Positions 1 to 51,265 of a stretch of 51,265 nucleotides of DNA are shown here, piece after piece (position 1 is the stretch's first letter; each line of letters begins with the position of its first letter). The translations under genes were made by a program, and so were the position numbers. The stretch lies in contig JADFJJ010000010.1 of the NCBI GenBank assembly GCA_022566215.1, positions 1 to 51,265 of the forward strand. Reading direction: 5' to 3'. Origin of the DNA: Pseudomonadota bacterium (GTDB lineage Bacteria; Pseudomonadota; Alphaproteobacteria; Sphingomonadales; SMXR01). The notes below the pieces were generated by a model that saw only the letters and a list, made by a program, of their open reading frames with translations, had not been told where the DNA came from and searched no databases.

Positions 1-1
1 C

Positions 2-1267
2 ACCGGCGAGAACGGCGGCGCAGCGTTTGTCCTGATCTACCTGGGGTTCGTGTTTCTGATCGGGGTTCCGATCATCACCGCCGAGATTGCAATCGGCCGG
101 ATGGGAGCCTTAAGCCCGATCGGCGCGGTGCGCGCGATCATCAAACGCCAGAAATTGAGCCGTTTTTGGACCGCGATCGGTTACTTAAGCCTGGCGGTCC
201 CGTTCATGGGCTTGACCTATTACTCGGTGGTCGCCGGCTGGTCGCTGAATTATGCATCGAAAGCCGCTATGGAAGCCTTTTCAGGGCTTAACTCAGGGGG
301 CTCGCAATCTCTTTTTGGGGAGTTTGCCGCAAATCCCTGGGCCAATATATTGCTGCAGGGGTTTGTTATCATGTTCACCGCTTATGTGGTCGGCCGCGGG
401 CTTCGGGGGGGGATCGAGCGGGCCGCCAAGATTATGATGCCGGCGCTGTTTCTGATGCTGCTGATCTTGATCGTCTACGGTATGGTTGAGGGCAATTTCG
501 CCGAGGCCTTCACCTTCCTGTTCGCCCCGGATTTCAGCCAAATCACCCCGAAGGTGGCGATGATGGCCCTGGGCCAGGCGTTTTTCTCGGTCGGGGTCGG
601 GGTCGGTTTTATGATGACCTACGGCGCCTATTTGCCGAAGGAGACCAACATCCCGCGCTCCGCCGCGGCGATCGCCGGCATCGATACCGGGGTCGCGCTG
701 CTGGCCGGTCTGGCGATTTTCCCGATCGTTTTTGCATCCGGCCTCAGCCCGGCGGAAGGCCCGGGGCTGGTCTTTATCACCATGCCGGTGGCGTTCGGCG
801 CGATGCCCTTCGGGCAGATTTTGGGTACGCTGTTTTTTCTGCTGCTGTTCGTCGCCGCTTTTACCTCGACGATCGCGATGCTCGAGCCGATTATCAGCTA
901 TCTCGAGGAAAAATGGCCCGGGATAAGGCCCAGGCTCTCGTTCGCGGCGGCGGCGGTGATCTGGCTGGTGGGGATTCTGCCGGCGCTCTCGAACGGGGTT
1001 CTGGCGGACGTGCGGCCCTTCAGCTTGATCCCGGCGTTATCGGAAAAAGACATCTTCGGCGCCTTTGACTTTTTCGTCGCCTCGATCCTGATCCCGGTCA
1101 ACGCGCTGCTGATCGCGCTGTTCGCCGGCTGGGTGATCAAAACCACACGCTTCAGGGAAGAGCTTGCCTTCAAATCGGAATTTATGTTCCAGGTCTGGCG
1201 TCTGCTGCTGAAATTCATCGCGCCCCTCGCAGTCCTGGCGATTACCGTTTTCGGACTGATGGGGTAA
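2..1267 (+). CDS. Sodium-dependent transporter, NSS/SNF family (5' partial)
   Basis: The reading frame is open from the window edge, so the N-terminus (probably 35-45 residues, including most of the first membrane segment) is missing. The visible part starts with TGENGGAAF and continues through IPLITAEIAIGR-like sequence (here GVPIITAEIAIGRMG), which matches the TM1-TM2 region of neurotransmitter:sodium symporters of the LeuT type. About ten further hydrophobic segments follow. Family members couple Na+ entry to uptake of amino acids or related amines across the inner membrane; the substrate cannot be read from the sequence. The stop codon lies directly against a repeat that resembles the 3' end of the bicupin gene at 2416-3231. 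No operon partner is visible downstream. Family assignment is firm, substrate unknown. Confidence 0.9.
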   Translation, partial: TGENGGAAFVLIYLGFVFLIGVPIITAEIAIGRMGALSPIGAVRAIIKRQKLSRFWTAIGYLSLAVPFMGLTYYSVVAGWSLNYASKAAMEAFSGLNSGGSQSLFGEFAANPWANILLQGFVIMFTAYVVGRGLRGGIERAAKIMMPALFLMLLILIVYGMVEGNFAEAFTFLFAPDFSQITPKVAMMALGQAFFSVGVGVGFMMTYGAYLPKETNIPRSAAAIAGIDTGVALLAGLAIFPIVFASGLSPAEGPGLVFITMPVAFGAMPFGQILGTLFFLLLFVAAFTSTIAMLEPIISYLEEKWPGIRPRLSFAAAAVIWLVGILPALSNGVLADVRPFSLIPALSEKDIFGAFDFFVASILIPVNALLIALFAGWVIKTTRFREELAFKSEFMFQVWRLLLKFIAPLAVLAITVFGLMG

Positions 1268-1316
1268 TAATTCTCAGCCGGGCTGCCGGCGGGATAAAAG
1301 TGGCCGGCCACGCCGC
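1262..1316 (-). repeat. Repeat copy A, resembling the 3' tail of the bicupin gene
   Basis: Read on the minus strand this stretch encodes VAGHF-PAGSPAENY, nearly the same as the last residues of the bicupin encoded at 2416-3231 (VAGHFTPAGSPAENY). It sits at the very end of the symporter gene. Similar copies lie at 1792-1850 and at the bicupin end itself, all in the same orientation. It has no start codon or promoter of its own and is taken as a remnant or a recombination site. Confidence 0.7.
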
Positions 1317-1327
1317 ACAATCAAACC

Positions 1328-1699
1328 CTAACAAACGGCCAGGTAATAAAAAATATTGTCCCAATTTCGATTTGATAAGAATTCATTAAAAACAGTGGCA
1401 TTATAATATTCGTAATGTTGGTTACTTTCCCTGATTTGCTCCAGGAATTTCAATATTCCCTCGTGGTCGTAGTCCCAATGGAAACCTTCTTGCCAACACT
1501 CAAACACCGCCGGATCTGGATTTTCGCAATCAAAGGAGGTTCCTTCAACACGATTGGAATAGAGACAGAAAGGGTAAGTGATTTCCCCGTAAAGTTCCTG
1601 GAAAAGAGTCTGGGGAATATGCCTGGCTTGTGCTTCCACCCCAAGAAAAATCAAGGAAAGGACCGCATATCCAAGAAAAATATTTCGCTTTAGCAACAT
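1328..1699 (-). CDS. Small secreted protein of unknown function
   Basis: I do not recognise this 123-residue protein. The chosen start (position 1699) has a GGGG purine run about 9 bases upstream and begins with MLLKRN followed by a hydrophobic stretch ending in VEAQA, which looks like a signal peptide with an AQA cleavage site; a longer reading to 1783 would bury this signal. The mature part is acidic and aromatic-rich (many Tyr, Phe, Trp) with four cysteines, one at the extreme C-terminus, so it may form disulfides in the periplasm. Base composition is clearly more AT-rich than the flanking symporter and bicupin genes. It lies between repeat copies A and B, which suggests it arrived as an inserted piece. 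Confidence 0.5.
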   Translation of the reverse strand: MLLKRNIFLGYAVLSLIFLGVEAQARHIPQTLFQELYGEITYPFCLYSNRVEGTSFDCENPDPAVFECWQEGFHWDYDHEGILKFLEQIRESNQHYEYYNATVFNEFLSNRNWDNIFYYLAVC

Positions 1700-1791
1700 C
1701 AGAAGCCCCAAAGATACAAAACTTTTATCACAAAAACCGGTTTTGGGAAACTTCGAGGAAACGGACGCTGAAAAGCCAGGCATCCCCCCTC

Positions 1792-1850
1792 AATAATTCT
1801 CAGCCAAGCTTCCCGCTGGGGTGACAAAGAGGCGCCCGGCAACACGTAAA
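1792..1850 (-). repeat. Repeat copy B, resembling the 3' tail of the bicupin gene
   Basis: On the minus strand it reads RVAGRLFVTPAGSLAENY followed by TGA, an imperfect copy of the bicupin C-terminal tail including its stop codon and the G-rich bases just after it. It lies between two AT-rich small genes (1328-1699 and 1943-2350). The three copies are in direct orientation, spaced about 530 and 620 bases apart. Confidence 0.7.
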
Positions 1851-1942
1851 ACGTCTGCCTAAACCATCCCCCCTAAGCCCAAGAAAGGTAAAAAAAGCAA
1901 GAAAGTAAAATCTGTGGTAAGTTAATCTCTCAGGAGCTGCTT

Positions 1943-2350
1943 ATGCCTTATAAAATCACAAAACTGAAGGATGGCGGGGTCATCAATGAATTTGAAGGAA
2001 TAGTTACTCTCGAGAAAAACGCCGAAGTTGATATAAAAATTTTCGGCGAAGACCCGGCCCAATTCAAGAAAATTTCTTATGTGATTTCCGACTGGTCAAA
2101 AGCGACAAAGGTTACTCATACCACTGAAGAGCTTCGTGAGCTGGCCATAATGACCAGGCAAAGACTGGAATTTAATCCCGAATTGCTTTTTGCAATAATT
2201 GTTCCCAGGGATTTATTATATGGGCTTGCCAGAATGTGGCACACTTATTTGGGAGAAGCGCACAGGGCCGGGTTATTCAGGACCAGGGAAGAGGCGGAAA
2301 TTTGGATAAAAGAAAAATTATCTTTATCTAAAGAATCCCGGAAACCCTGA
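1943..2350 (+). CDS. Hypothetical protein, possible STAS/SpoIIAA-like fold
   Basis: This 135-residue protein begins with MPYKITKLKDGGVINEFEG, resembling the first strands of small STAS/SpoIIAA-like proteins, and contains a central stretch on Arg-Glu-rich helix residues (ELRELAIMTRQ) and a YGLARMWHTYLGE segment followed by FRTREEAEIWI near the C-terminus. That order (ligand-like YGLARM helix, then VFRTREEA-W) is seen in many uncharacterised bacterial proteins of this shape. A CAGGAG ribosome-binding site lies 7 bases before the ATG. It is lone, AT-rich compared with its neighbours and sits between repeat copies B and C. The fold is a guess from pattern; no function is assigned. Confidence 0.65.
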   Translation: MPYKITKLKDGGVINEFEGIVTLEKNAEVDIKIFGEDPAQFKKISYVISDWSKATKVTHTTEELRELAIMTRQRLEFNPELLFAIIVPRDLLYGLARMWHTYLGEAHRAGLFRTREEAEIWIKEKLSLSKESRKP

Positions 2351-2415
2351 GCTTTACCTGTTTCCAAACCATTCCAGCCAAGCTTTCAGATTCAACATTT
2401 TGGAACTTATCCCAC

Positions 2416-3231
2416 TCAATAATTTTCCGCCGGTGATCCCGCCGGGGTGAAATGCCCGGCGACGCGGAGGCCGGATTTGCTGGTGCATTCCAGCGAGTGT
2501 TGCTGGCGTTTGGGCAGGAAGATAATGCTGCCCGCCTTGACCGCGCCCTGTTGATCTTCGGTCCACATCAAGCCTTCGCCAGACAGGACATAAAGCGCCT
2601 CTTCATAGAGGTGAAAGTGGCTTGGGGCCTTGCTTAAAGGGATTTCTCCGATGAACTGGGTGACTTGATCCGAGCCCACCCCCTTGGAGACCAGCACCTG
2701 GAAAAAACGATCCCCCATCGCCTCCTTCTTTGATGGATCGACCTCCACTACACGCTCCGGAAAGCCGCCATCGAAATTGTCCGGCATCTCCTCCAGAACC
2801 TTTGCCCCGTCCTCTTCCGGACAGACCGTGATCAGGATTCTTATTAAGGGATCACCCTCACCCTTCCCTCTCCCGTCAAGGGAGAGGGTATTCGATTTGG
2901 CGCCTTCCTGTACTTCCTCTCCCCTCGTGGGAGAGGATTGAGGTGAGGGGGTTATTTGAAACGCTTCGCCCGGGCGGATGTAAAGCCCGGATTGGGAAGG
3001 CATTTCGAAGACCTGGCCGGAGACGGTGACACTGGCCGAACCGGCCGCCGCGAACAGGATCACGTCACTATGCCCGAAGGCGTAAATGGGTGAGGGCGCG
3101 CCCAAAAGATCAAGCAGGTGCTGGCTCAGGTGTTGGGCGCCGGATTTGCGCCCGATCACGCACCTCAATTCCCCCGGCTTGCGCGCCCCGGGATCGAGGA
3201 TAAAACAGCCGCCCTTGAGGTCGGTTTTCAT
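2416..3231 (-). CDS. Bicupin protein with in-frame palindromic insert
   Basis: A 271-residue protein with two cupin domains. The N-terminal cupin (about residues 25-92) has no HxH motif and probably binds no metal. The C-terminal cupin (about 175-260) has H205-x-H207-xxx-E211 followed by SGEG and a later Q-Q-H-S, the usual set of four metal ligands. Residues about 93-127, rich in Ser, Pro, Gly and Arg, are encoded by a palindromic repeat at 2851-2954 and separate the two cupins without breaking the frame. Bicupins of this type include dioxygenases and ureidoglycine aminohydrolase-like enzymes. The gene is divergent from the tryptophan dioxygenase gene, so a role in aromatic catabolism is possible but not shown. 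Its 3' tail exists in two further copies to the left. Confidence 0.75.
   Translation of the reverse strand: MKTDLKGGCFILDPGARKPGELRCVIGRKSGAQHLSQHLLDLLGAPSPIYAFGHSDVILFAAAGSASVTVSGQVFEMPSQSGLYIRPGEAFQITPSPQSSPTRGEEVQEGAKSNTLSLDGRGKGEGDPLIRILITVCPEEDGAKVLEEMPDNFDGGFPERVVEVDPSKKEAMGDRFFQVLVSKGVGSDQVTQFIGEIPLSKAPSHFHLYEEALYVLSGEGLMWTEDQQGAVKAGSIIFLPKRQQHSLECTSKSGLRVAGHFTPAGSPAENY
2851..2954. repeat. Palindromic repeat element inside the bicupin gene
   Basis: A GC-rich element made of two perfect 9-bp stems: CCCTCTCCC/GGGAGAGGG at 2866-2874 and 2880-2888, and TCCTCTCCC/GGGAGAGGA at 2915-2923 and 2929-2937, each with a 5-base loop, enclosed by imperfect outer arms (ACCCTCACCC on the left, GGGTGAGG-like on the right). 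It resembles the dispersed CCCTCACCC...CTCTCCC palindromes found in many proteobacterial genomes. Only this copy is seen in the window. It is translated in frame as about 35 residues. Confidence 0.75.
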
Positions 3232-3322
3232 GCTTTTCCGCGTCCTCTTTTATGATATCCCTTTTACATTTCCATAACCGCCTGATAAGGGAAAAGCGCA
3301 AGCTAATCAATGGGAACAAAAA

Positions 3323-3374
3323 GGCAGGCCATGCGGCCCTTATTTGTCATGACCAAGCGCCAGCCGGGCCTGCC
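3323..3374 (+). promoter_or_regulatory. Possible leader hairpin before tryptophan dioxygenase
   Basis: In the 173-base region between the divergent bicupin and dioxygenase genes, GGCAGGCC (3323-3330) can pair with GGCCTGCC (3367-3374), followed by GGGCTTTTGCTT. This is an 8-bp stem with a 36-base loop and a short T run, about 30 bases before the dioxygenase start codon. It could act as a leader structure, but the long loop makes this weak. Confidence 0.25.
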
Positions 3375-3404
3375 GGGCTTTTGCTTAAACCTGGGGACAG
3401 ACCG

Positions 3405-4244
3405 ATGACCGACAAAAAACAGCACATGAAATTCGAGGGCGAGAATATCCATTGGGATATGGACATGTCCTACGGCCAGTATTTGCATCTTGACCAGGTA
3501 CTGAGTGCGCAAAAACCCTTGTCCGGCGAGCATGACGAGATGCTGTTCATTATCATCCACCAGGCCTCGGAGCTGTGGATGAAGCTGTGCATCCATGAGC
3601 TCTTGTCGGCCACCGGGGATATCAGGAAGGACGATCTGGGGCCGTCGTTCAAGAAGCTCTCACGGGTCGCGCGGATCCAGACCCAGCTGTTGCAGTCGTG
3701 GGAGGTGCTGGCGACCATGACGCCCTTTGATTACATGAATTTCCGCGATGCCCTTGGCCGCTCATCAGGGTTCCAGTCCTACCAGTACCGCATCATCGAG
3801 TTTACGCTGGGCCACAAGGAAGAAAAGATGATCACCCTTTTTGAAGGCCAGCCCGAGATCAAGGCGGTCATGGAAAAGGCGCTGAAGACGCCCGGCATCT
3901 ACGATGAAACATTGAAACTGTTGCACCGGCGCGGGTTCGACATCCCGAAACAGCGCCTGGAGCGTGACTGGACGCAGAATTATGAAGCGCACAAGGGGGT
4001 TGAGGATGCCTGGTACAAAATCTACAACAACGCGGAGGAGTATTTCGATCTTTATGAACTGGCGGAAAAGCTGGTCGACCTGGAATACCGCCTGCAGCAG
4101 TGGCGCTTTACCCACCTGAAGACGGTCGAGCGGATCATCGGCGGCAAGCGCGGCACCGGCGGCACCAGCGGCATTGGCTATCTGGCCAAAGCGCTGTCCC
4201 ACACTTTCTTCCCGGAACTGTGGACGGTCCGCACCAGATTGTAG
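3405..4244 (+). CDS. kynA: Tryptophan 2,3-dioxygenase
   Basis: A 279-residue haem enzyme that opens the indole ring of L-tryptophan with O2 to give N-formylkynurenine, the first step of the kynurenine pathway. Diagnostic features are the SYGQYLHLDQVL opening, the IIHQASELWMK substrate-site motif, H237 in the WRFTHLKTVERIIG stretch (the expected haem ligand) and the GTGGTSG loop near the C-terminus. Length is normal for bacterial enzymes. The start at 3405 is preferred because GGGGACAG precedes it by 7 bases and because the family starts near this point; an upstream in-frame reading to 3252 lacks homology. Kynureninase starts 14 bases after the stop codon, so the two are surely co-transcribed. 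Confidence 0.95.
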   Translation: MTDKKQHMKFEGENIHWDMDMSYGQYLHLDQVLSAQKPLSGEHDEMLFIIIHQASELWMKLCIHELLSATGDIRKDDLGPSFKKLSRVARIQTQLLQSWEVLATMTPFDYMNFRDALGRSSGFQSYQYRIIEFTLGHKEEKMITLFEGQPEIKAVMEKALKTPGIYDETLKLLHRRGFDIPKQRLERDWTQNYEAHKGVEDAWYKIYNNAEEYFDLYELAEKLVDLEYRLQQWRFTHLKTVERIIGGKRGTGGTSGIGYLAKALSHTFFPELWTVRTRL

Positions 4245-4258
4245 CAATCCCCAGCCCG

Positions 4259-5449
4259 ATGAAAAAAATCACTCTAGAAAAGGTCCGGGAAATGGACAGG
4301 ATCGACCCCTTCCGCGGGAAACGGGAGGAATTTCTGTTGCCTGAAGGTATTATTTATCTCGATGGGAATTCGCTTGGCGCGCTGCCCAAAGCGGTTCGGC
4401 TGAGGATCCGCGATGTCACCGAGAACGAATGGGGCCAGAGCCTGATTGCCGGCTGGGACAAGCACGGCTGGGTCGCGCTGCCCGGCAAGGTCGGCGACAA
4501 GATCGCCCGGCTGATCGGCGCAAAACAGGGCGAAGTGGTGGTGACCGAAAGCACTTCCATCAATCTTTTCAAGGCGGTAACCGCGGCTCTTCAAGTAGGG
4601 CCGAAAAGGGGCACTATTCTGACAGAAAAGGGCAATTTTCCGGCCGATTTGTACGTTCTGGACGCGATTGCGCGCGAATCGGGAGGAAAGGTTAAGATCA
4701 AGCGGGTTCGGAGGGAGGATTTGATCGCTTCGCTGACCGATGAGATCGCCATCCTGTGCCTGACCCACGCCAATTATAAAACTTCTGTCCGGCATGACAT
4801 GGCGGCGCTGACCAGGCGCGCCCGGGAGGCCGGCGCCATGACCATCTGGGACCTGAGCCATTCGGCCGGTGCGCTGCCGGTGGATCTAAACGGCTGCGGC
4901 GCCGATTTCGCGATCGGCTGCGGCTACAAGTTCCTCAACGGCGGGCCCGGCGGATCGGGTTATATCTTTGTCGCTGCGCGTCATCAGAATAAAATCCTTC
5001 CCGCCCTGGCCGGCTGGATGGGGCATGTCCGCCCGTTCGATTTCTCATCGGATTACCAGCCGGTTTCCGGCATTGCCCGGCAGCTGACCGGAACCCCTTT
5101 CGTGATCGGCGCAGCCGCTCTGGACGCGGCCCTCGAGGTCTTTGACGGGGTCGATATGGAAGCGGTCGGCGAAAAGGCCGGAAAGCTCGGTGATCTTTTT
5201 ATCGGCCTGGTTGAAGCGGAATGCCCGGAGATGAAACTGGCCTGCCCCAGGGAGGCGACCGGGCGCACCAGCCAGGTGACCTTCACCTACCCGGAGGCGC
5301 AAAAAATTATGGCTGAGGTGGTCAAGCGCGGAGTGGTCGCCGATTTCCGCCCGCCCGATGTGATGCGCTTCGGGCTGGCGCCCTTGTATAACAGCTATGA
5401 AGACGTTTACAGGGCGGTCCTGACCCTGAAAGAAATCTTCAAGCAGTAA
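4259..5449 (+). CDS. kynU: Kynureninase
   Basis: A 396-residue PLP enzyme that cleaves L-kynurenine to anthranilate and L-alanine. The sequence shows IYLDGNSLGALPKAV near the N-terminus, the TESTSINLFK phosphate-binding region, the D-L-S-H-S-A-G stretch and the PLP lysine K224 in GCGYKFLNGGPGG. The C-terminus ends with the RFGLAPLYNSYEDVYRAV pattern typical of the family. The ATG at 4259 gives the usual N-terminus (MKKITLEKVREMD). It lies 14 bases after kynA, and the first TPR-sulfotransferase gene starts 5 bases after its stop. No kynurenine formamidase gene is present in the window, so that step must be encoded elsewhere. Confidence 0.95.
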   Translation: MKKITLEKVREMDRIDPFRGKREEFLLPEGIIYLDGNSLGALPKAVRLRIRDVTENEWGQSLIAGWDKHGWVALPGKVGDKIARLIGAKQGEVVVTESTSINLFKAVTAALQVGPKRGTILTEKGNFPADLYVLDAIARESGGKVKIKRVRREDLIASLTDEIAILCLTHANYKTSVRHDMAALTRRAREAGAMTIWDLSHSAGALPVDLNGCGADFAIGCGYKFLNGGPGGSGYIFVAARHQNKILPALAGWMGHVRPFDFSSDYQPVSGIARQLTGTPFVIGAAALDAALEVFDGVDMEAVGEKAGKLGDLFIGLVEAECPEMKLACPREATGRTSQVTFTYPEAQKIMAEVVKRGVVADFRPPDVMRFGLAPLYNSYEDVYRAVLTLKEIFKQ

Positions 5450-5454
5450 GCCCG

Positions 5455-7317
5455 ATGGCGAAAACAGCCCCAGATAAAGACCTTTTGAGCTACCAGAATG
5501 GCGGCCCGGATCTGGCCGCAGCCTGTCAACGGCTGGCGGCGGGCAGGCTGGCGGAAGGGGAGTTCGCAGCCGCTTTGCTGTTTGCCAAAAAGGCCAAGGG
5601 TTTAGGATGTGAGAGCGCCGATAATGATCTCAACATCGCCGAAAGTTTGGGCGCTTTGGACAAGTCAGAGGAAGCCGCCCGGCTGTGCCGTGATGTTCTT
5701 CAGGAGACCCCGGACAATCGCAGAGCGCACATGTTGCTGGGCTGGATGTTGATGGGGTGCAAGGATTTCAAGGCGGCGGCGGCATCCTTTCAGGCCGCGC
5801 TGGAGCTCGGCGTCGAAGACGGGGAGATCCTGGTTGACTTGGGCATTGCGCTGGAAGCAGACGGGGATGAAACCAGAGCCGGAAAGCACTTCGACCGGGC
5901 GAAAATTGACTATCCGGACCTGTTCGAGACACTGATGGACAAGGCCGACCGGTTGTTCAGCCGCCACCTCAACAAAGCCGCGCGGCAGGGGTTGCGCAAG
6001 GCGGAAAAGGTGGCGTTGAAAGACGCCCGTGCTTATTACGAAATGGGCCTGGCAAATTTTATCATGGGCTTCGCCAGAGAAGCGGAAAAACTTTTCCTGG
6101 CCTCATTAGGTCTGCGCCCGACGCTTGAGGCTTACCGCGAACTTTCCGGGTTATATGAAAAATCTAATAACCTGAATAAGGCTGAGAGCTTTGCCCGGGG
6201 AGCCTTGCAAAACGCACCGCAAGAGCCTTCGCTCAATCTGGTCATGGCCCATTGCGAACGCCGCAAGGGCGACCAGGAAGCGGCCTTGGTGCGCTACCGG
6301 AAAATCCTCGAGGTGACGGAATCCGATTCAATCCGCATTGAGGCCCTGAACCAGATCGGCCGGATCCTCGACACAAAAGGAGAGGTGGACGAGGCCTATG
6401 AAAACTTCGCTGCCGCCAAGGAACTGCTGAAGCTGGATGAAAGTTTTGCCACCATCGATATCAAGGCCCAGCACCAGAAAATCCGCGCCATGACGGCCAT
6501 GGACTGGAGCGGGAAACCCCACTCACCGCCGCCGATGGAGGTTGGGTTCGCGCCCAAACAGCTGGTCTTTTTTATCGGGTTTCCGCGTTCCGGAACGACC
6601 CTGATCCAGGAGATTTTGAGCGGTCACCCGAAGGTGGTGGTAACCGCCGAGGAGCGGATCCTGCGCAAGGTGGTCGACATGATGTTAGAGTTTGAAGGTG
6701 GCTACATGGCCTCGCTTGCGGCGCTGACGCCAGACCTGATCAGGGATTTAAGGGCGCTATATATTTACCAGGCCAACACTTTTGCCAGCTTTGACGAGAC
6801 CACCACTCTGGTGGATAAACTGCCGCTCAATCTGATGCAGCTGCCGCTGATCCTGACCCTGTTTCCAGAGGCTAAAATCATCTTCGCCCTGCGCCACCCG
6901 AAGGCCAGTGTCTTAAGTTGCCTGATGCAGAACTTCCGCCTCAATAATGCCATGGTCAACATAACCGGCCTGGATGAAATCACGACCTTTTATGCCCTGG
7001 TCATGGGAATGTGGGAAAAAATCTCCGGCGAGAGAGATATCCCTTTTTATTACCTCCGTTACGAGGATGTGGTCAGGGATATGGAAGGTGAGATAAAAAA
7101 ACTAACCAAATTCCTGGGCCTTCCATGGGCGCCGGAAATGCTGGATTACGCTAAAAGCGCTCGCGCCAAGGGCATGATTAACACTCCCAGCTATCACCAG
7201 GTAGTCCAGCCGGTTTATACTGAATCGGTGGAAAAATGGCGCGCCTATGAAAAATATTTCGAGCCCTATAACGACCGGCTTGAACCTTTTTGTGAATTTT
7301 TTGGTTATTCCGGTTGA
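5455..7317 (+). CDS. TPR-sulfotransferase fusion protein 1
   Basis: A 620-residue protein with tetratricopeptide repeats in about residues 20-310 and a PAPS-dependent sulfotransferase domain (Sulfotransfer_3 type) in about 365-615. The 5'-phosphosulfate loop is intact: FFIGFPRSGTTL with F376-T382. The KLPLNLMQLPLI and FALRHP segments that bind the 3'-phosphate are also present, as is the C-terminal INTPSYHQV signature. No signal peptide is seen, so it should be cytoplasmic, with the TPR part probably presenting a protein or carrier-bound substrate. It starts 5 bases after kynU and is therefore in the kyn operon. It heads an array of four paralogues. The acceptor is unknown. Confidence 0.88.
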   Translation: MAKTAPDKDLLSYQNGGPDLAAACQRLAAGRLAEGEFAAALLFAKKAKGLGCESADNDLNIAESLGALDKSEEAARLCRDVLQETPDNRRAHMLLGWMLMGCKDFKAAAASFQAALELGVEDGEILVDLGIALEADGDETRAGKHFDRAKIDYPDLFETLMDKADRLFSRHLNKAARQGLRKAEKVALKDARAYYEMGLANFIMGFAREAEKLFLASLGLRPTLEAYRELSGLYEKSNNLNKAESFARGALQNAPQEPSLNLVMAHCERRKGDQEAALVRYRKILEVTESDSIRIEALNQIGRILDTKGEVDEAYENFAAAKELLKLDESFATIDIKAQHQKIRAMTAMDWSGKPHSPPPMEVGFAPKQLVFFIGFPRSGTTLIQEILSGHPKVVVTAEERILRKVVDMMLEFEGGYMASLAALTPDLIRDLRALYIYQANTFASFDETTTLVDKLPLNLMQLPLILTLFPEAKIIFALRHPKASVLSCLMQNFRLNNAMVNITGLDEITTFYALVMGMWEKISGERDIPFYYLRYEDVVRDMEGEIKKLTKFLGLPWAPEMLDYAKSARAKGMINTPSYHQVVQPVYTESVEKWRAYEKYFEPYNDRLEPFCEFFGYSG

Positions 7318-7392
7318 CTTTAAGCCGGGTTTTCCTAAAAACCTGAAGCGCCGGGAATGGCAGGAGACCGACCCTCTTACCTGAGAAAAGAC

Positions 7393-9354
7393 ATGACCAA
7401 AACCGCCCCCAAACCGGAATTATCCACCCTCCTGGAAGAGGGTCTTGGCCATATTGCCGACGGCCGGCGGGATAAGGCTGGCCAGTGCTTTGAAAACATC
7501 ATAAAAGCGGGCGCCGGGGCCGGGTCTTTGAACCAGCGGGACAAACCCCTGATCGCCCAGGCCCACAACCAGCTGGGAATCGCAGCGCTGGCCGGCGGTA
7601 TGTTTCATGAGGCTTTGCGGCATTTTGAAGCAGCCCGCGAAATCACCGGGTTTGATCCCAGCCAGGAGCTCAACCGCGGCCTGGCGCTGATCAACCTGGG
7701 ACGTCTGGAGGAAGCCGAAGGGGTTCTGAGCGGGGTGCTGGAAAAAAACCCGGACGGCTATCAGGCTGCCTTCCACCTGGGGAAGATATACCTGAAACAG
7801 GGCCGGGCGGAAAAAGCGGCGCTCTATCTGGAGCAGGCGGCCAAGGCCGCGCCGCCGCGGGTAGAGGCCTTTCTGGAACTTGGCATGAGCCTGGAGCTCA
7901 GTGGCAAAAAACCCGAAGCGGCAAAGCAGTTTGAGACCGTGCGCGAGATGAGTCCCGATCTGTACCAGGATTACTATAAAAAGGCCGAAGGCCTGAAAGA
8001 AAACCATCACTACCCGGATGCTTATGAGGCTTTGATCCGCGCCAGCAAAATCCTCCCCGATAATCCCATCCCGCACCATATGGTGGCGATTTTTTTCCAG
8101 GACCTGGGGGAAAAAGACCAGGCGGAGGAATTTTTGAAAAAATCTCTGGCGTTGCACCCAACCCCGGAAAGCTATGGCCAGCTGGCCTCCCTCTATGAGA
8201 AATCCAACGCCCTGAACAATGCCTGGGCGACCGCCAATACCGGCCTGCAATTGTTTCCCGACGATGCCTATTTGCAGCTGACCCTGGCCAAGTGCGAACG
8301 CCGCGCGAAGAAATTCGGCCAGGCGCTGGAACGCCTTCAAGGGCTGGAAGGGAAAACCAGTGACAGGATCGTAAGGACCCAGATGCATTTCCTGATCGGC
8401 TTGCTTTACGACCAGCAGGACGAAATTGACAGCGCCTTCAGCTATTATTCCAAGGCCAAAAAAGAAGCCGCGGCAAACCTCGGTAAAAGCGATGCAGACA
8501 AGGAAATCTCGCTTCAGTACATCAGGGACATGAGCCAACTGGATTTATCCAAACTTCCCCGGGCCAAGCCCCCCAAAAGACCCGGCGGCCCCGCCGGGCT
8601 GGCCTTTCTGGTCGGGTTTCCGCGTTCCGGCACCACGCTTTTGAACCAGATCCTCGACAGCCATCCCAAGCTGGTGGGGCTTGAGGAAAAGCCCACCATC
8701 CCGGGACCGGCCGCTTTGCTGCAGCAAATGGCGGCGGGCTACCCCAAGGCGCTGGAAGGCCTGAGTGAAGACCTGGCCGAAAATTTGCGGGAGGCCTATT
8801 ATCAGCGCATTGACAGCTTTGCCGACTATGATGAAAACAGCATCGTGATTGACAAACTGCCGCTCAACCTGATCCACCTTCCCCTGATCTGGGCGATGTT
8901 CCCGGAGGCCAAGATCATCATGGCGCTTCGTCATCCGCTGGGATGCTCTTTAAGCTGTTTTATGCATAACTTCCGGCTCAACAATGCCATGGCCAATATG
9001 TTCACGCTGGAAGACATTACCTCGTTTTATGCCAGGGTCATGGACCTGTGGCGGCATTTCACATCCACCCGGGAATTTCCTCACCATCTCATCAAATACG
9101 AAGACCTGGTCACCGATATCCGGGGCGAAGCGGAGAAAATTTGCTCATTTCTGGGGGTAGAATGGTCTGATGAAATGCTGAAATACGCCCAGCACGCCCG
9201 GGCCAAGGGCCTGATCAACACCCCCAGCTATCACCAGGTTATTCAGCCCCTTTATTCAGACTCACTTGAACGCTGGCGCCGCTATGAAAAATATCTGGAG
9301 CCTTACAAGGAGCGGCTGGCGCCCTATTGTGATATGTTTGGCTACCGGCTTTAA
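7393..9354 (+). CDS. TPR-sulfotransferase fusion protein 2
   Basis: Second paralogue of the array, 653 residues from the ATG at 7393 (an upstream in-frame ATG at 7357 would add 12 residues). TPR units fill about residues 15-340; the sulfotransferase domain follows, with an intact FLVGFPRSGTTLLNQIL loop (F409-T415), DKLPLNLIHLPLI, MALRHPLGCSLSCFMHNF and the C-terminal INTPSYHQVIQPLY signature. It shares with paralogues 1, 3 and 4 a CERR or LERR motif in the last TPR unit. The gap to paralogue 1 is 75 bases without an obvious terminator, so it is probably in the same transcript. A soluble, PAPS-using enzyme is expected; the target is unknown. Confidence 0.88.
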   Translation: MTKTAPKPELSTLLEEGLGHIADGRRDKAGQCFENIIKAGAGAGSLNQRDKPLIAQAHNQLGIAALAGGMFHEALRHFEAAREITGFDPSQELNRGLALINLGRLEEAEGVLSGVLEKNPDGYQAAFHLGKIYLKQGRAEKAALYLEQAAKAAPPRVEAFLELGMSLELSGKKPEAAKQFETVREMSPDLYQDYYKKAEGLKENHHYPDAYEALIRASKILPDNPIPHHMVAIFFQDLGEKDQAEEFLKKSLALHPTPESYGQLASLYEKSNALNNAWATANTGLQLFPDDAYLQLTLAKCERRAKKFGQALERLQGLEGKTSDRIVRTQMHFLIGLLYDQQDEIDSAFSYYSKAKKEAAANLGKSDADKEISLQYIRDMSQLDLSKLPRAKPPKRPGGPAGLAFLVGFPRSGTTLLNQILDSHPKLVGLEEKPTIPGPAALLQQMAAGYPKALEGLSEDLAENLREAYYQRIDSFADYDENSIVIDKLPLNLIHLPLIWAMFPEAKIIMALRHPLGCSLSCFMHNFRLNNAMANMFTLEDITSFYARVMDLWRHFTSTREFPHHLIKYEDLVTDIRGEAEKICSFLGVEWSDEMLKYAQHARAKGLINTPSYHQVIQPLYSDSLERWRRYEKYLEPYKERLAPYCDMFGYRL

Positions 9355-9367
9355 GGGTTCCTGAATT

Positions 9368-11020
9368 ATGATCCAGTCATCTGATGAAACACCGGCCGCC
9401 CTGCTCAACAGGGGAATTGAAATGGGCGAGAAGGGCGAGCTGGACAAAGCGGCGGAGCTTATGACGGCGGCCGCCAAGGACCAGAACTATGATTTTCTGA
9501 TCCGGGCCGGAGCTGCCCTGGAAGGCATCAAACGGTTCGGTAAAGCCCAGAAAATTTACAGCCGGGCAATGAAACTGAAGCCCGGAAATTTTCTTACCTA
9601 TTCAAGGCTGGGGGCGCTGTTTGCCGAGCTGGAGGATTTTCCGCTGGCGGTTAAGAACCTGGAAAAGGCGGTCGAGTTGAATCCCGGGGAAGGGGACCTT
9701 TACTATAATCTGGCGCTTGTTTATCAATCGCTCTCGGAAAATGACAAGGCCATCAAGGCGCTTGAGGCGGCCCTGGAGAAAGGCGCCCGGGCCTTTACGG
9801 TGTATGGGACGCTGGCCAGGATATACGAGCAGTCCAACCAGATCGGCAAACTGGAAGAGGTTCTGGAGGCCGGCCTGAAAGAATGTCCGGACGACCCGTT
9901 CCTGAATTTCAATTCCGCGGTTCTGGAGCGCCGCCGTGACAATCCCGAAAAAGCCTTGCAACGGCTTGAAGCCTGTCTTAATTCCGCAACATTGAAAAAA
10001 CCCGGGGAAGAATTCCAGGAGCTCGAGGATATGGAACTGCTGGCCAGTTTTGAGCTTGGCCGCAACTACGACAAATTGGGCGAATATGACAAGGCCTTCG
10101 GCCATTTTGCCAAAGCCAACCGGCTGGCCGCAAAAATCCCCTCCCGCAACCCGCCCCGGAAAGAACAAGCCCTCGCCAATATCACCGGGCTGCGCCAGCT
10201 GGATTATACCAACTGGCAGAACCTGACCGCCGACCCGCTGGAAAATTCAAATCTGACCCCGGTCTTCCTGGTCGGTTTTCCACGCTCTGGAACCACCCTT
10301 TTGCACCAGATCCTGGATGGCCATTCTAACCTGGAAGCGCTGGAGGAGCAGCCCCTGCTGGCGGCTTTAACCGAGTACATCAGCACCCAGAAGGGCGGTT
10401 TTCCCGCCGGCTTGAAGGATCTGGACAAGGCCGGCCTGAACCAACTTCGTGACAGCTATATGAAGGGATTAAATAACCTGCAAACCAAACCGGGGAAGAT
10501 CAGGATGGTCGACAAGCTGCCGATGAATATTATCAAGGCGCCGCTGATCGTGAAACTTTTCCCGGAGGCGAAATTTATCCTGGCGCTGCGCCATCCGTGC
10601 GATTGCACACTGAGCTGCTTCATGCAGAATTTCGACCTCAATCACGCGATGATGAATTTCCTCAGCCTTGAAGACGCCACCCATTATTACCGCGAGACCT
10701 TTTCGCTGTGGCTCAAATACCGCCGTGAAATGGATCTCGATGTCCACATGGTCCGTTACGAGGACGTGGTGGAGAACCTTGAGCGGGAAGCCCGCGCGGT
10801 TATATCGTTCCTGGGGATGGAATGGCAGGACCAGGTTTTGGATTACCGCCAGCAGGCCAGGGAAAAAAAGCGCATCAACACCCCCAGCTATCACCAGGTC
10901 ATCAAACCGATTTACCAGCACGCCAGGGGCCGCTGGCAGCGCTATCAAAAGCATCTGGACCCGTTCCTGGAAAGACTTGCCCCCTACATTGAGGAATTTG
11001 GCTATGGCGATCAGGATTAG
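9368..11020 (+). CDS. TPR-sulfotransferase fusion protein 3
   Basis: Third and shortest paralogue, 550 residues, with fewer TPR units (about residues 10-250) before the sulfotransferase domain. The PAPS loop is intact (FLVGFPRSGTTLLHQIL, F304-T310), as are DKLPMNIIKAPLI, LALRHPCDCTLSCFMQNF and INTPSYHQVIKPIY. It begins 13 bases after paralogue 2. Compared with the first two, the acceptor-side residues between these motifs differ more, which could mean a different substrate. The protein has no signal peptide and should act in the cytoplasm. Confidence 0.88.
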   Translation: MIQSSDETPAALLNRGIEMGEKGELDKAAELMTAAAKDQNYDFLIRAGAALEGIKRFGKAQKIYSRAMKLKPGNFLTYSRLGALFAELEDFPLAVKNLEKAVELNPGEGDLYYNLALVYQSLSENDKAIKALEAALEKGARAFTVYGTLARIYEQSNQIGKLEEVLEAGLKECPDDPFLNFNSAVLERRRDNPEKALQRLEACLNSATLKKPGEEFQELEDMELLASFELGRNYDKLGEYDKAFGHFAKANRLAAKIPSRNPPRKEQALANITGLRQLDYTNWQNLTADPLENSNLTPVFLVGFPRSGTTLLHQILDGHSNLEALEEQPLLAALTEYISTQKGGFPAGLKDLDKAGLNQLRDSYMKGLNNLQTKPGKIRMVDKLPMNIIKAPLIVKLFPEAKFILALRHPCDCTLSCFMQNFDLNHAMMNFLSLEDATHYYRETFSLWLKYRREMDLDVHMVRYEDVVENLEREARAVISFLGMEWQDQVLDYRQQAREKKRINTPSYHQVIKPIYQHARGRWQRYQKHLDPFLERLAPYIEEFGYGDQD

Positions 11021-11075
11021 GGATTGAATTTTTCTTGTATGCAGGGCAAGAGAAGGCGCACATCAGGGAGAATAA

Positions 11076-13052
11076 ATGAACAACCAGACCAACATAAAGA
11101 GCGTGGTCCAGCTTCTCAACCAGGCGGTTTCCCACCACCAGGCCGGCGAGAAGAAGGAGGCCGAGGCGAAATACAATGAAACCCTCTCGCACGAACCGGA
11201 CTTCCGGGCGCTGCTGGCCAGCAACCAGCAAGCGGTCCGGGAAAGCCAAACTCTGCTCAGGACTGTTTTCTCCCAGGCCTACAACAATCTCGGGGTTTTC
11301 CGGGAAGAGGAAAAAAACTACGGCCAAGCGATCAGCAGTTTCCGCCATGCCCTGGATCATGCCCCCGGCAGCGTTGAGGCCCACACCAATCTGGCGCGGG
11401 TTTTCCGCAAACGGCGCAACCTTGAAAAAGCTCTCGCCTCAGCCCGGGCGGCGTTAGAGCTGAAACCCGAATACATCCCCGCAATCATACAACTGAGCAA
11501 GATTTGCTATGCCCTGAGGCGTCCCGATGAGGCGATCGAGGCGGTGATGAAAGTCACCCCGTGGCTGGAAAAACACACCCGCCTGAACATTGAGTACGGA
11601 CGCTTGCTGGAAAAAACCGGACAGCTGGTAGAAGCCAGGGAAAGGTTCCACAAGGCGCTCAGCCTGGAGCCCGGCCATATCCTCGCTCTCTTAAGTCTCG
11701 GCGGCGTCAATTTCAAGCTCGACAAATACGGCGAGGCGCTGGAAAATTACCAGGCGATCCTGAAGATTGACCCGGAAAACATCCTGGCGACCACCAACGT
11801 CGGCTTTATCATGCAAAGGATGGGGCAGTTTGGCGAGGCCATGAACGCTTACAAGGCCTCGCTTTCCCTTGATCCCGGCCATCTGGAAACCCTGAGCCTT
11901 TACGGCTCGCTGTTAGAGATGACCGGCAAGTATGATCAAGGCCTGGCCATTTCCCAACAGGTTCTAGCGATGCCCAAGCTGGAGGACCGGCCCTATTACA
12001 CCGCGCACATAACCAAGGCCAGATGCGAACGTCGCCTGGGCCGCACCATCGAAGCGCTTGAAACCCTGAAAACCCTGCTGGGCGGCCCGGTCGGGGTGGC
12101 CGAAAGAAGCCGGATCTATTACGAGTTCGGCCTGGCCCATGACAGCCTTGACCAGACCGAAGAAGCGTTCCGCTATTTCAAAAAGGCCAACAGCTTGTTT
12201 CTGGAACAGGGGTCTGCCTTCGAGGCGGCAAAAAACGACCTGCCGGATTTTATCAGCACTATGCAAAAGAGCGATTTGTCGACCCTTCAGGAGAGCCCCT
12301 ACAGTTTGAAAACAGAGGGTCAGGAGGCCCCGGTTTTCATCGTCGGTTTTGTTATCGGCGGGGTCCAGGTGGTCAGCGCCTTTTTATCCCAAGTGCCGGA
12401 GTTTCAGATTCTCGAAGATTCAACCCTGATTATCGGGCTGCGGCGCAGCATCAGCAAAGACCAGCAATATCCGGAATGTCTGCTGAAAATGTCCGCGGAT
12501 GAGGCGCGCGCCTGGGCCGGGCAGTATCACAAGCTGAAGAACGGTAATTCACCCGAAACCGGAAGCGGGATTTCGATTAACACCCACCCCCTGAATTTCC
12601 TGGATTTACCCCTGATCCTGAAATTGTTCCCGGACGCCAAGGTCATATTCGCCATGATCCATCCGCTCGATGCGGTTTTGAATTGCTACATGAAGGATTT
12701 CGTCCCGAACCCGGCCACCATGAACTTTGCCGATTTTAAGGACATTTCAGAAATTTACGCCGCCAGCATGGAAGTGTGGGAAAAATACAAGTCCGAACTG
12801 TCTTTTGATTATATCGAACTGAAAGTGGAAAACCTGCTGGCCAGGCCGCGCCGGGAAATCAAAAAGGTGCTGAATTTTATCGACCCTGAAAACAAAACCG
12901 GGGCCCGGAAAGTGCTTGATAAAGCCGCCTGCGCGGAGATTGCGGGGAATTTATTTGAGCGCTATCCCAGCGGCCGCTGGATCCGCTATAAAAAGCACTT
13001 GAAGGCGGCAAGTAAACGCCTCGCCCTCACTATCAAAAAATACGGCTATTAG
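11076..13052 (+). CDS. TPR protein with degenerate sulfotransferase domain (paralogue 4)
   Basis: A 658-residue paralogue with the best-formed TPR region of the four (about residues 60-400, many canonical units such as ALNNLG/AYNNLG and LDPGHLETL). The C-terminal domain still aligns with the sulfotransferase fold, but the catalytic elements are gone: FPRSGTT has become FVIGGVQ (F425 onward), DKLPLN has become NTHPLN, LRHP has become MIHP, and the INTPSYHQV signature is lost. The frame is intact over the full length and the hydrophobic core pattern (LDLPLILKLFPDAKVIFAM) is kept, so this looks like a selected pseudoenzyme rather than a decaying gene. It follows paralogue 3 after 55 bases. A scaffold or regulatory role for the active paralogues is a guess. 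Confidence 0.82.
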   Translation: MNNQTNIKSVVQLLNQAVSHHQAGEKKEAEAKYNETLSHEPDFRALLASNQQAVRESQTLLRTVFSQAYNNLGVFREEEKNYGQAISSFRHALDHAPGSVEAHTNLARVFRKRRNLEKALASARAALELKPEYIPAIIQLSKICYALRRPDEAIEAVMKVTPWLEKHTRLNIEYGRLLEKTGQLVEARERFHKALSLEPGHILALLSLGGVNFKLDKYGEALENYQAILKIDPENILATTNVGFIMQRMGQFGEAMNAYKASLSLDPGHLETLSLYGSLLEMTGKYDQGLAISQQVLAMPKLEDRPYYTAHITKARCERRLGRTIEALETLKTLLGGPVGVAERSRIYYEFGLAHDSLDQTEEAFRYFKKANSLFLEQGSAFEAAKNDLPDFISTMQKSDLSTLQESPYSLKTEGQEAPVFIVGFVIGGVQVVSAFLSQVPEFQILEDSTLIIGLRRSISKDQQYPECLLKMSADEARAWAGQYHKLKNGNSPETGSGISINTHPLNFLDLPLILKLFPDAKVIFAMIHPLDAVLNCYMKDFVPNPATMNFADFKDISEIYAASMEVWEKYKSELSFDYIELKVENLLARPRREIKKVLNFIDPENKTGARKVLDKAACAEIAGNLFERYPSGRWIRYKKHLKAASKRLALTIKKYGY

Positions 13053-13066
13053 AGGGTCTTTGGGAA

Positions 13067-14563
13067 TCAGGCCGCCCAACCACCCTTTTTTTTCAATTCA
13101 TCGCCGATTTCCTTTAACGCCTGCGCCAGCACCTCGAAATCTTCGCGCCTGCTGCGGTGGTTGACGATCGCAGCTCTCAGGCAGAACCTGCCGTCCAGGG
13201 TGGTCGCCGAGGGCACCGCGATGCCCCGGTTCTGGATCTCGATCAACAGCAGCCGGTTGAGGTTATCGAGGTCGTTTTCACTCAGCCCGCCGGGATTGTA
13301 CCGGAAGGCGACGACGTTCAGGCCGACCGGGGCCAACAGCTCCAGGCTTCCGCTGCCCTCGATCAGGCTTCCCAGATATGCCGCCTGGGCGACATTTTGC
13401 TCGAACAGGGCCTTGAATTTCTCCAGCCCCTGGGTTTTCATCGAAAACCAGAACGCCAGCGCGCGGAAGCGCCGGGAATGCTCGATGCCGATATCGTTAA
13501 AGGTCATCGGTCCGTTGGAGACCCCGCCCGCCAGCGGCCGGAAATAGTTAGCTTCGAACGAGAATGCATCGCTCAAGGCCTGTGCCGATTTGACCAGCAC
13601 ACAGCCCAGCCCATAGGGCTGGTACAGCCACTTGTGCAGATCAAAGGCGATCGAATCGGCTAACGGAAGACCCTTCAGCCGGGGCCGGAGTTTGTCTGAA
13701 AAATAGGCCACCGCGCCAAACGCGCCATCGACATGGAACCACATATTGTGCGCCCTGGCGATTTCCGCCAGCTCCTCCAGCGGGTCGACCGCCCCGGTGT
13801 TGACGGTGCCGGCGTTGCCGACAATCACCATCGGCGTAAAGCCCGCGGTTTTGTCGGCTACAATTTGTTTTTTCAGCGCTTTCAGGTCGATGGTGAAATC
13901 ATCGCAGACCGGGATCGCCCGGTAGGCCTTCTTGCCGAACCCCAGCAGATCCACCGATTTGGTAATACAATAGTGCGTTTCCGTGGAGCCATAGATGGTG
14001 TAGCGCCCGGCCTTATTCGAGGACAGGCCCTCGCTCCTGACGTCGAACCCGGCCTTGGCGGTTCTGGCGGTCTGCAGCGCGGTCAGGTTGGCCATGGTGC
14101 CGCCGCTGACCAGGATGCCGCCGGCACGGGAAGGGAAATCAAACAGCTCGCGGAACCAGCCGATGACCTGCATTTCGACCCACACCGGCGCCTGGTCATG
14201 GCCGGTCAGGTTGCTGTTCATGGTCGCCGCCAGCATCTCGGCGACGATCCCCTCGGGCGTGCCGGAGCCGTTGACCCAACCCCAATGCCGGGGGTGGATA
14301 TTGCCCAGCGGGTAGGGAAAAATGTTTTGCTGGAACTCGCCGAAGACCTCTTCGACCGGTTTGCCATCTTGGGGAACCGGGGTGCTGAGCGCCTCCATTG
14401 CCGCTTTCGGCATGGGCTGCCAGGGGGGGCGGCCGCGCACCCCTTCGATATAGTCGATCGAGCGGTCCAAAGCGTCATGGGCGAAACGGCGAAAAGCTGC
14501 CCAATCCTCAGGATCGAGGGTAATTTCAAGGCCGGGTTTTGTGCCGGATGGGGCTTTGGTCAT
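13067..14563 (-). CDS. PLP-dependent group II amino-acid decarboxylase (aromatic type)
   Basis: A 498-residue PLP enzyme of the aromatic-L-amino-acid decarboxylase family. It shows the IHPRHWGWVNGSGTP substrate region, GGTMANLTALQTAR phosphate-binding motif, VGNAGTVNTGAVDPL, WFHVDGAFGA and the PLP lysine K311 in DLHKWLYQPYG. Members decarboxylate tryptophan, tyrosine, phenylalanine or related acids to amines, and some act as aldehyde synthases; the exact substrate is not readable. The ATG at 14563 is preferred over an upstream extension to 15109, since the family starts here and the extension would run antisense through the next gene. It converges on the TPR-sulfotransferase array with only 14 bases between stop codons. 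Confidence 0.87.
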   Translation of the reverse strand: MTKAPSGTKPGLEITLDPEDWAAFRRFAHDALDRSIDYIEGVRGRPPWQPMPKAAMEALSTPVPQDGKPVEEVFGEFQQNIFPYPLGNIHPRHWGWVNGSGTPEGIVAEMLAATMNSNLTGHDQAPVWVEMQVIGWFRELFDFPSRAGGILVSGGTMANLTALQTARTAKAGFDVRSEGLSSNKAGRYTIYGSTETHYCITKSVDLLGFGKKAYRAIPVCDDFTIDLKALKKQIVADKTAGFTPMVIVGNAGTVNTGAVDPLEELAEIARAHNMWFHVDGAFGAVAYFSDKLRPRLKGLPLADSIAFDLHKWLYQPYGLGCVLVKSAQALSDAFSFEANYFRPLAGGVSNGPMTFNDIGIEHSRRFRALAFWFSMKTQGLEKFKALFEQNVAQAAYLGSLIEGSGSLELLAPVGLNVVAFRYNPGGLSENDLDNLNRLLLIEIQNRGIAVPSATTLDGRFCLRAAIVNHRSRREDFEVLAQALKEIGDELKKKGGWAA

Positions 14564-14728
14564 AAAATTATTCCGCCAATTCAAAAAGCGTATGCAACAA
14601 AACATCCGCCCCGCCAAGCAAATACTGAGCTTCGGTCTGTTGTTTTCCAGCGCATTCTGAAAAATCCTGTGGATTTGGGGTTTGGAATGTGGTGATTTTA
14701 ACAGCTGATCGACAAGGGAACAACAGCA

Positions 14729-15523
14729 ATGACACTGGAGATGCGCTTTACCGCACTGGTGCTGGCCGGCGACCGGGCCAGGGATGATCCCCTGGCCGGG
14801 ACCTTTCCGGGCCGCAAAGCGCTTCTCGATATCAACGGCCGGCCGATGATCAGCTACGTTCTGGATGCGGTGGAAGGGGCGCAGGCGGTGAGCGACGTTT
14901 ATGTGGTCGCCAACCAGGTCAAGGATATCGAACAGGGCCTGATCAAGTGCGGGCGCGACGTCAAGCGAACCCGGTTCCTGGAGGGCGGGGTCTCGCCGGT
15001 GAACAGTGTCCTGAAAACCGTCGAAACGCTCAAACCGGCGTTTCCGGTGCTGGTGCTGACCGCCGACAACCCGCTTTTGACCCCGAAAGCGATCGATGAT
15101 TTTTGCCATCAGGCGCGGGCCGAAGAGGGGGCCGATGTCGCCTTTGCGCTGGCCGAGATGAGCCGCCTTCGGGCCGAATTCCCGGGCGGGCGCAGGACTT
15201 TCGTCAAACTGAAGGGCGAGGGCTATTCCGGCTGCAACCTTTATGCGCTGCTGAACCTGAAAGCCCTCAACGCCGCCCGCTTCTGGCTCAAGGTAGAGGC
15301 CGACCGCAAGAAAACCTTCGCCATGGTCGCCGGTTTCGGGTTCGGCACCCTGATCCGCGTCATAACCCGGACCATTACCCTGGAAGAGGCCCTGGTCAGG
15401 GCCTCGAAGGTGCTGGGCGCGGTGGTCCGCCCGGTGCTGGTGGAGGAGGTTCGGATCGCCATTGACGTCGACCGGGTGAAGCAGGCCGAGCTGGTCCGGA
15501 ATATCTTGAAAAAAGAAGCCTGA
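14729..15523 (+). CDS. MobA-like nucleotidyltransferase
   Basis: A 264-residue protein starting with FTALVLAGDRARDDPLA and KALLDINGRPMISYVL, the Rossmann-like nucleotide-binding start of NTP transferases (LAGG-R...K pattern), with a TADNPLL motif near residue 112 that supplies a metal-binding Asp. Such enzymes transfer a nucleotidyl group to sugars, polyols or cofactors. The gene starts 165 bases from the divergent decarboxylase and is followed after 5 bases by a HAD phosphatase, which suggests a joint small-molecule pathway, for example attaching a head group to a phosphorylated alcohol. The substrate is unknown. Confidence 0.75.
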   Translation: MTLEMRFTALVLAGDRARDDPLAGTFPGRKALLDINGRPMISYVLDAVEGAQAVSDVYVVANQVKDIEQGLIKCGRDVKRTRFLEGGVSPVNSVLKTVETLKPAFPVLVLTADNPLLTPKAIDDFCHQARAEEGADVAFALAEMSRLRAEFPGGRRTFVKLKGEGYSGCNLYALLNLKALNAARFWLKVEADRKKTFAMVAGFGFGTLIRVITRTITLEEALVRASKVLGAVVRPVLVEEVRIAIDVDRVKQAELVRNILKKEA

Positions 15524-15528
15524 ACATC

Positions 15529-16197
15529 ATGGCCAAAGGCAAAAAACCCGAAACGATCGTTATTTTCGACCTTGACCGGACGCTCACCAGGAGCGGTACC
15601 TTTACCCCTTACCTGTTGAACCTGGCGGGCGAGGAACCGGCCAAGTACCTGTACGTCTTCGCGGTGCTGTTTCGGATGGCGCTTTATGTGCTGGGGGTGA
15701 TCTCGCGGAAACAACTGAAGGAATATATGCTCCACGCCTTCATGGCCGGGATGAGCCGGAGCGAGGCGGACAAACAGTCAAAGGATTTTTATAACAAGCT
15801 GTTCAGAAAAGGGTTTCACCAGGACGGCCTGGCGGCCCTGGAAGCGCACCGGAAAAAGGGCCACTTGGTCGGGGTCGCCACCGCGGCGATGGATTTTTAT
15901 GTCGAGCGGATCGTCAAGGAACTGGGCCTCGATTTCATGATCGCCACCACTTCGGTATGGGAGAAAAGGGTGCTTATCCCGGTCATCAAGGGCGAGAACT
16001 GCTATGGCGCCGAGAAGGCCCGGCGGGTCCGGGAATTCCTGGCGGCAAGGAAATACGGCGAGGTGTGGTTCTATTCCGACCATCACAGCGATGCGCCGGC
16101 CTTCCGGCTGGCCGATATAAAGGTTGCGGTCAACCCGACACATAAGCTAAAAAAGCTGGCCCGGGCCGGGGGCTTTCAAATCGAACACTGGAGATAG
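15529..16197 (+). CDS. HAD-IB family phosphatase (SerB-like)
   Basis: A 222-residue HAD hydrolase. Motif I is IVIFDLDRTLTR (DxDxT with the nucleophilic Asp), motif II is the VGVATAA stretch, motif III Lys is in YGAEKARRVREF, and motif IV is YSDHHSDAPAF. The helical cap between residues 30 and 100 is the C1-type cap of the phosphoserine phosphatase subgroup. Family members remove phosphate from serine-phosphate or other small alcohol phosphates. It lies 5 bases after the nucleotidyltransferase gene and 9 bases before the M14 carboxypeptidase gene, so the three form one transcript. Confidence 0.82.
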   Translation: MAKGKKPETIVIFDLDRTLTRSGTFTPYLLNLAGEEPAKYLYVFAVLFRMALYVLGVISRKQLKEYMLHAFMAGMSRSEADKQSKDFYNKLFRKGFHQDGLAALEAHRKKGHLVGVATAAMDFYVERIVKELGLDFMIATTSVWEKRVLIPVIKGENCYGAEKARRVREFLAARKYGEVWFYSDHHSDAPAFRLADIKVAVNPTHKLKKLARAGGFQIEHWR

Positions 16198-16206
16198 GGG
16201 ATCGCC

Positions 16207-18801
16207 ATGACTTTTATTCGTTTATTCATTACCGGGGTCTTTTTGATTTTTGCCGGGCCGGCGTTTGCCGCTGCTTTTCAGGACGACGCCGCTTCGTTTT
16301 ACCCGGAAGGGGTGAACTTTGATCCCGGGGTCCCCGACCCGGAAGCGTATCTCGGCCATAAACTGGGTCAAAAGGTGGTGCGCCACCACCGGATGGTCGA
16401 TTATCTCGAGATGCTTGGCGATTTATCCGGCCGGGTCAGGGTTGAAACCTACGGCGTTTCCCACGAAGGGCGGCCAATTTTGCTGGTGACCATCACCTCA
16501 CCGGAAAACATGGCGCGTATCGATGATATCCGGGCCGCCCATGTGGCCTTAAGCGATCCCGCCCTGGGTCAGGAAATCACCGGTGACATGCCGGTTGTGA
16601 CCTGGCTCACCTACGGGGTCCACGGGGCCGAGGCCAGCGCCATGGACTCAGTGCTGCCGGTCGCCTATTACTTCGCCGCCGCGGAGGGCAAAGAAATTGA
16701 GAAAATCTTGACCGGCAGCATCATCCTGCTGCTGGCGATCCATAACCCCGACGGTCACGCAAGGCGCATCGCATGGCTGGAGCAGAACAGCGGCGAGACG
16801 GTGATCCGGGATGCCAACGACCGGGTGCAAAATCACGAATGGCCGGGTGGGCGCACCAACCATTACTGGTTCGATCTGAACCGCCAGTGGCTGCTGCAGA
16901 CCCAGCCGGCCAGCCAGGCGCTCTTGAAAGCCTGGCACGCGTGGAAGCCCAATATCTCAATCGACTACCACGAAATGGGCACCAGCCAGACCTACTACTT
17001 CCACCCCGGGATCCCCGACCAGACCTATCCGCTGATGCCCGAGGCGACCCTTGATTTGATGCGCGACTGGGCCGCCGGACCGGCCAAAGCGCTCGATGCC
17101 GAGCAGCGCTTTTACTACACCGAGGAAACCTTCAACTATTTTTACATCGGCACCGGCTCGTCCTACCCGATGGTCAACGGCGCGGTCGGCATGCTGTTCG
17201 AAGCGAGCAGCGCGCGCGCCTTTGAGCGCGACGGCGATAATGGCCTCAGAACCTACCGCGACAACATCTGGAAACATTTCAGAACCTCGATCGCCAGCGT
17301 GATCAGCGCCCACCGCCTGCGCTCGGAATTCCTCACCCACCAGAAGGATTTTTACATCGAAGCCGGAAAGCTCGCCGCGCGTGATAATGCCAAAGGCTAT
17401 GTGGTGACCGAGCAGGGCGATCAGGTCAGGTTGTGGGAATTTCTGAACCTGCTGGAACGCCACCAGGTGCGCTTTCATGTGCTGGCCCGGGATCTCCGGG
17501 TGAATGGCAAGCTCTATCCCGCTGGCGAGAGCTATGTGATTCCGACTGATCAGCCCCAGTACCTGATGGTCAAGTCGCTGTTCGAGATCGAGACCGGGTT
17601 CGCCACCACGGTTTTTTATGACGTTTCAGCCTGGAACATGCCGCTGTGGTTCGGCCTTGATTATTCGGAATTGGGCAGTTTAAGGGCCAACCAGCTAGGC
17701 AGCGCCGGCCTGCCCGAACCTCCGGCGGTGGCCGCCCCTGACGTGGCGCCGTTCGCCTACGTTTTTGACTGGCGCCCCTATTATGCGCCACGCGCCTTGA
17801 ACCGCTTGCACCAAGCCGGGCTGCTGACCCGGGTCGCCACCAAACCAATGACGGTGAAAACCACCCGGGGCGATGTCGCGGTCGCTCGCGGGGCGATTAT
17901 CGTCCCCCTGTTTGGCCAGCCTCTGACGCCTGAGGAAATCCACGCCCTGATGGTAACCATCGCCGCGGAGGACGCGGTTGAGGTACTGGCCGCGACCTCG
18001 GCGATGACCCCTGAGGTCGGCGCCGATCTCGGCGGTGAATCGGTCAAGCCCTTAAACCCGGTCAAAGCGTTGCTGGTGACCGGCGCCGGGGTCAGCTCCT
18101 ACGACGCCGGCGAGATCTGGCACCTGCTGGATTACCGCATGAAGATGCCGCTGACCCGGGTCAACCTGGCCAACCTGAAGGGGGTGAATTTGTGGGATTA
18201 TACCCACCTGATACTTCCCCAAGGGTACGACCCGATTACCTTTGACGATGGCTATCGCTTCGAGGAGGACCTGGCCGCCGATATCGAACGCTGGATCAGG
18301 GACGGCGGGGTGCTGGTGGCGACAAGGAATGGTGCCGAATGGGCGGAAAAAACTTATCTGAAAGAAGATCAGGAAGACCGGGAGGAAGCTGAAGAGGCCG
18401 GGGAGGAGCCCAAGCCGCGCTCGGACTATGCCAACAGACGCAAGGAAGAGGCCGAGGATGTGATCGGCGGCGCTATTTTCGGCAGCGATCTCGATATCAC
18501 CCATCCCCTGGGCTTTGGTTATAACCGCCGGAGCATCGCCTCCAACAAGGCCAACACTTTTATCCTCGAGACGCCCGAAGACCGCTACGCCGCGGTCGCG
18601 GTCTACAATCAAAACCCACGCCTTACCGGCTATTCGTCTGACGATAATCTGGACAAGATCAAGGGCACGCCGATGCTGGTTGCGGTCAGAATGGGCAAGG
18701 GGGCGATCATCCTGTTCGCCGACAACCCGAACTTCCGGGCGATCACCTGGGGGACCAACAAGCTGTTCCTCAACGCGCTGTTTTTCAGCGGTGTTTTTTA
18801 G
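16207..18801 (+). CDS. Secreted zinc carboxypeptidase, M14 family
   Basis: An 864-residue exported protein with a signal peptide (MTFIRLFITGVFLIFAGPAFA). The M14 catalytic domain covers about residues 40-360: zinc ligands H139 and E142 in VHGAEAS, HNPDGHARR, DLNRQW, and H255 in DYHEMG, with a likely catalytic Glu in LFEASSARAF. The rest (about 400-860) contains a long accessory region, ending in a domain with the look of a class I glutamine amidotransferase fold and a highly charged Glu/Lys/Arg linker near residues 715-760. Such large periplasmic M14 proteins trim C-terminal residues from peptides. Ends 8 bases before the convergent methyltransferase gene. Confidence 0.87.
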   Translation: MTFIRLFITGVFLIFAGPAFAAAFQDDAASFYPEGVNFDPGVPDPEAYLGHKLGQKVVRHHRMVDYLEMLGDLSGRVRVETYGVSHEGRPILLVTITSPENMARIDDIRAAHVALSDPALGQEITGDMPVVTWLTYGVHGAEASAMDSVLPVAYYFAAAEGKEIEKILTGSIILLLAIHNPDGHARRIAWLEQNSGETVIRDANDRVQNHEWPGGRTNHYWFDLNRQWLLQTQPASQALLKAWHAWKPNISIDYHEMGTSQTYYFHPGIPDQTYPLMPEATLDLMRDWAAGPAKALDAEQRFYYTEETFNYFYIGTGSSYPMVNGAVGMLFEASSARAFERDGDNGLRTYRDNIWKHFRTSIASVISAHRLRSEFLTHQKDFYIEAGKLAARDNAKGYVVTEQGDQVRLWEFLNLLERHQVRFHVLARDLRVNGKLYPAGESYVIPTDQPQYLMVKSLFEIETGFATTVFYDVSAWNMPLWFGLDYSELGSLRANQLGSAGLPEPPAVAAPDVAPFAYVFDWRPYYAPRALNRLHQAGLLTRVATKPMTVKTTRGDVAVARGAIIVPLFGQPLTPEEIHALMVTIAAEDAVEVLAATSAMTPEVGADLGGESVKPLNPVKALLVTGAGVSSYDAGEIWHLLDYRMKMPLTRVNLANLKGVNLWDYTHLILPQGYDPITFDDGYRFEEDLAADIERWIRDGGVLVATRNGAEWAEKTYLKEDQEDREEAEEAGEEPKPRSDYANRRKEEAEDVIGGAIFGSDLDITHPLGFGYNRRSIASNKANTFILETPEDRYAAVAVYNQNPRLTGYSSDDNLDKIKGTPMLVAVRMGKGAIILFADNPNFRAITWGTNKLFLNALFFSGVF

Positions 18802-18809
18802 CGGGTTAT

Positions 18810-19271
18810 TTAGCGGCTGAGCCCAAGCCAGCGCGGGGTTTTTCTGGCGTAATCCTTCCAGGCCTCGCCGAATTTTGCCTTAAGCATTTTTTCCTCGAAC
18901 GGCACCACCAGATAGTTCAAGAGAATGAGCATGATGAAAGCGCCGAGAATCAGCCACGGCAGGCCGCTGAGCAGCCCGGCGCCGATCAGCGTAAGCCCGG
19001 CCCCGAGGTAAAGGGGGTTGCGCGAAACCTTAAGGAACCCGTCGGTGATCAGGCGGTCCGGGTCCCACACGCCGTTCGCCTTGAACGCCTTGATCAGGTT
19101 GCCGAAGCCGCCAAACAGAAGCAAAATCCCGAGCGCGAACAGCCCCCCGCCGAGCGTTCCCAGCCAATCCAGATCCGGCAGCGGCCACGGCAGCAGCCTG
19201 TTTAATCCCAGCGCCAGCGCCACGGTGCTGATTAAAATCATCCACGGCTGTACTTTCGGCGGCTTTCCCAT
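18810..19271 (-). CDS. Isoprenylcysteine carboxyl methyltransferase / phospholipid methyltransferase-like membrane protein
   Basis: A 153-residue membrane protein with four hydrophobic segments and the family signature ITDGFLKVSRNPLYLGAGL followed by EEKMLKAKFGEAWKDYARKTPRWL at the C-terminus. This NP-Y-L-G and E-E...F...Y...PR pattern is typical of bacterial ICMT/PEMT-like SAM-dependent methyltransferases, whose substrates are mostly unknown. The start MGKPPKVQPW at 19271 is preferred (AAGACAG upstream); a start at 19310 is possible. Lone gene, convergent with the M14 peptidase. Confidence 0.82.
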   Translation of the reverse strand: MGKPPKVQPWMILISTVALALGLNRLLPWPLPDLDWLGTLGGGLFALGILLLFGGFGNLIKAFKANGVWDPDRLITDGFLKVSRNPLYLGAGLTLIGAGLLSGLPWLILGAFIMLILLNYLVVPFEEKMLKAKFGEAWKDYARKTPRWLGLSR

Positions 19272-19516
19272 GATCTGTCTTTTCTTCAAATAATTGCCGG
19301 CGGCAATCATAGCAGGGGGACGGGAAAGAGGGAAGTGGTGGTGGGTTATTCAGTGTCTTCACTCCCCATGGACGACCGCGCATTTCTGGTTAAAGCCGGT
19401 GATTGTGCTGCGCACCGTTGCGAGATCGAAATCGTAGACAAATCCGACAAAAGTTTTTGCTAAGTTATTGATTTTATTGACTTGAAGTATAACTTTTAAT
19501 CAGTTGTTTTAACCCC

Positions 19517-20242
19517 CTAAAACGCATCCTTCCTGGCCCTCACCTCGGCGAAGGTTATGACGTCTTCGGCCAGCAAGAAGGGGTTGGTTTTTTTCTCTTC
19601 CGACAAAAAAGAAGGCACGGTCGGCAGGCCCTCGGCGCGGCGCTTGCAGACGTCTTCCATGCGCTTCTTCAGGGCCTGGTTATCGGGGTCGACGGTGAGC
19701 GCAAACTTGCCATTATCCTCGGTATATTCGTGAGCGCAGTAGATGCGGGTCTGACCGGGCAGCCTTTTCAGTTTCTGCAGGCTATCGAACATCTGCTCCG
19801 GGGTTCCCTCGAACAGCCGCCCGCAGCCGAGCGCGAACAGGGTATCGCCGACAAACAGAGCGTTATCATCTTTAAACCAGTAGGCGATGTGGCCCCGGGT
19901 ATGGCCCGGGATAAAAAATATCTCCGCCTCCGTTTCGCCGAACCTGTAGGGCTCTTCCTCGCTGACCTCGACCTCGATGCCGGGAATCCGGTCCTTGTCG
20001 TAGGTCGGGCCGACGATCGTGCATCCGGTCTCTCTTTTAATCTCGAGATTGCCGCCGGTATGGTCGGGGTGGTGGTGGGTATTGAGGATATGGGTGATCG
20101 CCCAGCCGCGCATCCCGGCTGCTTCCAGCGGGGCCTTTGCCACCGCCGGGTCGACCACCGCGGTCAGGCCGCTCAAGCTGTCATGGACAAGATAGACGTA
20201 ATTGTCAGCGAGAACCGGGACTTGAACGATCTCCAGCGCCAT
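19517..20242 (-). CDS. gloB: Hydroxyacylglutathione hydrolase (glyoxalase II)
   Basis: A 241-residue metallo-beta-lactamase-fold enzyme that hydrolyses S-D-lactoylglutathione to D-lactate and glutathione, the second step of methylglyoxal detoxification. The dinuclear metal motif is NTHHHPDHTGGN; further ligands are in FIPGHTRGHIAYW and the bridging Asp in FVGDTLF. The CGRLFEGTPEQMF and YCAHEYTEDN motifs are those of glyoxalase II. Its ATG overlaps the folE stop codon by one base (TGATG), so the two are translationally coupled. Confidence 0.92.
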   Translation of the reverse strand: MALEIVQVPVLADNYVYLVHDSLSGLTAVVDPAVAKAPLEAAGMRGWAITHILNTHHHPDHTGGNLEIKRETGCTIVGPTYDKDRIPGIEVEVSEEEPYRFGETEAEIFFIPGHTRGHIAYWFKDDNALFVGDTLFALGCGRLFEGTPEQMFDSLQKLKRLPGQTRIYCAHEYTEDNGKFALTVDPDNQALKKRMEDVCKRRAEGLPTVPSFLSEEKKTNPFLLAEDVITFAEVRARKDAF

Positions 20243-20892
20243 CAGGATTTCTCTGGCATAACCCCGATTTCACCGACGATCTGCAGGAACCGGCGCTCCA
20301 GCCGGGCATCTTCCTTGAAGGCGCCGCGCAGCTGCAATGTGACCGTATAGGCGTCTTTTTTCTGGACCCCGCGGGTGGTCATGCACTGGTGCACCGCATC
20401 AATGACAACCGCGACACCCCTGGGCTCAAGCGCCGCCTCGATCGCATCGGCGATCTGGACGGTCATGGTTTCCTGGGTCTGCAGGCGCCGGGCGAAGACC
20501 TCGATCACCCGCGCCAGTTTCGACAGGCCGACCACCTTTTTGTCGGGAAGATAGGCGACGTGCGCCTTGCCGATAATCGGCACCATGTGGTGCTCACAGT
20601 GGCTGGCGATATCGATGTCGCGGATGATGACCATGTCGTCATAACCCTCAACCTCCTCGAAGGTGCGGCGCAGAACCTCTTTCGCGTCCTGCCGGTAGCC
20701 GGCGAAAAATTCTTCATAAGCCTTGACGACCCTTTTGGGGGTATCCCTGAGACCTTCGCGCAGGGGGTCGTCACCGGCCCACAGAATCAGGGTCTGGACC
20801 GCTTGCTCGGCCTCGGCGCGGGAAGGCCGGCAGGGTTTCGGTTCAACGGTTTTGAGATTTACTTTTGCGTTCTTGTTCACGAGAGCGTCCAT
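20242..20892 (-). CDS. folE: GTP cyclohydrolase I
   Basis: A 216-residue zinc enzyme that converts GTP to 7,8-dihydroneopterin triphosphate, the first step of folate synthesis. The catalytic zinc site is seen in [10 protein letters not shown], followed by [21 protein letters not shown] and the [10 protein letters not shown] motif near the C-terminus with the second zinc Cys. Length and motifs are normal. It is the first gene of a folE-gloB transcript and is divergent from the Fe-S scaffold gene at 21025, a neighbourhood common in Alphaproteobacteria. Confidence 0.95.
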
Positions 20893-21024
20893 CTATGGTT
20901 CCCTTCTGGGACAATTCAATGCCGCCGGTTTATAGGAGTATTCTGGTCGTAATCCAACCATTATATAAAGGCTGGGATACGTTTTAACAAGTACCGGATT
21001 GCCGGGCCGTGCTATAAGGGCGGG

Positions 21025-21462
21025 ATGATCGAAGCGCTCTATACCAGGGAAGTCCTGAGGCTGGCCGCAGCCGCGCCTTCGGGTGAGCGCCTGGAGCACG
21101 CCGACGTGGCGGTCACCAAGACCAGCCGCATCTGCGGCAGCCGGATTTCCATCGAGGTCAGGTTCAGGAACGGCAAGGTTTCCGAATACGCGCAAACCAT
21201 CAGGGCCTGTGCGCTCGGCCAGGCCTCGGCGACGATTGTCGCCCGGCATATTATCGGCAAGACCCTTGAAGACATTGCGCCGGTGGCCGAGGCGGTCGGG
21301 AAGCTCTTGCGGGAGGCGGGCCCGCCGCCCGGGGGCGAGTGGGCGGATTTCAAGGTGTTTATTCCGGCTAGAGAGCACAAATCACGGCACTCCGCCATCC
21401 TGCTGCCGTTCGAGGCCTTGCATGAGGCCTTCGGTTGCGTGGAAAAAAAGAGCGCTCGATGA
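21025..21462 (+). CDS. Iron-sulfur cluster assembly scaffold protein, NifU/IscU-like
   Basis: A 145-residue protein related to the IscU/NifU N-domain. Visible signature parts are TKTSRICGSRISIEV and IRACALGQASATI, containing two of the three expected scaffold cysteines; the third is not in the usual position (the region after residue 105 reads REHKSRHSAILLPFEAL, with His and a late Cys in FGCVEKK). This is the alphaproteobacterial side branch that sits next to folE rather than in the isc or suf operons. It may therefore be a specialised or non-canonical scaffold. Its stop overlaps the ATG of the next gene (ATGA). Confidence 0.8.
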   Translation: MIEALYTREVLRLAAAAPSGERLEHADVAVTKTSRICGSRISIEVRFRNGKVSEYAQTIRACALGQASATIVARHIIGKTLEDIAPVAEAVGKLLREAGPPPGGEWADFKVFIPAREHKSRHSAILLPFEALHEAFGCVEKKSAR

Positions 21463-22694
21463 TCCGCTTTGTTACCTTTCTGGTGTCAGCGTTTTATTTT
21501 TCAAGCGCAGCGCTGGCGGCTGATTTCACTTTGCCGGAGGGGTTCCGGGCGACCGTTTTCGCCGATGATCTGGGTTATGCCAGACATCTGGCGGTGCGCG
21601 AGGATGGCGCGGTCTATACCATTTTACGGCGGCGCCTTTTCGGTCCCGGCCTGGTGGCGATGATTGACGACGACGGCGATGGCGCCGCCGACCGGGTGGA
21701 GCGCTTTGGCGCATACCGCGGCACCGGGGTCGGGTTTTATAAAGGCTATCTCTATTTCGCCACCACCGATGCGGTTTACCGTTATTCGTTTGAAGGAGAC
21801 GAACTGGTTCCCAGGGGCCGGCCGGAGGTGGTGATTTCGGGCTTATCCAACCACGGCAACCATGCCGAAAAACCCTTTACCTTCGATCAGGACGGCAACA
21901 TTTACGTCAACTTCGGCGCCCCCTCGAACGCCTGCCAGCGCATCGGCCGCTTCCCCGGCAGCCGCGGCATCAATCCCTGCCCCCAGCTTGGTGAGCGCGC
22001 CGGTATCTGGCGCTTCAAGGCGGACCGGCTGGGACAAACCCAGGCGGATGGTGAGCGCTATCTCACAGGCGTCAGGAACGCCCTGGGGCTGGACTGGAAT
22101 TTTGCCGCAGATGCGCTTTTTTTCACCACCCACGGGCGCGATCAACTGGGCTCCCTGTGGCCGGATATTTACTCACAGGAGATCAGCGCCGAGCTGCCGG
22201 CGGAGGAATTTCACAAGGCCATCGAAGGGGCCGACTACGGCTGGCCTTACACTTACTATGATCAGTTATCCGGCGCGCGCATGGTGTCCCCGGAATATGG
22301 CGGCGATGGCCAAACCCAAGCCGGGAAGGGAAAATACCAGGATCCGCTGATGGCCTTCCCGGGCCACTGGGCGCCCAATGATCTGCTGTTCTATACCGGT
22401 GAAATGTTTCCGGAGAAATACCGCGGCGGAGCGTTTATCGCCTTTCACGGCTCGTGGAACCGCTCACCCTTCCCCCAGGCCGGCTACCGGGTGGTGTTCA
22501 TTCCCTTTGAGGACGGCGCCCCGGCTGGTGAATGGCAGACCTTTGCCGAGGGCTTTGCCGGGCCGGGCAAAATAGCCTCATCAGGCGACGCCAAATACCG
22601 CCCGATGGGGCTGGCGGTCGGGCCTGAGGGTGAACTTTATATCTCCGATTCGGTTGAGGGGCGTATCTGGAAAATAACCTATCAGGGGGAATAA
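21459..22694 (+). CDS. Secreted sorbosone/glucose dehydrogenase-like beta-propeller protein
   Basis: A 411-residue exported protein (signal peptide MIRFVTFLVSAFYFSSAALA). It has the six-bladed propeller pattern of PQQ-type sugar dehydrogenases: LPEGFRATVFADDLGYAR, HLAVREDGAVY, GLSNHGNHAEKPFTFDQDGNIYVNFGAP, GVRNALGLDW, GADYGWPYTY, and FHGSWNRSPFPQAGYRVVFIPF, ending with RPMGLAVGPEGELYISDS. Such proteins oxidise sugars or aldehydes in the periplasm with PQQ, but many homologues are untested. The start is fixed by a four-base overlap with the scaffold gene (ATGA at 21459). Confidence 0.83.
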   Translation: MIRFVTFLVSAFYFSSAALAADFTLPEGFRATVFADDLGYARHLAVREDGAVYTILRRRLFGPGLVAMIDDDGDGAADRVERFGAYRGTGVGFYKGYLYFATTDAVYRYSFEGDELVPRGRPEVVISGLSNHGNHAEKPFTFDQDGNIYVNFGAPSNACQRIGRFPGSRGINPCPQLGERAGIWRFKADRLGQTQADGERYLTGVRNALGLDWNFAADALFFTTHGRDQLGSLWPDIYSQEISAELPAEEFHKAIEGADYGWPYTYYDQLSGARMVSPEYGGDGQTQAGKGKYQDPLMAFPGHWAPNDLLFYTGEMFPEKYRGGAFIAFHGSWNRSPFPQAGYRVVFIPFEDGAPAGEWQTFAEGFAGPGKIASSGDAKYRPMGLAVGPEGELYISDSVEGRIWKITYQGE

Positions 22695-22718
22695 CCCTTT
22701 ATAAGGGTATTTGTTTTT
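22694..22718 (+). terminator. Weak terminator after the dehydrogenase-like gene
   Basis: A 6-bp perfect stem (ACCCTT, loop TAT, AAGGGT) at 22694-22708 overlaps the stop codon and is followed by a T-rich run ATTTGTTTTT. The stem is AT-rich and short, so termination may be partial. Confidence 0.4.
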
Positions 22719-22748
22719 GCTAGCCTGAGAAAAGCTTAATTACAGGTT

Positions 22749-24725
22749 GTGGGGGTGGATTTGAGAAATTTTTTTTCCGCTTTAATTGTTTTGCTATTCC
22801 TTTTTCCTTTCAGTGCGGGCTTTGGAGAAGAAGGCCCGCGTGAAATTGCTTACACTCTTTTTGCCCGATTGCCAAAAATTGAGAAAATTGCCCTTTCTCC
22901 TGATGGACAAACACTTGCTATCCTTTATCCCGCTGAGGGTGAAACAAGATTTACGATTTTTGATATAAGAAAAAATCCTGAAAATAAACCTCTTCCGTTT
23001 AAAATAAAGTTCGACATTACTTGGGTTGGGTGGGCAAATAATGACAGGCTACTTATTAGTCAGATCGGGATTGGTTATGTTCTTGGGAAAAGTTACATTA
23101 CCCTCACTGGAGGCCTTATTGCCTTCGACAAGGATGGCACAAATTCGAAAAAATTATTGGGACACAGGAGTGTCAACAAACATTTTCCTAGTTTTCTTAG
23201 TATGAAGGTCCTTTCAACCCTTCCCGATGACCATGAAAACATCCTTATTCAATTGCAAAAGCCCGAAGACAAAACCCCCGGGGTATATAAGCTTAATGTT
23301 TACACTGGAGACTTAACCGAGGTTGAAGCTCCGATGAAGGGAATGACCAATTGGGCCGTCGATTATGACAAGATAGTTCGGCTGGGCTGGGGGGAGAGAG
23401 AAGATGAACCTGTTTTAATTGCCCGAACCTCGGCAACCTCTGAGTGGATAGAAATACAGAACAATGACATCTTTGAGGATGGGGAATTTCAACTTTTAGG
23501 GTTTGGATTTGATGCATCCTCATTGTTTTTCCGGTCCTCCCTGAATACCGGGCGAGCCGCTATCTATGAGTTCGATTTCCTGACCGGAATGATTACCAGA
23601 AAGGTCTTTGACGACCCGGTCTATGATGTAGACGGCCTTGTCTTATCTATTTCAAAAAAACAAATTTCCGCCGGAAAACTTACGGCTGACTTTCCTGAAC
23701 TTGTGCCCTTGAACCCGGACTTCGAAAAATGGCAGGGCAAAATCTCCCAGGCGCTTGGGGGTCTCAGATTTCAAATTATGGATTCCACTCCGGACGAACA
23801 GTTTTTTATCATCCGGTCTTTCAGTGAAAAGGATCCAGGCTCCCTGTATCTCCTTGATGGCGTCAACAATGAACTTTCTCCAATCTGGGAAGTTCTGCCA
23901 AGCCTTTTTCCTGAAAATATGAACGAGGTTAGAAAGGTAACCTATTTTGCCCGGGACGGCCTGGGGATAGAAGCTTACCTGACTATTCCGAAAGGTTCTG
24001 AGGGTAAAAATCTTCCTACCGTTATTATTCTCCATGGCGGACCATGGGTAAGGGATTCCATGATTTTCAATGCACAAACCCAGTTTTTAGCTAATCGGGG
24101 GTTCGCTGTTTTCCAGCCAAATTTCAGGGGGTCCTCGGGTTACGGAAAAACCTTCCTGGAATTGGGATACGGGGAATGGGGAGGAAAAATGCAGCTGGAT
24201 ATCCAGGACGGCCTTGCTTGGCTTGTCAGAAACGGCATTGCCAACCCGGATAAAGTTTGCCTTCTTGGGGCTAGTTATGGGGGGTATGCGGCCTTGATGG
24301 CTCTGGCACAGTTCCCGGATGATTATAAGTGCGCAATTGCTCTTGCGCCGGTTACTGACCTAAACCTGCTATTAAAAGAATTACGTGGAAACAGTTCAGA
24401 GAAATTTATAACAAAGGCTATTAAAAACAAAATGGACAAAAAGGATTTAATGCGGCTCTCACCTTACAAGGTGGCAAAAGACATTTCTGATCCTATTCTT
24501 CTTTTACATGGAACGCTTGACAGGATAATTCCATTCGAACATTCAGACAAAATGGCGAAAGCCCTGCAAAAAGCGAATAAAGATGTCAGGTTAATCCCTC
24601 TCCAAAATTCAGGACACGATTTGTTCCATGAAAAAACCCGTTTAAAATATTTCAGAGAAATTGAAAAATTTTTGAAAAAACACATTGGCCAACCTGAAAA
24701 CGCTAATGCCGATGGTGGTGATTAA
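22749..24725 (+). CDS. S9 family prolyl oligopeptidase-like peptidase, exported
   Basis: A 658-residue serine peptidase with a GTG start (an in-frame GTG also lies at 22755) and an N-terminal signal-like stretch (FFSALIVLLFLFPFSAGFG). The N-terminal half is a beta-propeller with low similarity repeats; the C-terminal alpha/beta hydrolase carries the triad S509 (GASYGGYAAL), D591 (HGTLDRIIPF) and H623 (NSGHDLFHE), with oxyanion motif LHGGPW. Such enzymes cleave short peptides after Pro or release acylated residues. The gene is visibly AT-richer than both neighbours and uses many AAA, ATT and TTT codons, which points to horizontal transfer. It stands alone, with the POT peptide transporter 105 bases downstream. 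Confidence 0.88.
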   Translation: MGVDLRNFFSALIVLLFLFPFSAGFGEEGPREIAYTLFARLPKIEKIALSPDGQTLAILYPAEGETRFTIFDIRKNPENKPLPFKIKFDITWVGWANNDRLLISQIGIGYVLGKSYITLTGGLIAFDKDGTNSKKLLGHRSVNKHFPSFLSMKVLSTLPDDHENILIQLQKPEDKTPGVYKLNVYTGDLTEVEAPMKGMTNWAVDYDKIVRLGWGEREDEPVLIARTSATSEWIEIQNNDIFEDGEFQLLGFGFDASSLFFRSSLNTGRAAIYEFDFLTGMITRKVFDDPVYDVDGLVLSISKKQISAGKLTADFPELVPLNPDFEKWQGKISQALGGLRFQIMDSTPDEQFFIIRSFSEKDPGSLYLLDGVNNELSPIWEVLPSLFPENMNEVRKVTYFARDGLGIEAYLTIPKGSEGKNLPTVIILHGGPWVRDSMIFNAQTQFLANRGFAVFQPNFRGSSGYGKTFLELGYGEWGGKMQLDIQDGLAWLVRNGIANPDKVCLLGASYGGYAALMALAQFPDDYKCAIALAPVTDLNLLLKELRGNSSEKFITKAIKNKMDKKDLMRLSPYKVAKDISDPILLLHGTLDRIIPFEHSDKMAKALQKANKDVRLIPLQNSGHDLFHEKTRLKYFREIEKFLKKHIGQPENANADGGD

Positions 24726-24830
24726 CTTCTCGATTCATCATCTAGGGCTTGCGTTTGCCGCTGTTTCTTGGAATAAAAAGCGCGGGATAAAAAATAATCA
24801 ATAAAAATTAGTTTTAGGAAAGAACAAGCA

Positions 24831-26561
24831 ATGACAAATCAAGTTTCCAAGGCGCCGGGGGCGTCCGGCGGTACCGATATTTTAGGCCATCCCAGGGGGT
24901 TGATTGTTTGTTTCTTTATGGAAATGTGGGAGCGCTTTTCCTATTATGGGATGCGCGCGCTTCTGATATTCTATCTCACCCAGCATTTCCTGTTTGGCCA
25001 AAAAAGCTTTTTGATCTACGGCGCCTATACCTCGCTGGTCTATCTGGTTCCGGTGATCGGCGGGATGCTGGCTGACCGTTATCTGGGGTCGCGGAAAGCT
25101 GTGACTCTTGGTGCGCTTTTGCTGGTGGCCGGGCATTTCGGGATGGCCTTTGAAGGACCGCCAGCACAGGAATTTATTGAATATCAGGGTGTACAATACG
25201 AACTTGTAACCGAAGGACGGAGTGACAGTGCCATTGAATACCTGCGTTTCGAAAGTGTCCTCTATAATATAGAAAAAGGGGTGGATGGCATCACAGTTCT
25301 TGGCCTGGAAGACGGCAGTTCCGTGCCATCTTTCCTGCCCCATGAAGAATATACCACCACGATCGAGCGGGATGATTTTTATCTGAACATTTTTTACCTG
25401 TCCCTGGCCTTGATTATTACCGGGGTGGGGTTCCTGAAAGCCAATATTTCCACCATTGTCGGCGCTCTATACAAGAAAAATGATGCCCGGCGGGACGGGG
25501 GCTTTACGATCTTTTACATGGGCATCAATCTGGGCGCATTTCTGGCCCCCTTGCTGTGCGGTTATCTTGGCGAGGTTTACGGATGGAAATACGGTTTTGG
25601 CCTGGCTGGCTTTGGCATGCTGGCCGGCCTTTTTGTTTTTCTCAGGGGGCAGCCGTGGCTGGAGGGCAAGGCTGATCCGCCCGATGCCAAAAAGCTTAAG
25701 GAAAGAATATTTTTGATGTTCAGCCGGGAGCATGTGATCTGGCTGGGCTCAATCGTTGGGGTGCTGGCAATCTGGTGGCTGGTCCAGCATCAGGTGCTGG
25801 TCGGATATATGCTGGGCGGGTTTGGTGCGCTTATGCTTGCGGTGGTGCTCTTTTACTCGTTTACCAAGTGCGAAAAGCCGGACCGGGACCGTATGATGGT
25901 GGCTTCCACCCTGATCGTGTTCTCGGTTTTGTTCTGGTCGCTGTTTGAGCAGGCCGGCAGCTCCTTGAATTTGCTCGCTGATACAAATGTAGACAGAACC
26001 ATTTTCGGATTTACAATTCCTGCATCCATGTTTCAATCCCTGAATCCCATGTTCATAATTCTTCTTGCTCCTTTATTCAGCATAATGTGGGTGTGGCTTG
26101 ATAAAAAGGGATGGGAGCCGGCAACACCCTTTAAATTCAGCATTGGTATTTTCCTGGTGGGATTTGGCTTTCTGGTTATGTGGTTTGGCGCTCAATTTGC
26201 TGACAGTGTTGGCCAGTTTGGGCTTATCTGGCTGGTTTTGATTTACTTTATCCATACCACCGGTGAGCTGTGTCTGTCGCCGGTCGGCCTTTCCATGGTT
26301 ACCAAGCTGTCGGTGGCCAAAGTGGTGGGGATGATGATGGGGGTCTGGTTTATGGCCAGCGCCGGGGCCAATTATATTGCGGGCCTTATTGCCCGGGAAA
26401 CCGGCGGGGAAACCTTGGGTGGGAGGGTTGTGGACCCGGCCGCCAATCTTGATACGGTTATGGGCGTTTATTTGAATGTCGGGCTGTTAGCAATTGGCGT
26501 CGCCCTGCTGTTGTTTATCCTCTCCCCGCTGTTGAAGAAGGGAATGCACGGAGTTCATTAA
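24831..26561 (+). CDS. Proton-dependent oligopeptide transporter (POT/PTR family)
   Basis: A 576-residue inner-membrane transporter with 12-14 hydrophobic segments. The POT signature ExxERF is seen in MEMWERFSYYG, followed by GGMLADRYLGSRKAV and the second signature FYMGINLGAFLAPLLCGYLGE. It takes up di- and tripeptides with protons. Unusual is a hydrophilic insert of about 80 residues (roughly residues 103-183) between the early membrane helices, rich in Glu, Ser and Tyr, which should form a periplasmic domain. The gene follows the S9 peptidase and fits a role in using its products. RBS GGAAAG lies 8 bases before the ATG; a strong terminator follows. Confidence 0.9.
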   Translation: MTNQVSKAPGASGGTDILGHPRGLIVCFFMEMWERFSYYGMRALLIFYLTQHFLFGQKSFLIYGAYTSLVYLVPVIGGMLADRYLGSRKAVTLGALLLVAGHFGMAFEGPPAQEFIEYQGVQYELVTEGRSDSAIEYLRFESVLYNIEKGVDGITVLGLEDGSSVPSFLPHEEYTTTIERDDFYLNIFYLSLALIITGVGFLKANISTIVGALYKKNDARRDGGFTIFYMGINLGAFLAPLLCGYLGEVYGWKYGFGLAGFGMLAGLFVFLRGQPWLEGKADPPDAKKLKERIFLMFSREHVIWLGSIVGVLAIWWLVQHQVLVGYMLGGFGALMLAVVLFYSFTKCEKPDRDRMMVASTLIVFSVLFWSLFEQAGSSLNLLADTNVDRTIFGFTIPASMFQSLNPMFIILLAPLFSIMWVWLDKKGWEPATPFKFSIGIFLVGFGFLVMWFGAQFADSVGQFGLIWLVLIYFIHTTGELCLSPVGLSMVTKLSVAKVVGMMMGVWFMASAGANYIAGLIARETGGETLGGRVVDPAANLDTVMGVYLNVGLLAIGVALLLFILSPLLKKGMHGVH

Positions 26562-26587
26562 AAAGCACTCGGTACAAGGAACCAAAG

Positions 26588-26614
26588 CGGCGGGGATTTC
26601 CCCGCCGTTTTTTT
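26588..26614 (+). terminator. Rho-independent terminator after the peptide transporter
   Basis: A perfect 9-bp GC-rich stem (CGGCGGGGA / TCCCCGCCG, 26588-26596 and 26599-26607) followed directly by seven T at 26608-26614, 27 bases after the transporter stop codon. Confidence 0.92.
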
Positions 26615-26716
26615 CACAATCCGGTGAGCGGAGGGGTTTGCGCGATGAAACCTGTTGCGAAGGACATGGGGCTTGGCTAACGTATCTCCCTTTGATTCAC
26701 TTGAGGGATATAAAAA

Positions 26717-28108
26717 ATGAAACCACTGACCGGATTACTCCTGGGCGCCAGCCTGGCGGCGTTAAGCGCGGCGCTGCCAATCGCTCACGGAGCAGAGGAC
26801 GGGGCGCGCGCCCCCCACGCCTCCAGCTATAGGCCGATGGCATCGGCGCCGACCATGATTATAAACGTCAATATTTATGATGGCCGCGGGGGTTTGATTG
26901 AAAACGGTTCGGTGCTGATGAAGGACGGCGATATCGCCGCCATTGGCGCTAATCTTGAGGCCGAAGAGGGCACCGTTGTCATCGACGGCCAGGGCAAGTG
27001 GGTGACCCCGGGCATCATTGATGTCCATTCCCACTACGGGGTTTATGCCTCACCGGGGATGAACGCCCATTCCGACGGCAACGAGGTGACCGGGCCGAAC
27101 ACCGCCGAGGTGTGGGCCGAACACGGCGTCTGGCCGCAGGACCCCGGGTTCGCCCGGGCGCAGGCCTCGGGGGTGACCACGCTGCAGATCCTGCCCGGCT
27201 CCGCCAACCTGATCGGCGGGCGCGGCGTGACCCTGAAAAACGTACCGGCTAGGACCGTCCAGGCGATGAAGTTCCCGGGCGCCAAGCAGGGAGTTAAGTT
27301 CGCCTGCGGTGAAAATCCCAAACGGGTCTACGGGCAAAAGGGAGAATCCCCCTTCACCCGGATGGGCAATGTGGCGGGCTACCGCGCGGCCTGGGCCAAG
27401 GCGGTTGAATACAAGCGCTCATGGGATGACTACAATGAAAAGGTTGCAGCTGGTGAAGACGCTGATCCGCCGACCCGCGATTTGCAAATGGACACCCTGA
27501 TGGGGGTGCTGAACGGGGAAATCCTGATCCAACACCACTGTTACCGCGCCGATGACATGGCCAATATCATCGAGGTCTCGAAAGAGTTCGGCTTTAAAAT
27601 CACCGCCTTCCACCATGCGGTCGAGAGCTACAAGATTGCCGACATTCTGGCCGAAAATGATATTTGCTCGGCGATGTGGGCGGATTGGTGGGGCTTCAAG
27701 ATGGAAGCCTATGACGGCATCCGGGAGAACGCCGCCCTGGTCCATAACGCCGGTGCCTGCGCGGTGATCCATTCGGATTCCGGGACCGGCATCCAGCGCC
27801 TCAACCAGGAAGCCGCCAAAACGCTGGCCGACGGCAACAAGGCCGGGCTTGATATCTCCAAGGCCGAGGCCTGGGGGTGGATCAGCTACAACGCCGCCAG
27901 GACTTTGGGCGTGGAAGACCAGACCGGATCGCTGGAGGTTGGCAAGGACGCCGACGTGGTGCTTTGGAGCGGTGATCCCTTCAGCGTCTATACCCGCGCT
28001 GAGAAGGTCTTTATCGATGGCGCACTGGTTTATGACATGAACGATCAGGCCACCCATGCGGTATCCGATTTCCGGCTTGGCCTGACCGGGGAAGGAGACG
28101 ACCGATGA
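26717..28108 (+). CDS. Secreted amidohydrolase (metal-binding member of a pair)
   Basis: A 463-residue amidohydrolase with a signal peptide (MKPLTGLLLGASLAALSAAL then HGAED). Features: strand 1 metal motif H104-x-H106 (GIIDVHSHYG), later histidines in IQHHCYRADD and FHHAVESYK, and the catalytic Asp in VIHSDSG. The C-terminal beta domain ends with the GKDADVVLWSGDPF pattern typical of imidazolonepropionase- and dipeptidase-like amidohydrolases. It should hydrolyse a cyclic amide or peptide-like substrate in the periplasm; which one is unknown. GAGGG precedes the ATG by about 11 bases. The next gene starts inside its stop codon (ATGA overlap). Confidence 0.87.
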   Translation: MKPLTGLLLGASLAALSAALPIAHGAEDGARAPHASSYRPMASAPTMIINVNIYDGRGGLIENGSVLMKDGDIAAIGANLEAEEGTVVIDGQGKWVTPGIIDVHSHYGVYASPGMNAHSDGNEVTGPNTAEVWAEHGVWPQDPGFARAQASGVTTLQILPGSANLIGGRGVTLKNVPARTVQAMKFPGAKQGVKFACGENPKRVYGQKGESPFTRMGNVAGYRAAWAKAVEYKRSWDDYNEKVAAGEDADPPTRDLQMDTLMGVLNGEILIQHHCYRADDMANIIEVSKEFGFKITAFHHAVESYKIADILAENDICSAMWADWWGFKMEAYDGIRENAALVHNAGACAVIHSDSGTGIQRLNQEAAKTLADGNKAGLDISKAEAWGWISYNAARTLGVEDQTGSLEVGKDADVVLWSGDPFSVYTRAEKVFIDGALVYDMNDQATHAVSDFRLGLTGEGDDR

Positions 28109-29421
28109 GCAACCTTGCAAAATACCTGATGCCGTTTTTGTTTGCCGCTTCGGCGCTCTCGCTGGCTCACGCGGAGAATGTGGCGATCGTCGGCGGAGAC
28201 GTTTATACCGCCCATGACGGCGTGGTTTACGAGGCCGGCGTGGTGATTATAAGCGATGACAAGATCGCCGCGGTGGGCGGCGCCGATACGCCCGTTCCAG
28301 ACGGCTACCGGGTGATTGACGCGACCGGCAAATGGGTCACTCCGGGGATGATGAACGCCTACACCCTGATCGGCCTCTCCGAGGTCTCGCTGGAGCCTTC
28401 AACGTTGAACCATTCGATTTCCGAAACCTTTTACAGCGCCGGTTTTGACGTAAGCTATGGCCTTAACCCCGACACCCCGATCATCCCGATTACCCGGATC
28501 GAAGGGGTCACCCGGGCGGTTGTGGTGCCCGGCTTTGGGGTGCCGTTTGACCAGAACCCGAATAAATCGGTGTTCGCCGGCCAGGCCGCGGTGATCCATC
28601 TCGGCGGTGGCTATGACCTGGTGGTCAAGAGCCAGGCGGCGGTGGTTTCCTACCCCGCCAACGCCAAGGTCGGCGGGACCCGTACCGCGGTTCTCGATTA
28701 CCTTAAAGGGGCGCTCAGCGAAGCCGCCCAGCCCAAGGGTAAAAAGAAAAAGGGGGACAGCAACAACGGCAGGCGTTTCGCCAAGGCGCCGGAAGACAAA
28801 GCCATCCTCGCCCGGGTGGTGACCGGCGAGGTGCCGCTTTACATCAACGAGAACAAGGCTTCCAACATCCTGCAGCTGCTTGCCTTGAGGGATGAGTTTC
28901 CCGGCATCCGCCTGATTATCCTGGGCGCGGCCGAGGGTTGGATAGTGGCCGATGAACTGGCCGCGGCAAACGTGCCGGTGGTGATCGCCCCGACCAACAA
29001 CCTGCCCGGGAGGGGGTTTGACAGCCTTGGCGCCACCCTTTACAACGCCGGCCGGCTTGAGGCCGCCGGGGTTACAGTGGCGATCGTCAACGGCGGCTTC
29101 AGCCCGGCGCATAACGCCCGGCTTCTGAACCAGGACGCCGGCAACGCGGTGGCCCACGGCATGAGCTGGAACGGCGCTTTTGAAGCGATCACCATCAACC
29201 CGGCGAAAATCTTCGGTATTGATGAGGATTTCGGCTCGCTGGAGGCCGGCAAGGACGCCGATGTGGTGGTCTGGGACGGCGATCCGCTGGAGGTCATGTC
29301 ATCCCCCGACCATGTCTTTATCATGGGCAAGGAGGTGCCATTGGTATCCCGCCAGACCAGGCTGCGCGACCGCTACATGGACCTGGATGACAATGAGATG
29401 CCGTTTGCTTACAAAAAGTAA
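28105..29421 (+). CDS. Secreted amidohydrolase-like protein lacking metal ligands
   Basis: A 438-residue exported protein (signal peptide MSNLAKYLMPFLFAASALSLAHA) with the same overall fold as the gene before it, including VTPGMMNAY at strand 1 and GKDADVVVWDGDPLEV near the end. The HxH metal motif is replaced by NAY, and the Asp of HSDSG is replaced by NGGFSP, so it probably binds no catalytic metal. It is coupled to the active paralogue by a four-base overlap, which fits a complex of a catalytic and a non-catalytic subunit. A Lys/Gly/Asn-rich loop near residues 211-225 is an insertion. Function is inferred from context only. Confidence 0.82.
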   Translation: MSNLAKYLMPFLFAASALSLAHAENVAIVGGDVYTAHDGVVYEAGVVIISDDKIAAVGGADTPVPDGYRVIDATGKWVTPGMMNAYTLIGLSEVSLEPSTLNHSISETFYSAGFDVSYGLNPDTPIIPITRIEGVTRAVVVPGFGVPFDQNPNKSVFAGQAAVIHLGGGYDLVVKSQAAVVSYPANAKVGGTRTAVLDYLKGALSEAAQPKGKKKKGDSNNGRRFAKAPEDKAILARVVTGEVPLYINENKASNILQLLALRDEFPGIRLIILGAAEGWIVADELAAANVPVVIAPTNNLPGRGFDSLGATLYNAGRLEAAGVTVAIVNGGFSPAHNARLLNQDAGNAVAHGMSWNGAFEAITINPAKIFGIDEDFGSLEAGKDADVVVWDGDPLEVMSSPDHVFIMGKEVPLVSRQTRLRDRYMDLDDNEMPFAYKK

Positions 29422-29480
29422 CGGTTTTGAAACACCGAAAAAAGGTGAGGGAGACCCTGTCTCTTTAGGTCGAAATTTGA

Positions 29481-29511
29481 AAAAAAGGGCCGGGCGGCTA
29501 ACCACCCGGCC
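29481..29511 (-). terminator. Terminator of the tad pilus operon (minus strand)
   Basis: GGCCGGGCGG and CCACCCGGCC (29488-29497 and 29502-29511) form a 10-bp stem with one mismatch and a CTAA loop. On the minus strand the stem is followed by CTTTTTTC (seen as the A run at 29481-29486 on the plus strand), so it fits as the end of the leftward tad transcript, 150 bases after tadC. Confidence 0.65.
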
Positions 29512-29534
29512 TGAGTCACGACAGCGAGGATTTT

Positions 29535-29588
29535 GCAACCGCCCCGAGGGGCGGTTGCGGAGGAAGACGACTTGTCAGATGACAAGTC
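29535..29588. repeat. Two perfect inverted repeats between convergent operons
   Basis: GCAACCGCCCC / GGGGCGGTTGC (29535-29545 and 29548-29558) is a perfect 11-bp stem with a 2-base GA centre, and GACTTGTCA / TGACAAGTC (29569-29577 and 29580-29588) is a perfect 9-bp stem, also with a GA centre. Neither is followed by a T run on either strand. They lie between the end of the amidohydrolase genes and tadC. Confidence 0.7.
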
Positions 29589-29661
29589 AAATCAACCCAT
29601 CCACACCCTTAAGAAAACATTTTAAGGCGAAAAGGTCAAGATTTAAGAATAAGTTCAGCTT

Positions 29662-30639
29662 TTAATATACGGCAATCAGGTTGTCGGAGATTGAGCAGGC
29701 AGCCGGACCCAACAGGATAATAAACAGCATCGGCAGGATAAACATAATCAGCGGAATGGTCATAATGGCCGGCAGGCGGGCGGCTTTTTCCTCGGCCTTC
29801 ATCATCCGCTCGTTTCTGAATTCACGGGAAAGCACACGCAGCGAATGCGCCAGCGGCGTGCCGTATTTTTCGGTCTGGACCAGGGTTGCGACCACGCCCC
29901 TGATTGATTTCAGCGGCACTCTTTCGGTCAGGTTTATCAAGGCCTGGCGCCGGTCACTCAAAAAGCCGAGCTCAATCGAGGCCAGGCCGAACTCGTCAGC
30001 CAGCTCTTCCGATTGGCGCATCATTTCGCGCGAAACACGGGACAGCGACGCGTCCAGGGTCAATCCGGCCTCGGCGCAAATGACCATCAGGTCGAGCGCA
30101 TCGGGGAGGGCCTTCTGGATCGCAGCGGCGCGTTTGGTGGCTACATTCGCGACCAGGATGTTGGGAAGATAAAAGCCAAAAAAGACCAAAGCCAAGCCAA
30201 ACCCCGCCTGGCCCCAGGTGTTGTCCTGGAACAGGTCAAGGCCGTAAATCATGGTTAAGGACACACCCGCCATTAAAAAGGGCAGGGCGGCCTTGCCGAA
30301 CATGAATGCCACCAGGGCGTCATTGTTGCGATACCCGGCCTGGACCAGTTTGACTGTGATTTTTTCGGTTTGCCCGGAACGGAGCAGGTTAAACTTGTCC
30401 AGGAAACGGCTCATGAAACCCATTTTTTGGGTTTTTTTGATCTGCGTGGTGCGGCGTTTGCTGGTGACAATCCCGGCTTTCAGGGTTTCCCGCCGTTCCT
30501 GCAGCAGTTTCAGGCGTTTGCCGATCGGGTTGTACGAAATGGTGGTGTTCCAGGCCACCAGAACGGCAAGAAAGGCGAACACACCCGCGAGGATGGTTAT
30601 GACATCAATGAGTTCCAGGCCTAGAAAGTTAAAGTCCAT
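29662..30639 (-). CDS. tadC: Tad pilus inner-membrane protein TadC
   Basis: A 325-residue type II secretion F-domain protein: one N-terminal membrane segment, a cytoplasmic stretch with basic residues (RRTTQIKK), then LPDALDLMVICAEAGLTLDASLSRVSRE and the RVLSREFRNERMMKAEEKAARLPAIMTIPLIMFILP ending typical of TadC. With TadB it forms the inner-membrane platform on which the CpaF ATPase acts to assemble Flp pili. It is the last visible gene of the operon; tadD and the TadE/F minor pilin genes are absent from this window. Two bases separate it from tadB. Confidence 0.9.
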   Translation of the reverse strand: MDFNFLGLELIDVITILAGVFAFLAVLVAWNTTISYNPIGKRLKLLQERRETLKAGIVTSKRRTTQIKKTQKMGFMSRFLDKFNLLRSGQTEKITVKLVQAGYRNNDALVAFMFGKAALPFLMAGVSLTMIYGLDLFQDNTWGQAGFGLALVFFGFYLPNILVANVATKRAAAIQKALPDALDLMVICAEAGLTLDASLSRVSREMMRQSEELADEFGLASIELGFLSDRRQALINLTERVPLKSIRGVVATLVQTEKYGTPLAHSLRVLSREFRNERMMKAEEKAARLPAIMTIPLIMFILPMLFIILLGPAACSISDNLIAVY

Positions 30640-30641
30640 TT

Positions 30642-31628
30642 TTAAATCTCGAAATTGATCATCTGTTTCATGACAAACCCGCCGATCGCCATCCAGGCCA
30701 GGCCGCCGAGAGCGGTGTACATCGCCCTGGGATCAGTGAACAGGACGCTGGTGTATTTGTAGTTAATGGACAGCAGCATAAAGAACATGACAAAGGGCAG
30801 GGCGCCGACGATGTAGGCGGACGCCTTTCCTTCCGAGGACATGGCCTTAATTTTGAGCTTCATCGACTGGCGGCGGCGCAACAGGTCGCTTAGTTTTGCC
30901 AGGGTTTCAGCCAAATTACCGCCGGTTTCCCTCTGGATTGAAAGGCTAATGACAAAGAATTTAAACTCCGCCGCGTCAATCCGCTCGGCGGTCTTCTCCA
31001 GCGCCTCATCGAGGTTTTTGCCGAGCATGATCTGATCCATGACTTTCCGGAATTCCCCGCCCACCGGATCCGCAACCTCCTTGGCGACGGCATTGATCGA
31101 CTCTGTAATCGGTAGCCCGGACCTCAGGCCCCGGACCAGCAGGTCAAGAGCATCCGGGAACAAGGTGATAAAAGCCTTGATCCGGTTTTTAACCATGGCA
31201 TTGATAATCTTGTGAGGAAGGCCAAAACCGACAGCCAGCGCGGCAAAAAACGCCAGCAAGGGGTTCAACTTGATAAAAAGTAATAAAAACAGAAACACAA
31301 TCACGGCCGAGACCGCAATCATCGTCATGTAATGTGCTATGGTCAGGTTTCGCCCGGTCCTGGCCAGACGTATTTTGATGACATCTGTGTTCGGCATGAC
31401 CTGGCGGAACAGCTGTTCCACAGTTGTTACCTTGGCGGCTTCGGAAAAGACCCTGCGAATCTGCGGGTCTTTCGGAGAGCCTTGGGCGTAGCGCTGTTTA
31501 AACCCGGCCAGTTTTGCCTTGGAAATCTGCCGTTTGTCTGAAAAAATATAAAAGACCGCAAAAATCAATCCCGTTACTGCCAGCGTGATGAAAAAGATCC
31601 CAACGATAAGGGTATTGATATTTTCCAT
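30642..31628 (-). CDS. tadB: Tad pilus inner-membrane protein TadB
   Basis: A 328-residue F-domain protein with an N-terminal membrane segment, two central ones and a C-terminal one. The LFPDALDLLVRGLRSGLPITESI motif and the RETGGNLAETLAKLSDLLRRRQSMKLKIKAMSSEGKASA stretch are characteristic of TadB. It pairs with TadC as the platform for Flp pilus assembly. The gene starts 8 bases after cpaF and is followed by tadC after 2 bases. Confidence 0.9.
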   Translation of the reverse strand: MENINTLIVGIFFITLAVTGLIFAVFYIFSDKRQISKAKLAGFKQRYAQGSPKDPQIRRVFSEAAKVTTVEQLFRQVMPNTDVIKIRLARTGRNLTIAHYMTMIAVSAVIVFLFLLLFIKLNPLLAFFAALAVGFGLPHKIINAMVKNRIKAFITLFPDALDLLVRGLRSGLPITESINAVAKEVADPVGGEFRKVMDQIMLGKNLDEALEKTAERIDAAEFKFFVISLSIQRETGGNLAETLAKLSDLLRRRQSMKLKIKAMSSEGKASAYIVGALPFVMFFMLLSINYKYTSVLFTDPRAMYTALGGLAWMAIGGFVMKQMINFEI

Positions 31629-31636
31629 GTCAAGCC

Positions 31637-33394
31637 TCAGTTCATGGCCATCATCAGCGGGCGGCCCAGGCCATAGTATTCAGCATTTTCCATAAAGTGC
31701 GGCCTTAGGCCCGAAGAAATAAATTCGCCAAGCAGCATGCCCTTTTCATCCTCGCCGGTAAACTTGTACTTGTAAAGTTCCTGAGTGGTGATGACATCGC
31801 CTTCCATCCCGACCACTTCGGTAATACTGACGATGCGGCGCATGCCGTCGCGCATGCGGGAGACCTGGACGATCATGTCGAGGGCGTCTGAGATTTGGGT
31901 CCTGACCGCCCTTGAGGGCAGATTAATACCTGCCAGGCCGACCATATTCTCAAGCCTGGTCAAGGCTTCCCGGGGGCTGTTGGCGTGAACCGTCCCCAAT
32001 GAGCCGTCATGGCCGGTATTCATGGCCTGCAGCATATCGACCGCCTCTGATCCACGAATTTCACCGACGATAATGCGGTCAGGGCGCATCCGCAGTGAGT
32101 TTTTAACCAGGTCGCGCATGGTCACCTCACCTTCACCCTCCAGGTTGGGGGGGCGGGTTTCCAGACGGACCACGTGGGGCTGCTGCAACTGCAACTCGGC
32201 GGCATCTTCGATGGTGACGATCCGCTCGCCATGGTCAATGGTCCGCGAGATGGCGTTCAAAAGGGTGGTCTTGCCGGAACCGGTTCCGCCCGAGATCAGG
32301 ATGTTCAGGCGGCACGCCCCGGCGATTTTCAGAATTGTGCCCATTTTGGGAGAAACATTGTTTTGCTCGATCATTTTGTCGAGGGTAATTTTCTGTTTGG
32401 CGAATTTACGAATGGAAATCGAAGCCCCGTCAATGGCCAGCGGGGGAATAATGACATTGACGCGGCTGCCGTCGGCCAAGCGGGCGTCGCAAATCGGCGA
32501 GCTTTCATCCACCCGGCGGCCGATTGCGGTAACAATTCGCGTGGCAATGTTCATCAGGTGGCGTTCGTCCTTGAAAGTGATATCGGTGAGGCACAGTTTG
32601 CCTTCTTGCTCGATATACACCTGGTTGAACCCGTTGACCAAAATGTCGGTAATGCTCTCGTCCTCCAGAAGCGGTTCAAGCGGCCCGAGGCCCAGCATGT
32701 CGTTCATCAGGACCTTGACCAGTTCCTTTTGTTCCTTGAGGTTGAGGTTGATTTTTTCCTGGACCAGGATTTCACCAACCACATCGCTGACCTGTTCAGC
32801 CAGTTCGGAGCGCGGGATCTCCATGGCCGCCGTGGCGTCGATCTGGTCCATCAATTTGGAATAGATTCTTTCCTTGGCCTTGAGGACGCTTTCACTGGCC
32901 TGGGCTTTTTTGGTGCTGTCCCTGGGCGCATCATGGGCGGCTTTTTCCAATATTTTTTCGAAGTATTCGTTCAATAAATAACTGTGCAGCCCTTTCCTTT
33001 CCTCCTCGGAAAGGGAAACTTTCAGCTCCTTTGCGGCTTCTTTAATGAGGTTCAGTATCTCCTCACTAACCGCACTTTTGGGCATTTCCGAAGCAACCTT
33101 GACAGGAAGATTCTTGGTGATTTTTTTCTCCACCAGGGGGGTCAGGTTTTCAAGGATTTTATCGTGGTGTTTTTGCGCCTGGGTCATCTTGGACAGGCTG
33201 GGAGATAGCTCCCGGGGTTTCAGGCCGTCTCCGAGACCGGGTTTGCGGTCTTTGTCATCGGGCGGGGTGGCAACCGTTTCCTTATCAGGTTTTTTACCTT
33301 CTTTGAGCGCTTTGATATGTGCAAGGACAGGCTCTTTTTTCGCGGAAGCGGCCGCTACTTTTCGTTTTTCCAGTCTGTCGAGGATAGAAGTCAT
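31637..33394 (-). CDS. cpaF: Tad pilus assembly ATPase CpaF/TadA
   Basis: A 585-residue type II/IV secretion ATPase that powers Flp pilus assembly and retraction. The Walker A motif is SGGTGSGKTTLLN with K375; the Asp-box region (DRIIVGEIRGSEAVDMLQAM) and His box (GHDGSLGTVHANSP) are intact. The N-terminus is about 100 residues longer than in most CpaF proteins and is charged and low in complexity (residues 1-110, rich in Lys, Asp, Glu), after which the usual helical N-domain follows. It lies in the middle of the operon, 8 bases before tadB and 32 bases after cpaE. Confidence 0.93.
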   Translation of the reverse strand: MTSILDRLEKRKVAAASAKKEPVLAHIKALKEGKKPDKETVATPPDDKDRKPGLGDGLKPRELSPSLSKMTQAQKHHDKILENLTPLVEKKITKNLPVKVASEMPKSAVSEEILNLIKEAAKELKVSLSEEERKGLHSYLLNEYFEKILEKAAHDAPRDSTKKAQASESVLKAKERIYSKLMDQIDATAAMEIPRSELAEQVSDVVGEILVQEKINLNLKEQKELVKVLMNDMLGLGPLEPLLEDESITDILVNGFNQVYIEQEGKLCLTDITFKDERHLMNIATRIVTAIGRRVDESSPICDARLADGSRVNVIIPPLAIDGASISIRKFAKQKITLDKMIEQNNVSPKMGTILKIAGACRLNILISGGTGSGKTTLLNAISRTIDHGERIVTIEDAAELQLQQPHVVRLETRPPNLEGEGEVTMRDLVKNSLRMRPDRIIVGEIRGSEAVDMLQAMNTGHDGSLGTVHANSPREALTRLENMVGLAGINLPSRAVRTQISDALDMIVQVSRMRDGMRRIVSITEVVGMEGDVITTQELYKYKFTGEDEKGMLLGEFISSGLRPHFMENAEYYGLGRPLMMAMN

Positions 33395-33426
33395 TGTTTT
33401 ATATAACTAAATTTCTTTGATTTGTC

Positions 33427-34656
33427 CTATTTCTTTTTCAGGGACCACTTGCCCGCGCCCTTGGCTTTGGGTTTTGTTTTCAGGCCGGTCAGGTCCTGAG
33501 CAATATTTCGTATGGTCTGCACAAGCTTTGAATCTTTCGATATTTCAGGCAGCACCTTACCTTTTCTAACGGCATTCAGGACCACCTTGACATCCATCGG
33601 CATGATCCACGTAACCTTGGTCTCAATCGATGCTTCAAAGTCTTTCAATGAGACTTCTTGGGCGCCATCGCAGTGGCAGGCGTTCAGCACCACATGGAGT
33701 TTAGCTTTTGGCGCGGCATTCTTGATAAAACTGAGGAACCGGATGGTATCCCGGGTGGCGGCCAGGGCCAGTTCAGTCACCAGGATAATGTCGGTGGATT
33801 CCTCCAGCAGGTGTGCGTGCTCTCCCGCCATCCCGCGGGGCAAATCCACAATCAGGTTTTTAACCTTGCCTTTTAATGTTGAAACCAAATGGTTCAGGGC
33901 CGTGGTATCCGGAAAAAAGGGATCCTCAAAGGGCATTTCAGATCCCAGGATCGAAAGGGTGTCATTAACCTTGATCATGGCCCGTTCGATAAACAGATCG
34001 TCAACCCGGGTGGGGTCTTCCAGGGCATCGGCCAGCCCGCGCCCGGGCTCCAGGTCAAAGGTCAGCGCGGAGGTTCCAAAATGGATGTCCAGATCCAGAA
34101 GGGCGGTCGGCCGCTTAAGCTCATTGGCAATAATCCAGGCGATATTGGTGACCAGAAGGCTGGCGCCAATTCCACCCCGGACGCCAATTACAATACACAT
34201 CTTGCAAGGACCGGAGGGGCCGCCAGGCCCCTTGTCATGGAAGAACAGGAACCCCTTGGTAATGGCTGACGACATGGTTTCAGGCTTGACCGGCTTTAGA
34301 ATGTAGTCATTCGCGCCGGCACTGATCAGGTCGCGGTAGAGCTGGACATCGTTGATTTCCCCCAGGGCGATAATGAATGTGTTCTCGCCGCAGGTTTCTG
34401 ACAGAACCGTGATTTCGTCGACCGGGTTCTTGGATTTTTCGAGATCAACAATCAACAGCCTGGGCGGCTCCATAATGCCAAGAGCGCGAATGGCGGTCTC
34501 AAGCGTTCCCCTTTGAACCCTTTTCCTGGGCCACCCGTACTCTTCAATTATGGGGGTAATAACAGAAGCCGTTTGGTCATCCACAACAAACGCTGCGAAA
34601 GGCTCGCGGCCATCCTCCGCGGCTCCGGCCGCCGGCTTAATGTCTTTATCTGCCAT
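33427..34656 (-). CDS. cpaE: Tad pilus localisation ATPase-like protein CpaE/TadZ
   Basis: A 409-residue protein with a receiver-like N-terminal domain (residues about 20-140, LLIVDLEKS and ILKPVKPETM) and a MinD/ParA-like C-terminal domain, which positions the pilus machine in the cell. The deviant Walker A motif that normally reads KGGxGKS/T is here RGGIGAS (R160, A165), so both lysines are absent and ATP hydrolysis is doubtful; the DLDIHFGTS and VDLPRG segments are kept. Such atypical TadZ proteins occur in other Tad systems. The gene lies between cpaD and cpaF. Confidence 0.87.
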   Translation of the reverse strand: MADKDIKPAAGAAEDGREPFAAFVVDDQTASVITPIIEEYGWPRKRVQRGTLETAIRALGIMEPPRLLIVDLEKSKNPVDEITVLSETCGENTFIIALGEINDVQLYRDLISAGANDYILKPVKPETMSSAITKGFLFFHDKGPGGPSGPCKMCIVIGVRGGIGASLLVTNIAWIIANELKRPTALLDLDIHFGTSALTFDLEPGRGLADALEDPTRVDDLFIERAMIKVNDTLSILGSEMPFEDPFFPDTTALNHLVSTLKGKVKNLIVDLPRGMAGEHAHLLEESTDIILVTELALAATRDTIRFLSFIKNAAPKAKLHVVLNACHCDGAQEVSLKDFEASIETKVTWIMPMDVKVVLNAVRKGKVLPEISKDSKLVQTIRNIAQDLTGLKTKPKAKGAGKWSLKKK

Positions 34657-34689
34657 CAGGTTTCAGGTCTCCTGCTTTTGCTCCCATAT

Positions 34690-35352
34690 TTAACTGCCAA
34701 ACAACCCGGACAGCAAACTTCCGAATGATCCCAGGTTTCCGGCACTGCCGATATTCTCCCGGTATAATTCCAGAGCCCGGACCGCCCCGCGGGTGTCGGC
34801 AATGGTGTCAGGCAGACCTTCGATCAGGTCCTGCGGGTTGGCGACCATGACGCCAAGATTATGGGCCGTCACACAGCCGAAGGTTTTGTTGACCCACATT
34901 TCGGTGGGGACAAAAGATTCCCTTGAAAGGGCGGCGCAATCAGGGGTAATGACGCTGTAACGGTTGACCACCAGGGCGGCGCTGCCGGGGTCAGAGACAG
35001 AACCGGTCTGGCTGGCGAATTTCACCCACAGGCCCCTGGTTTTCAGAAAATTATTGACGGCGGTCATCTTGGTCTGCCAGGCGCCGTCCCCGGCTGCGAA
35101 ATCCAGCACCAGCTGATCACCATATCCCACCCCTTCAGCATTCAGGAAGTTATCGATGGCCGCCAGGTCGGTCCCGGACAGGGCTCCGGCTTCGCCGCTG
35201 AAATTTATCTGGTGGGAAAAATTGGCCACTTCAACTTCGTTTTTAGGGAGTGAAATAGCGCCCTTGTAATATTGGGGAACATTGCTGCAAGCGGACCCCA
35301 TAAAAGCTGCCAAAATGCCAATGAGAACGGTTTTTCTGACGGATTTTTTCAT
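34690..35352 (-). CDS. cpaD: Tad pilus assembly lipoprotein CpaD
   Basis: A 220-residue lipoprotein: signal peptide with lipobox FMGSAC (lipidated C22). The middle contains the YSVITPDCAAL and FGCVTAHNLGVMVANPQDL stretches typical of the CpaD family, whose members help the CpaC secretin in the outer membrane. The gene starts 12 bases after the cpaC stop, and cpaE starts 34 bases after its own stop, within one operon. Confidence 0.9.
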   Translation of the reverse strand: MKKSVRKTVLIGILAAFMGSACSNVPQYYKGAISLPKNEVEVANFSHQINFSGEAGALSGTDLAAIDNFLNAEGVGYGDQLVLDFAAGDGAWQTKMTAVNNFLKTRGLWVKFASQTGSVSDPGSAALVVNRYSVITPDCAALSRESFVPTEMWVNKTFGCVTAHNLGVMVANPQDLIEGLPDTIADTRGAVRALELYRENIGSAGNLGSFGSLLSGLFGS

Positions 35353-35363
35353 TTTATCTCTCC

Positions 35364-36833
35364 TTACTGACGGTCTGTCTTAAGGCCGCCGTCACCGGCC
35401 AGGTCACGTTTGCCCTTGAGATAACGGCCGGTGTCCATCGGCATGTGATTGATGTCGGTCGGCGCCATCAGGCGTTCGCTGTTGACCGGACGCACGATGT
35501 ACGGGGTGACGATGATCACCAGTTCGGTTTCCTCACGCTTGAAGGTGTCAGAGCGGAACAGTGTGCCAAGGATCGGGATATCCGCCAGCCATGGGAATTT
35601 CCGCGCTTGTTGCGAGATGTTGCTTTGCAGCAGCCCGGCGATCGCAAAACTTTGCCCGCTGGCCAACTCAACCGTGGTGGTGGCGCGCCGGGTGGTCAGG
35701 GCGGGAATGGTGATTTCGTTGATGGTGACCGCGCCTTGCGTGGAAAGCTGGCTGACCTCAGGGGAGACCCTGAGGTGAATTTTGTTTTCCGACAAGACGG
35801 TCGGGGTGAACGAAAGGCCGACCCCGAACTGCTTGAACTGAATAGTAACCGCCCCTTGCGAAATACCGGACTGGGGAACCGGGACCGGAAATTCACCGCC
35901 GGCCAGGAAACTGGCGGTCTCCCCGGACAGGGCAGTCAGGTTCGGTTCCGCCAAAATTGATAAATACCCCTCAGTCTCGAGGGCGTCGATTACCGCGCTT
36001 ATGTCATGGCGGCCGCCGATATTGTCAAAGAAAAAGCTGTTGGCGCCATCGTTGCCGGTAAAAAATTGCTTGATAAAGCTTCCTGGGTTGGCGGGGTCTT
36101 CAACAAGGTCGAAAACATTAGCCCCTTGCGTAAAACCAAGGAAAGATCCGCCGCCCGCGGTCAGGAACGAGGCCTCCCAGTTAAACCCGAGGGTTTTTAG
36201 GGTGTTGCGGCTCATTTCCGCTATTTTGACCCGGAGGTTAACCTGGGTCGGGGTGGAAATCTTGATCCGGTTGATAACCTTTTGGGTTACCAAACCCTGG
36301 CTGATGTTGCCATCGATCACGCGGATGACCAGCATTTCCTCGACCAGCTGCTGGGCCAGGTCGGCATCGTCCGGAGACCGGGCATAGCCGGTCAGGAGAA
36401 TAATGCCGCTGAGGCTTTCAACCTTGATCGAGGCGGATGGAAGCAACCTTGAGATTGTTTCCTGGATGCGGGCAATGTTCTGGGTCACCTCGATAATTGT
36501 GCTGTAAATAATATTGTCATTTTTATCGATGGCATAAACGCTGGTCGAACCGGGCAGCAATGCAAAAACATAAAACAGCCTGGGAGATTTGATCTGGATA
36601 TCCGCAATCAGCGGATTGGCGATAAATACATTTGCCGCTTCCCGGTCCAGCCGGAGCAGAACCCCCTGGCTGGTTTCAATGAAAAGTATGTTGTCCTGGC
36701 GGGTCACGGTGGCCCCCGCGTTAGCCCTCTGGTCAGGTATCGCCAGGGTCAAAACCAGCATGAACAAGGCCATGATTGCGCACAGGACGCGTGGCCCGGG
36801 AGAGGTAATATTATTTAAGTTAGCCATCTTCAT
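35364..36833 (-). CDS. cpaC: Tad pilus secretin CpaC/RcpA
   Basis: A 489-residue outer-membrane secretin with a signal peptide (hydrophobic LCAIMALFMLVLTLAIP then RANA). An N-terminal BON/secretin N-domain (IFIANPLIADIQIKSPRLFYVFA, SLSGIILLTGYARSPDDAD) precedes the secretin core with VNLRVKIAEMSRNTLKTLGFNWEA, LAEPNLTALSGETASFLAGGEFPVPVPQ and the LASGQSFAIAGLL and IPILGTLFRSD motifs near the end. It forms the ring through which the Flp pilus leaves. Start position by MKMANL; a strong RBS is not obvious. Confidence 0.93.
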   Translation of the reverse strand: MKMANLNNITSPGPRVLCAIMALFMLVLTLAIPDQRANAGATVTRQDNILFIETSQGVLLRLDREAANVFIANPLIADIQIKSPRLFYVFALLPGSTSVYAIDKNDNIIYSTIIEVTQNIARIQETISRLLPSASIKVESLSGIILLTGYARSPDDADLAQQLVEEMLVIRVIDGNISQGLVTQKVINRIKISTPTQVNLRVKIAEMSRNTLKTLGFNWEASFLTAGGGSFLGFTQGANVFDLVEDPANPGSFIKQFFTGNDGANSFFFDNIGGRHDISAVIDALETEGYLSILAEPNLTALSGETASFLAGGEFPVPVPQSGISQGAVTIQFKQFGVGLSFTPTVLSENKIHLRVSPEVSQLSTQGAVTINEITIPALTTRRATTTVELASGQSFAIAGLLQSNISQQARKFPWLADIPILGTLFRSDTFKREETELVIIVTPYIVRPVNSERLMAPTDINHMPMDTGRYLKGKRDLAGDGGLKTDRQ

Positions 36834-36838
36834 TTTCT

Positions 36839-37789
36839 TTATCTCCCTGCGTCTTTATCGCGGGTTTCCAGATCCCCGGTTAACCCAATGACAAGAATTT
36901 GGCTTTTCCCCCCCCTGGTAACGACGATGGTCTTGATATCCTGGTACTGCAGGACCGGCCGGACCAGGTGACTGGCTTGATAATCCCAGGTATGGGACTG
37001 CGGGGAAATGGTCGGCATTTCATCATCAGGGCTTAGGGCCAGTACCTTTTTCCCATCCGGACCGGTCAGGCTTCTGAGCGCCAGCGAAATGGTGCCCAGC
37101 CTGAGGCCGACGGTTACCCGTTCAGCCATCTTGGGGGTCACTTCAAGGGTTACGCTTTTGCTGAGCTGGGGTGTTTTCGCCATATCGTCAGTCCTGGTGT
37201 CAACCGCCAGAACCCGGACATTGCGGAGGAAGGTTACGCTGGCCTGGTGTTCTTCCTGTGCCTGGTCATCAAGCCCGCCGGAGGCATCGCCGATAATTGA
37301 TCCGAGCGTTTCCACTTCAATCCGCTGGGTCAGGATCAGGTCAACCCGGTCCCCGGGGAATACAAATCCCGCCAGCCCGGTGGTGCGGGCGACCGGGATG
37401 GTAATGGCGCGCATACCCGGTTTCAGGATCGCCGCCAGGAAGCCGCGTTCGCCCGGGGAAACGGTTTGCAAGATTGTCATGGGTTCCCCGGCGGTAATGC
37501 CATAGCGGATGACGCCGCCTTCCAGGCCTTGAAGGGTATAGGATTTCTCCTGCATGTAATTGCTATTGATGTTGTCGCTGGGCCAGTCCTGCCAGCTCAC
37601 GTCGCCAACCTCGATAATGTGGCCCATTGGCAAATTAATAGCCGCAACCACAATTTTAACGGTATCTTGCCGGACCACCAGTTCAGGGGTTTCAGGCTGG
37701 CTGCCCTGCAGATAAAAACGAGCCAAAAATGCAGCCCCGACCGCCACCACCAAAGCCGCGCCGATTAGCAGAATTATTCTCGGGTTCAT
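36839..37789 (-). CDS. cpaB: Tad pilus assembly protein CpaB/RcpC
   Basis: A 316-residue periplasmic protein with an N-terminal membrane anchor (IILLIGAALVVAVGAAFLA) followed by a SAF-like domain (VVAAINLPMGHIIEVGDV, GMRAITIPVARTTGLAGFVFPGDRVDLILTQ), the mark of CpaB/RcpC. It supports secretin assembly and pilus extrusion. It sits 5 bases before the cpaC start and 34 bases after cpaA. Confidence 0.92.
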   Translation of the reverse strand: MNPRIILLIGAALVVAVGAAFLARFYLQGSQPETPELVVRQDTVKIVVAAINLPMGHIIEVGDVSWQDWPSDNINSNYMQEKSYTLQGLEGGVIRYGITAGEPMTILQTVSPGERGFLAAILKPGMRAITIPVARTTGLAGFVFPGDRVDLILTQRIEVETLGSIIGDASGGLDDQAQEEHQASVTFLRNVRVLAVDTRTDDMAKTPQLSKSVTLEVTPKMAERVTVGLRLGTISLALRSLTGPDGKKVLALSPDDEMPTISPQSHTWDYQASHLVRPVLQYQDIKTIVVTRGGKSQILVIGLTGDLETRDKDAGR

Positions 37790-37823
37790 GATTTACCTCC
37801 TCCAGCCAAATTCCAGTTCGCGA

Positions 37824-38381
37824 TTATGCGGGCAAAAAGTTAACAAATAATTTTACTACGACAAATAAACCAGCGATAGAAATGGCCAATCCATATGGAA
37901 TATGGGTTCCTTTTATTGTTTGTTTGTTTTCACCGAATGTCATTGTAGCAGAACTCCCCGAAGATTTATTTATAACTACTTCAGGTTTTACTTCGGGATC
38001 AACCCTGTTTTGATTTTTCAGGAAATAAAACAGCGCCATCACCCCGCCGGACAAGGCCATAATCACCAGAAATTCCGCGACATACGCCAACCCCGCCCAA
38101 AAACTTATTGCCGCTATAAGTTTTACGTCCCCGCCGCCAATCATGTTCAGGGCGAAAAGAATTGTAAAAATTACCAGAACCCCAAACCCAGCCGCCAAAG
38201 ACGGCAAGACCGGCAGAACTGGCCCGGAAACACCAGACACAGCCTGGATTGCCAGAAACCCTCCAAACAGGATGAAGATGGTGAGTGGAATCCAGTTCGG
38301 AATGATCCTGCTTTTGAAATCCGAAACGGCGGCCCAAACCAATAGCCCGCCGACGCCCAATAGTATGCCCTCTAAAATCAT
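37824..38381 (-). CDS. cpaA: Flp prepilin peptidase CpaA/TadV
   Basis: A 185-residue A24-family aspartic peptidase that cleaves the Flp prepilin leader. The first catalytic Asp is in AAVSDFKSRIIPNW and the second in the GGGDVKL (GxGD) motif; six hydrophobic segments are visible. The start MILEGILLGVGG at 38381 gives the normal family length; an in-frame reading up to 38465 would add 28 residues of unlikely sequence. It is the second gene of the operon, about 570 bases after the flp stop codon is passed upstream, with a structured gap between. Confidence 0.88.
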   Translation of the reverse strand: MILEGILLGVGGLLVWAAVSDFKSRIIPNWIPLTIFILFGGFLAIQAVSGVSGPVLPVLPSLAAGFGVLVIFTILFALNMIGGGDVKLIAAISFWAGLAYVAEFLVIMALSGGVMALFYFLKNQNRVDPEVKPEVVINKSSGSSATMTFGENKQTIKGTHIPYGLAISIAGLFVVVKLFVNFLPA

Positions 38382-38947
38382 ATATAATTTCACGTTGCCA
38401 ACATTATTTCTAGTAAAAGACCCCCGTGTTTCCTTTATCAGCAATACTAGCCGATTATTTACCAAATAATAAGCATAAATGTTAAAATTTTACATTGCAG
38501 ATACATTACAGAAAGGGGCGAGGCCATCTGAATGAGCAGGAAAATTTCATTTACATATGAAAATTCAGACCGTGTCCGGCTGCTTGTTGCGGCTATCAGG
38601 AGGTATAACCCCCGAAAGTTTTGAATTTATTGCTGAAAAAATGGTCCCGGGCGACCCTCCCGGCGCACTAAATACCGGGGGTGCGGATAAGGGTGGATAA
38701 GCGCCGCTATAAACGCATCCTTGATGGCGGCGGCCCCTCCTTAAAATCCAACCGGAGCTTGTACCGCAGACCAAACATCCCTTCCCCTTGGGGGAAGATC
38801 TTTTATGTCCAGGCCAAAACCCCCGCACCCGGCACAACGAAGTAAAAAGGAACAAAACCCGGTAAACGTAATGGCCCCCAGCCGTGAGGCCGGAGGCCGT
38901 TACAAATCTGTACCATCTCGTGCGAGATGAGCTAGAACCAGACGGTC
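38382..38947. other. Non-coding gap between flp and cpaA
   Basis: About 480-560 bases without a convincing gene. It holds small inverted repeats: CATCTCG-TG-CGAGATG at 38914-38929 just after the flp stop codon, TAATGGCC/GGCCGTTA around 38869-38902, and CTTCCCC-TTG-GGGGAAG at 38781-38797. The hairpins close to flp may let most transcripts stop after flp while some continue into cpaA, a common way to make more pilin than machinery. A 96-codon reading frame inside has no protein-like pattern. Confidence 0.5.
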
Positions 38948-39127
38948 TTACGACCCAACGGCACCGGCCAGATCAGACGAAACAGAAGTAAACAAGGAGC
39001 TCAGGGAAGTCCCGATAGCCTGCATGGCTACGATAGCGGCAACCGAAATCAGAGCGGCGATCAGGCCATACTCAATAGCGGTGGCGCCTTTTTCGTCCTT
39101 GCGAAGTTTTCTAAGTAGCTTAAACAT
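38948..39127 (-). CDS. flp: Flp-type pilin subunit
   Basis: A 59-residue prepilin: a short basic leader MFKLLRKLRKDEKG, then the processed region starting at ATAIEYGLIAALISVAAIVAM with the Glu5 and Tyr6 that define Flp pilins, a hydrophobic helix and a short Ser/Gly-rich tail. Cleavage by CpaA is expected between Gly14 and Ala15. It is the promoter-proximal gene of the leftward tad operon and would form the pilus fibre used in surface attachment. Length and motif match the family well. Confidence 0.95.
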   Translation of the reverse strand: MFKLLRKLRKDEKGATAIEYGLIAALISVAAIVAMQAIGTSLSSLFTSVSSDLAGAVGS

Positions 39128-39493
39128 ATTAAATACTCCAGCTGTCAGTTTCAGGTATCGCTAGTATTCACTATTATCCTAAACAATCTGTTAACAAAAG
39201 TAAAAATAATATTTCAACAGTTAACCTTTTTCCTTTATGTCTTTACTTTAGAATTACTTGTGAATACTTAAAAACCATATAAAAACGCTTGATAACCCGT
39301 CAGGGCACGGTTTTTACTGGTTTGTCTGTTAACCTTTTATCATATTACCATAAAAATGATTTTTAGCAAATTCCGCAAAATCTATGGGTCTAGATTGAGA
39401 GTTGTAATGCACCCCCCCTTCAGTATTAATGTAGAACACCGGAAATAATTCCGGCAAGGGGCCTCGGGCAGGGCCGGGCTGCCCCGGATTGGC
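39128..39493. promoter_or_regulatory. AT-rich region upstream of flp, divergent promoters
   Basis: This 366-base stretch separates flp (minus) from the alpha/beta hydrolase gene (plus) and is much more AT-rich than the surrounding coding sequence. It contains three GTTAAC palindromes (39190-39195, 39220-39225 and 39328-39333), the last two followed by CCTTTT. Such TTAA-type sites could bind a master regulator of the CtrA kind, which controls pilus genes in related bacteria; the full TTAA-N7-TTAA motif is not present. CCGGAA-ATAA-TTCCGG (39439-39454) is a perfect hairpin close to the hydrolase start. Confidence 0.4.
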
Positions 39494-40456
39494 ATGAAAA
39501 AGAAACCCGTGAAATTAACCGCAAAAGAGCAACGCCGCCGCTTGAAACCCGAAGGCGGGGGCGCCCATTATTTCCAGGGCCGGGACCGGCAGCGGCTGCG
39601 CTATGGCCTGTGGAAGCCGGAAAAGGGCGCCAGGGGCACGGTCTTTGTCCTGCCCGGGCGCAGCGAGTTTATTGAAAAATATTATGAGACCATCGCCGAC
39701 CTTCTGGATCGCGGGTTTGCCGTTATTATTTTTGACTGGCGCGGGCAGGGGCTGTCGGGGCGGCTGTTGAAGGATGAAACCAAAGCCCACATCGATGATT
39801 TCGGGCTGATGGTCGATGACCTGGCCGACCTGATTAAACTGGCCGGGCAAAAAAAACTGCCGCGTCCCTGGACAGTACTGGCCCATTCGATGGGCGCGCA
39901 TATGTTCTTTCGCCTGTTGCACGACTATCCCAAGCTGGAGGACAAGTTTGAAAAAGCGGTTATTTGCTCGCCCATGCTGGGCCTGAACACGGCCCCTTTT
40001 TCCCGCGCGATGTTGCTGGCGCTGATCAGGCGGGCGAAAAACAAACGGCGTCTGAAAAGCTTTGCCCCGCTGCAAAGCAACAAAGTCAAACTGTGGAAAG
40101 AGCGCCTCGGGCTGGGCCGGATGACGTCGGATCCGGAGCGCTTTGAGGATGAGGGGTGGCTGATCAATCAAAATCCGGCGATTGGCATCGGCGGGGTTAC
40201 CTACGGGTGGCTGGAGGCGGCGCTGAAATCCATCGATTTGCTGAATAACTCGGACTTGCCGGAGAAAATAAAGCTGCCGCTGTGCTTTGTCATCTCGGGC
40301 AGGGAAAGTGTCGTCGACCCGGGGGCGGCCGCGGCGTTTATCAAGCGGGTGCCGGGGGCCATTTGCGTGACCCTGAAGGACGCCCGCCACGAAATTCTCA
40401 AGGAGCGCGACGAAATCCGCGACCACTTCTGGCAAATCTTCGACAGTTTTGTTTAG
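39494..40456 (+). CDS. Alpha/beta hydrolase, lysophospholipase/monoglyceride lipase-like
   Basis: A 320-residue serine hydrolase of the Hydrolase_4 type. The oxyanion region is TVFVLPGRSEFIEKYYETI, the nucleophile Ser is in the LAHSMGAHM elbow (the GxSxG place), the acid in VVDPGAAAAF and the His in DARHEILKE. A FDWRGQGLSG strand after the oxyanion region is typical of PldB-like lysophospholipases. No signal peptide or membrane segment, so it is probably cytoplasmic. No clear RBS precedes the ATG. The preceding region carries a hairpin. Confidence 0.87.
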   Translation: MKKKPVKLTAKEQRRRLKPEGGGAHYFQGRDRQRLRYGLWKPEKGARGTVFVLPGRSEFIEKYYETIADLLDRGFAVIIFDWRGQGLSGRLLKDETKAHIDDFGLMVDDLADLIKLAGQKKLPRPWTVLAHSMGAHMFFRLLHDYPKLEDKFEKAVICSPMLGLNTAPFSRAMLLALIRRAKNKRRLKSFAPLQSNKVKLWKERLGLGRMTSDPERFEDEGWLINQNPAIGIGGVTYGWLEAALKSIDLLNNSDLPEKIKLPLCFVISGRESVVDPGAAAAFIKRVPGAICVTLKDARHEILKERDEIRDHFWQIFDSFV

Positions 40457-40483
40457 AGCCTGAATCCAATTCCCGGGCAGCGA

Positions 40484-40720
40484 TTACTTTTTACCTTTAA
40501 AATAGTCGATCAGCCACAACAGCACGATGGCGCCGACAAAGGCGGTAATCAGTTTGGCCAACAGCCCGCCCAGAAGGCTGAATAAAAATCCCCCCAGGAC
40601 CGCCCCGACGACCCCAACGGCAATATTGCCCAATAGGCCGAAACCCTTTCCTTTCATCACATGGCCCGCGCCATACCCGGCCGCCGCCCCGATAATAATC
40701 AATCCCAAAAGATCAAACAT
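40484..40720 (-). CDS. GlsB/YeaQ/YmgE family membrane protein
   Basis: A 78-residue glycine-rich protein with three short hydrophobic segments (LLGLIIIGAAAGYGAGHVM, GLLGNIAVGVVGAVLGGFLF, AFVGAIVLLWLIDYF), the pattern of the GlsB/transglycosylase-associated family of stress-linked inner-membrane proteins. It converges with the alpha/beta hydrolase gene (27 bases apart) and may share a transcript with the gene at 40772. The molecular role of the family is not known. Confidence 0.85.
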   Translation of the reverse strand: MFDLLGLIIIGAAAGYGAGHVMKGKGFGLLGNIAVGVVGAVLGGFLFSLLGGLLAKLITAFVGAIVLLWLIDYFKGKK

Positions 40721-40771
40721 GGTGTTCTCCTTTATTTGGTGAGTTGGTTGGAATTTTCAGCGCCCGGCTGC

Positions 40772-40975
40772 TTACCGGTAATAATAATGACGCCGTTCAT
40801 GGCGGCGGATTTTCTGCTCGGTGTCATACTCGCTGACGGCGTAGACCGCCCACAGAGCAGCCGGGATCCAGCCGATCAGGGTCACCCACAGGATCAGGCA
40901 CATAAAGCCCGCAAGCGGCCGGTAAATGGTAAAAAATGCCAGAGGCGGCAAAAAGATAGCCAGAAATAAACGCAT
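40772..40975 (-). CDS. Pmp3/YqaE-like small membrane protein
   Basis: A 67-residue protein with two membrane segments: LFLAIFLPPLAFFTIYRPL and GFMCLILWVTLIGWIPAALWAVYAVS, followed by a basic, Tyr-rich tail. The LPP-AFF...ILWVTLIGWIPAALWAVY pattern is that of Pmp3/YqaE proteins, linked to membrane potential and salt stress. The start at 40975 has AGGAG seven bases upstream; an in-frame ATG 15 bases further up overlaps that RBS and is unlikely. Confidence 0.87.
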   Translation of the reverse strand: MRLFLAIFLPPLAFFTIYRPLAGFMCLILWVTLIGWIPAALWAVYAVSEYDTEQKIRRHERRHYYYR

Positions 40976-41238
40976 TGGATCGCTCCTCATTCTTTGCGAC
41001 CCCCCCCGCTGTCACAATCAGATGTGCAGCAATCCCTTAAAGCGTTGTTAAACCTTGATATGGGAGCCAGCCCCCTTCATTCAAGTCTTTTGCTCAGGAA
41101 AAAATAATTGGCCGGCGGCCCTTGAAAATTATCGCTTTGTTTCCACATGAGATTCAAGAAGAAACGTCATTGCTTCTTATAAACTAAGCCCTTCCCCCAA
41201 GGGCACCCCCAATCAGGGCATTTCCTCCCTGAGACTTG
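40976..41238. other. Intergenic stretch before an orphan terminator
   Basis: About 260 bases without a recognisable gene. A strong plus-strand terminator ends it at 41239-41268 although no plus-strand gene lies nearby (the genes to the left are on the minus strand). A small RNA transcribed rightward could occupy this space. I could not find a clear promoter. Confidence 0.3.
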
Positions 41239-41268
41239 ACCACCCCTTTTCGGAGGGGTGGTTTTTTA
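41239..41268 (+). terminator. Orphan Rho-independent terminator
   Basis: ACCACCCCT pairs with AGGGGTGGT (41239-41247 and 41254-41262) around the loop TTTCGG, and a T run follows (41262-41267). It points rightward and would shield the toxin-antitoxin promoter from upstream reading. Confidence 0.8.
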
Positions 41269-41313
41269 TTGGGATTTTTCAAGCCTTTTTCGGAGGGGTG
41301 GTTTTTTATTGGG
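41245..41313 (+). repeat. Tandem direct repeat of the terminator's right half
   Basis: CCTTTTCGGAGGGGTGG plus TTTTTTATTGGG at 41245-41273 is repeated almost exactly at 41284-41313 (one extra T). The second copy has no left arm, so it cannot form the hairpin alone. It ends 10 bases before the -35 box of the toxin-antitoxin promoter. Confidence 0.8.
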
Positions 41314-41323
41314 TGAGGCGTTG

Positions 41324-41367
41324 TTGACATTTTTCAGTCGCGGATTATATTATAACATATGTTATAA
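41324..41367 (+). promoter_or_regulatory. Promoter and palindromic operator of the toxin-antitoxin pair
   Basis: A perfect -35 box TTGACA lies at 41324-41329. A TATATT or TATTAT -10 box follows at 41346-41353 (16 or 18 bases spacing). The 18-base perfect palindrome TTATAACATATGTTATAA at 41350-41367 overlaps the -10 box and the likely start site. A dimer of the AbrB-like antitoxin binding there would block the promoter, which is the usual autoregulation of such operons. Confidence 0.75.
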
Positions 41368-41381
41368 CAAGGCGCAAAATC

Positions 41382-41606
41382 ATGATTAAACTGAAAGTAA
41401 CCACGGTCGGGTCTTCCACCGGAACGGTAATCCCCAAAGAAATGCTTGCCCGGCTGAAGGTCAAGAAGGGGGATACGCTTTTTGCGATCGAGACCCCGTC
41501 CGGTTTTTTGCTGACCCCTTATGACCCGGAGATTGAGAAGCAGTTGGTCAAGGGGCGCGAATTCATGCACGATTACCGGGATACCTTCAGGGCTCTGGCC
41601 AAGTGA
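41382..41606 (+). CDS. AbrB/MazE-type antitoxin
   Basis: A 74-residue protein with the swapped-hairpin AbrB DNA-binding fold: IKLKVTTVGSSTGTVIPKEMLARLKVKKGDTLFAIETPSGFLLTPYD, followed by an acidic-basic tail (about residues 50-74) that would bind and neutralise the toxin. It should also bind the palindrome at 41350-41367 to repress its own operon. AAGG lies 9 bases before the ATG. The toxin gene begins inside its stop codon. Confidence 0.87.
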   Translation: MIKLKVTTVGSSTGTVIPKEMLARLKVKKGDTLFAIETPSGFLLTPYDPEIEKQLVKGREFMHDYRDTFRALAK

Positions 41607-41989
41607 AGAAAACGCCCAAGTGGATATTAAAAAAGGTCCTTCTTCTGCTCCAGGGTGAAATTCTGGCCGACCATGGCGGCCTGGAAGGCCTTGGTGATGA
41701 GGGGCTTTTGGAATCTGCCTTGGCCCGTCCAAAAAATCTTTTCGCCCATTCCAGCGATGTTCACATTGCCCAACTGGCGGCTTCATATTGCTTTGGGATT
41801 ATTCAGAATCATCCCTTTCTGGATGGCAATAAAAGGACCGGGTTTTTATCGATTGGTCTGTTTCTGGAGCTTAACGGAAAGTCCCTTGTTGCCGATCAAA
41901 TAGAAGCGATAGAGATTATTTTCGCTCTTGCCGCGGGGGAAATCGATGAAAAACAACTGGCGGAGTGGATCAGGGTCAATATGAGCTGA
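41603..41989 (+). CDS. doc: Doc-type Fic-fold toxin
   Basis: A 128-residue protein of the death-on-curing family, which phosphorylates elongation factor Tu and stops translation. The Fic motif is H70-PFLDGN-KR78 (HPFLDGNKRTG), preceded by the ASYCFGIIQN helix and the GLLESALARPKNL stretch typical of Doc. It starts with GTG overlapping the antitoxin stop codon (GTGA at 41603-41606), so the two are coupled. The partner is of AbrB type rather than the Phd partner of phage P1. Confidence 0.9.
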   Translation: MKKTPKWILKKVLLLLQGEILADHGGLEGLGDEGLLESALARPKNLFAHSSDVHIAQLAASYCFGIIQNHPFLDGNKRTGFLSIGLFLELNGKSLVADQIEAIEIIFALAAGEIDEKQLAEWIRVNMS

Positions 41990-42000
41990 TTTGGCTGAAT

Positions 42001-42954
42001 TTATTCCGCCGCCAGCGGGCGTTCGATGCCGAGGTTGAGGCCGGACAACTCTTCCACCAGGTCGCCCAGGTGACTGGTCAAGCGCTCGAACCCCGGGACC
42101 TTCGGCTCCAGGTTGACCTCGTCCATGTAAAGGGCGCGGTTGATCTCGATCTGGATCGCGTGAAGGTCTTTCGACGGTTTGCCGTATTGCTTGGTGCAGT
42201 ACCCCCCGGCGTAGGGGTTGTTGCGGGCCACCGAATAGCCCATCTTGCGGAAGGTCGCCTCGATCAGGTCGCTGAGAGCGGGATCGCAACTGCCGCCGTA
42301 GCGGTCCCCCAGCACGATGTCGGGGTTGGATTTGCCGTCCCCCTCATCCCGGCCCACGAACCGGCCCAGGCTGAGCATCGAGACCTGCCGGCTGGAGGGC
42401 ATCGAGTGGCAGTCGATCAGCGCCGCCCAGCCGAACATCGATTTGGTCTTGGCCAGCAAATCGCGCAAGGTGTGGTGATAGGGCTTGTGGATATTCTCAA
42501 TCCTCGACTGCTCCTTTGAAAAGCGCAGCTGGGTCTTGTAAATGTCCATATCGAACGCCACCACCCGGGGGATCACCCCGAAACCGGAATAGACCCGGTC
42601 GCTGTCGCAGTTGGCATAGGGCGGCAGCGGATCATGGAACATGTCCTGGTCGAGCTCGTAAGGCTCGCGGTTCAAATCGATGTAAACACGGGGGTAGGTG
42701 GCCTTCAGCAGCGGCGCGCCGGCCTCCGTCACCTGCTCGAACAGCATATCGACGAAAAAATCCTCGGAACGGCGCAAATCTACAGCATCGAGGCGCGATA
42801 GCCTGAGCAGCCGCTCGGGGTAATAGCGCCCCGAGTGCGGGGAATTGAACACCAGCGCCCGGGTTTGGGTTACCGGCAGCGCCACATCGTAAGGGGCCGG
42901 CCCAAAGAAGGTGGTGCGCGCTTTAAAATTTCGGGGTGTGTATCGTCTGTCCAT
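42001..42954 (-). CDS. N-formylglutamate amidohydrolase-like protein
   Basis: A 317-residue zinc enzyme of the HutG-like formylglutamate amidohydrolase family. Signatures are FNSPHSGRYYPE, TYPRVYIDLNREPYELDQDMF and LIDCHSMPS, with His and Glu ligands. It would release formate from N-formylglutamate, the last step of one histidine-breakdown route, though no other hut gene lies in the window and some homologues act on other N-acyl amino acids. The ATG at 42954 is chosen; a TTG at 42981 is possible. It converges with the Doc gene (11 bases between stop codons). Confidence 0.85.
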   Translation of the reverse strand: MDRRYTPRNFKARTTFFGPAPYDVALPVTQTRALVFNSPHSGRYYPERLLRLSRLDAVDLRRSEDFFVDMLFEQVTEAGAPLLKATYPRVYIDLNREPYELDQDMFHDPLPPYANCDSDRVYSGFGVIPRVVAFDMDIYKTQLRFSKEQSRIENIHKPYHHTLRDLLAKTKSMFGWAALIDCHSMPSSRQVSMLSLGRFVGRDEGDGKSNPDIVLGDRYGGSCDPALSDLIEATFRKMGYSVARNNPYAGGYCTKQYGKPSKDLHAIQIEINRALYMDEVNLEPKVPGFERLTSHLGDLVEELSGLNLGIERPLAAE

Positions 42955-43109
42955 GCCCGGGATGATTCCAAAAATTTCCAAGGCTTTTTAACGTAACATG
43001 TTTTTTTGAAATGGGAACAGGAAAAAGCGAACCCCGGGGCAAAAAATTGTCACTTGAATGAAAATTGTATCCGGTTTACATCAGTGCCGCTTGACGATCC
43101 TTCAAATTC

Positions 43110-43184
43110 GGGCGCGTAGCTCAGTGGGAGAGCACTACGTTGACATCGTAGGGGTCGCTGGTTCAATCCCAGCCGCGCCCACCA
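43110..43184 (+). tRNA. tRNA-Val (anticodon GAC)
   Basis: Acceptor stem GGGCGCG pairs with CGCGCCC, followed by encoded ACCA. The anticodon stem is CTACG/CGTAG with loop TTGACAT, giving anticodon GAC, which reads GUC and GUU valine codons. The D arm GCTC...GAGC and T arm GCTGGTTCAATCCCAGC are normal. Confidence 0.95.
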
Positions 43185-43355
43185 CCCTGCTTCGCCAAGG
43201 CTTCACAGGGCCTCAAGGCCCAAGGAGCCTTGAATTGCGAACAGGAGTGCCCTTCGAAGCTCCGTTAGGAGCGTAGTAGGGCTAAATGGCAAACCGCTCG
43301 AAACCGCATCTTGGAGCGACGGCGGGCTTTGGCAAGTCCTGGATTTAACCCTCAA
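43185..43355. repeat. Spacer of a tandem tRNA duplication, first copy
   Basis: The about 100 bases after the first tRNA (CCTGCTTCGCCAAGGCTTC... to GAGTGCCCT) are repeated after the second tRNA at 43431-43530 with few changes. The unit is 246 bases. Both copies end in a hairpin of the same architecture (outer GCCCT/AGGGC, inner 5-bp stem). Confidence 0.8.
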
Positions 43356-43430
43356 GGGCGCGTAGCTCAGCGGGAGAGCACTACGTTCACATCGTAGGGG
43401 TCGCTGGTTCGATCCCAGCCGCGCCCACCA
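43356..43430 (+). tRNA. tRNA-Val (anticodon CAC)
   Basis: Identical in layout to the tRNA at 43110, with three differences: C for T in the D loop, C for G as first anticodon base (loop TTCACAT, anticodon CAC, reading GUG) and G for A in the T loop. CCA is encoded. Confidence 0.95.
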
Positions 43431-43530
43431 CCCTGCTTCGCCAAGGCTTCGCAGGGCCTTAAGGCCCAAGGAGCCTTGAATTGCGAACAGGAGTGCCCTC
43501 CATAGCTCATTTTTGAGCGACGGAGGGCTG
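43431..43530. repeat. Spacer of the tandem tRNA duplication, second copy
   Basis: Near-copy of the sequence after the first tRNA. It ends in a hairpin: GCCCT (43495-43499), inner stem GCTCA/TGAGC (43505-43509 and 43514-43518) and AGGGC (43524-43528). Confidence 0.78.
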
Positions 43531-43549
43531 TGGCCGGCCCGCACCTGAC

Positions 43550-44266
43550 TTATCCAAATATCATTACATAAATATTAGCCCCATCCCAAAATCCACGTTT
43601 CACCTCTTGATGCAATGTTTGCCAAGTCTCAATCAATGACATGGTGTCGGAGCCATCATAAGCAAATAAGCATGCGTAGTCATAGTTCCATTCTGCATGC
43701 GTTTTTGTGCTTTGTTCTTTTGGAAGCGCACGATAGAAAAATGCTTGATAGATATCCGTTACTAGACTTGTAGCAGCCGCTTGTGCTTGTCCGTGTCTAA
43801 AGTATTTCCCTTCAAAAACAACCGTGTGAGGAAATGGTGCCCGAAGCGCAAAATCCGGGCAGCTTTGCTTCAGAAGAGCTCCTTCAGTTTCACCCCGCCA
43901 GCGGGCGATCGTTTTAAAGGTGGGTTCCCTCATTATTTTTCCAAAAGGGTGTTTTCCCTTCCGCGCGGGTGTACCGGCCGAAAACTGGGGCATATTACGA
44001 TAAAATTCTGAAAGCAGGACCTGGCATGCACTTTTTTTGTCCATACCTGGTTGCTGTTTAATATATTGAAAAACAAGGGGGAAGGCAAAGTGATACAAAA
44101 ACGCGTCTTCCGGGGTTCTCTTATGTTTCCAATCCTCACGCTTTTTCGCTTGAGTGACAATTCGAGGAATCATCTCAACAATTTCTTTCCGGGATGGAAG
44201 ATTTTTTGCGATGAATGATTCCATTCCCGTAAGGAATTTATAAGCTGAATTTTTATCAGAATTCAT
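43550..44266 (-). CDS. Hypothetical protein, PD-(D/E)XK nuclease candidate
   Basis: I do not recognise the family of this 238-residue protein. A core resembling a PD-(D/E)XK nuclease is visible: CPDFAL with D138, then VVFEGKYF with E152 and K154 (spacing D-X13-E-X-K), followed by an amphipathic helix with AAATSLVTDIYQAFF that fits the helix after the active site. The N-terminal 130 residues are helical, basic and contain WRGETEGA before the motif. The gene is AT-rich against its neighbours, lies 81 bases after the gene at 44348-45058 in the same direction, and is beside two tRNA genes, a typical entry point for mobile genes. A defence or restriction role is possible, not shown. Confidence 0.65.
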   Translation of the reverse strand: MNSDKNSAYKFLTGMESFIAKNLPSRKEIVEMIPRIVTQAKKREDWKHKRTPEDAFLYHFAFPLVFQYIKQQPGMDKKSACQVLLSEFYRNMPQFSAGTPARKGKHPFGKIMREPTFKTIARWRGETEGALLKQSCPDFALRAPFPHTVVFEGKYFRHGQAQAAATSLVTDIYQAFFYRALPKEQSTKTHAEWNYDYACLFAYDGSDTMSLIETWQTLHQEVKRGFWDGANIYVMIFG

Positions 44267-44347
44267 AATGAGCCGTATTTCCTTGGAGCCAACTAATGAT
44301 AAACCCTAGCAAATGTTCCCACCCGCACCCACTATTTTTTCAAATCA

Positions 44348-45058
44348 TTATTCAATCAAATCGACCTTAGGTCCCAAATCAGCAAATTTGACCAGGGACC
44401 TCCTGAGTTTCTCGCTGAGGCTGGAAGGGGAAAGGGTTAAGAACAAAATATTTGGAGCCACCCGGCCTCTAATGATTGGGAGTAGCTGGGAAGCTCCGGT
44501 TGCATCACATAGTTTTTCCCGAATTTCGTATCCTTTTTTGATGGGGTCACATTGCCGGGCAAACTGAATTCCTAAGACAATTTTGCCAGCAGTAAGATAA
44601 TCAGCTGCTTCTTTATATAAGGCATATTTTGGTGATGTTTTCCTGGACATGGACTTAATCTCAAATCCATTATCCGGGTCTATAAAAACCAGGTCAGCAT
44701 CATAAAGCACATCTTGGGCTTGCTGATGCCAAACGTGACGATCCGTTTTAGGAACAGGGTCAGAGAAGTAAAGTGATTGAGAGGGAAGAATTCCTTGTTT
44801 AGCTACATTTTCAAGTTTTCTGGCTTCAGGAATATCAAAATATTTTATTTTATTGAACAGGTCCGAATCCAAATCCTGCCAGTCTTGTCCTTTTAAATGG
44901 TGCCGTTTTTCACCGTCTTTGCTACCTTGGCGATCCACGTCTTCAGGAAAGGCTAGGTACCAGTTCACACCAAGACGCAATCCGAGATCATTACTTAGAT
45001 GACGTAATAAAGCGTATTTAATGTAGTCATGTGAATCTCCGAGATAGCGCTCTTGCAT
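44348..45058 (-). CDS. Hypothetical protein with DPDNG motif
   Basis: A 236-residue protein of a widespread but uncharacterised group that starts with MQERYLGDSHDYIKYALLRHL and LRLGVNWYL. A later LVFIDPDNGFEI (D127-G131) follows a hydrophobic strand, as in motif IV of Rossmann-fold methyltransferases, and a SPKYALYKEAADYLTAGKIVLGIQ stretch could be the next helix and strand. The match to a methyltransferase is only by pattern. The start at 45058 has a GGAGGGAG RBS; 45106 is unlikely. It is AT-rich and precedes the nuclease candidate, so the two may work together. Confidence 0.75.
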   Translation of the reverse strand: MQERYLGDSHDYIKYALLRHLSNDLGLRLGVNWYLAFPEDVDRQGSKDGEKRHHLKGQDWQDLDSDLFNKIKYFDIPEARKLENVAKQGILPSQSLYFSDPVPKTDRHVWHQQAQDVLYDADLVFIDPDNGFEIKSMSRKTSPKYALYKEAADYLTAGKIVLGIQFARQCDPIKKGYEIREKLCDATGASQLLPIIRGRVAPNILFLTLSPSSLSEKLRRSLVKFADLGPKVDLIE

Positions 45059-45209
45059 TTTCTCCCTCCACCAAATGAACCTGCACAAACTGCCACAATG
45101 AAACAACTGTTGTCGATCTTTTTAGTTCTGGAAACCCCTCAAATTTAAAGTAGCATTAATTGTATCTCTCGATTAGTCTCTGCTGGCAATTTTTAGCCGG
45201 AGGATTCCG

Positions 45210-47078
45210 ATGACTTTTTTACGCCTGATAACGATTGCCGTTCTGGTTGTTTTCACCGCCGCCTGTGCCGAGCCGCCCGATCAGCAAACCAGGAGCGCGC
45301 CGGAGGATATCTTCTCCTACGCCAATTTTGATCAGGTGACAGTCCGCCACATCGACCTCGATCTGGAGGTGCTGTTCGAGGAAAAGGCGCTGGAAGGGTC
45401 AGCGGAATTGACCCTGGAGATGGTGGACGGGGAAGCCAGCCAGCTGGTGCTGGACAGCCGCGATCTGACCATTTACGCGGTCGAGGCGCTGGCCGCCGGC
45501 CTATGGCGCGAGACCCCCTTCACGCTTGGCCAGAGGGATCCGCTGCTGGGCCAAAGCCTGACCATTGACCTGCCGGAAGAAACCTCGAAGGTGCGCATCT
45601 TCTACCGCACCAGCCCCGAAGCTTCGGGGTTGATGTGGCTGGCCCCGGAACAGACCGCCGGCGGGAAGCATCCCTTCATGTTCAGCCAGAGCCAGACCAT
45701 CCACGCCCGCAGCTGGGCGCCGCTGCAGGACACCCCGGCGGTGCGTTTTACCTACCGCGCCACGATCAGGACCCCGGCGGAGCTTATTGCCCTGATGAGT
45801 TCGGCGCAGGACCGGGACGGGGTGCGTGATGGCGAGTATTTCTTCGACATGCCCCAGGCGATCCCTTCCTACCTGATGGCGATTGCGGTCGGTGATCTTG
45901 AGTTCCGGGAAATATCCGGAAATATCGGGGTTTACGCCGAAAGCTATATTGTTGACGCAGCCGCCGAAGAGTTCAGTGAGACGCCCCTGATGATGGCCGC
46001 CAATGAGGCTCTTTACGGTCCCTACCGCTGGGGCCGTTTTGACATCCTGGTGCTGCCGCCCAGCTTTCCCTTCGGCGGCATGGAAAACCCCAGGCTGACC
46101 TTCCTGACCCCGACCCTGATCGCCGGCGACAAATCCTTGACCAACGTGGTGGCGCACGAGCTGGCCCATTCCTGGGCCGGCAACCAGGTGACCAACGCCA
46201 CCTGGCGCGAACCGTGGCTCAATGAGGGATTTACCTCGTACGTTGAAAACCGGGTGATGGAAGTGGTTTACGGCCGGGAGCGCGCGGTGATGGAACAGGT
46301 TTTGTCCAAAGCCGGCTGGCTGGCCGAGCTGGCCGGGATTGAAGACCCGGCGATGACCGCGCTGGTGCTGCCGGCGGAATTTGCCAACCCGGATGAGGGC
46401 TTCTCGAACGTCCCTTACGTCAAGGGCCAGTTCTTCATGATGTTCCTGGAGGAGGCTTACGGGCGCGAGGCGTTCGATCCGTTCCTGAAAAGCTATTTCG
46501 ACCACTTCGCCTTCCAGAGCATCACAACAGAGGATTTCCTGGAGTACCTGAAAGAGAACCTGATGGACAAGAACCCCGGCGTGGTGGAGCAAACGGTGAT
46601 TATGGAATGGCTTTATGCCCCAGGAGTGCCGGCGACAACCCCGAGCCCGGCCTCTGAGGTGTTCGACCGGGTAGATGAGATACGCGCGGCCTGGCTGGCC
46701 GGTGATCTGGATCCGGCCGGTCTCGGGACGGATGCCTGGATCACCCATGAGTGGCTGCGTTTTATCAATGGCCTGCCCGGCGATCTGGCCATGGACCAAT
46801 TCCGGGCTCTTGACAGCGCCTTTGCTTTGAGCGTTTCAGCCAATGCGGAAATCGCCTTCGCCTGGTATATGAAATCACTGGAAGGGGGCTACGATAAGGT
46901 GACGGAACCGCTGCGCGCCTTTTTGATCCGGGTCGGGCGCGGCAAATTTATCTACCGGCTTTATGAACGGCTGGCCGAGACCGGGCAAAAAGACTGGGCG
47001 CTGGAGGTTTATAAAGAAGCCCGGCCCGGCTATCATCCGATTGCGCAGGCCCGCATCGACGGGATTTTGGCGGAATAA
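45210..47078 (+). CDS. M1 family aminopeptidase lipoprotein (leukotriene A4 hydrolase-like)
   Basis: A 622-residue lipoprotein (lipobox FTAAC, lipidated C19). The zinc motif is H316-E-L-A-H320 with E339 in the following WLNEGFTSY (HExxH-x18-E), and the substrate motif FGGMEN lies at 288-293. The C-terminal part (about 490-622) is the helical domain found in leukotriene A4 hydrolase-type members. It should remove N-terminal residues from peptides in the periplasm or at the outer membrane. RBS GGAGG precedes the ATG by 6 bases. Together with the M14 and S9 peptidases and the POT transporter it suits growth on peptides. Confidence 0.92.
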   Translation: MTFLRLITIAVLVVFTAACAEPPDQQTRSAPEDIFSYANFDQVTVRHIDLDLEVLFEEKALEGSAELTLEMVDGEASQLVLDSRDLTIYAVEALAAGLWRETPFTLGQRDPLLGQSLTIDLPEETSKVRIFYRTSPEASGLMWLAPEQTAGGKHPFMFSQSQTIHARSWAPLQDTPAVRFTYRATIRTPAELIALMSSAQDRDGVRDGEYFFDMPQAIPSYLMAIAVGDLEFREISGNIGVYAESYIVDAAAEEFSETPLMMAANEALYGPYRWGRFDILVLPPSFPFGGMENPRLTFLTPTLIAGDKSLTNVVAHELAHSWAGNQVTNATWREPWLNEGFTSYVENRVMEVVYGRERAVMEQVLSKAGWLAELAGIEDPAMTALVLPAEFANPDEGFSNVPYVKGQFFMMFLEEAYGREAFDPFLKSYFDHFAFQSITTEDFLEYLKENLMDKNPGVVEQTVIMEWLYAPGVPATTPSPASEVFDRVDEIRAAWLAGDLDPAGLGTDAWITHEWLRFINGLPGDLAMDQFRALDSAFALSVSANAEIAFAWYMKSLEGGYDKVTEPLRAFLIRVGRGKFIYRLYERLAETGQKDWALEVYKEARPGYHPIAQARIDGILAE

Positions 47079-47100
47079 AGTCCGCCCGGACAAAAAAACA

Positions 47101-47129
47101 TTGCACTTATGTCCCCTGTTTCCTATCAC
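47101..47129 (+). promoter_or_regulatory. Candidate promoter of the transsulfuration genes
   Basis: TTGCAC (47101-47106) and TATCAC (47124-47129) are separated by 17 bases and lie 54 bases before the cystathionine beta-synthase ATG. This fits a sigma-70-type promoter with a moderate -10 box. No SAM riboswitch or S-box structure was recognised here. Confidence 0.35.
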
Positions 47130-47182
47130 GGCGGGGAAGCCCTCTATTCAGGATAACGACAAGACAGGTTAAGGAACAATCC

Positions 47183-48571
47183 ATGTCCAGCTCCGCCCCG
47201 AAACCGGCCCATGACGTTCTTGCCATGATCGGCAACACGCCGATGCTGAAAGTGACCAAAATCGACACCGGCTGTTGCGAGCTTTACCTGAAGCTGGAAA
47301 ACCAGAACCCGGGCGGGTCGATCAAGGACCGGATTGCCCTGACTATGATCGCGGCGGCGGAGGCGGACGGCCGCCTGAAGCCGGGCGGCACCCTGGTCGA
47401 GGCGACCGCCGGCAACACCGGCCTCGGGCTGGCGCTGGTGGCCTCGCAAAAGGGCTACAAGCTTATATTGGTGATCCCCGATAAAATGTCGGAAGACAAA
47501 ATCTTTCACCTCAAGGCCTTGGGGGCCGAATGCATCATCACCCGTTCCGACGTGAGCAAGGGCCATCCCGAATATTACGCCGACATGGCGGAGCGGATAG
47601 CAAAAGAAACCCCGGGCGCGTTTCTGGTCAACCAGTTCGGCAACCCGGCCAACCCTTACGCCCATGAGACCACCACCGGGCCCGAGATCTGGGAACAGAT
47701 GGACCACAAGGTCGATGCCATAGTCGCCGGGGTCGGCTCTGGCGGCACGGTCGCCGGGCTGGCGAAATTTTTCAATAAAGTCTCGCCCAAGACCAAGATG
47801 ATCCTGGCCGATCCGGAAGGATCGGTGCTGGCCGAGGGGGTCAAGACCGGCACGCTGGCGAAGGAAGTGGGCTCCTGGGTGGTGGAAGGGATCGGCGAGG
47901 ACTATGTCCCGGAGGTTCTGGACCTCAAGGTTTGCGACGACGCCTATATCATTCCTGACAAGGAGGCCATGGAGGTGATCTGGGAGTTGCTGAGAAAAGA
48001 GGGCATCATCGCCGGCTCGTCCACCGGAACGCTGCTGGGCGCGGCTCTCAGATACTGCCGCGAACAAAAAACCCCAAAACGGGTGGTTACGTTTGTTTGC
48101 GATACCGGCAACAAATATCTCTCCAAGGCCTTCAACGAATACTGGCTGATCGACCAGGGCTTTATCGAGCGCACCGCCAAGGACAATCTTCTGGACATTA
48201 TCGCCCGCCGCCATGCCGAACATGCGGTTGTCACCGCCAGCCCCAGCGACACGCTGGAAGCGGCCTTCAAGCGCCTGATGCTTTATGGCATCAGCCAGCT
48301 TCCGGTCTTAAGCAAGGAGGGGGCGCTTGAAGGTTTGATCGGCGAGCGCCAGATAGCCAAGGCGATCGCAAATAACTCCGGGGCTTTTACCTCATCTGTG
48401 GAAAGCGCCATGGACCGGACCCCGCAAACCGTGCCGCTTTCGGCCAGCCCGGCAGAGGTCGCCGAAATCCTTAAAGAGGGCACCGCGGTGATGGTCAACG
48501 ATGAAAACGGATTCCACGGGCTGATCACCCGGGTCGATATGATAAATTACATCGCCAAAGGAAGGTTTTAA
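47183..48571 (+). CDS. cbs: Cystathionine beta-synthase
   Basis: A 462-residue PLP enzyme that joins homocysteine and serine to cystathionine, the first step of reverse transsulfuration. The PLP lysine is K48 in NPGGSIKDRIAL; the GNTG loop (EATAGNTGLGLA), the GVGSGGTVAG phosphate-binding loop and SSTGTLLGAAL are present. The C-terminal 120 residues form a pair of CBS motifs (HAVVTASPSDTLEAAFKRLMLYGISQLPVL...) that may sense adenosyl compounds. AAGGAAC lies 6 bases before the ATG. The gamma-lyase/synthase follows after 12 bases. It could alternatively be a cysteine synthase with CBS domains, but the sequence favours CBS. Confidence 0.9.
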   Translation: MSSSAPKPAHDVLAMIGNTPMLKVTKIDTGCCELYLKLENQNPGGSIKDRIALTMIAAAEADGRLKPGGTLVEATAGNTGLGLALVASQKGYKLILVIPDKMSEDKIFHLKALGAECIITRSDVSKGHPEYYADMAERIAKETPGAFLVNQFGNPANPYAHETTTGPEIWEQMDHKVDAIVAGVGSGGTVAGLAKFFNKVSPKTKMILADPEGSVLAEGVKTGTLAKEVGSWVVEGIGEDYVPEVLDLKVCDDAYIIPDKEAMEVIWELLRKEGIIAGSSTGTLLGAALRYCREQKTPKRVVTFVCDTGNKYLSKAFNEYWLIDQGFIERTAKDNLLDIIARRHAEHAVVTASPSDTLEAAFKRLMLYGISQLPVLSKEGALEGLIGERQIAKAIANNSGAFTSSVESAMDRTPQTVPLSASPAEVAEILKEGTAVMVNDENGFHGLITRVDMINYIAKGRF

Positions 48572-48583
48572 GGCTCCAGGATT

Positions 48584-49744
48584 ATGGCAAAGAAAAACAG
48601 GGACGGATTTGACACCAGGGCGATCCACGCCGGCCAGCAGCCGGACCCGGTCACCGGCGCCGTGATCACGCCGATTTACGCCACCTCCACCTACGTCCAG
48701 AAGAGCCCGGGGGTTCACAAGGGCTATGAATATTCCCGCTCCCACAACCTGACGCGCTTTGCCTACGAGCGCTGCCTGGCCGACCTGGAAGGGGGCCAAA
48801 AAGGCTTTGCCTTTGCTTCCGGCTTGGCGGCGACCGCGACCGTGCTGGATATTCTTCCCAGCGGCTCCCATGTGGTTTCCACCGATGATGTCTATGGCGG
48901 CACCTACCGTTTGTTCGAAAACGTCCGCAAACCCTCCGCCGGGCTGGAATTTACCTTCGCCGACCTGTCTGATCCCGGGAGCCTGGAAAAACATGTCCGG
49001 GACGATACCAGAATGATCTGGGTCGAGACCCCCACCAATCCCCTGTTGAAACTGGTCGACCTGAAAGCGGTGGCGGACTTTGCCAAAAAAAGAGGCATCA
49101 TCACGGTCTGCGACAATACCTTTTCCTCGCCCTATATCCAGCGCCCGCTGGAGCTGGGCATCGATATGGTGGTCCATTCCGCCACCAAGTACCTGAACGG
49201 TCACTCGGACATTGTCGGCGGGATTGTCGTGGTCGGCGAAAATACCGGACTGCAGGAAAAAATGACCTTCCTGCAAAACGCGGTCGGCGCTATCCAGGGG
49301 CCGTTCGAAAGTTTCCTGGTGCTCCGGTCCTTAAAGACGCTGCATCTTCGCATGGAGCGCCATAACCAAAACGCGCTTGCCATCGCCAGATGGGCGGAGG
49401 GGCACGCGAAAATCGAGAGGGTTTTGTATCCCGGCCTTGCCAGCCACCCGCAGCATGACCTGGCCAAACGCCAGATGGACGGCTTTAGCGGCATCGTCAC
49501 CATCTTCATCAAGGGGGGCTTAAAGCAAACCCGCCGCTTCATGGAGCGCACGCGGCTGTTCTATCTGGCCGAATCCCTGGGCGGAGTGGAAAGCCTGGCC
49601 AATCACCCGGCGATCATGACCCATGCCTCGATCCCGCGCGCCAAACGCGAGGCGCTGGGCATCACCGACAACCTGGTGCGACTGTCGGTCGGGGTTGAGA
49701 ATGTTGATGACCTGATCGCTGACCTCGAGCAGGCATTGGCTTGA
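48584..49744 (+). CDS. Cystathionine gamma-lyase / gamma-synthase
   Basis: A 386-residue PLP enzyme of the Cys/Met metabolism family. The N-terminus reads DTRAIHAGQQPDPVTGAVITPIYATSTY, the PLP lysine is K202 in VVHSATKYLNGHSD, and the LGGVESLANHPAIMTHASIP stretch is typical. Next to cystathionine beta-synthase it most likely acts as gamma-lyase, converting cystathionine to cysteine, 2-oxobutyrate and ammonia; the synthase direction cannot be excluded from sequence. It is the second gene of a two-gene transcript. Confidence 0.9.
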   Translation: MAKKNRDGFDTRAIHAGQQPDPVTGAVITPIYATSTYVQKSPGVHKGYEYSRSHNLTRFAYERCLADLEGGQKGFAFASGLAATATVLDILPSGSHVVSTDDVYGGTYRLFENVRKPSAGLEFTFADLSDPGSLEKHVRDDTRMIWVETPTNPLLKLVDLKAVADFAKKRGIITVCDNTFSSPYIQRPLELGIDMVVHSATKYLNGHSDIVGGIVVVGENTGLQEKMTFLQNAVGAIQGPFESFLVLRSLKTLHLRMERHNQNALAIARWAEGHAKIERVLYPGLASHPQHDLAKRQMDGFSGIVTIFIKGGLKQTRRFMERTRLFYLAESLGGVESLANHPAIMTHASIPRAKREALGITDNLVRLSVGVENVDDLIADLEQALA

Positions 49745-49747
49745 GGG

Positions 49748-49828
49748 TTAAGCCGTTTCTTCCGAAAAGCTGAAAAACAGGATCATCACCGAAAGGGTGA
49801 TAAAAATTGGAATCCATGCCTCACTCAT
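49748..49828 (-). CDS. Small membrane peptide (26 residues)
   Basis: A 26-codon reading frame whose product starts MSEAWIPIFITLSVMILFF and ends in SFSEETA: one hydrophobic segment with short, polar, acidic ends. A perfect ribosome-binding site AAGGAG lies 7 bases before its ATG, and a CTATAAAAG AT-rich element lies further upstream. It is antisense to no gene and occupies the 280-base gap between the gamma-lyase and mlaA. Single-helix proteins of this size are often subunits or regulators of membrane complexes. The strong RBS and clean membrane segment support a real gene, but its role is unknown. Confidence 0.55.
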   Translation of the reverse strand: MSEAWIPIFITLSVMILFFSFSEETA

Positions 49829-50024
49829 TCCTTGTCTCCTTAATGTCTCCGAACCAATGTTGGTTTGGCCCTTTTATAGTAAGGATGCTCCAGGTGCGGG
49901 TTTTGGATGCAAAAAATTTTGGATTACAAGTTCATTCATACATTTCAGGTTTAATATAAACGAAATGTTGCGTATGCGGGCTAATTTTCTTACCATAAAC
50001 CCGGCTCAGCGAGGAAAAGACCCT

Positions 50025-50912
50025 ATGACACGATATGCATCAGAAGCCCGGTGGGGCAGATGGCACCCTTTACGGGTGGTGCTGTTGCTGGTGATGGCCT
50101 CTTTCCTGTTCGGCGCCTGCGCCACGGTTCCGCCCAAGTCCGATGTGGAGGCTTACGCCTATTACAAGGAGGTCAACGACCCCCTGGAGCCGGTCAACCG
50201 GGTGACCATGAAGTTTAACACAGCGGTGCAAAAGGTCATCATCAAGCCGGCCACCAGGGTATACCGGGCGGTTCTGCCCAAACCGGTCCGGAGGGGCGTC
50301 ACCAACCTCTTGCGCAATCTGGAAACCCCGGTGGTGCTGGCCAACGATCTGCTGCAGGGGGAACAAAAGCGCGCCTGGCATACCTTCAAGCGGTTTGTTA
50401 TCAATTCCACCGCCGGGGTTGGCGGGCTGATCGATGTCGCCGCCAAGACCGGCACCCCCTACCATGATGAGGATTTCGGCCAGACCCTGGCGGTTCATGG
50501 GGTGCGCCAGGGCCCTTACATTGTGCTGCCGTTTTTCGGCCCCTCGAACCCGAGAGACGCGGCCGGGCTGGTCGCTGATATTTTGATGGATCCGCTGTTC
50601 TGGATTTTCCGGGCGAAGAACCTCGATGTCCCTAAATATACCCGCACCGGGCTGAGTATTCTTGATACCTACGACCGCCATCTGGAGAATATCGAACAGT
50701 TGGAAAAGGATTCGCTTGATTATTATGCAGCGCTGCGCTCCGCCTTCCGCCAGCACCGCGCCTCTGAAATCAGGAATGGGCGGCCAATCCCGATTGACGA
50801 GTTTGAATACGATATTTTTGATGAGCTGGATGAGGAATTGGAACAACCGGACAACCTGGCCCCCGCCCGCCGCGAGCTTCTTTTCCTTTACGGTCATTAT
50901 ATGCCCGATTAG
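50025..50912 (+). CDS. mlaA: Outer-membrane lipid asymmetry lipoprotein MlaA (VacJ)
   Basis: A 295-residue lipoprotein (lipobox LFGAC, lipidated C32) of the MlaA/VacJ family, which removes stray phospholipids from the outer leaflet of the outer membrane and passes them to the Mla transport system. The start of the mature domain is NDPLEPVNRVTMKFN, followed by RRGVTNLLRNLETPVVLANDLLQG, FGQTLAVHGV and YIVLPFFGPSNPRDAAG, all typical. The chosen start (50025) has GAGGAAAAG 5 bases upstream; a longer reading to 49797 lacks homology. The last 40 residues are acidic. The hpnC-like gene follows directly. Confidence 0.93.
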   Translation: MTRYASEARWGRWHPLRVVLLLVMASFLFGACATVPPKSDVEAYAYYKEVNDPLEPVNRVTMKFNTAVQKVIIKPATRVYRAVLPKPVRRGVTNLLRNLETPVVLANDLLQGEQKRAWHTFKRFVINSTAGVGGLIDVAAKTGTPYHDEDFGQTLAVHGVRQGPYIVLPFFGPSNPRDAAGLVADILMDPLFWIFRAKNLDVPKYTRTGLSILDTYDRHLENIEQLEKDSLDYYAALRSAFRQHRASEIRNGRPIPIDEFEYDIFDELDEELEQPDNLAPARRELLFLYGHYMPD

Positions 50913-50913
50913 G

Positions 50914-51265
50914 ATGACTATGGAGACACCAGCAAGAGCGGTTGAAACTCCCTCCGGCAAAGCGGCGGGGGATGAAAATTTTCCGGTCGGCTCATTCCTG
51001 CTGGCCAAGGAACTGCGGCCCCATGTCGCCAGCTATTACGCGTTCGCCAGGGCCATCGATGACATCGCCGACAACCCGGATTTGAGGCCGTTTGAAAAAA
51101 CCGAACGGCTGGAGGGATTTGGCCGGGCGATCCGCGGCCAGACCAGCGACCCGGTCTATGAAAAGGCCCTGGTCCTGCGCGCCAGCCTTGAGGAAACCGG
51201 GGTCGACCCCCGCCATGCGCTGGATTTGATTTCCGCCTTCAAGCAGGACGCGGGCAAGCCGCGCT
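50914..51265 (+). CDS. hpnC: Squalene synthase HpnC-like (3' partial)
   Basis: The frame starts with ATG at 50914 (a second ATG at 50920) one base after the mlaA stop and runs off the window. Visible are ENFPVGSFLLAKELRPHVASYY, AFARAIDDIADNPDL (the first Asp-rich metal motif of phytoene/squalene synthases) and FKQDAGKPR. The N-terminus matches HpnC, which acts in hopanoid synthesis by converting presqualene diphosphate to hydroxysqualene. The rest of the gene, and any hpnD/hpnE partners, lie outside. Confidence 0.88.
   Translation, partial: MTMETPARAVETPSGKAAGDENFPVGSFLLAKELRPHVASYYAFARAIDDIADNPDLRPFEKTERLEGFGRAIRGQTSDPVYEKALVLRASLEETGVDPRHALDLISAFKQDAGKPR

Follow-up and report, generated by a model that had tools for sequence, protein, structure and literature searches.

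The array and its flanking genes

In the window (the whole stretch of DNA that was analysed, 51,265 nucleotides), four tandem open reading frames lie behind kynA and kynU, all of them on the + strand. ST1 (5455–7317, +) encodes a TPR-sulfotransferase of 620 residues with a Sulfotransfer_3 match of 115 bits, ST2 (7393–9354, +) one of 653 residues (121 bits; dN/dS 0.19) and ST3 (9368–11020, +) one of 550 residues (125 bits; dN/dS 0.24), and the catalytic set is kept in all three. ST4 (11076–13052, +; 658 residues) is a TPR protein whose sulfotransferase-like domain appears to be catalytically dead (a pseudosulfotransferase). TPR families and Sulfotransfer_3 are matched in all four proteins, the latter over its curated cut-off, with ST4 reaching 53 bits only. 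An earlier note, made from the sequence alone, had described four adjacent paralogues of these lengths, starting 5 bases past kynU, on the same strand and with short gaps, and the ORF coordinates bear this out.

We compared this genome (G000) with G001 and G002 from the same genus, G003 from another genus of the family, and the family genomes G005, G006 and G007. The first ATG of ST2, at 7357, would give a protein of 665 residues, compared with 653 from 7393; in the sister species G001 this ATG is replaced by ACG, followed by an in-frame TGA, which supports the start at 7393. The genes are separated by 5 bases (kynU–ST1), 39 or 75 bases (ST1–ST2), 13 bases (ST2–ST3) and 55 bases (ST3–ST4), and the 13–75-base gaps of the array are too small for any small peptide gene. 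The claim that no terminator lies between the genes is not strictly true: a consensus scan found a weak terminator-like hairpin with a T-run at the end of ST1 and in the ST1–ST2 gap (7309–7333, +; −12.1 kcal/mol, folding z −1.8), yet such matches occur in the region at chance frequency (20 found, compared with 18.0 ± 4.0 expected in shuffled DNA).

Upstream of the array, kynA (tryptophan 2,3-dioxygenase; 3252–4244, +) matches TIGR03036 with 392.7 bits as well as Trp_dioxygenase, both over cut-off; position 3252 is the start of the longest frame, and the conserved part begins near 3411–3459. The next gene, kynU (kynureninase; 4259–5449, +), matches TIGR01814 with 301 bits for a cut-off of 246. 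No kynB lies beside kynA and kynU, and a search of the genome, which is 93% complete, gave no Cyclase-family KynB. On the other side, a convergent gene (13067–14668, −) encodes a PLP-dependent decarboxylase of the aromatic/diaminobutyrate group (Pyridoxal_deC, 213 bits; best solved relative 4obu, 9.8e-73). It adjoins ST4 in G001 too, is not at this slot in G003, G005, G006 or G007, and was seen in this position in the genus only.

A cupin gene (2416–3231, −; Cupin_2, 44 bits) is divergent from kynA, and its orthologue, 49% identical, adjoins kynA in G002 too. Compared with that orthologue, some 30 extra codons lie in frame at about 2852–2955. The inserted DNA belongs to a dispersed palindromic repeat that recurs on other contigs of the genome and recalls the palindromic elements found within genes of Rickettsia. 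At about 1270–1315 (−), a stretch encodes VAGHFYPAGSPAENY, in which the end of the cupin protein recurs; this is perhaps the remnant of a duplicate.

Active-site residues of the four proteins

Among solved structures, the closest relatives of the catalytic domain are the protein-tyrosine sulfotransferases 1 and 2 (TPST1/TPST2; 3ap1 and 5wri). The catalytic domain of ST3 gives a whole-length alignment with human TPST2 and TPST1 at about 1e-13, and the small-molecule enzymes CurM and SULT1A1 also match it, more weakly. Six residues, R306, E327, K383, R408, S416 and S507 in ST3 numbering, are invariant in the alignment of ST1–ST3 and their genus relatives. They align with R78, E99, K158, R183, S191 and S285 of TPST2, which we take, by number and by role, to be the active-site residues of that enzyme. 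The essential set across sulfotransferases, as given in work on RaxST, consists of one Arg and one Ser, located in the first and the second PAPS motif respectively, with a Glu or His base between them (PMC6637879). All three are found in ST1–ST3: the 5′-PSB Arg, the catalytic Glu/His and the 3′-PB Ser are R306, E327 and S416 of ST3. Judged from the alignment, the residues with which tyrosylprotein-sulfotransferase-type enzymes bind PAPS and catalyse are kept in ST1–ST3. Protein-tyrosine sulfation would be compatible with this likeness to the TPSTs, which is no proof that the acceptor is a protein. Against G001, dN/dS is 0.15 for the catalytic part of ST2 and 0.17 for that of ST3, and the AlphaFold2 model of ST3 has a mean pLDDT of 79. 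An APS kinase is present in the same genome, and PAPS can therefore be made.

ST4 departs from this pattern at every position checked. It has FIVGFVIGGVQVV where the others have FLVGFPRSGTTLL in the alignment, and the equivalents of R306, E327, K383, R408, S416 and S507 are Ile, Asp, Thr, Ile, Asn and Ala, so that all six are lost, and the same six losses are found in the ST4 of G001. The essential Arg, Glu and Ser are thus replaced by Ile, Asp and Asn, and three further residues (Lys, 3′ Arg, C-terminal Ser) are gone as well. The domain is degenerate, its Sulfotransfer_3 match falling to less than half of the 115–125 bits of ST1–ST3. From these substitutions, ST4 would be expected neither to bind PAPS nor to be catalytically active. 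The description of each gene as carrying a TPR region plus a PAPS sulfotransferase domain therefore holds for the domains of all four proteins, whereas the PAPS-binding and catalytic residues are present in ST1–ST3 and missing from ST4.

The dead domain is nevertheless under purifying selection: against G001, its dN/dS is 0.24 and that of the TPR part 0.38, compared with 0.22 for a neighbouring HAD gene. ST4 is a conserved pseudosulfotransferase and not a decaying gene, and the intact 658-codon frame together with these values rules out a plain pseudogene. The predicted structure of the dead domain is of low model confidence. A grouping of ST4 with ST1–ST3 as one clade was neither rejected nor shown (p = 0.20), and long branches make it unsafe; a single origin of all copies at the kyn locus, with the G003 gene included, was likewise neither rejected nor shown (p = 0.13). 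We found no relevant paper on bacterial pseudosulfotransferases or inactive sulfotransferases in the literature searched. The dead copy offers a handle on the system, as whatever ST4 still binds is likely to be the substrate or a partner.

Linkage to the kyn genes

The earlier note had proposed a sulfation system linked to a tryptophan-derived signal or product, and suggested a search for conserved neighbourhoods, with arrays that lack kyn genes counting against the link. Such arrays occur in this very genome, a 93% complete draft of 1.89 Mb in which Sulfotransfer_3 is matched 18 times: two further tandem TPR-sulfotransferase arrays, of four genes (C91:802-7818) and five genes (C56:2732-10820), each form their own clade apart from ST1–ST3, and no kyn genes were found on the surrounding stretches examined. 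Three tandem arrays and 18 such genes in so small a genome are worth keeping in mind beside the conserved dead member. Among the 80 nearest relatives of ST1–ST3 in public genomes, 79 have no kyn gene in the surrounding DNA covered, some of it on short contigs, and the sole kyn-linked record is that of G002, from the same genus. No TPR or TPR-sulfotransferase gene lies within 1.5 kb of kynU at the order-level loci examined. Beyond the family, linkage between sulfotransferase and kyn genes was thus found neither among these relatives nor at any of these kynU loci.

Within the genus, G001 has ST2–ST3–ST4, but neither ST1 nor kynU comes directly upstream of ST2. There, the 230 bases that separate ST2 from the contig end are not ST1; kynA and kynU were not found in this 71%-complete assembly. 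These bases hold, just upstream of ST2, a dispersed palindromic repeat of about 45 bases (L116:54-99), the second one noted besides that in the cupin gene, of which G001 has many further copies and G000 several.

On the other hand, six genomes of the family (G000, G002, G003, G005, G006 and G007) have a gene for a TPR protein or a TPR-sulfotransferase next to kynU; in G004, the contig ends at kynU. In G005, G006 and G007 the gene at the array position is a TPR protein without a sulfotransferase domain, and in G003 it is partly degenerate, with the equivalents of R306 and K383 lost and those of R408 and S416 kept. In G002, a gene of the ST1–ST3 clade (support 100/98) sits between kynA and kynU, where G003 has kynB, an arrangement that favours some connection to the kyn genes. 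The background of gene-order conservation was judged from fetched genome stretches: much of the window shares its gene order with G003 and G006, across tens of kilobases, so the kynU–TPR adjacency may be plain inherited gene order, and its value as functional evidence is weakened. A dedicated tryptophan-sulfation system is therefore not supported, given the arrays without kyn genes in the same genome, the 79 unlinked relatives and the arrangement in G001. The neighbourhood search speaks largely against the link, with the G002 gene and the family-wide kynU–TPR neighbourhood keeping the idea alive. The first description of the genes is good; the kyn link was an over-reach.

Possible functions and known systems

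The reading that we favour, tentatively and with somewhat less than even confidence, is that ST1–ST3 are cytosolic TPR-sulfotransferases that act on protein acceptors held by their TPR parts, and that the family was tandem-duplicated at the kyn locus with the dead paralogue as a binding or regulatory partner. The tandem family would have grown behind kynU through duplication, and ST1–ST3 would most likely move sulfate from PAPS onto a protein, at a tyrosine or some other hydroxyl. This protein may be held by the TPR superhelix, on the plan of TPR-glycosyltransferases such as OGT; in Foldseek searches, the TPR part matches designed TPR proteins, OGT and SPINDLY. ST4 would be retained as a partner without catalytic activity, serving as an adaptor that binds the substrate or as a regulator of ST1–ST3. 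Finally, kynA and kynU are probably co-transcribed with at least ST1, yet would have a separate job, tryptophan breakdown, presumably with no metabolic link to the sulfation.

The identity of such acceptors may be hinted at by the neighbours of TPR-sulfotransferase relatives elsewhere, where a PEP-CTERM protein adjoins in five loci and TonB-dependent receptors in up to nine. These neighbours are a weak hint at surface-protein acceptors, the association being weak (5 of 152 adjacent genes compared with 5 of 805 others, some loci being near-identical), and we set aside the PEP-CTERM neighbours as acceptors because the independent loci are too few. In the beta-proteobacterial relatives, the PEP-CTERM gene comes directly before the TPR-sulfotransferase (L141:9032-9862, L144:9060-9857, L147:8659-9345, L163:8695-9453 and L184:555-1253). 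In the literature searched, nothing relevant is described on the acceptors of TPR-sulfotransferases or on kynurenine with sulfotransferases.

Other readings of the locus share parts of this evidence. The very short kynU–ST1 gap and the kynA–sulfotransferase–kynU order in G002 would also be explained if the array rode on the kyn promoter without any shared chemistry, sulfation rising when tryptophan or kynurenine is plentiful; we consider this unlikely, though worth a hearing, as the terminator-like hairpin after ST1 and the non-ST1 DNA upstream of ST2 in G001 suggest that ST2–ST4 can be expressed alone. A closer, metabolic tie, in which kynA, kynU and the aromatic-type decarboxylase would make a small molecule that ST1–ST3 sulfate, with ST4 as a carrier-binding partner, seems improbable to us. 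It can draw on the same 5-base gap, on the G002 gene as a sign that the linkage survived a change of order, on a pathway that may be unusual since kynB is missing, and on a neighbouring decarboxylase of the aromatic/diaminobutyrate group within the genus. However, that decarboxylase is on the opposite strand, the kynU-adjacent TPR gene of the family neighbours has no sulfotransferase domain or a decayed one, the unlinked relatives and the other arrays of the genome have no kyn genes in the surrounding DNA covered, and the ST2–ST4 genes of G001 have neither kynU nor ST1 directly upstream.

The sulfotransferase superfamily includes glycan and small-molecule enzymes, and there is a weak match to the nodulation sulfotransferase NoeE; a glycan or lipid, such as a surface polysaccharide, could thus be the acceptor rather than a protein or a tryptophan product. 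We give this little credence, since the best solved relatives are TPSTs and a domain search found no glycosyltransferase or polysaccharide-export gene adjoining the array. A last, highly improbable variant is an enzyme–pseudoenzyme complex, in which ST4 would present substrates to ST1–ST3 or switch them on, and in which this complex, or the kynU-linked TPR protein without a sulfotransferase domain of the sister genera, would respond to a metabolite of the kynurenine pathway.

Our favoured reading, of sulfotransferases acting on TPR-held proteins, can be set beside known systems. TPR-sulfotransferases are widespread in bacteria, and those of, for example, Thiobacillus, Sphingomonas, Nisaea and Pelagibacteraceae have the same architecture as ST1–ST3, with 30–43% identity. 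They are sometimes in tandem as well (two or three adjacent copies in 10 of 80 loci), but their neighbours are not kyn genes and include, for example, PEP-CTERM proteins or TonB receptors. TPST1 and TPST2 (3ap1, 5wri) have a catalytic domain like that of ST3, in which their active-site residues are in place; however, they are Golgi membrane enzymes without TPR, whereas the array proteins have a TPR region of 250–400 residues and lack an evident signal peptide. RaxST of Xanthomonas, a bacterial tyrosylprotein sulfotransferase, is PAPS-dependent with the same essential Arg, Glu or His, and Ser, but is encoded within the raxX-raxSTAB cluster, which has a peptide and an exporter of its own (PMC6637879); no such genes are found at this array. 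OGT and SPINDLY, which rank near the top when the TPR part is compared by structure, are protein-modifying enzymes in which a TPR superhelix is fused to a group-transfer domain; their transferase fold and donor are different, and the likeness is one of plan and not of membership. Against this background, a 1.9 Mb draft genome with 18 Sulfotransfer_3 genes has three tandem arrays, one of them with a conserved dead member, and it is this dead yet conserved fourth copy that is the unusual part of the array.

Follow-up and report, generated by a model that had tools for sequence, protein, structure and literature searches.

The window, by which we mean the whole 51,265-nucleotide stretch of DNA analysed, carries genes for a tryptophan 2,3-dioxygenase and a kynureninase, followed by an array of four genes, W1 to W4. 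W4, the last gene of the array, is the subject of this analysis. The following features were assigned in and next to the array:

3405-4244, forward strand: tryptophan 2,3-dioxygenase (TIGR03036, 393.5 bits at a cut-off of 390.7; PF03301); the mechanical open reading frame starts at 3252.
4259-5449, forward strand: kynureninase, first gene upstream of the W1-W4 array (TIGR01814, 301.3 bits at a cut-off of 246.4).
5455-7317, forward strand: W1, TPR plus Sulfotransfer_3, PAPS motifs complete (Pfam, motif alignment).
7357-9354, forward strand: W2, TPR plus Sulfotransfer_3, PAPS motifs complete (Pfam, motif alignment; 90% identical orthologue in G001).
9368-11020, forward strand: W3, TPR plus Sulfotransfer_3, PAPS motifs complete (Pfam, motifs, sequence match to human TPST2, 3ap1).
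11076-13052, forward strand: W4, predicted TPR superhelix plus pseudo-sulfotransferase (658-aa open reading frame, Pfam, motif alignment, AlphaFold, codon maximum likelihood).
13067-14500, reverse strand: PLP-dependent decarboxylase, convergent with W4 (PF00282).
14729-15523, forward strand: MobA-like NTP transferase, the downstream edge of the site (PF12804).
15529-16197, forward strand: HAD-IB hydrolase, in the same block as the MobA-like gene (TIGR01490).

The dioxygenase, kynureninase, W1, W2, W3 and W4 genes all lie on the same strand and are separated, in this order, by gaps of 14, 5, 39, 13 and 55 bp. A promoter and terminator scan gave counts not above those obtained with shuffles (7 versus 5.8 and 20 versus 20.1). 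The decarboxylase has a 95% identical counterpart at the same place in the congener G001, and in two genomes of other genera (G003 and G006) this place is occupied by a CDP-alcohol phosphotransferase. The genome from which the window derives (G000, 1.9 Mb) yielded 18 Sulfotransfer_3 matches, 16 of which are TPR-linked and were compared. Two more tandem arrays were found in it, one of five (G000:C56, L056) and one of four (G000:C91, L057) TPR-sulfotransferases, in which the 5'-PSB arginine and the DK lysine are present.

As stated in the first-pass annotation, the frame of W4 is unbroken. It forms one open reading frame of 658 codons, and a purine-rich stretch resembling a ribosome-binding site is located immediately 5' of its ATG. 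The strong TPR units described there were also recovered, with an E value for TPR_2 of 1.1e-38 and the highest TPR score among W1 to W4. The Sulfotransfer_3 (PF13469) score of W4 is 53.3 bits, which exceeds the Pfam cut-off of 27 bits, compared to 115.3 bits for W1, 121.1 bits for W2 and 125.3 bits for W3. Within W4, the following parts were distinguished, all on the forward strand:

11076-12305: TPR half, residues 1-410 (Pfam, same-site comparison, AlphaFold model).
12306-13049: degenerate sulfotransferase half, residues 411-658 (motifs; omega 0.25).
12348-12368: former 5'-PSB loop, FVIGGVQ in place of FPRSGTT, residues 425-431 (motif alignment).
12579-12596: former DKLPxN, now NTHPLN, residues 502-507 (motif alignment).
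12654-12692: former 3'-PB region LRHP...LSC, now MIHP (residues 527-530)...LNC (residues 535-537) (motif alignment).
12915-12941: former INTPSYHQV loop, now LDKAACAEI, residues 614-622 (motif alignment).

Every motif change listed in the first-pass annotation (FPRSGTT to FVIGGVQ, DKLPLN to NTHPLN, LRHP to MIHP and the loss of INTPSYHQV) is thus present in the alignment. W4 lacks the arginine and both threonines of the 5'-PSB, the lysine of the DK motif, which belongs to the PAPS site, the arginine of the RH motif, the serine of the 3'-PB and the TPSYHQV loop. The acidic pair at the position of the catalytic base, EE in W3 and in human TPST2, reads ED in W4 (residues 447-448), and the RWxxY motif is intact (residues 634-638). 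The 5'-PSB of the G001 orthologue is FVVGGVQA with a valine at the arginine position, and a basic residue is found in neither W4 nor this orthologue. The names of the functional motifs (5'-PSB, 3'-PB etc.) follow excerpts of PMC6637879 and PMC9372746.

The window's genome and its relatives gave 61 domain matches, of which 54 full-length sulfotransferase domains scoring more than 150 bits were compared; the other seven, weaker or partial, were set aside. Four of the 54 have lost both the 5'-PSB arginine and the DK lysine. These are W4, its G001 orthologue, a homologue in G003 and an unrelated gene of G005 (L143). Among the 16 TPR-sulfotransferases compared from the window's own genome, W4 is the only one without both residues. 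An assembly artefact was rejected as the source of the degeneracy, as the same degenerate motifs occur in a second genome (G001); the degenerate homologue in G003, an independent assembly, also counters it.

The unrelated gene of G005 (G005:C155:2500-6500, 746-2236, reverse strand) is a second pseudo-sulfotransferase with TPR and Sulfotransfer_3 (103.3 bits), in which LPGAGTPY and DVNASN replace the PAPS motifs. The same genome carries a tandem pair (L139 on G005:C74; 1269-2969 and 2962-4668, forward strand) with a 5'-PSB of PSSG instead of PRSG, and the first gene of this pair is also devoid of the TPSxxQV loop.

In its overall layout, W4 resembles the TPR-linked Sulfotransfer_3 proteins of the W1-W3 type, with a single Sulfotransfer_3 domain behind a TPR array and membership in the same locus clade, but it differs from them in the absence of the arginine, lysine and serine of the PAPS site and of the C-terminal TPSYHQV loop. 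The alignment of the W3 domain with human TPST2 (3ap1; E 1.1e-13) covers its full length, and PRSGTT, EE, SxxQV, the lysine, the arginine and the serine of the 3'-PB all match. In contrast, no PDB chain matched the W4 domain with an E value better than 0.1, and no sulfotransferase was among its matches. In titles and the opening parts of abstracts, no description of a bacterial pseudo-sulfotransferase was found.

Structure prediction had been proposed as a check and was performed with AlphaFold2, with models built from seven sequences. The model of W4 has a mean pLDDT of 81.6 and a pTM of 0.68, those for W3 being 81.0 and 0.73. The sulfotransferase halves of both models show the same order of 14 helices and strands; confidence in this half of W4 is middling, with pLDDT means of 42-92 over blocks of 10 residues. 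A helix begins at residue 427 of the W4 model, inside the former PRSGTT loop (residues 425-431), compared to residue 309 in the W3 model, after PRSG (residues 305-308). Since the helix starts within the former 5'-PSB loop, the model suggests that the phosphate loop is gone in W4. Pseudoenzymes are recognised by lost catalytic residues and a kept order of the fold, and W4 displays this combination, the latter in the AlphaFold models of W4 and W3.

A fold search with the W4 model returned TPR domains as best matches, led by O-GlcNAc transferase (OGT; 1w3b, 6eou) with a Z score of 20.8, an rmsd of 5.2 and 343 aligned residues. No sulfotransferase chain is among the matches listed, which concern the TPR part. 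At position 6 of helix A, N71 and N105 are identical in all six same-site proteins and N241 in five of the six. In OGT, an excerpt of PMC5967971 ascribes a role in substrate recognition to the ladder of asparagines at this position. OGT has another catalytic domain, however, and the ladder is partial in W4, so that we speak of a resemblance only. TPR scaffolds readily match any TPR protein, and the OGT likeness of the W4 model is therefore weak evidence of function.

Selection on W4 was assessed with the orthologue from G001. Orthologues in this congener share 90% (W2), 91% (W3) and 87% (W4) identity with the genes of the window. The W4 orthologue is split by a contig end near residue 45-50, but both pieces were found and it is full length where readable. 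Over 609 aligned W4 codons of G000 and G001, zero frame breaks and zero indels were observed. For the sulfotransferase half of W4, the NG86 method yielded an omega of 0.239 for this pair (95% bootstrap interval 0.138-0.388). Codon maximum likelihood gave 0.253 for W4, 0.156 for W2 and 0.203 for W3, each from a single G000-G001 orthologue pair. The value for W4 is clearly different from 1 (2dL 23.7), and a separate omega for W4 versus W2 and W3 did not improve the fit (2dL 1.2). The TPR halves showed values of 0.316 (W4), 0.254 (W2) and 0.396 (W3). Residues 501-560 of W4, which span the former active-site strands, are 95% identical between the two congeners. In the tree of the sulfotransferase domains, the stem of the W4 pair is long (2.58), and the tip distance between G000 and G001 is 0.11, compared to 0.11 for W2 and 0.09 for W3. 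For this one orthologue pair, W4 thus displays a past burst of change and ordinary constraint now.

As the omega of 0.25 for the sulfotransferase half is indistinguishable from that of the motif-complete W2 and W3, W4 is not a decaying copy but is maintained by purifying selection, a result that applies to the one orthologue pair compared. Decay was rejected for this pair by both the NG86 bootstrap and the codon likelihood, and the dN/dS comparison suggested in the first-pass annotation accordingly gave no sign of relaxed selection. The view that W4 is a relic, with a decaying sulfotransferase half in a gene that persists by chance, could draw on the three genera without the domain and the one congener without the gene (see below), as well as on the point estimate of omega, which is higher for W4 than for W2 and W3. 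Against it stand both likelihood comparisons, the absence of any frame break or indel, tip rates equal to those of the paralogues and the unbroken degenerate homologue in G003. We regard it as already largely refuted and quite improbable. The proposal that W4 lost catalysis while its fold stayed intact under selection was upheld, given an omega like that of W2 and W3 within error, a full-length orthologue and the retained order of 14 elements.

The comparison of the site included eight genomes of the same family, and the region around the MobA-like gene was at least partly readable in six besides G000. In G001, W2, W3 and W4 are followed by the decarboxylase, the MobA-like gene and the HAD gene, and kynureninase is absent from the assembly. 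The site of G003 comprises dioxygenase, arylformamidase, kynureninase, a TPR gene with a degenerate sulfotransferase (open frame of 632 aa), CDP-alcohol phosphotransferase, MobA-like gene and HAD gene. G006 features dioxygenase, kynureninase, a TPR-only gene, CDP-alcohol phosphotransferase, MobA-like gene and HAD gene. The order is kynureninase, TPR-only gene, MobA-like gene and HAD gene in G007, and kynureninase, TPR-only gene and MobA-like gene in G005. The TPR-only counterparts in G005, G006 and G007 lack the sulfotransferase half, and no sulfotransferase gene adjoins them. In G004, the kynureninase ends 172 bp from a contig end. The congener G002 (L054, L109) has a W3-like, motif-complete gene flanked by dioxygenase and kynureninase, and no gene at the W4 site. 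Its kynureninase is separated from the MobA-like gene by a gene-free stretch of about 390 bp, as read from two contigs overlapping in the kynureninase.

The first-pass annotation had named truncated orthologues as evidence against its reading. This applies to G005-G007, where the sulfotransferase domain is cleanly absent, but the TPR half is kept in all three. A TPR gene lies no more than 1.5 kb from kynureninase at six of seven loci in the family of W4 and at none of 23 loci in other families. Of the 118 genomes searched, 89 gave a kynureninase match, and these 30 loci are the best-scoring ones. A literature search returned no paper joining kynureninase, tetratricopeptide and operon.

With its TPR half, W4 scored 148 bits against the same-site gene of G003, 127 against that of G007, 107 against that of G006 and 96 against that of G005. 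The values for its array neighbours are 30 (W1), 69 (W2) and 50 bits (W3). By position and bit scores, W4 rather than W1-W3 is the counterpart of the gene that immediately follows kynureninase in four other genera, because the flanks (kynureninase upstream, MobA-like gene downstream) are shared and the TPR scores are highest. In a tree based on TPR sequences only, 12 genes of the locus form one clade (support 100/99), apart from 15 other TPR-sulfotransferases. This places W4 in a locus-specific clade of putative TPR-sulfotransferases at the kynureninase site.

Within this clade, W4 pairs with the G003 gene (98/93) and the TPR-only genes of G005-G007 cluster together (96/90). The split of W4 and G003 from the rest of the clade (the G005-G007 genes, W1-W3 and the G002 gene) is weak (87/72). 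In the tree of the sulfotransferase domains, a 99/95 split has the genes of the locus on one side, together with G003 and a single distant sequence. W4 and G003, both long branches, do not group in this tree; W4 instead joins another long branch, L034 (89/73). A single origin of the degeneracy in W4 and G003 is supported by the TPR tree, but the sulfotransferase-domain tree does not demonstrate it. The relationship between W4 and the G003 gene is firm in the TPR tree, while the trees do not place all six same-site genes in a single clade of their own.

These results bear on the role for which W4 has been kept. The first-pass annotation had suggested, as an example, a subunit that exerts control over the three active enzymes or recruits substrates. 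On this view, W4 would be a regulatory or recruiting pseudo-subunit that pairs with W1-W3 and feeds or tunes them, as in TPST2 dimers or with a dead deoxyhypusine synthase. The operon-like arrangement on the same strand with gaps of 5-55 bp is consistent with such a role, and W2, W3 and W4 have all been kept in G001. Precedents are known from excerpts of two papers: a catalytically dead deoxyhypusine synthase paralogue of trypanosomatids, which lies alongside live ones as W4 does, activates its partner (PMC3663545), and TPST2 works as a functional dimer (PMC6637879). Counterparts of W4, however, also occur where no live sulfotransferase partner was detected. A search of G003 (99% complete) for the two Pfam families Sulfotransfer_3 and Sulfotransfer_1 returned the degenerate gene itself, as a Sulfotransfer_3 match, and no other gene. 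No sulfotransferase adjoins the TPR-only genes of G005-G007, and G002 has a W3-like enzyme next to an empty W4 site.

As G003 keeps its pseudo-sulfotransferase with no other sulfotransferase detected by the two families, such a partner would not be needed across the family, and control of three active enzymes is therefore unsupported as an ancestral role. We consider the pairing with W1-W3 unlikely as the general explanation; within this genus only, W4 may have been co-opted to work with W1-W3. APS kinase was not found in G003, G004 or G005, and G006 gave a partial match of 22 bits only. Its absence in G003 was dropped as an argument from PAPS supply, as G005 and G006 hold motif-complete sulfotransferases without a full match either.

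Another explanation is that the old PAPS cleft now binds a different ligand, such as a tryptophan or kynurenine metabolite, and that W4 is a sensor or a different enzyme. Such a pocket would fit the high identity of residues 501-560 between the congeners, the acidic pair kept at the base position and the location of W4 next to the genes for tryptophan dioxygenase and kynureninase. However, G005-G007 manage without the domain, and folding constraints alone could account for the identity at residues 501-560. A re-purposed pocket is very unlikely in our estimation.

Taken together, we favour, with a probability of about 0.58, the reading that W4 is an old, selected pseudo-sulfotransferase in which the TPR superhelix is the conserved, functional part and forms a scaffold for binding, associated with the tryptophan-to-kynurenine operon and not engaged in sulfation. 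The same-site comparison shows that the predicted superhelix is the part common to all counterparts, which in other genera carry a degenerate sulfotransferase half or none. Judging from its motifs, W4 would not transfer sulfate. By analogy to OGT, the inner face of its superhelix may bind a partner protein or a peptide in extended form via the conserved asparagines, and W4 could act as a scaffold or adaptor, either for the tryptophan and kynurenine enzymes encoded next to it or for a product of the downstream block. The pseudo-sulfotransferase half of W4 and of the G003 protein would then have no catalytic function and serve for capping or dimerisation, and G005-G007 do without it. Besides the weak OGT likeness, the middling model confidence and the trees described above, the following findings run counter to the scaffold reading: the congener G002 has no gene at this site behind kynureninase, so that the W4 gene is dispensable, and W4 keeps the acidic pair of the catalytic base in the form of ED.

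A more far-reaching proposal is that the peptide-binding superhelix of a kynurenine operon protein specific to this family was released from sulfotransferase catalysis stepwise, with motif-complete, pseudo- and domain-free forms in living genera, and that the cleft was reused for sensing or binding ligands of the tryptophan-kynurenine pathway; we regard this as doubtful. At one chromosomal site and within one family, a series from TPR-sulfotransferase via pseudo-sulfotransferase to bare TPR protein can be read, with selection measured on the dead domain. TPR-sulfotransferases are numerous in this lineage, as illustrated by the 16 compared from a genome of 1.9 Mb; a substrate tested for any of them was not found in the present analysis. 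The TPR half of W4 offers a bait for superhelix ligands without catalytic turnover.

Upstream of the operon, the start of an open reading frame on the reverse strand (898-1320; window positions 1260-1320, ...AGHFYPAGSPAENY) duplicates the C-terminus of the cupin protein encoded at 2416-3231 (...AGHFTPAGSPAENY), as if part of another cupin copy had been left there.
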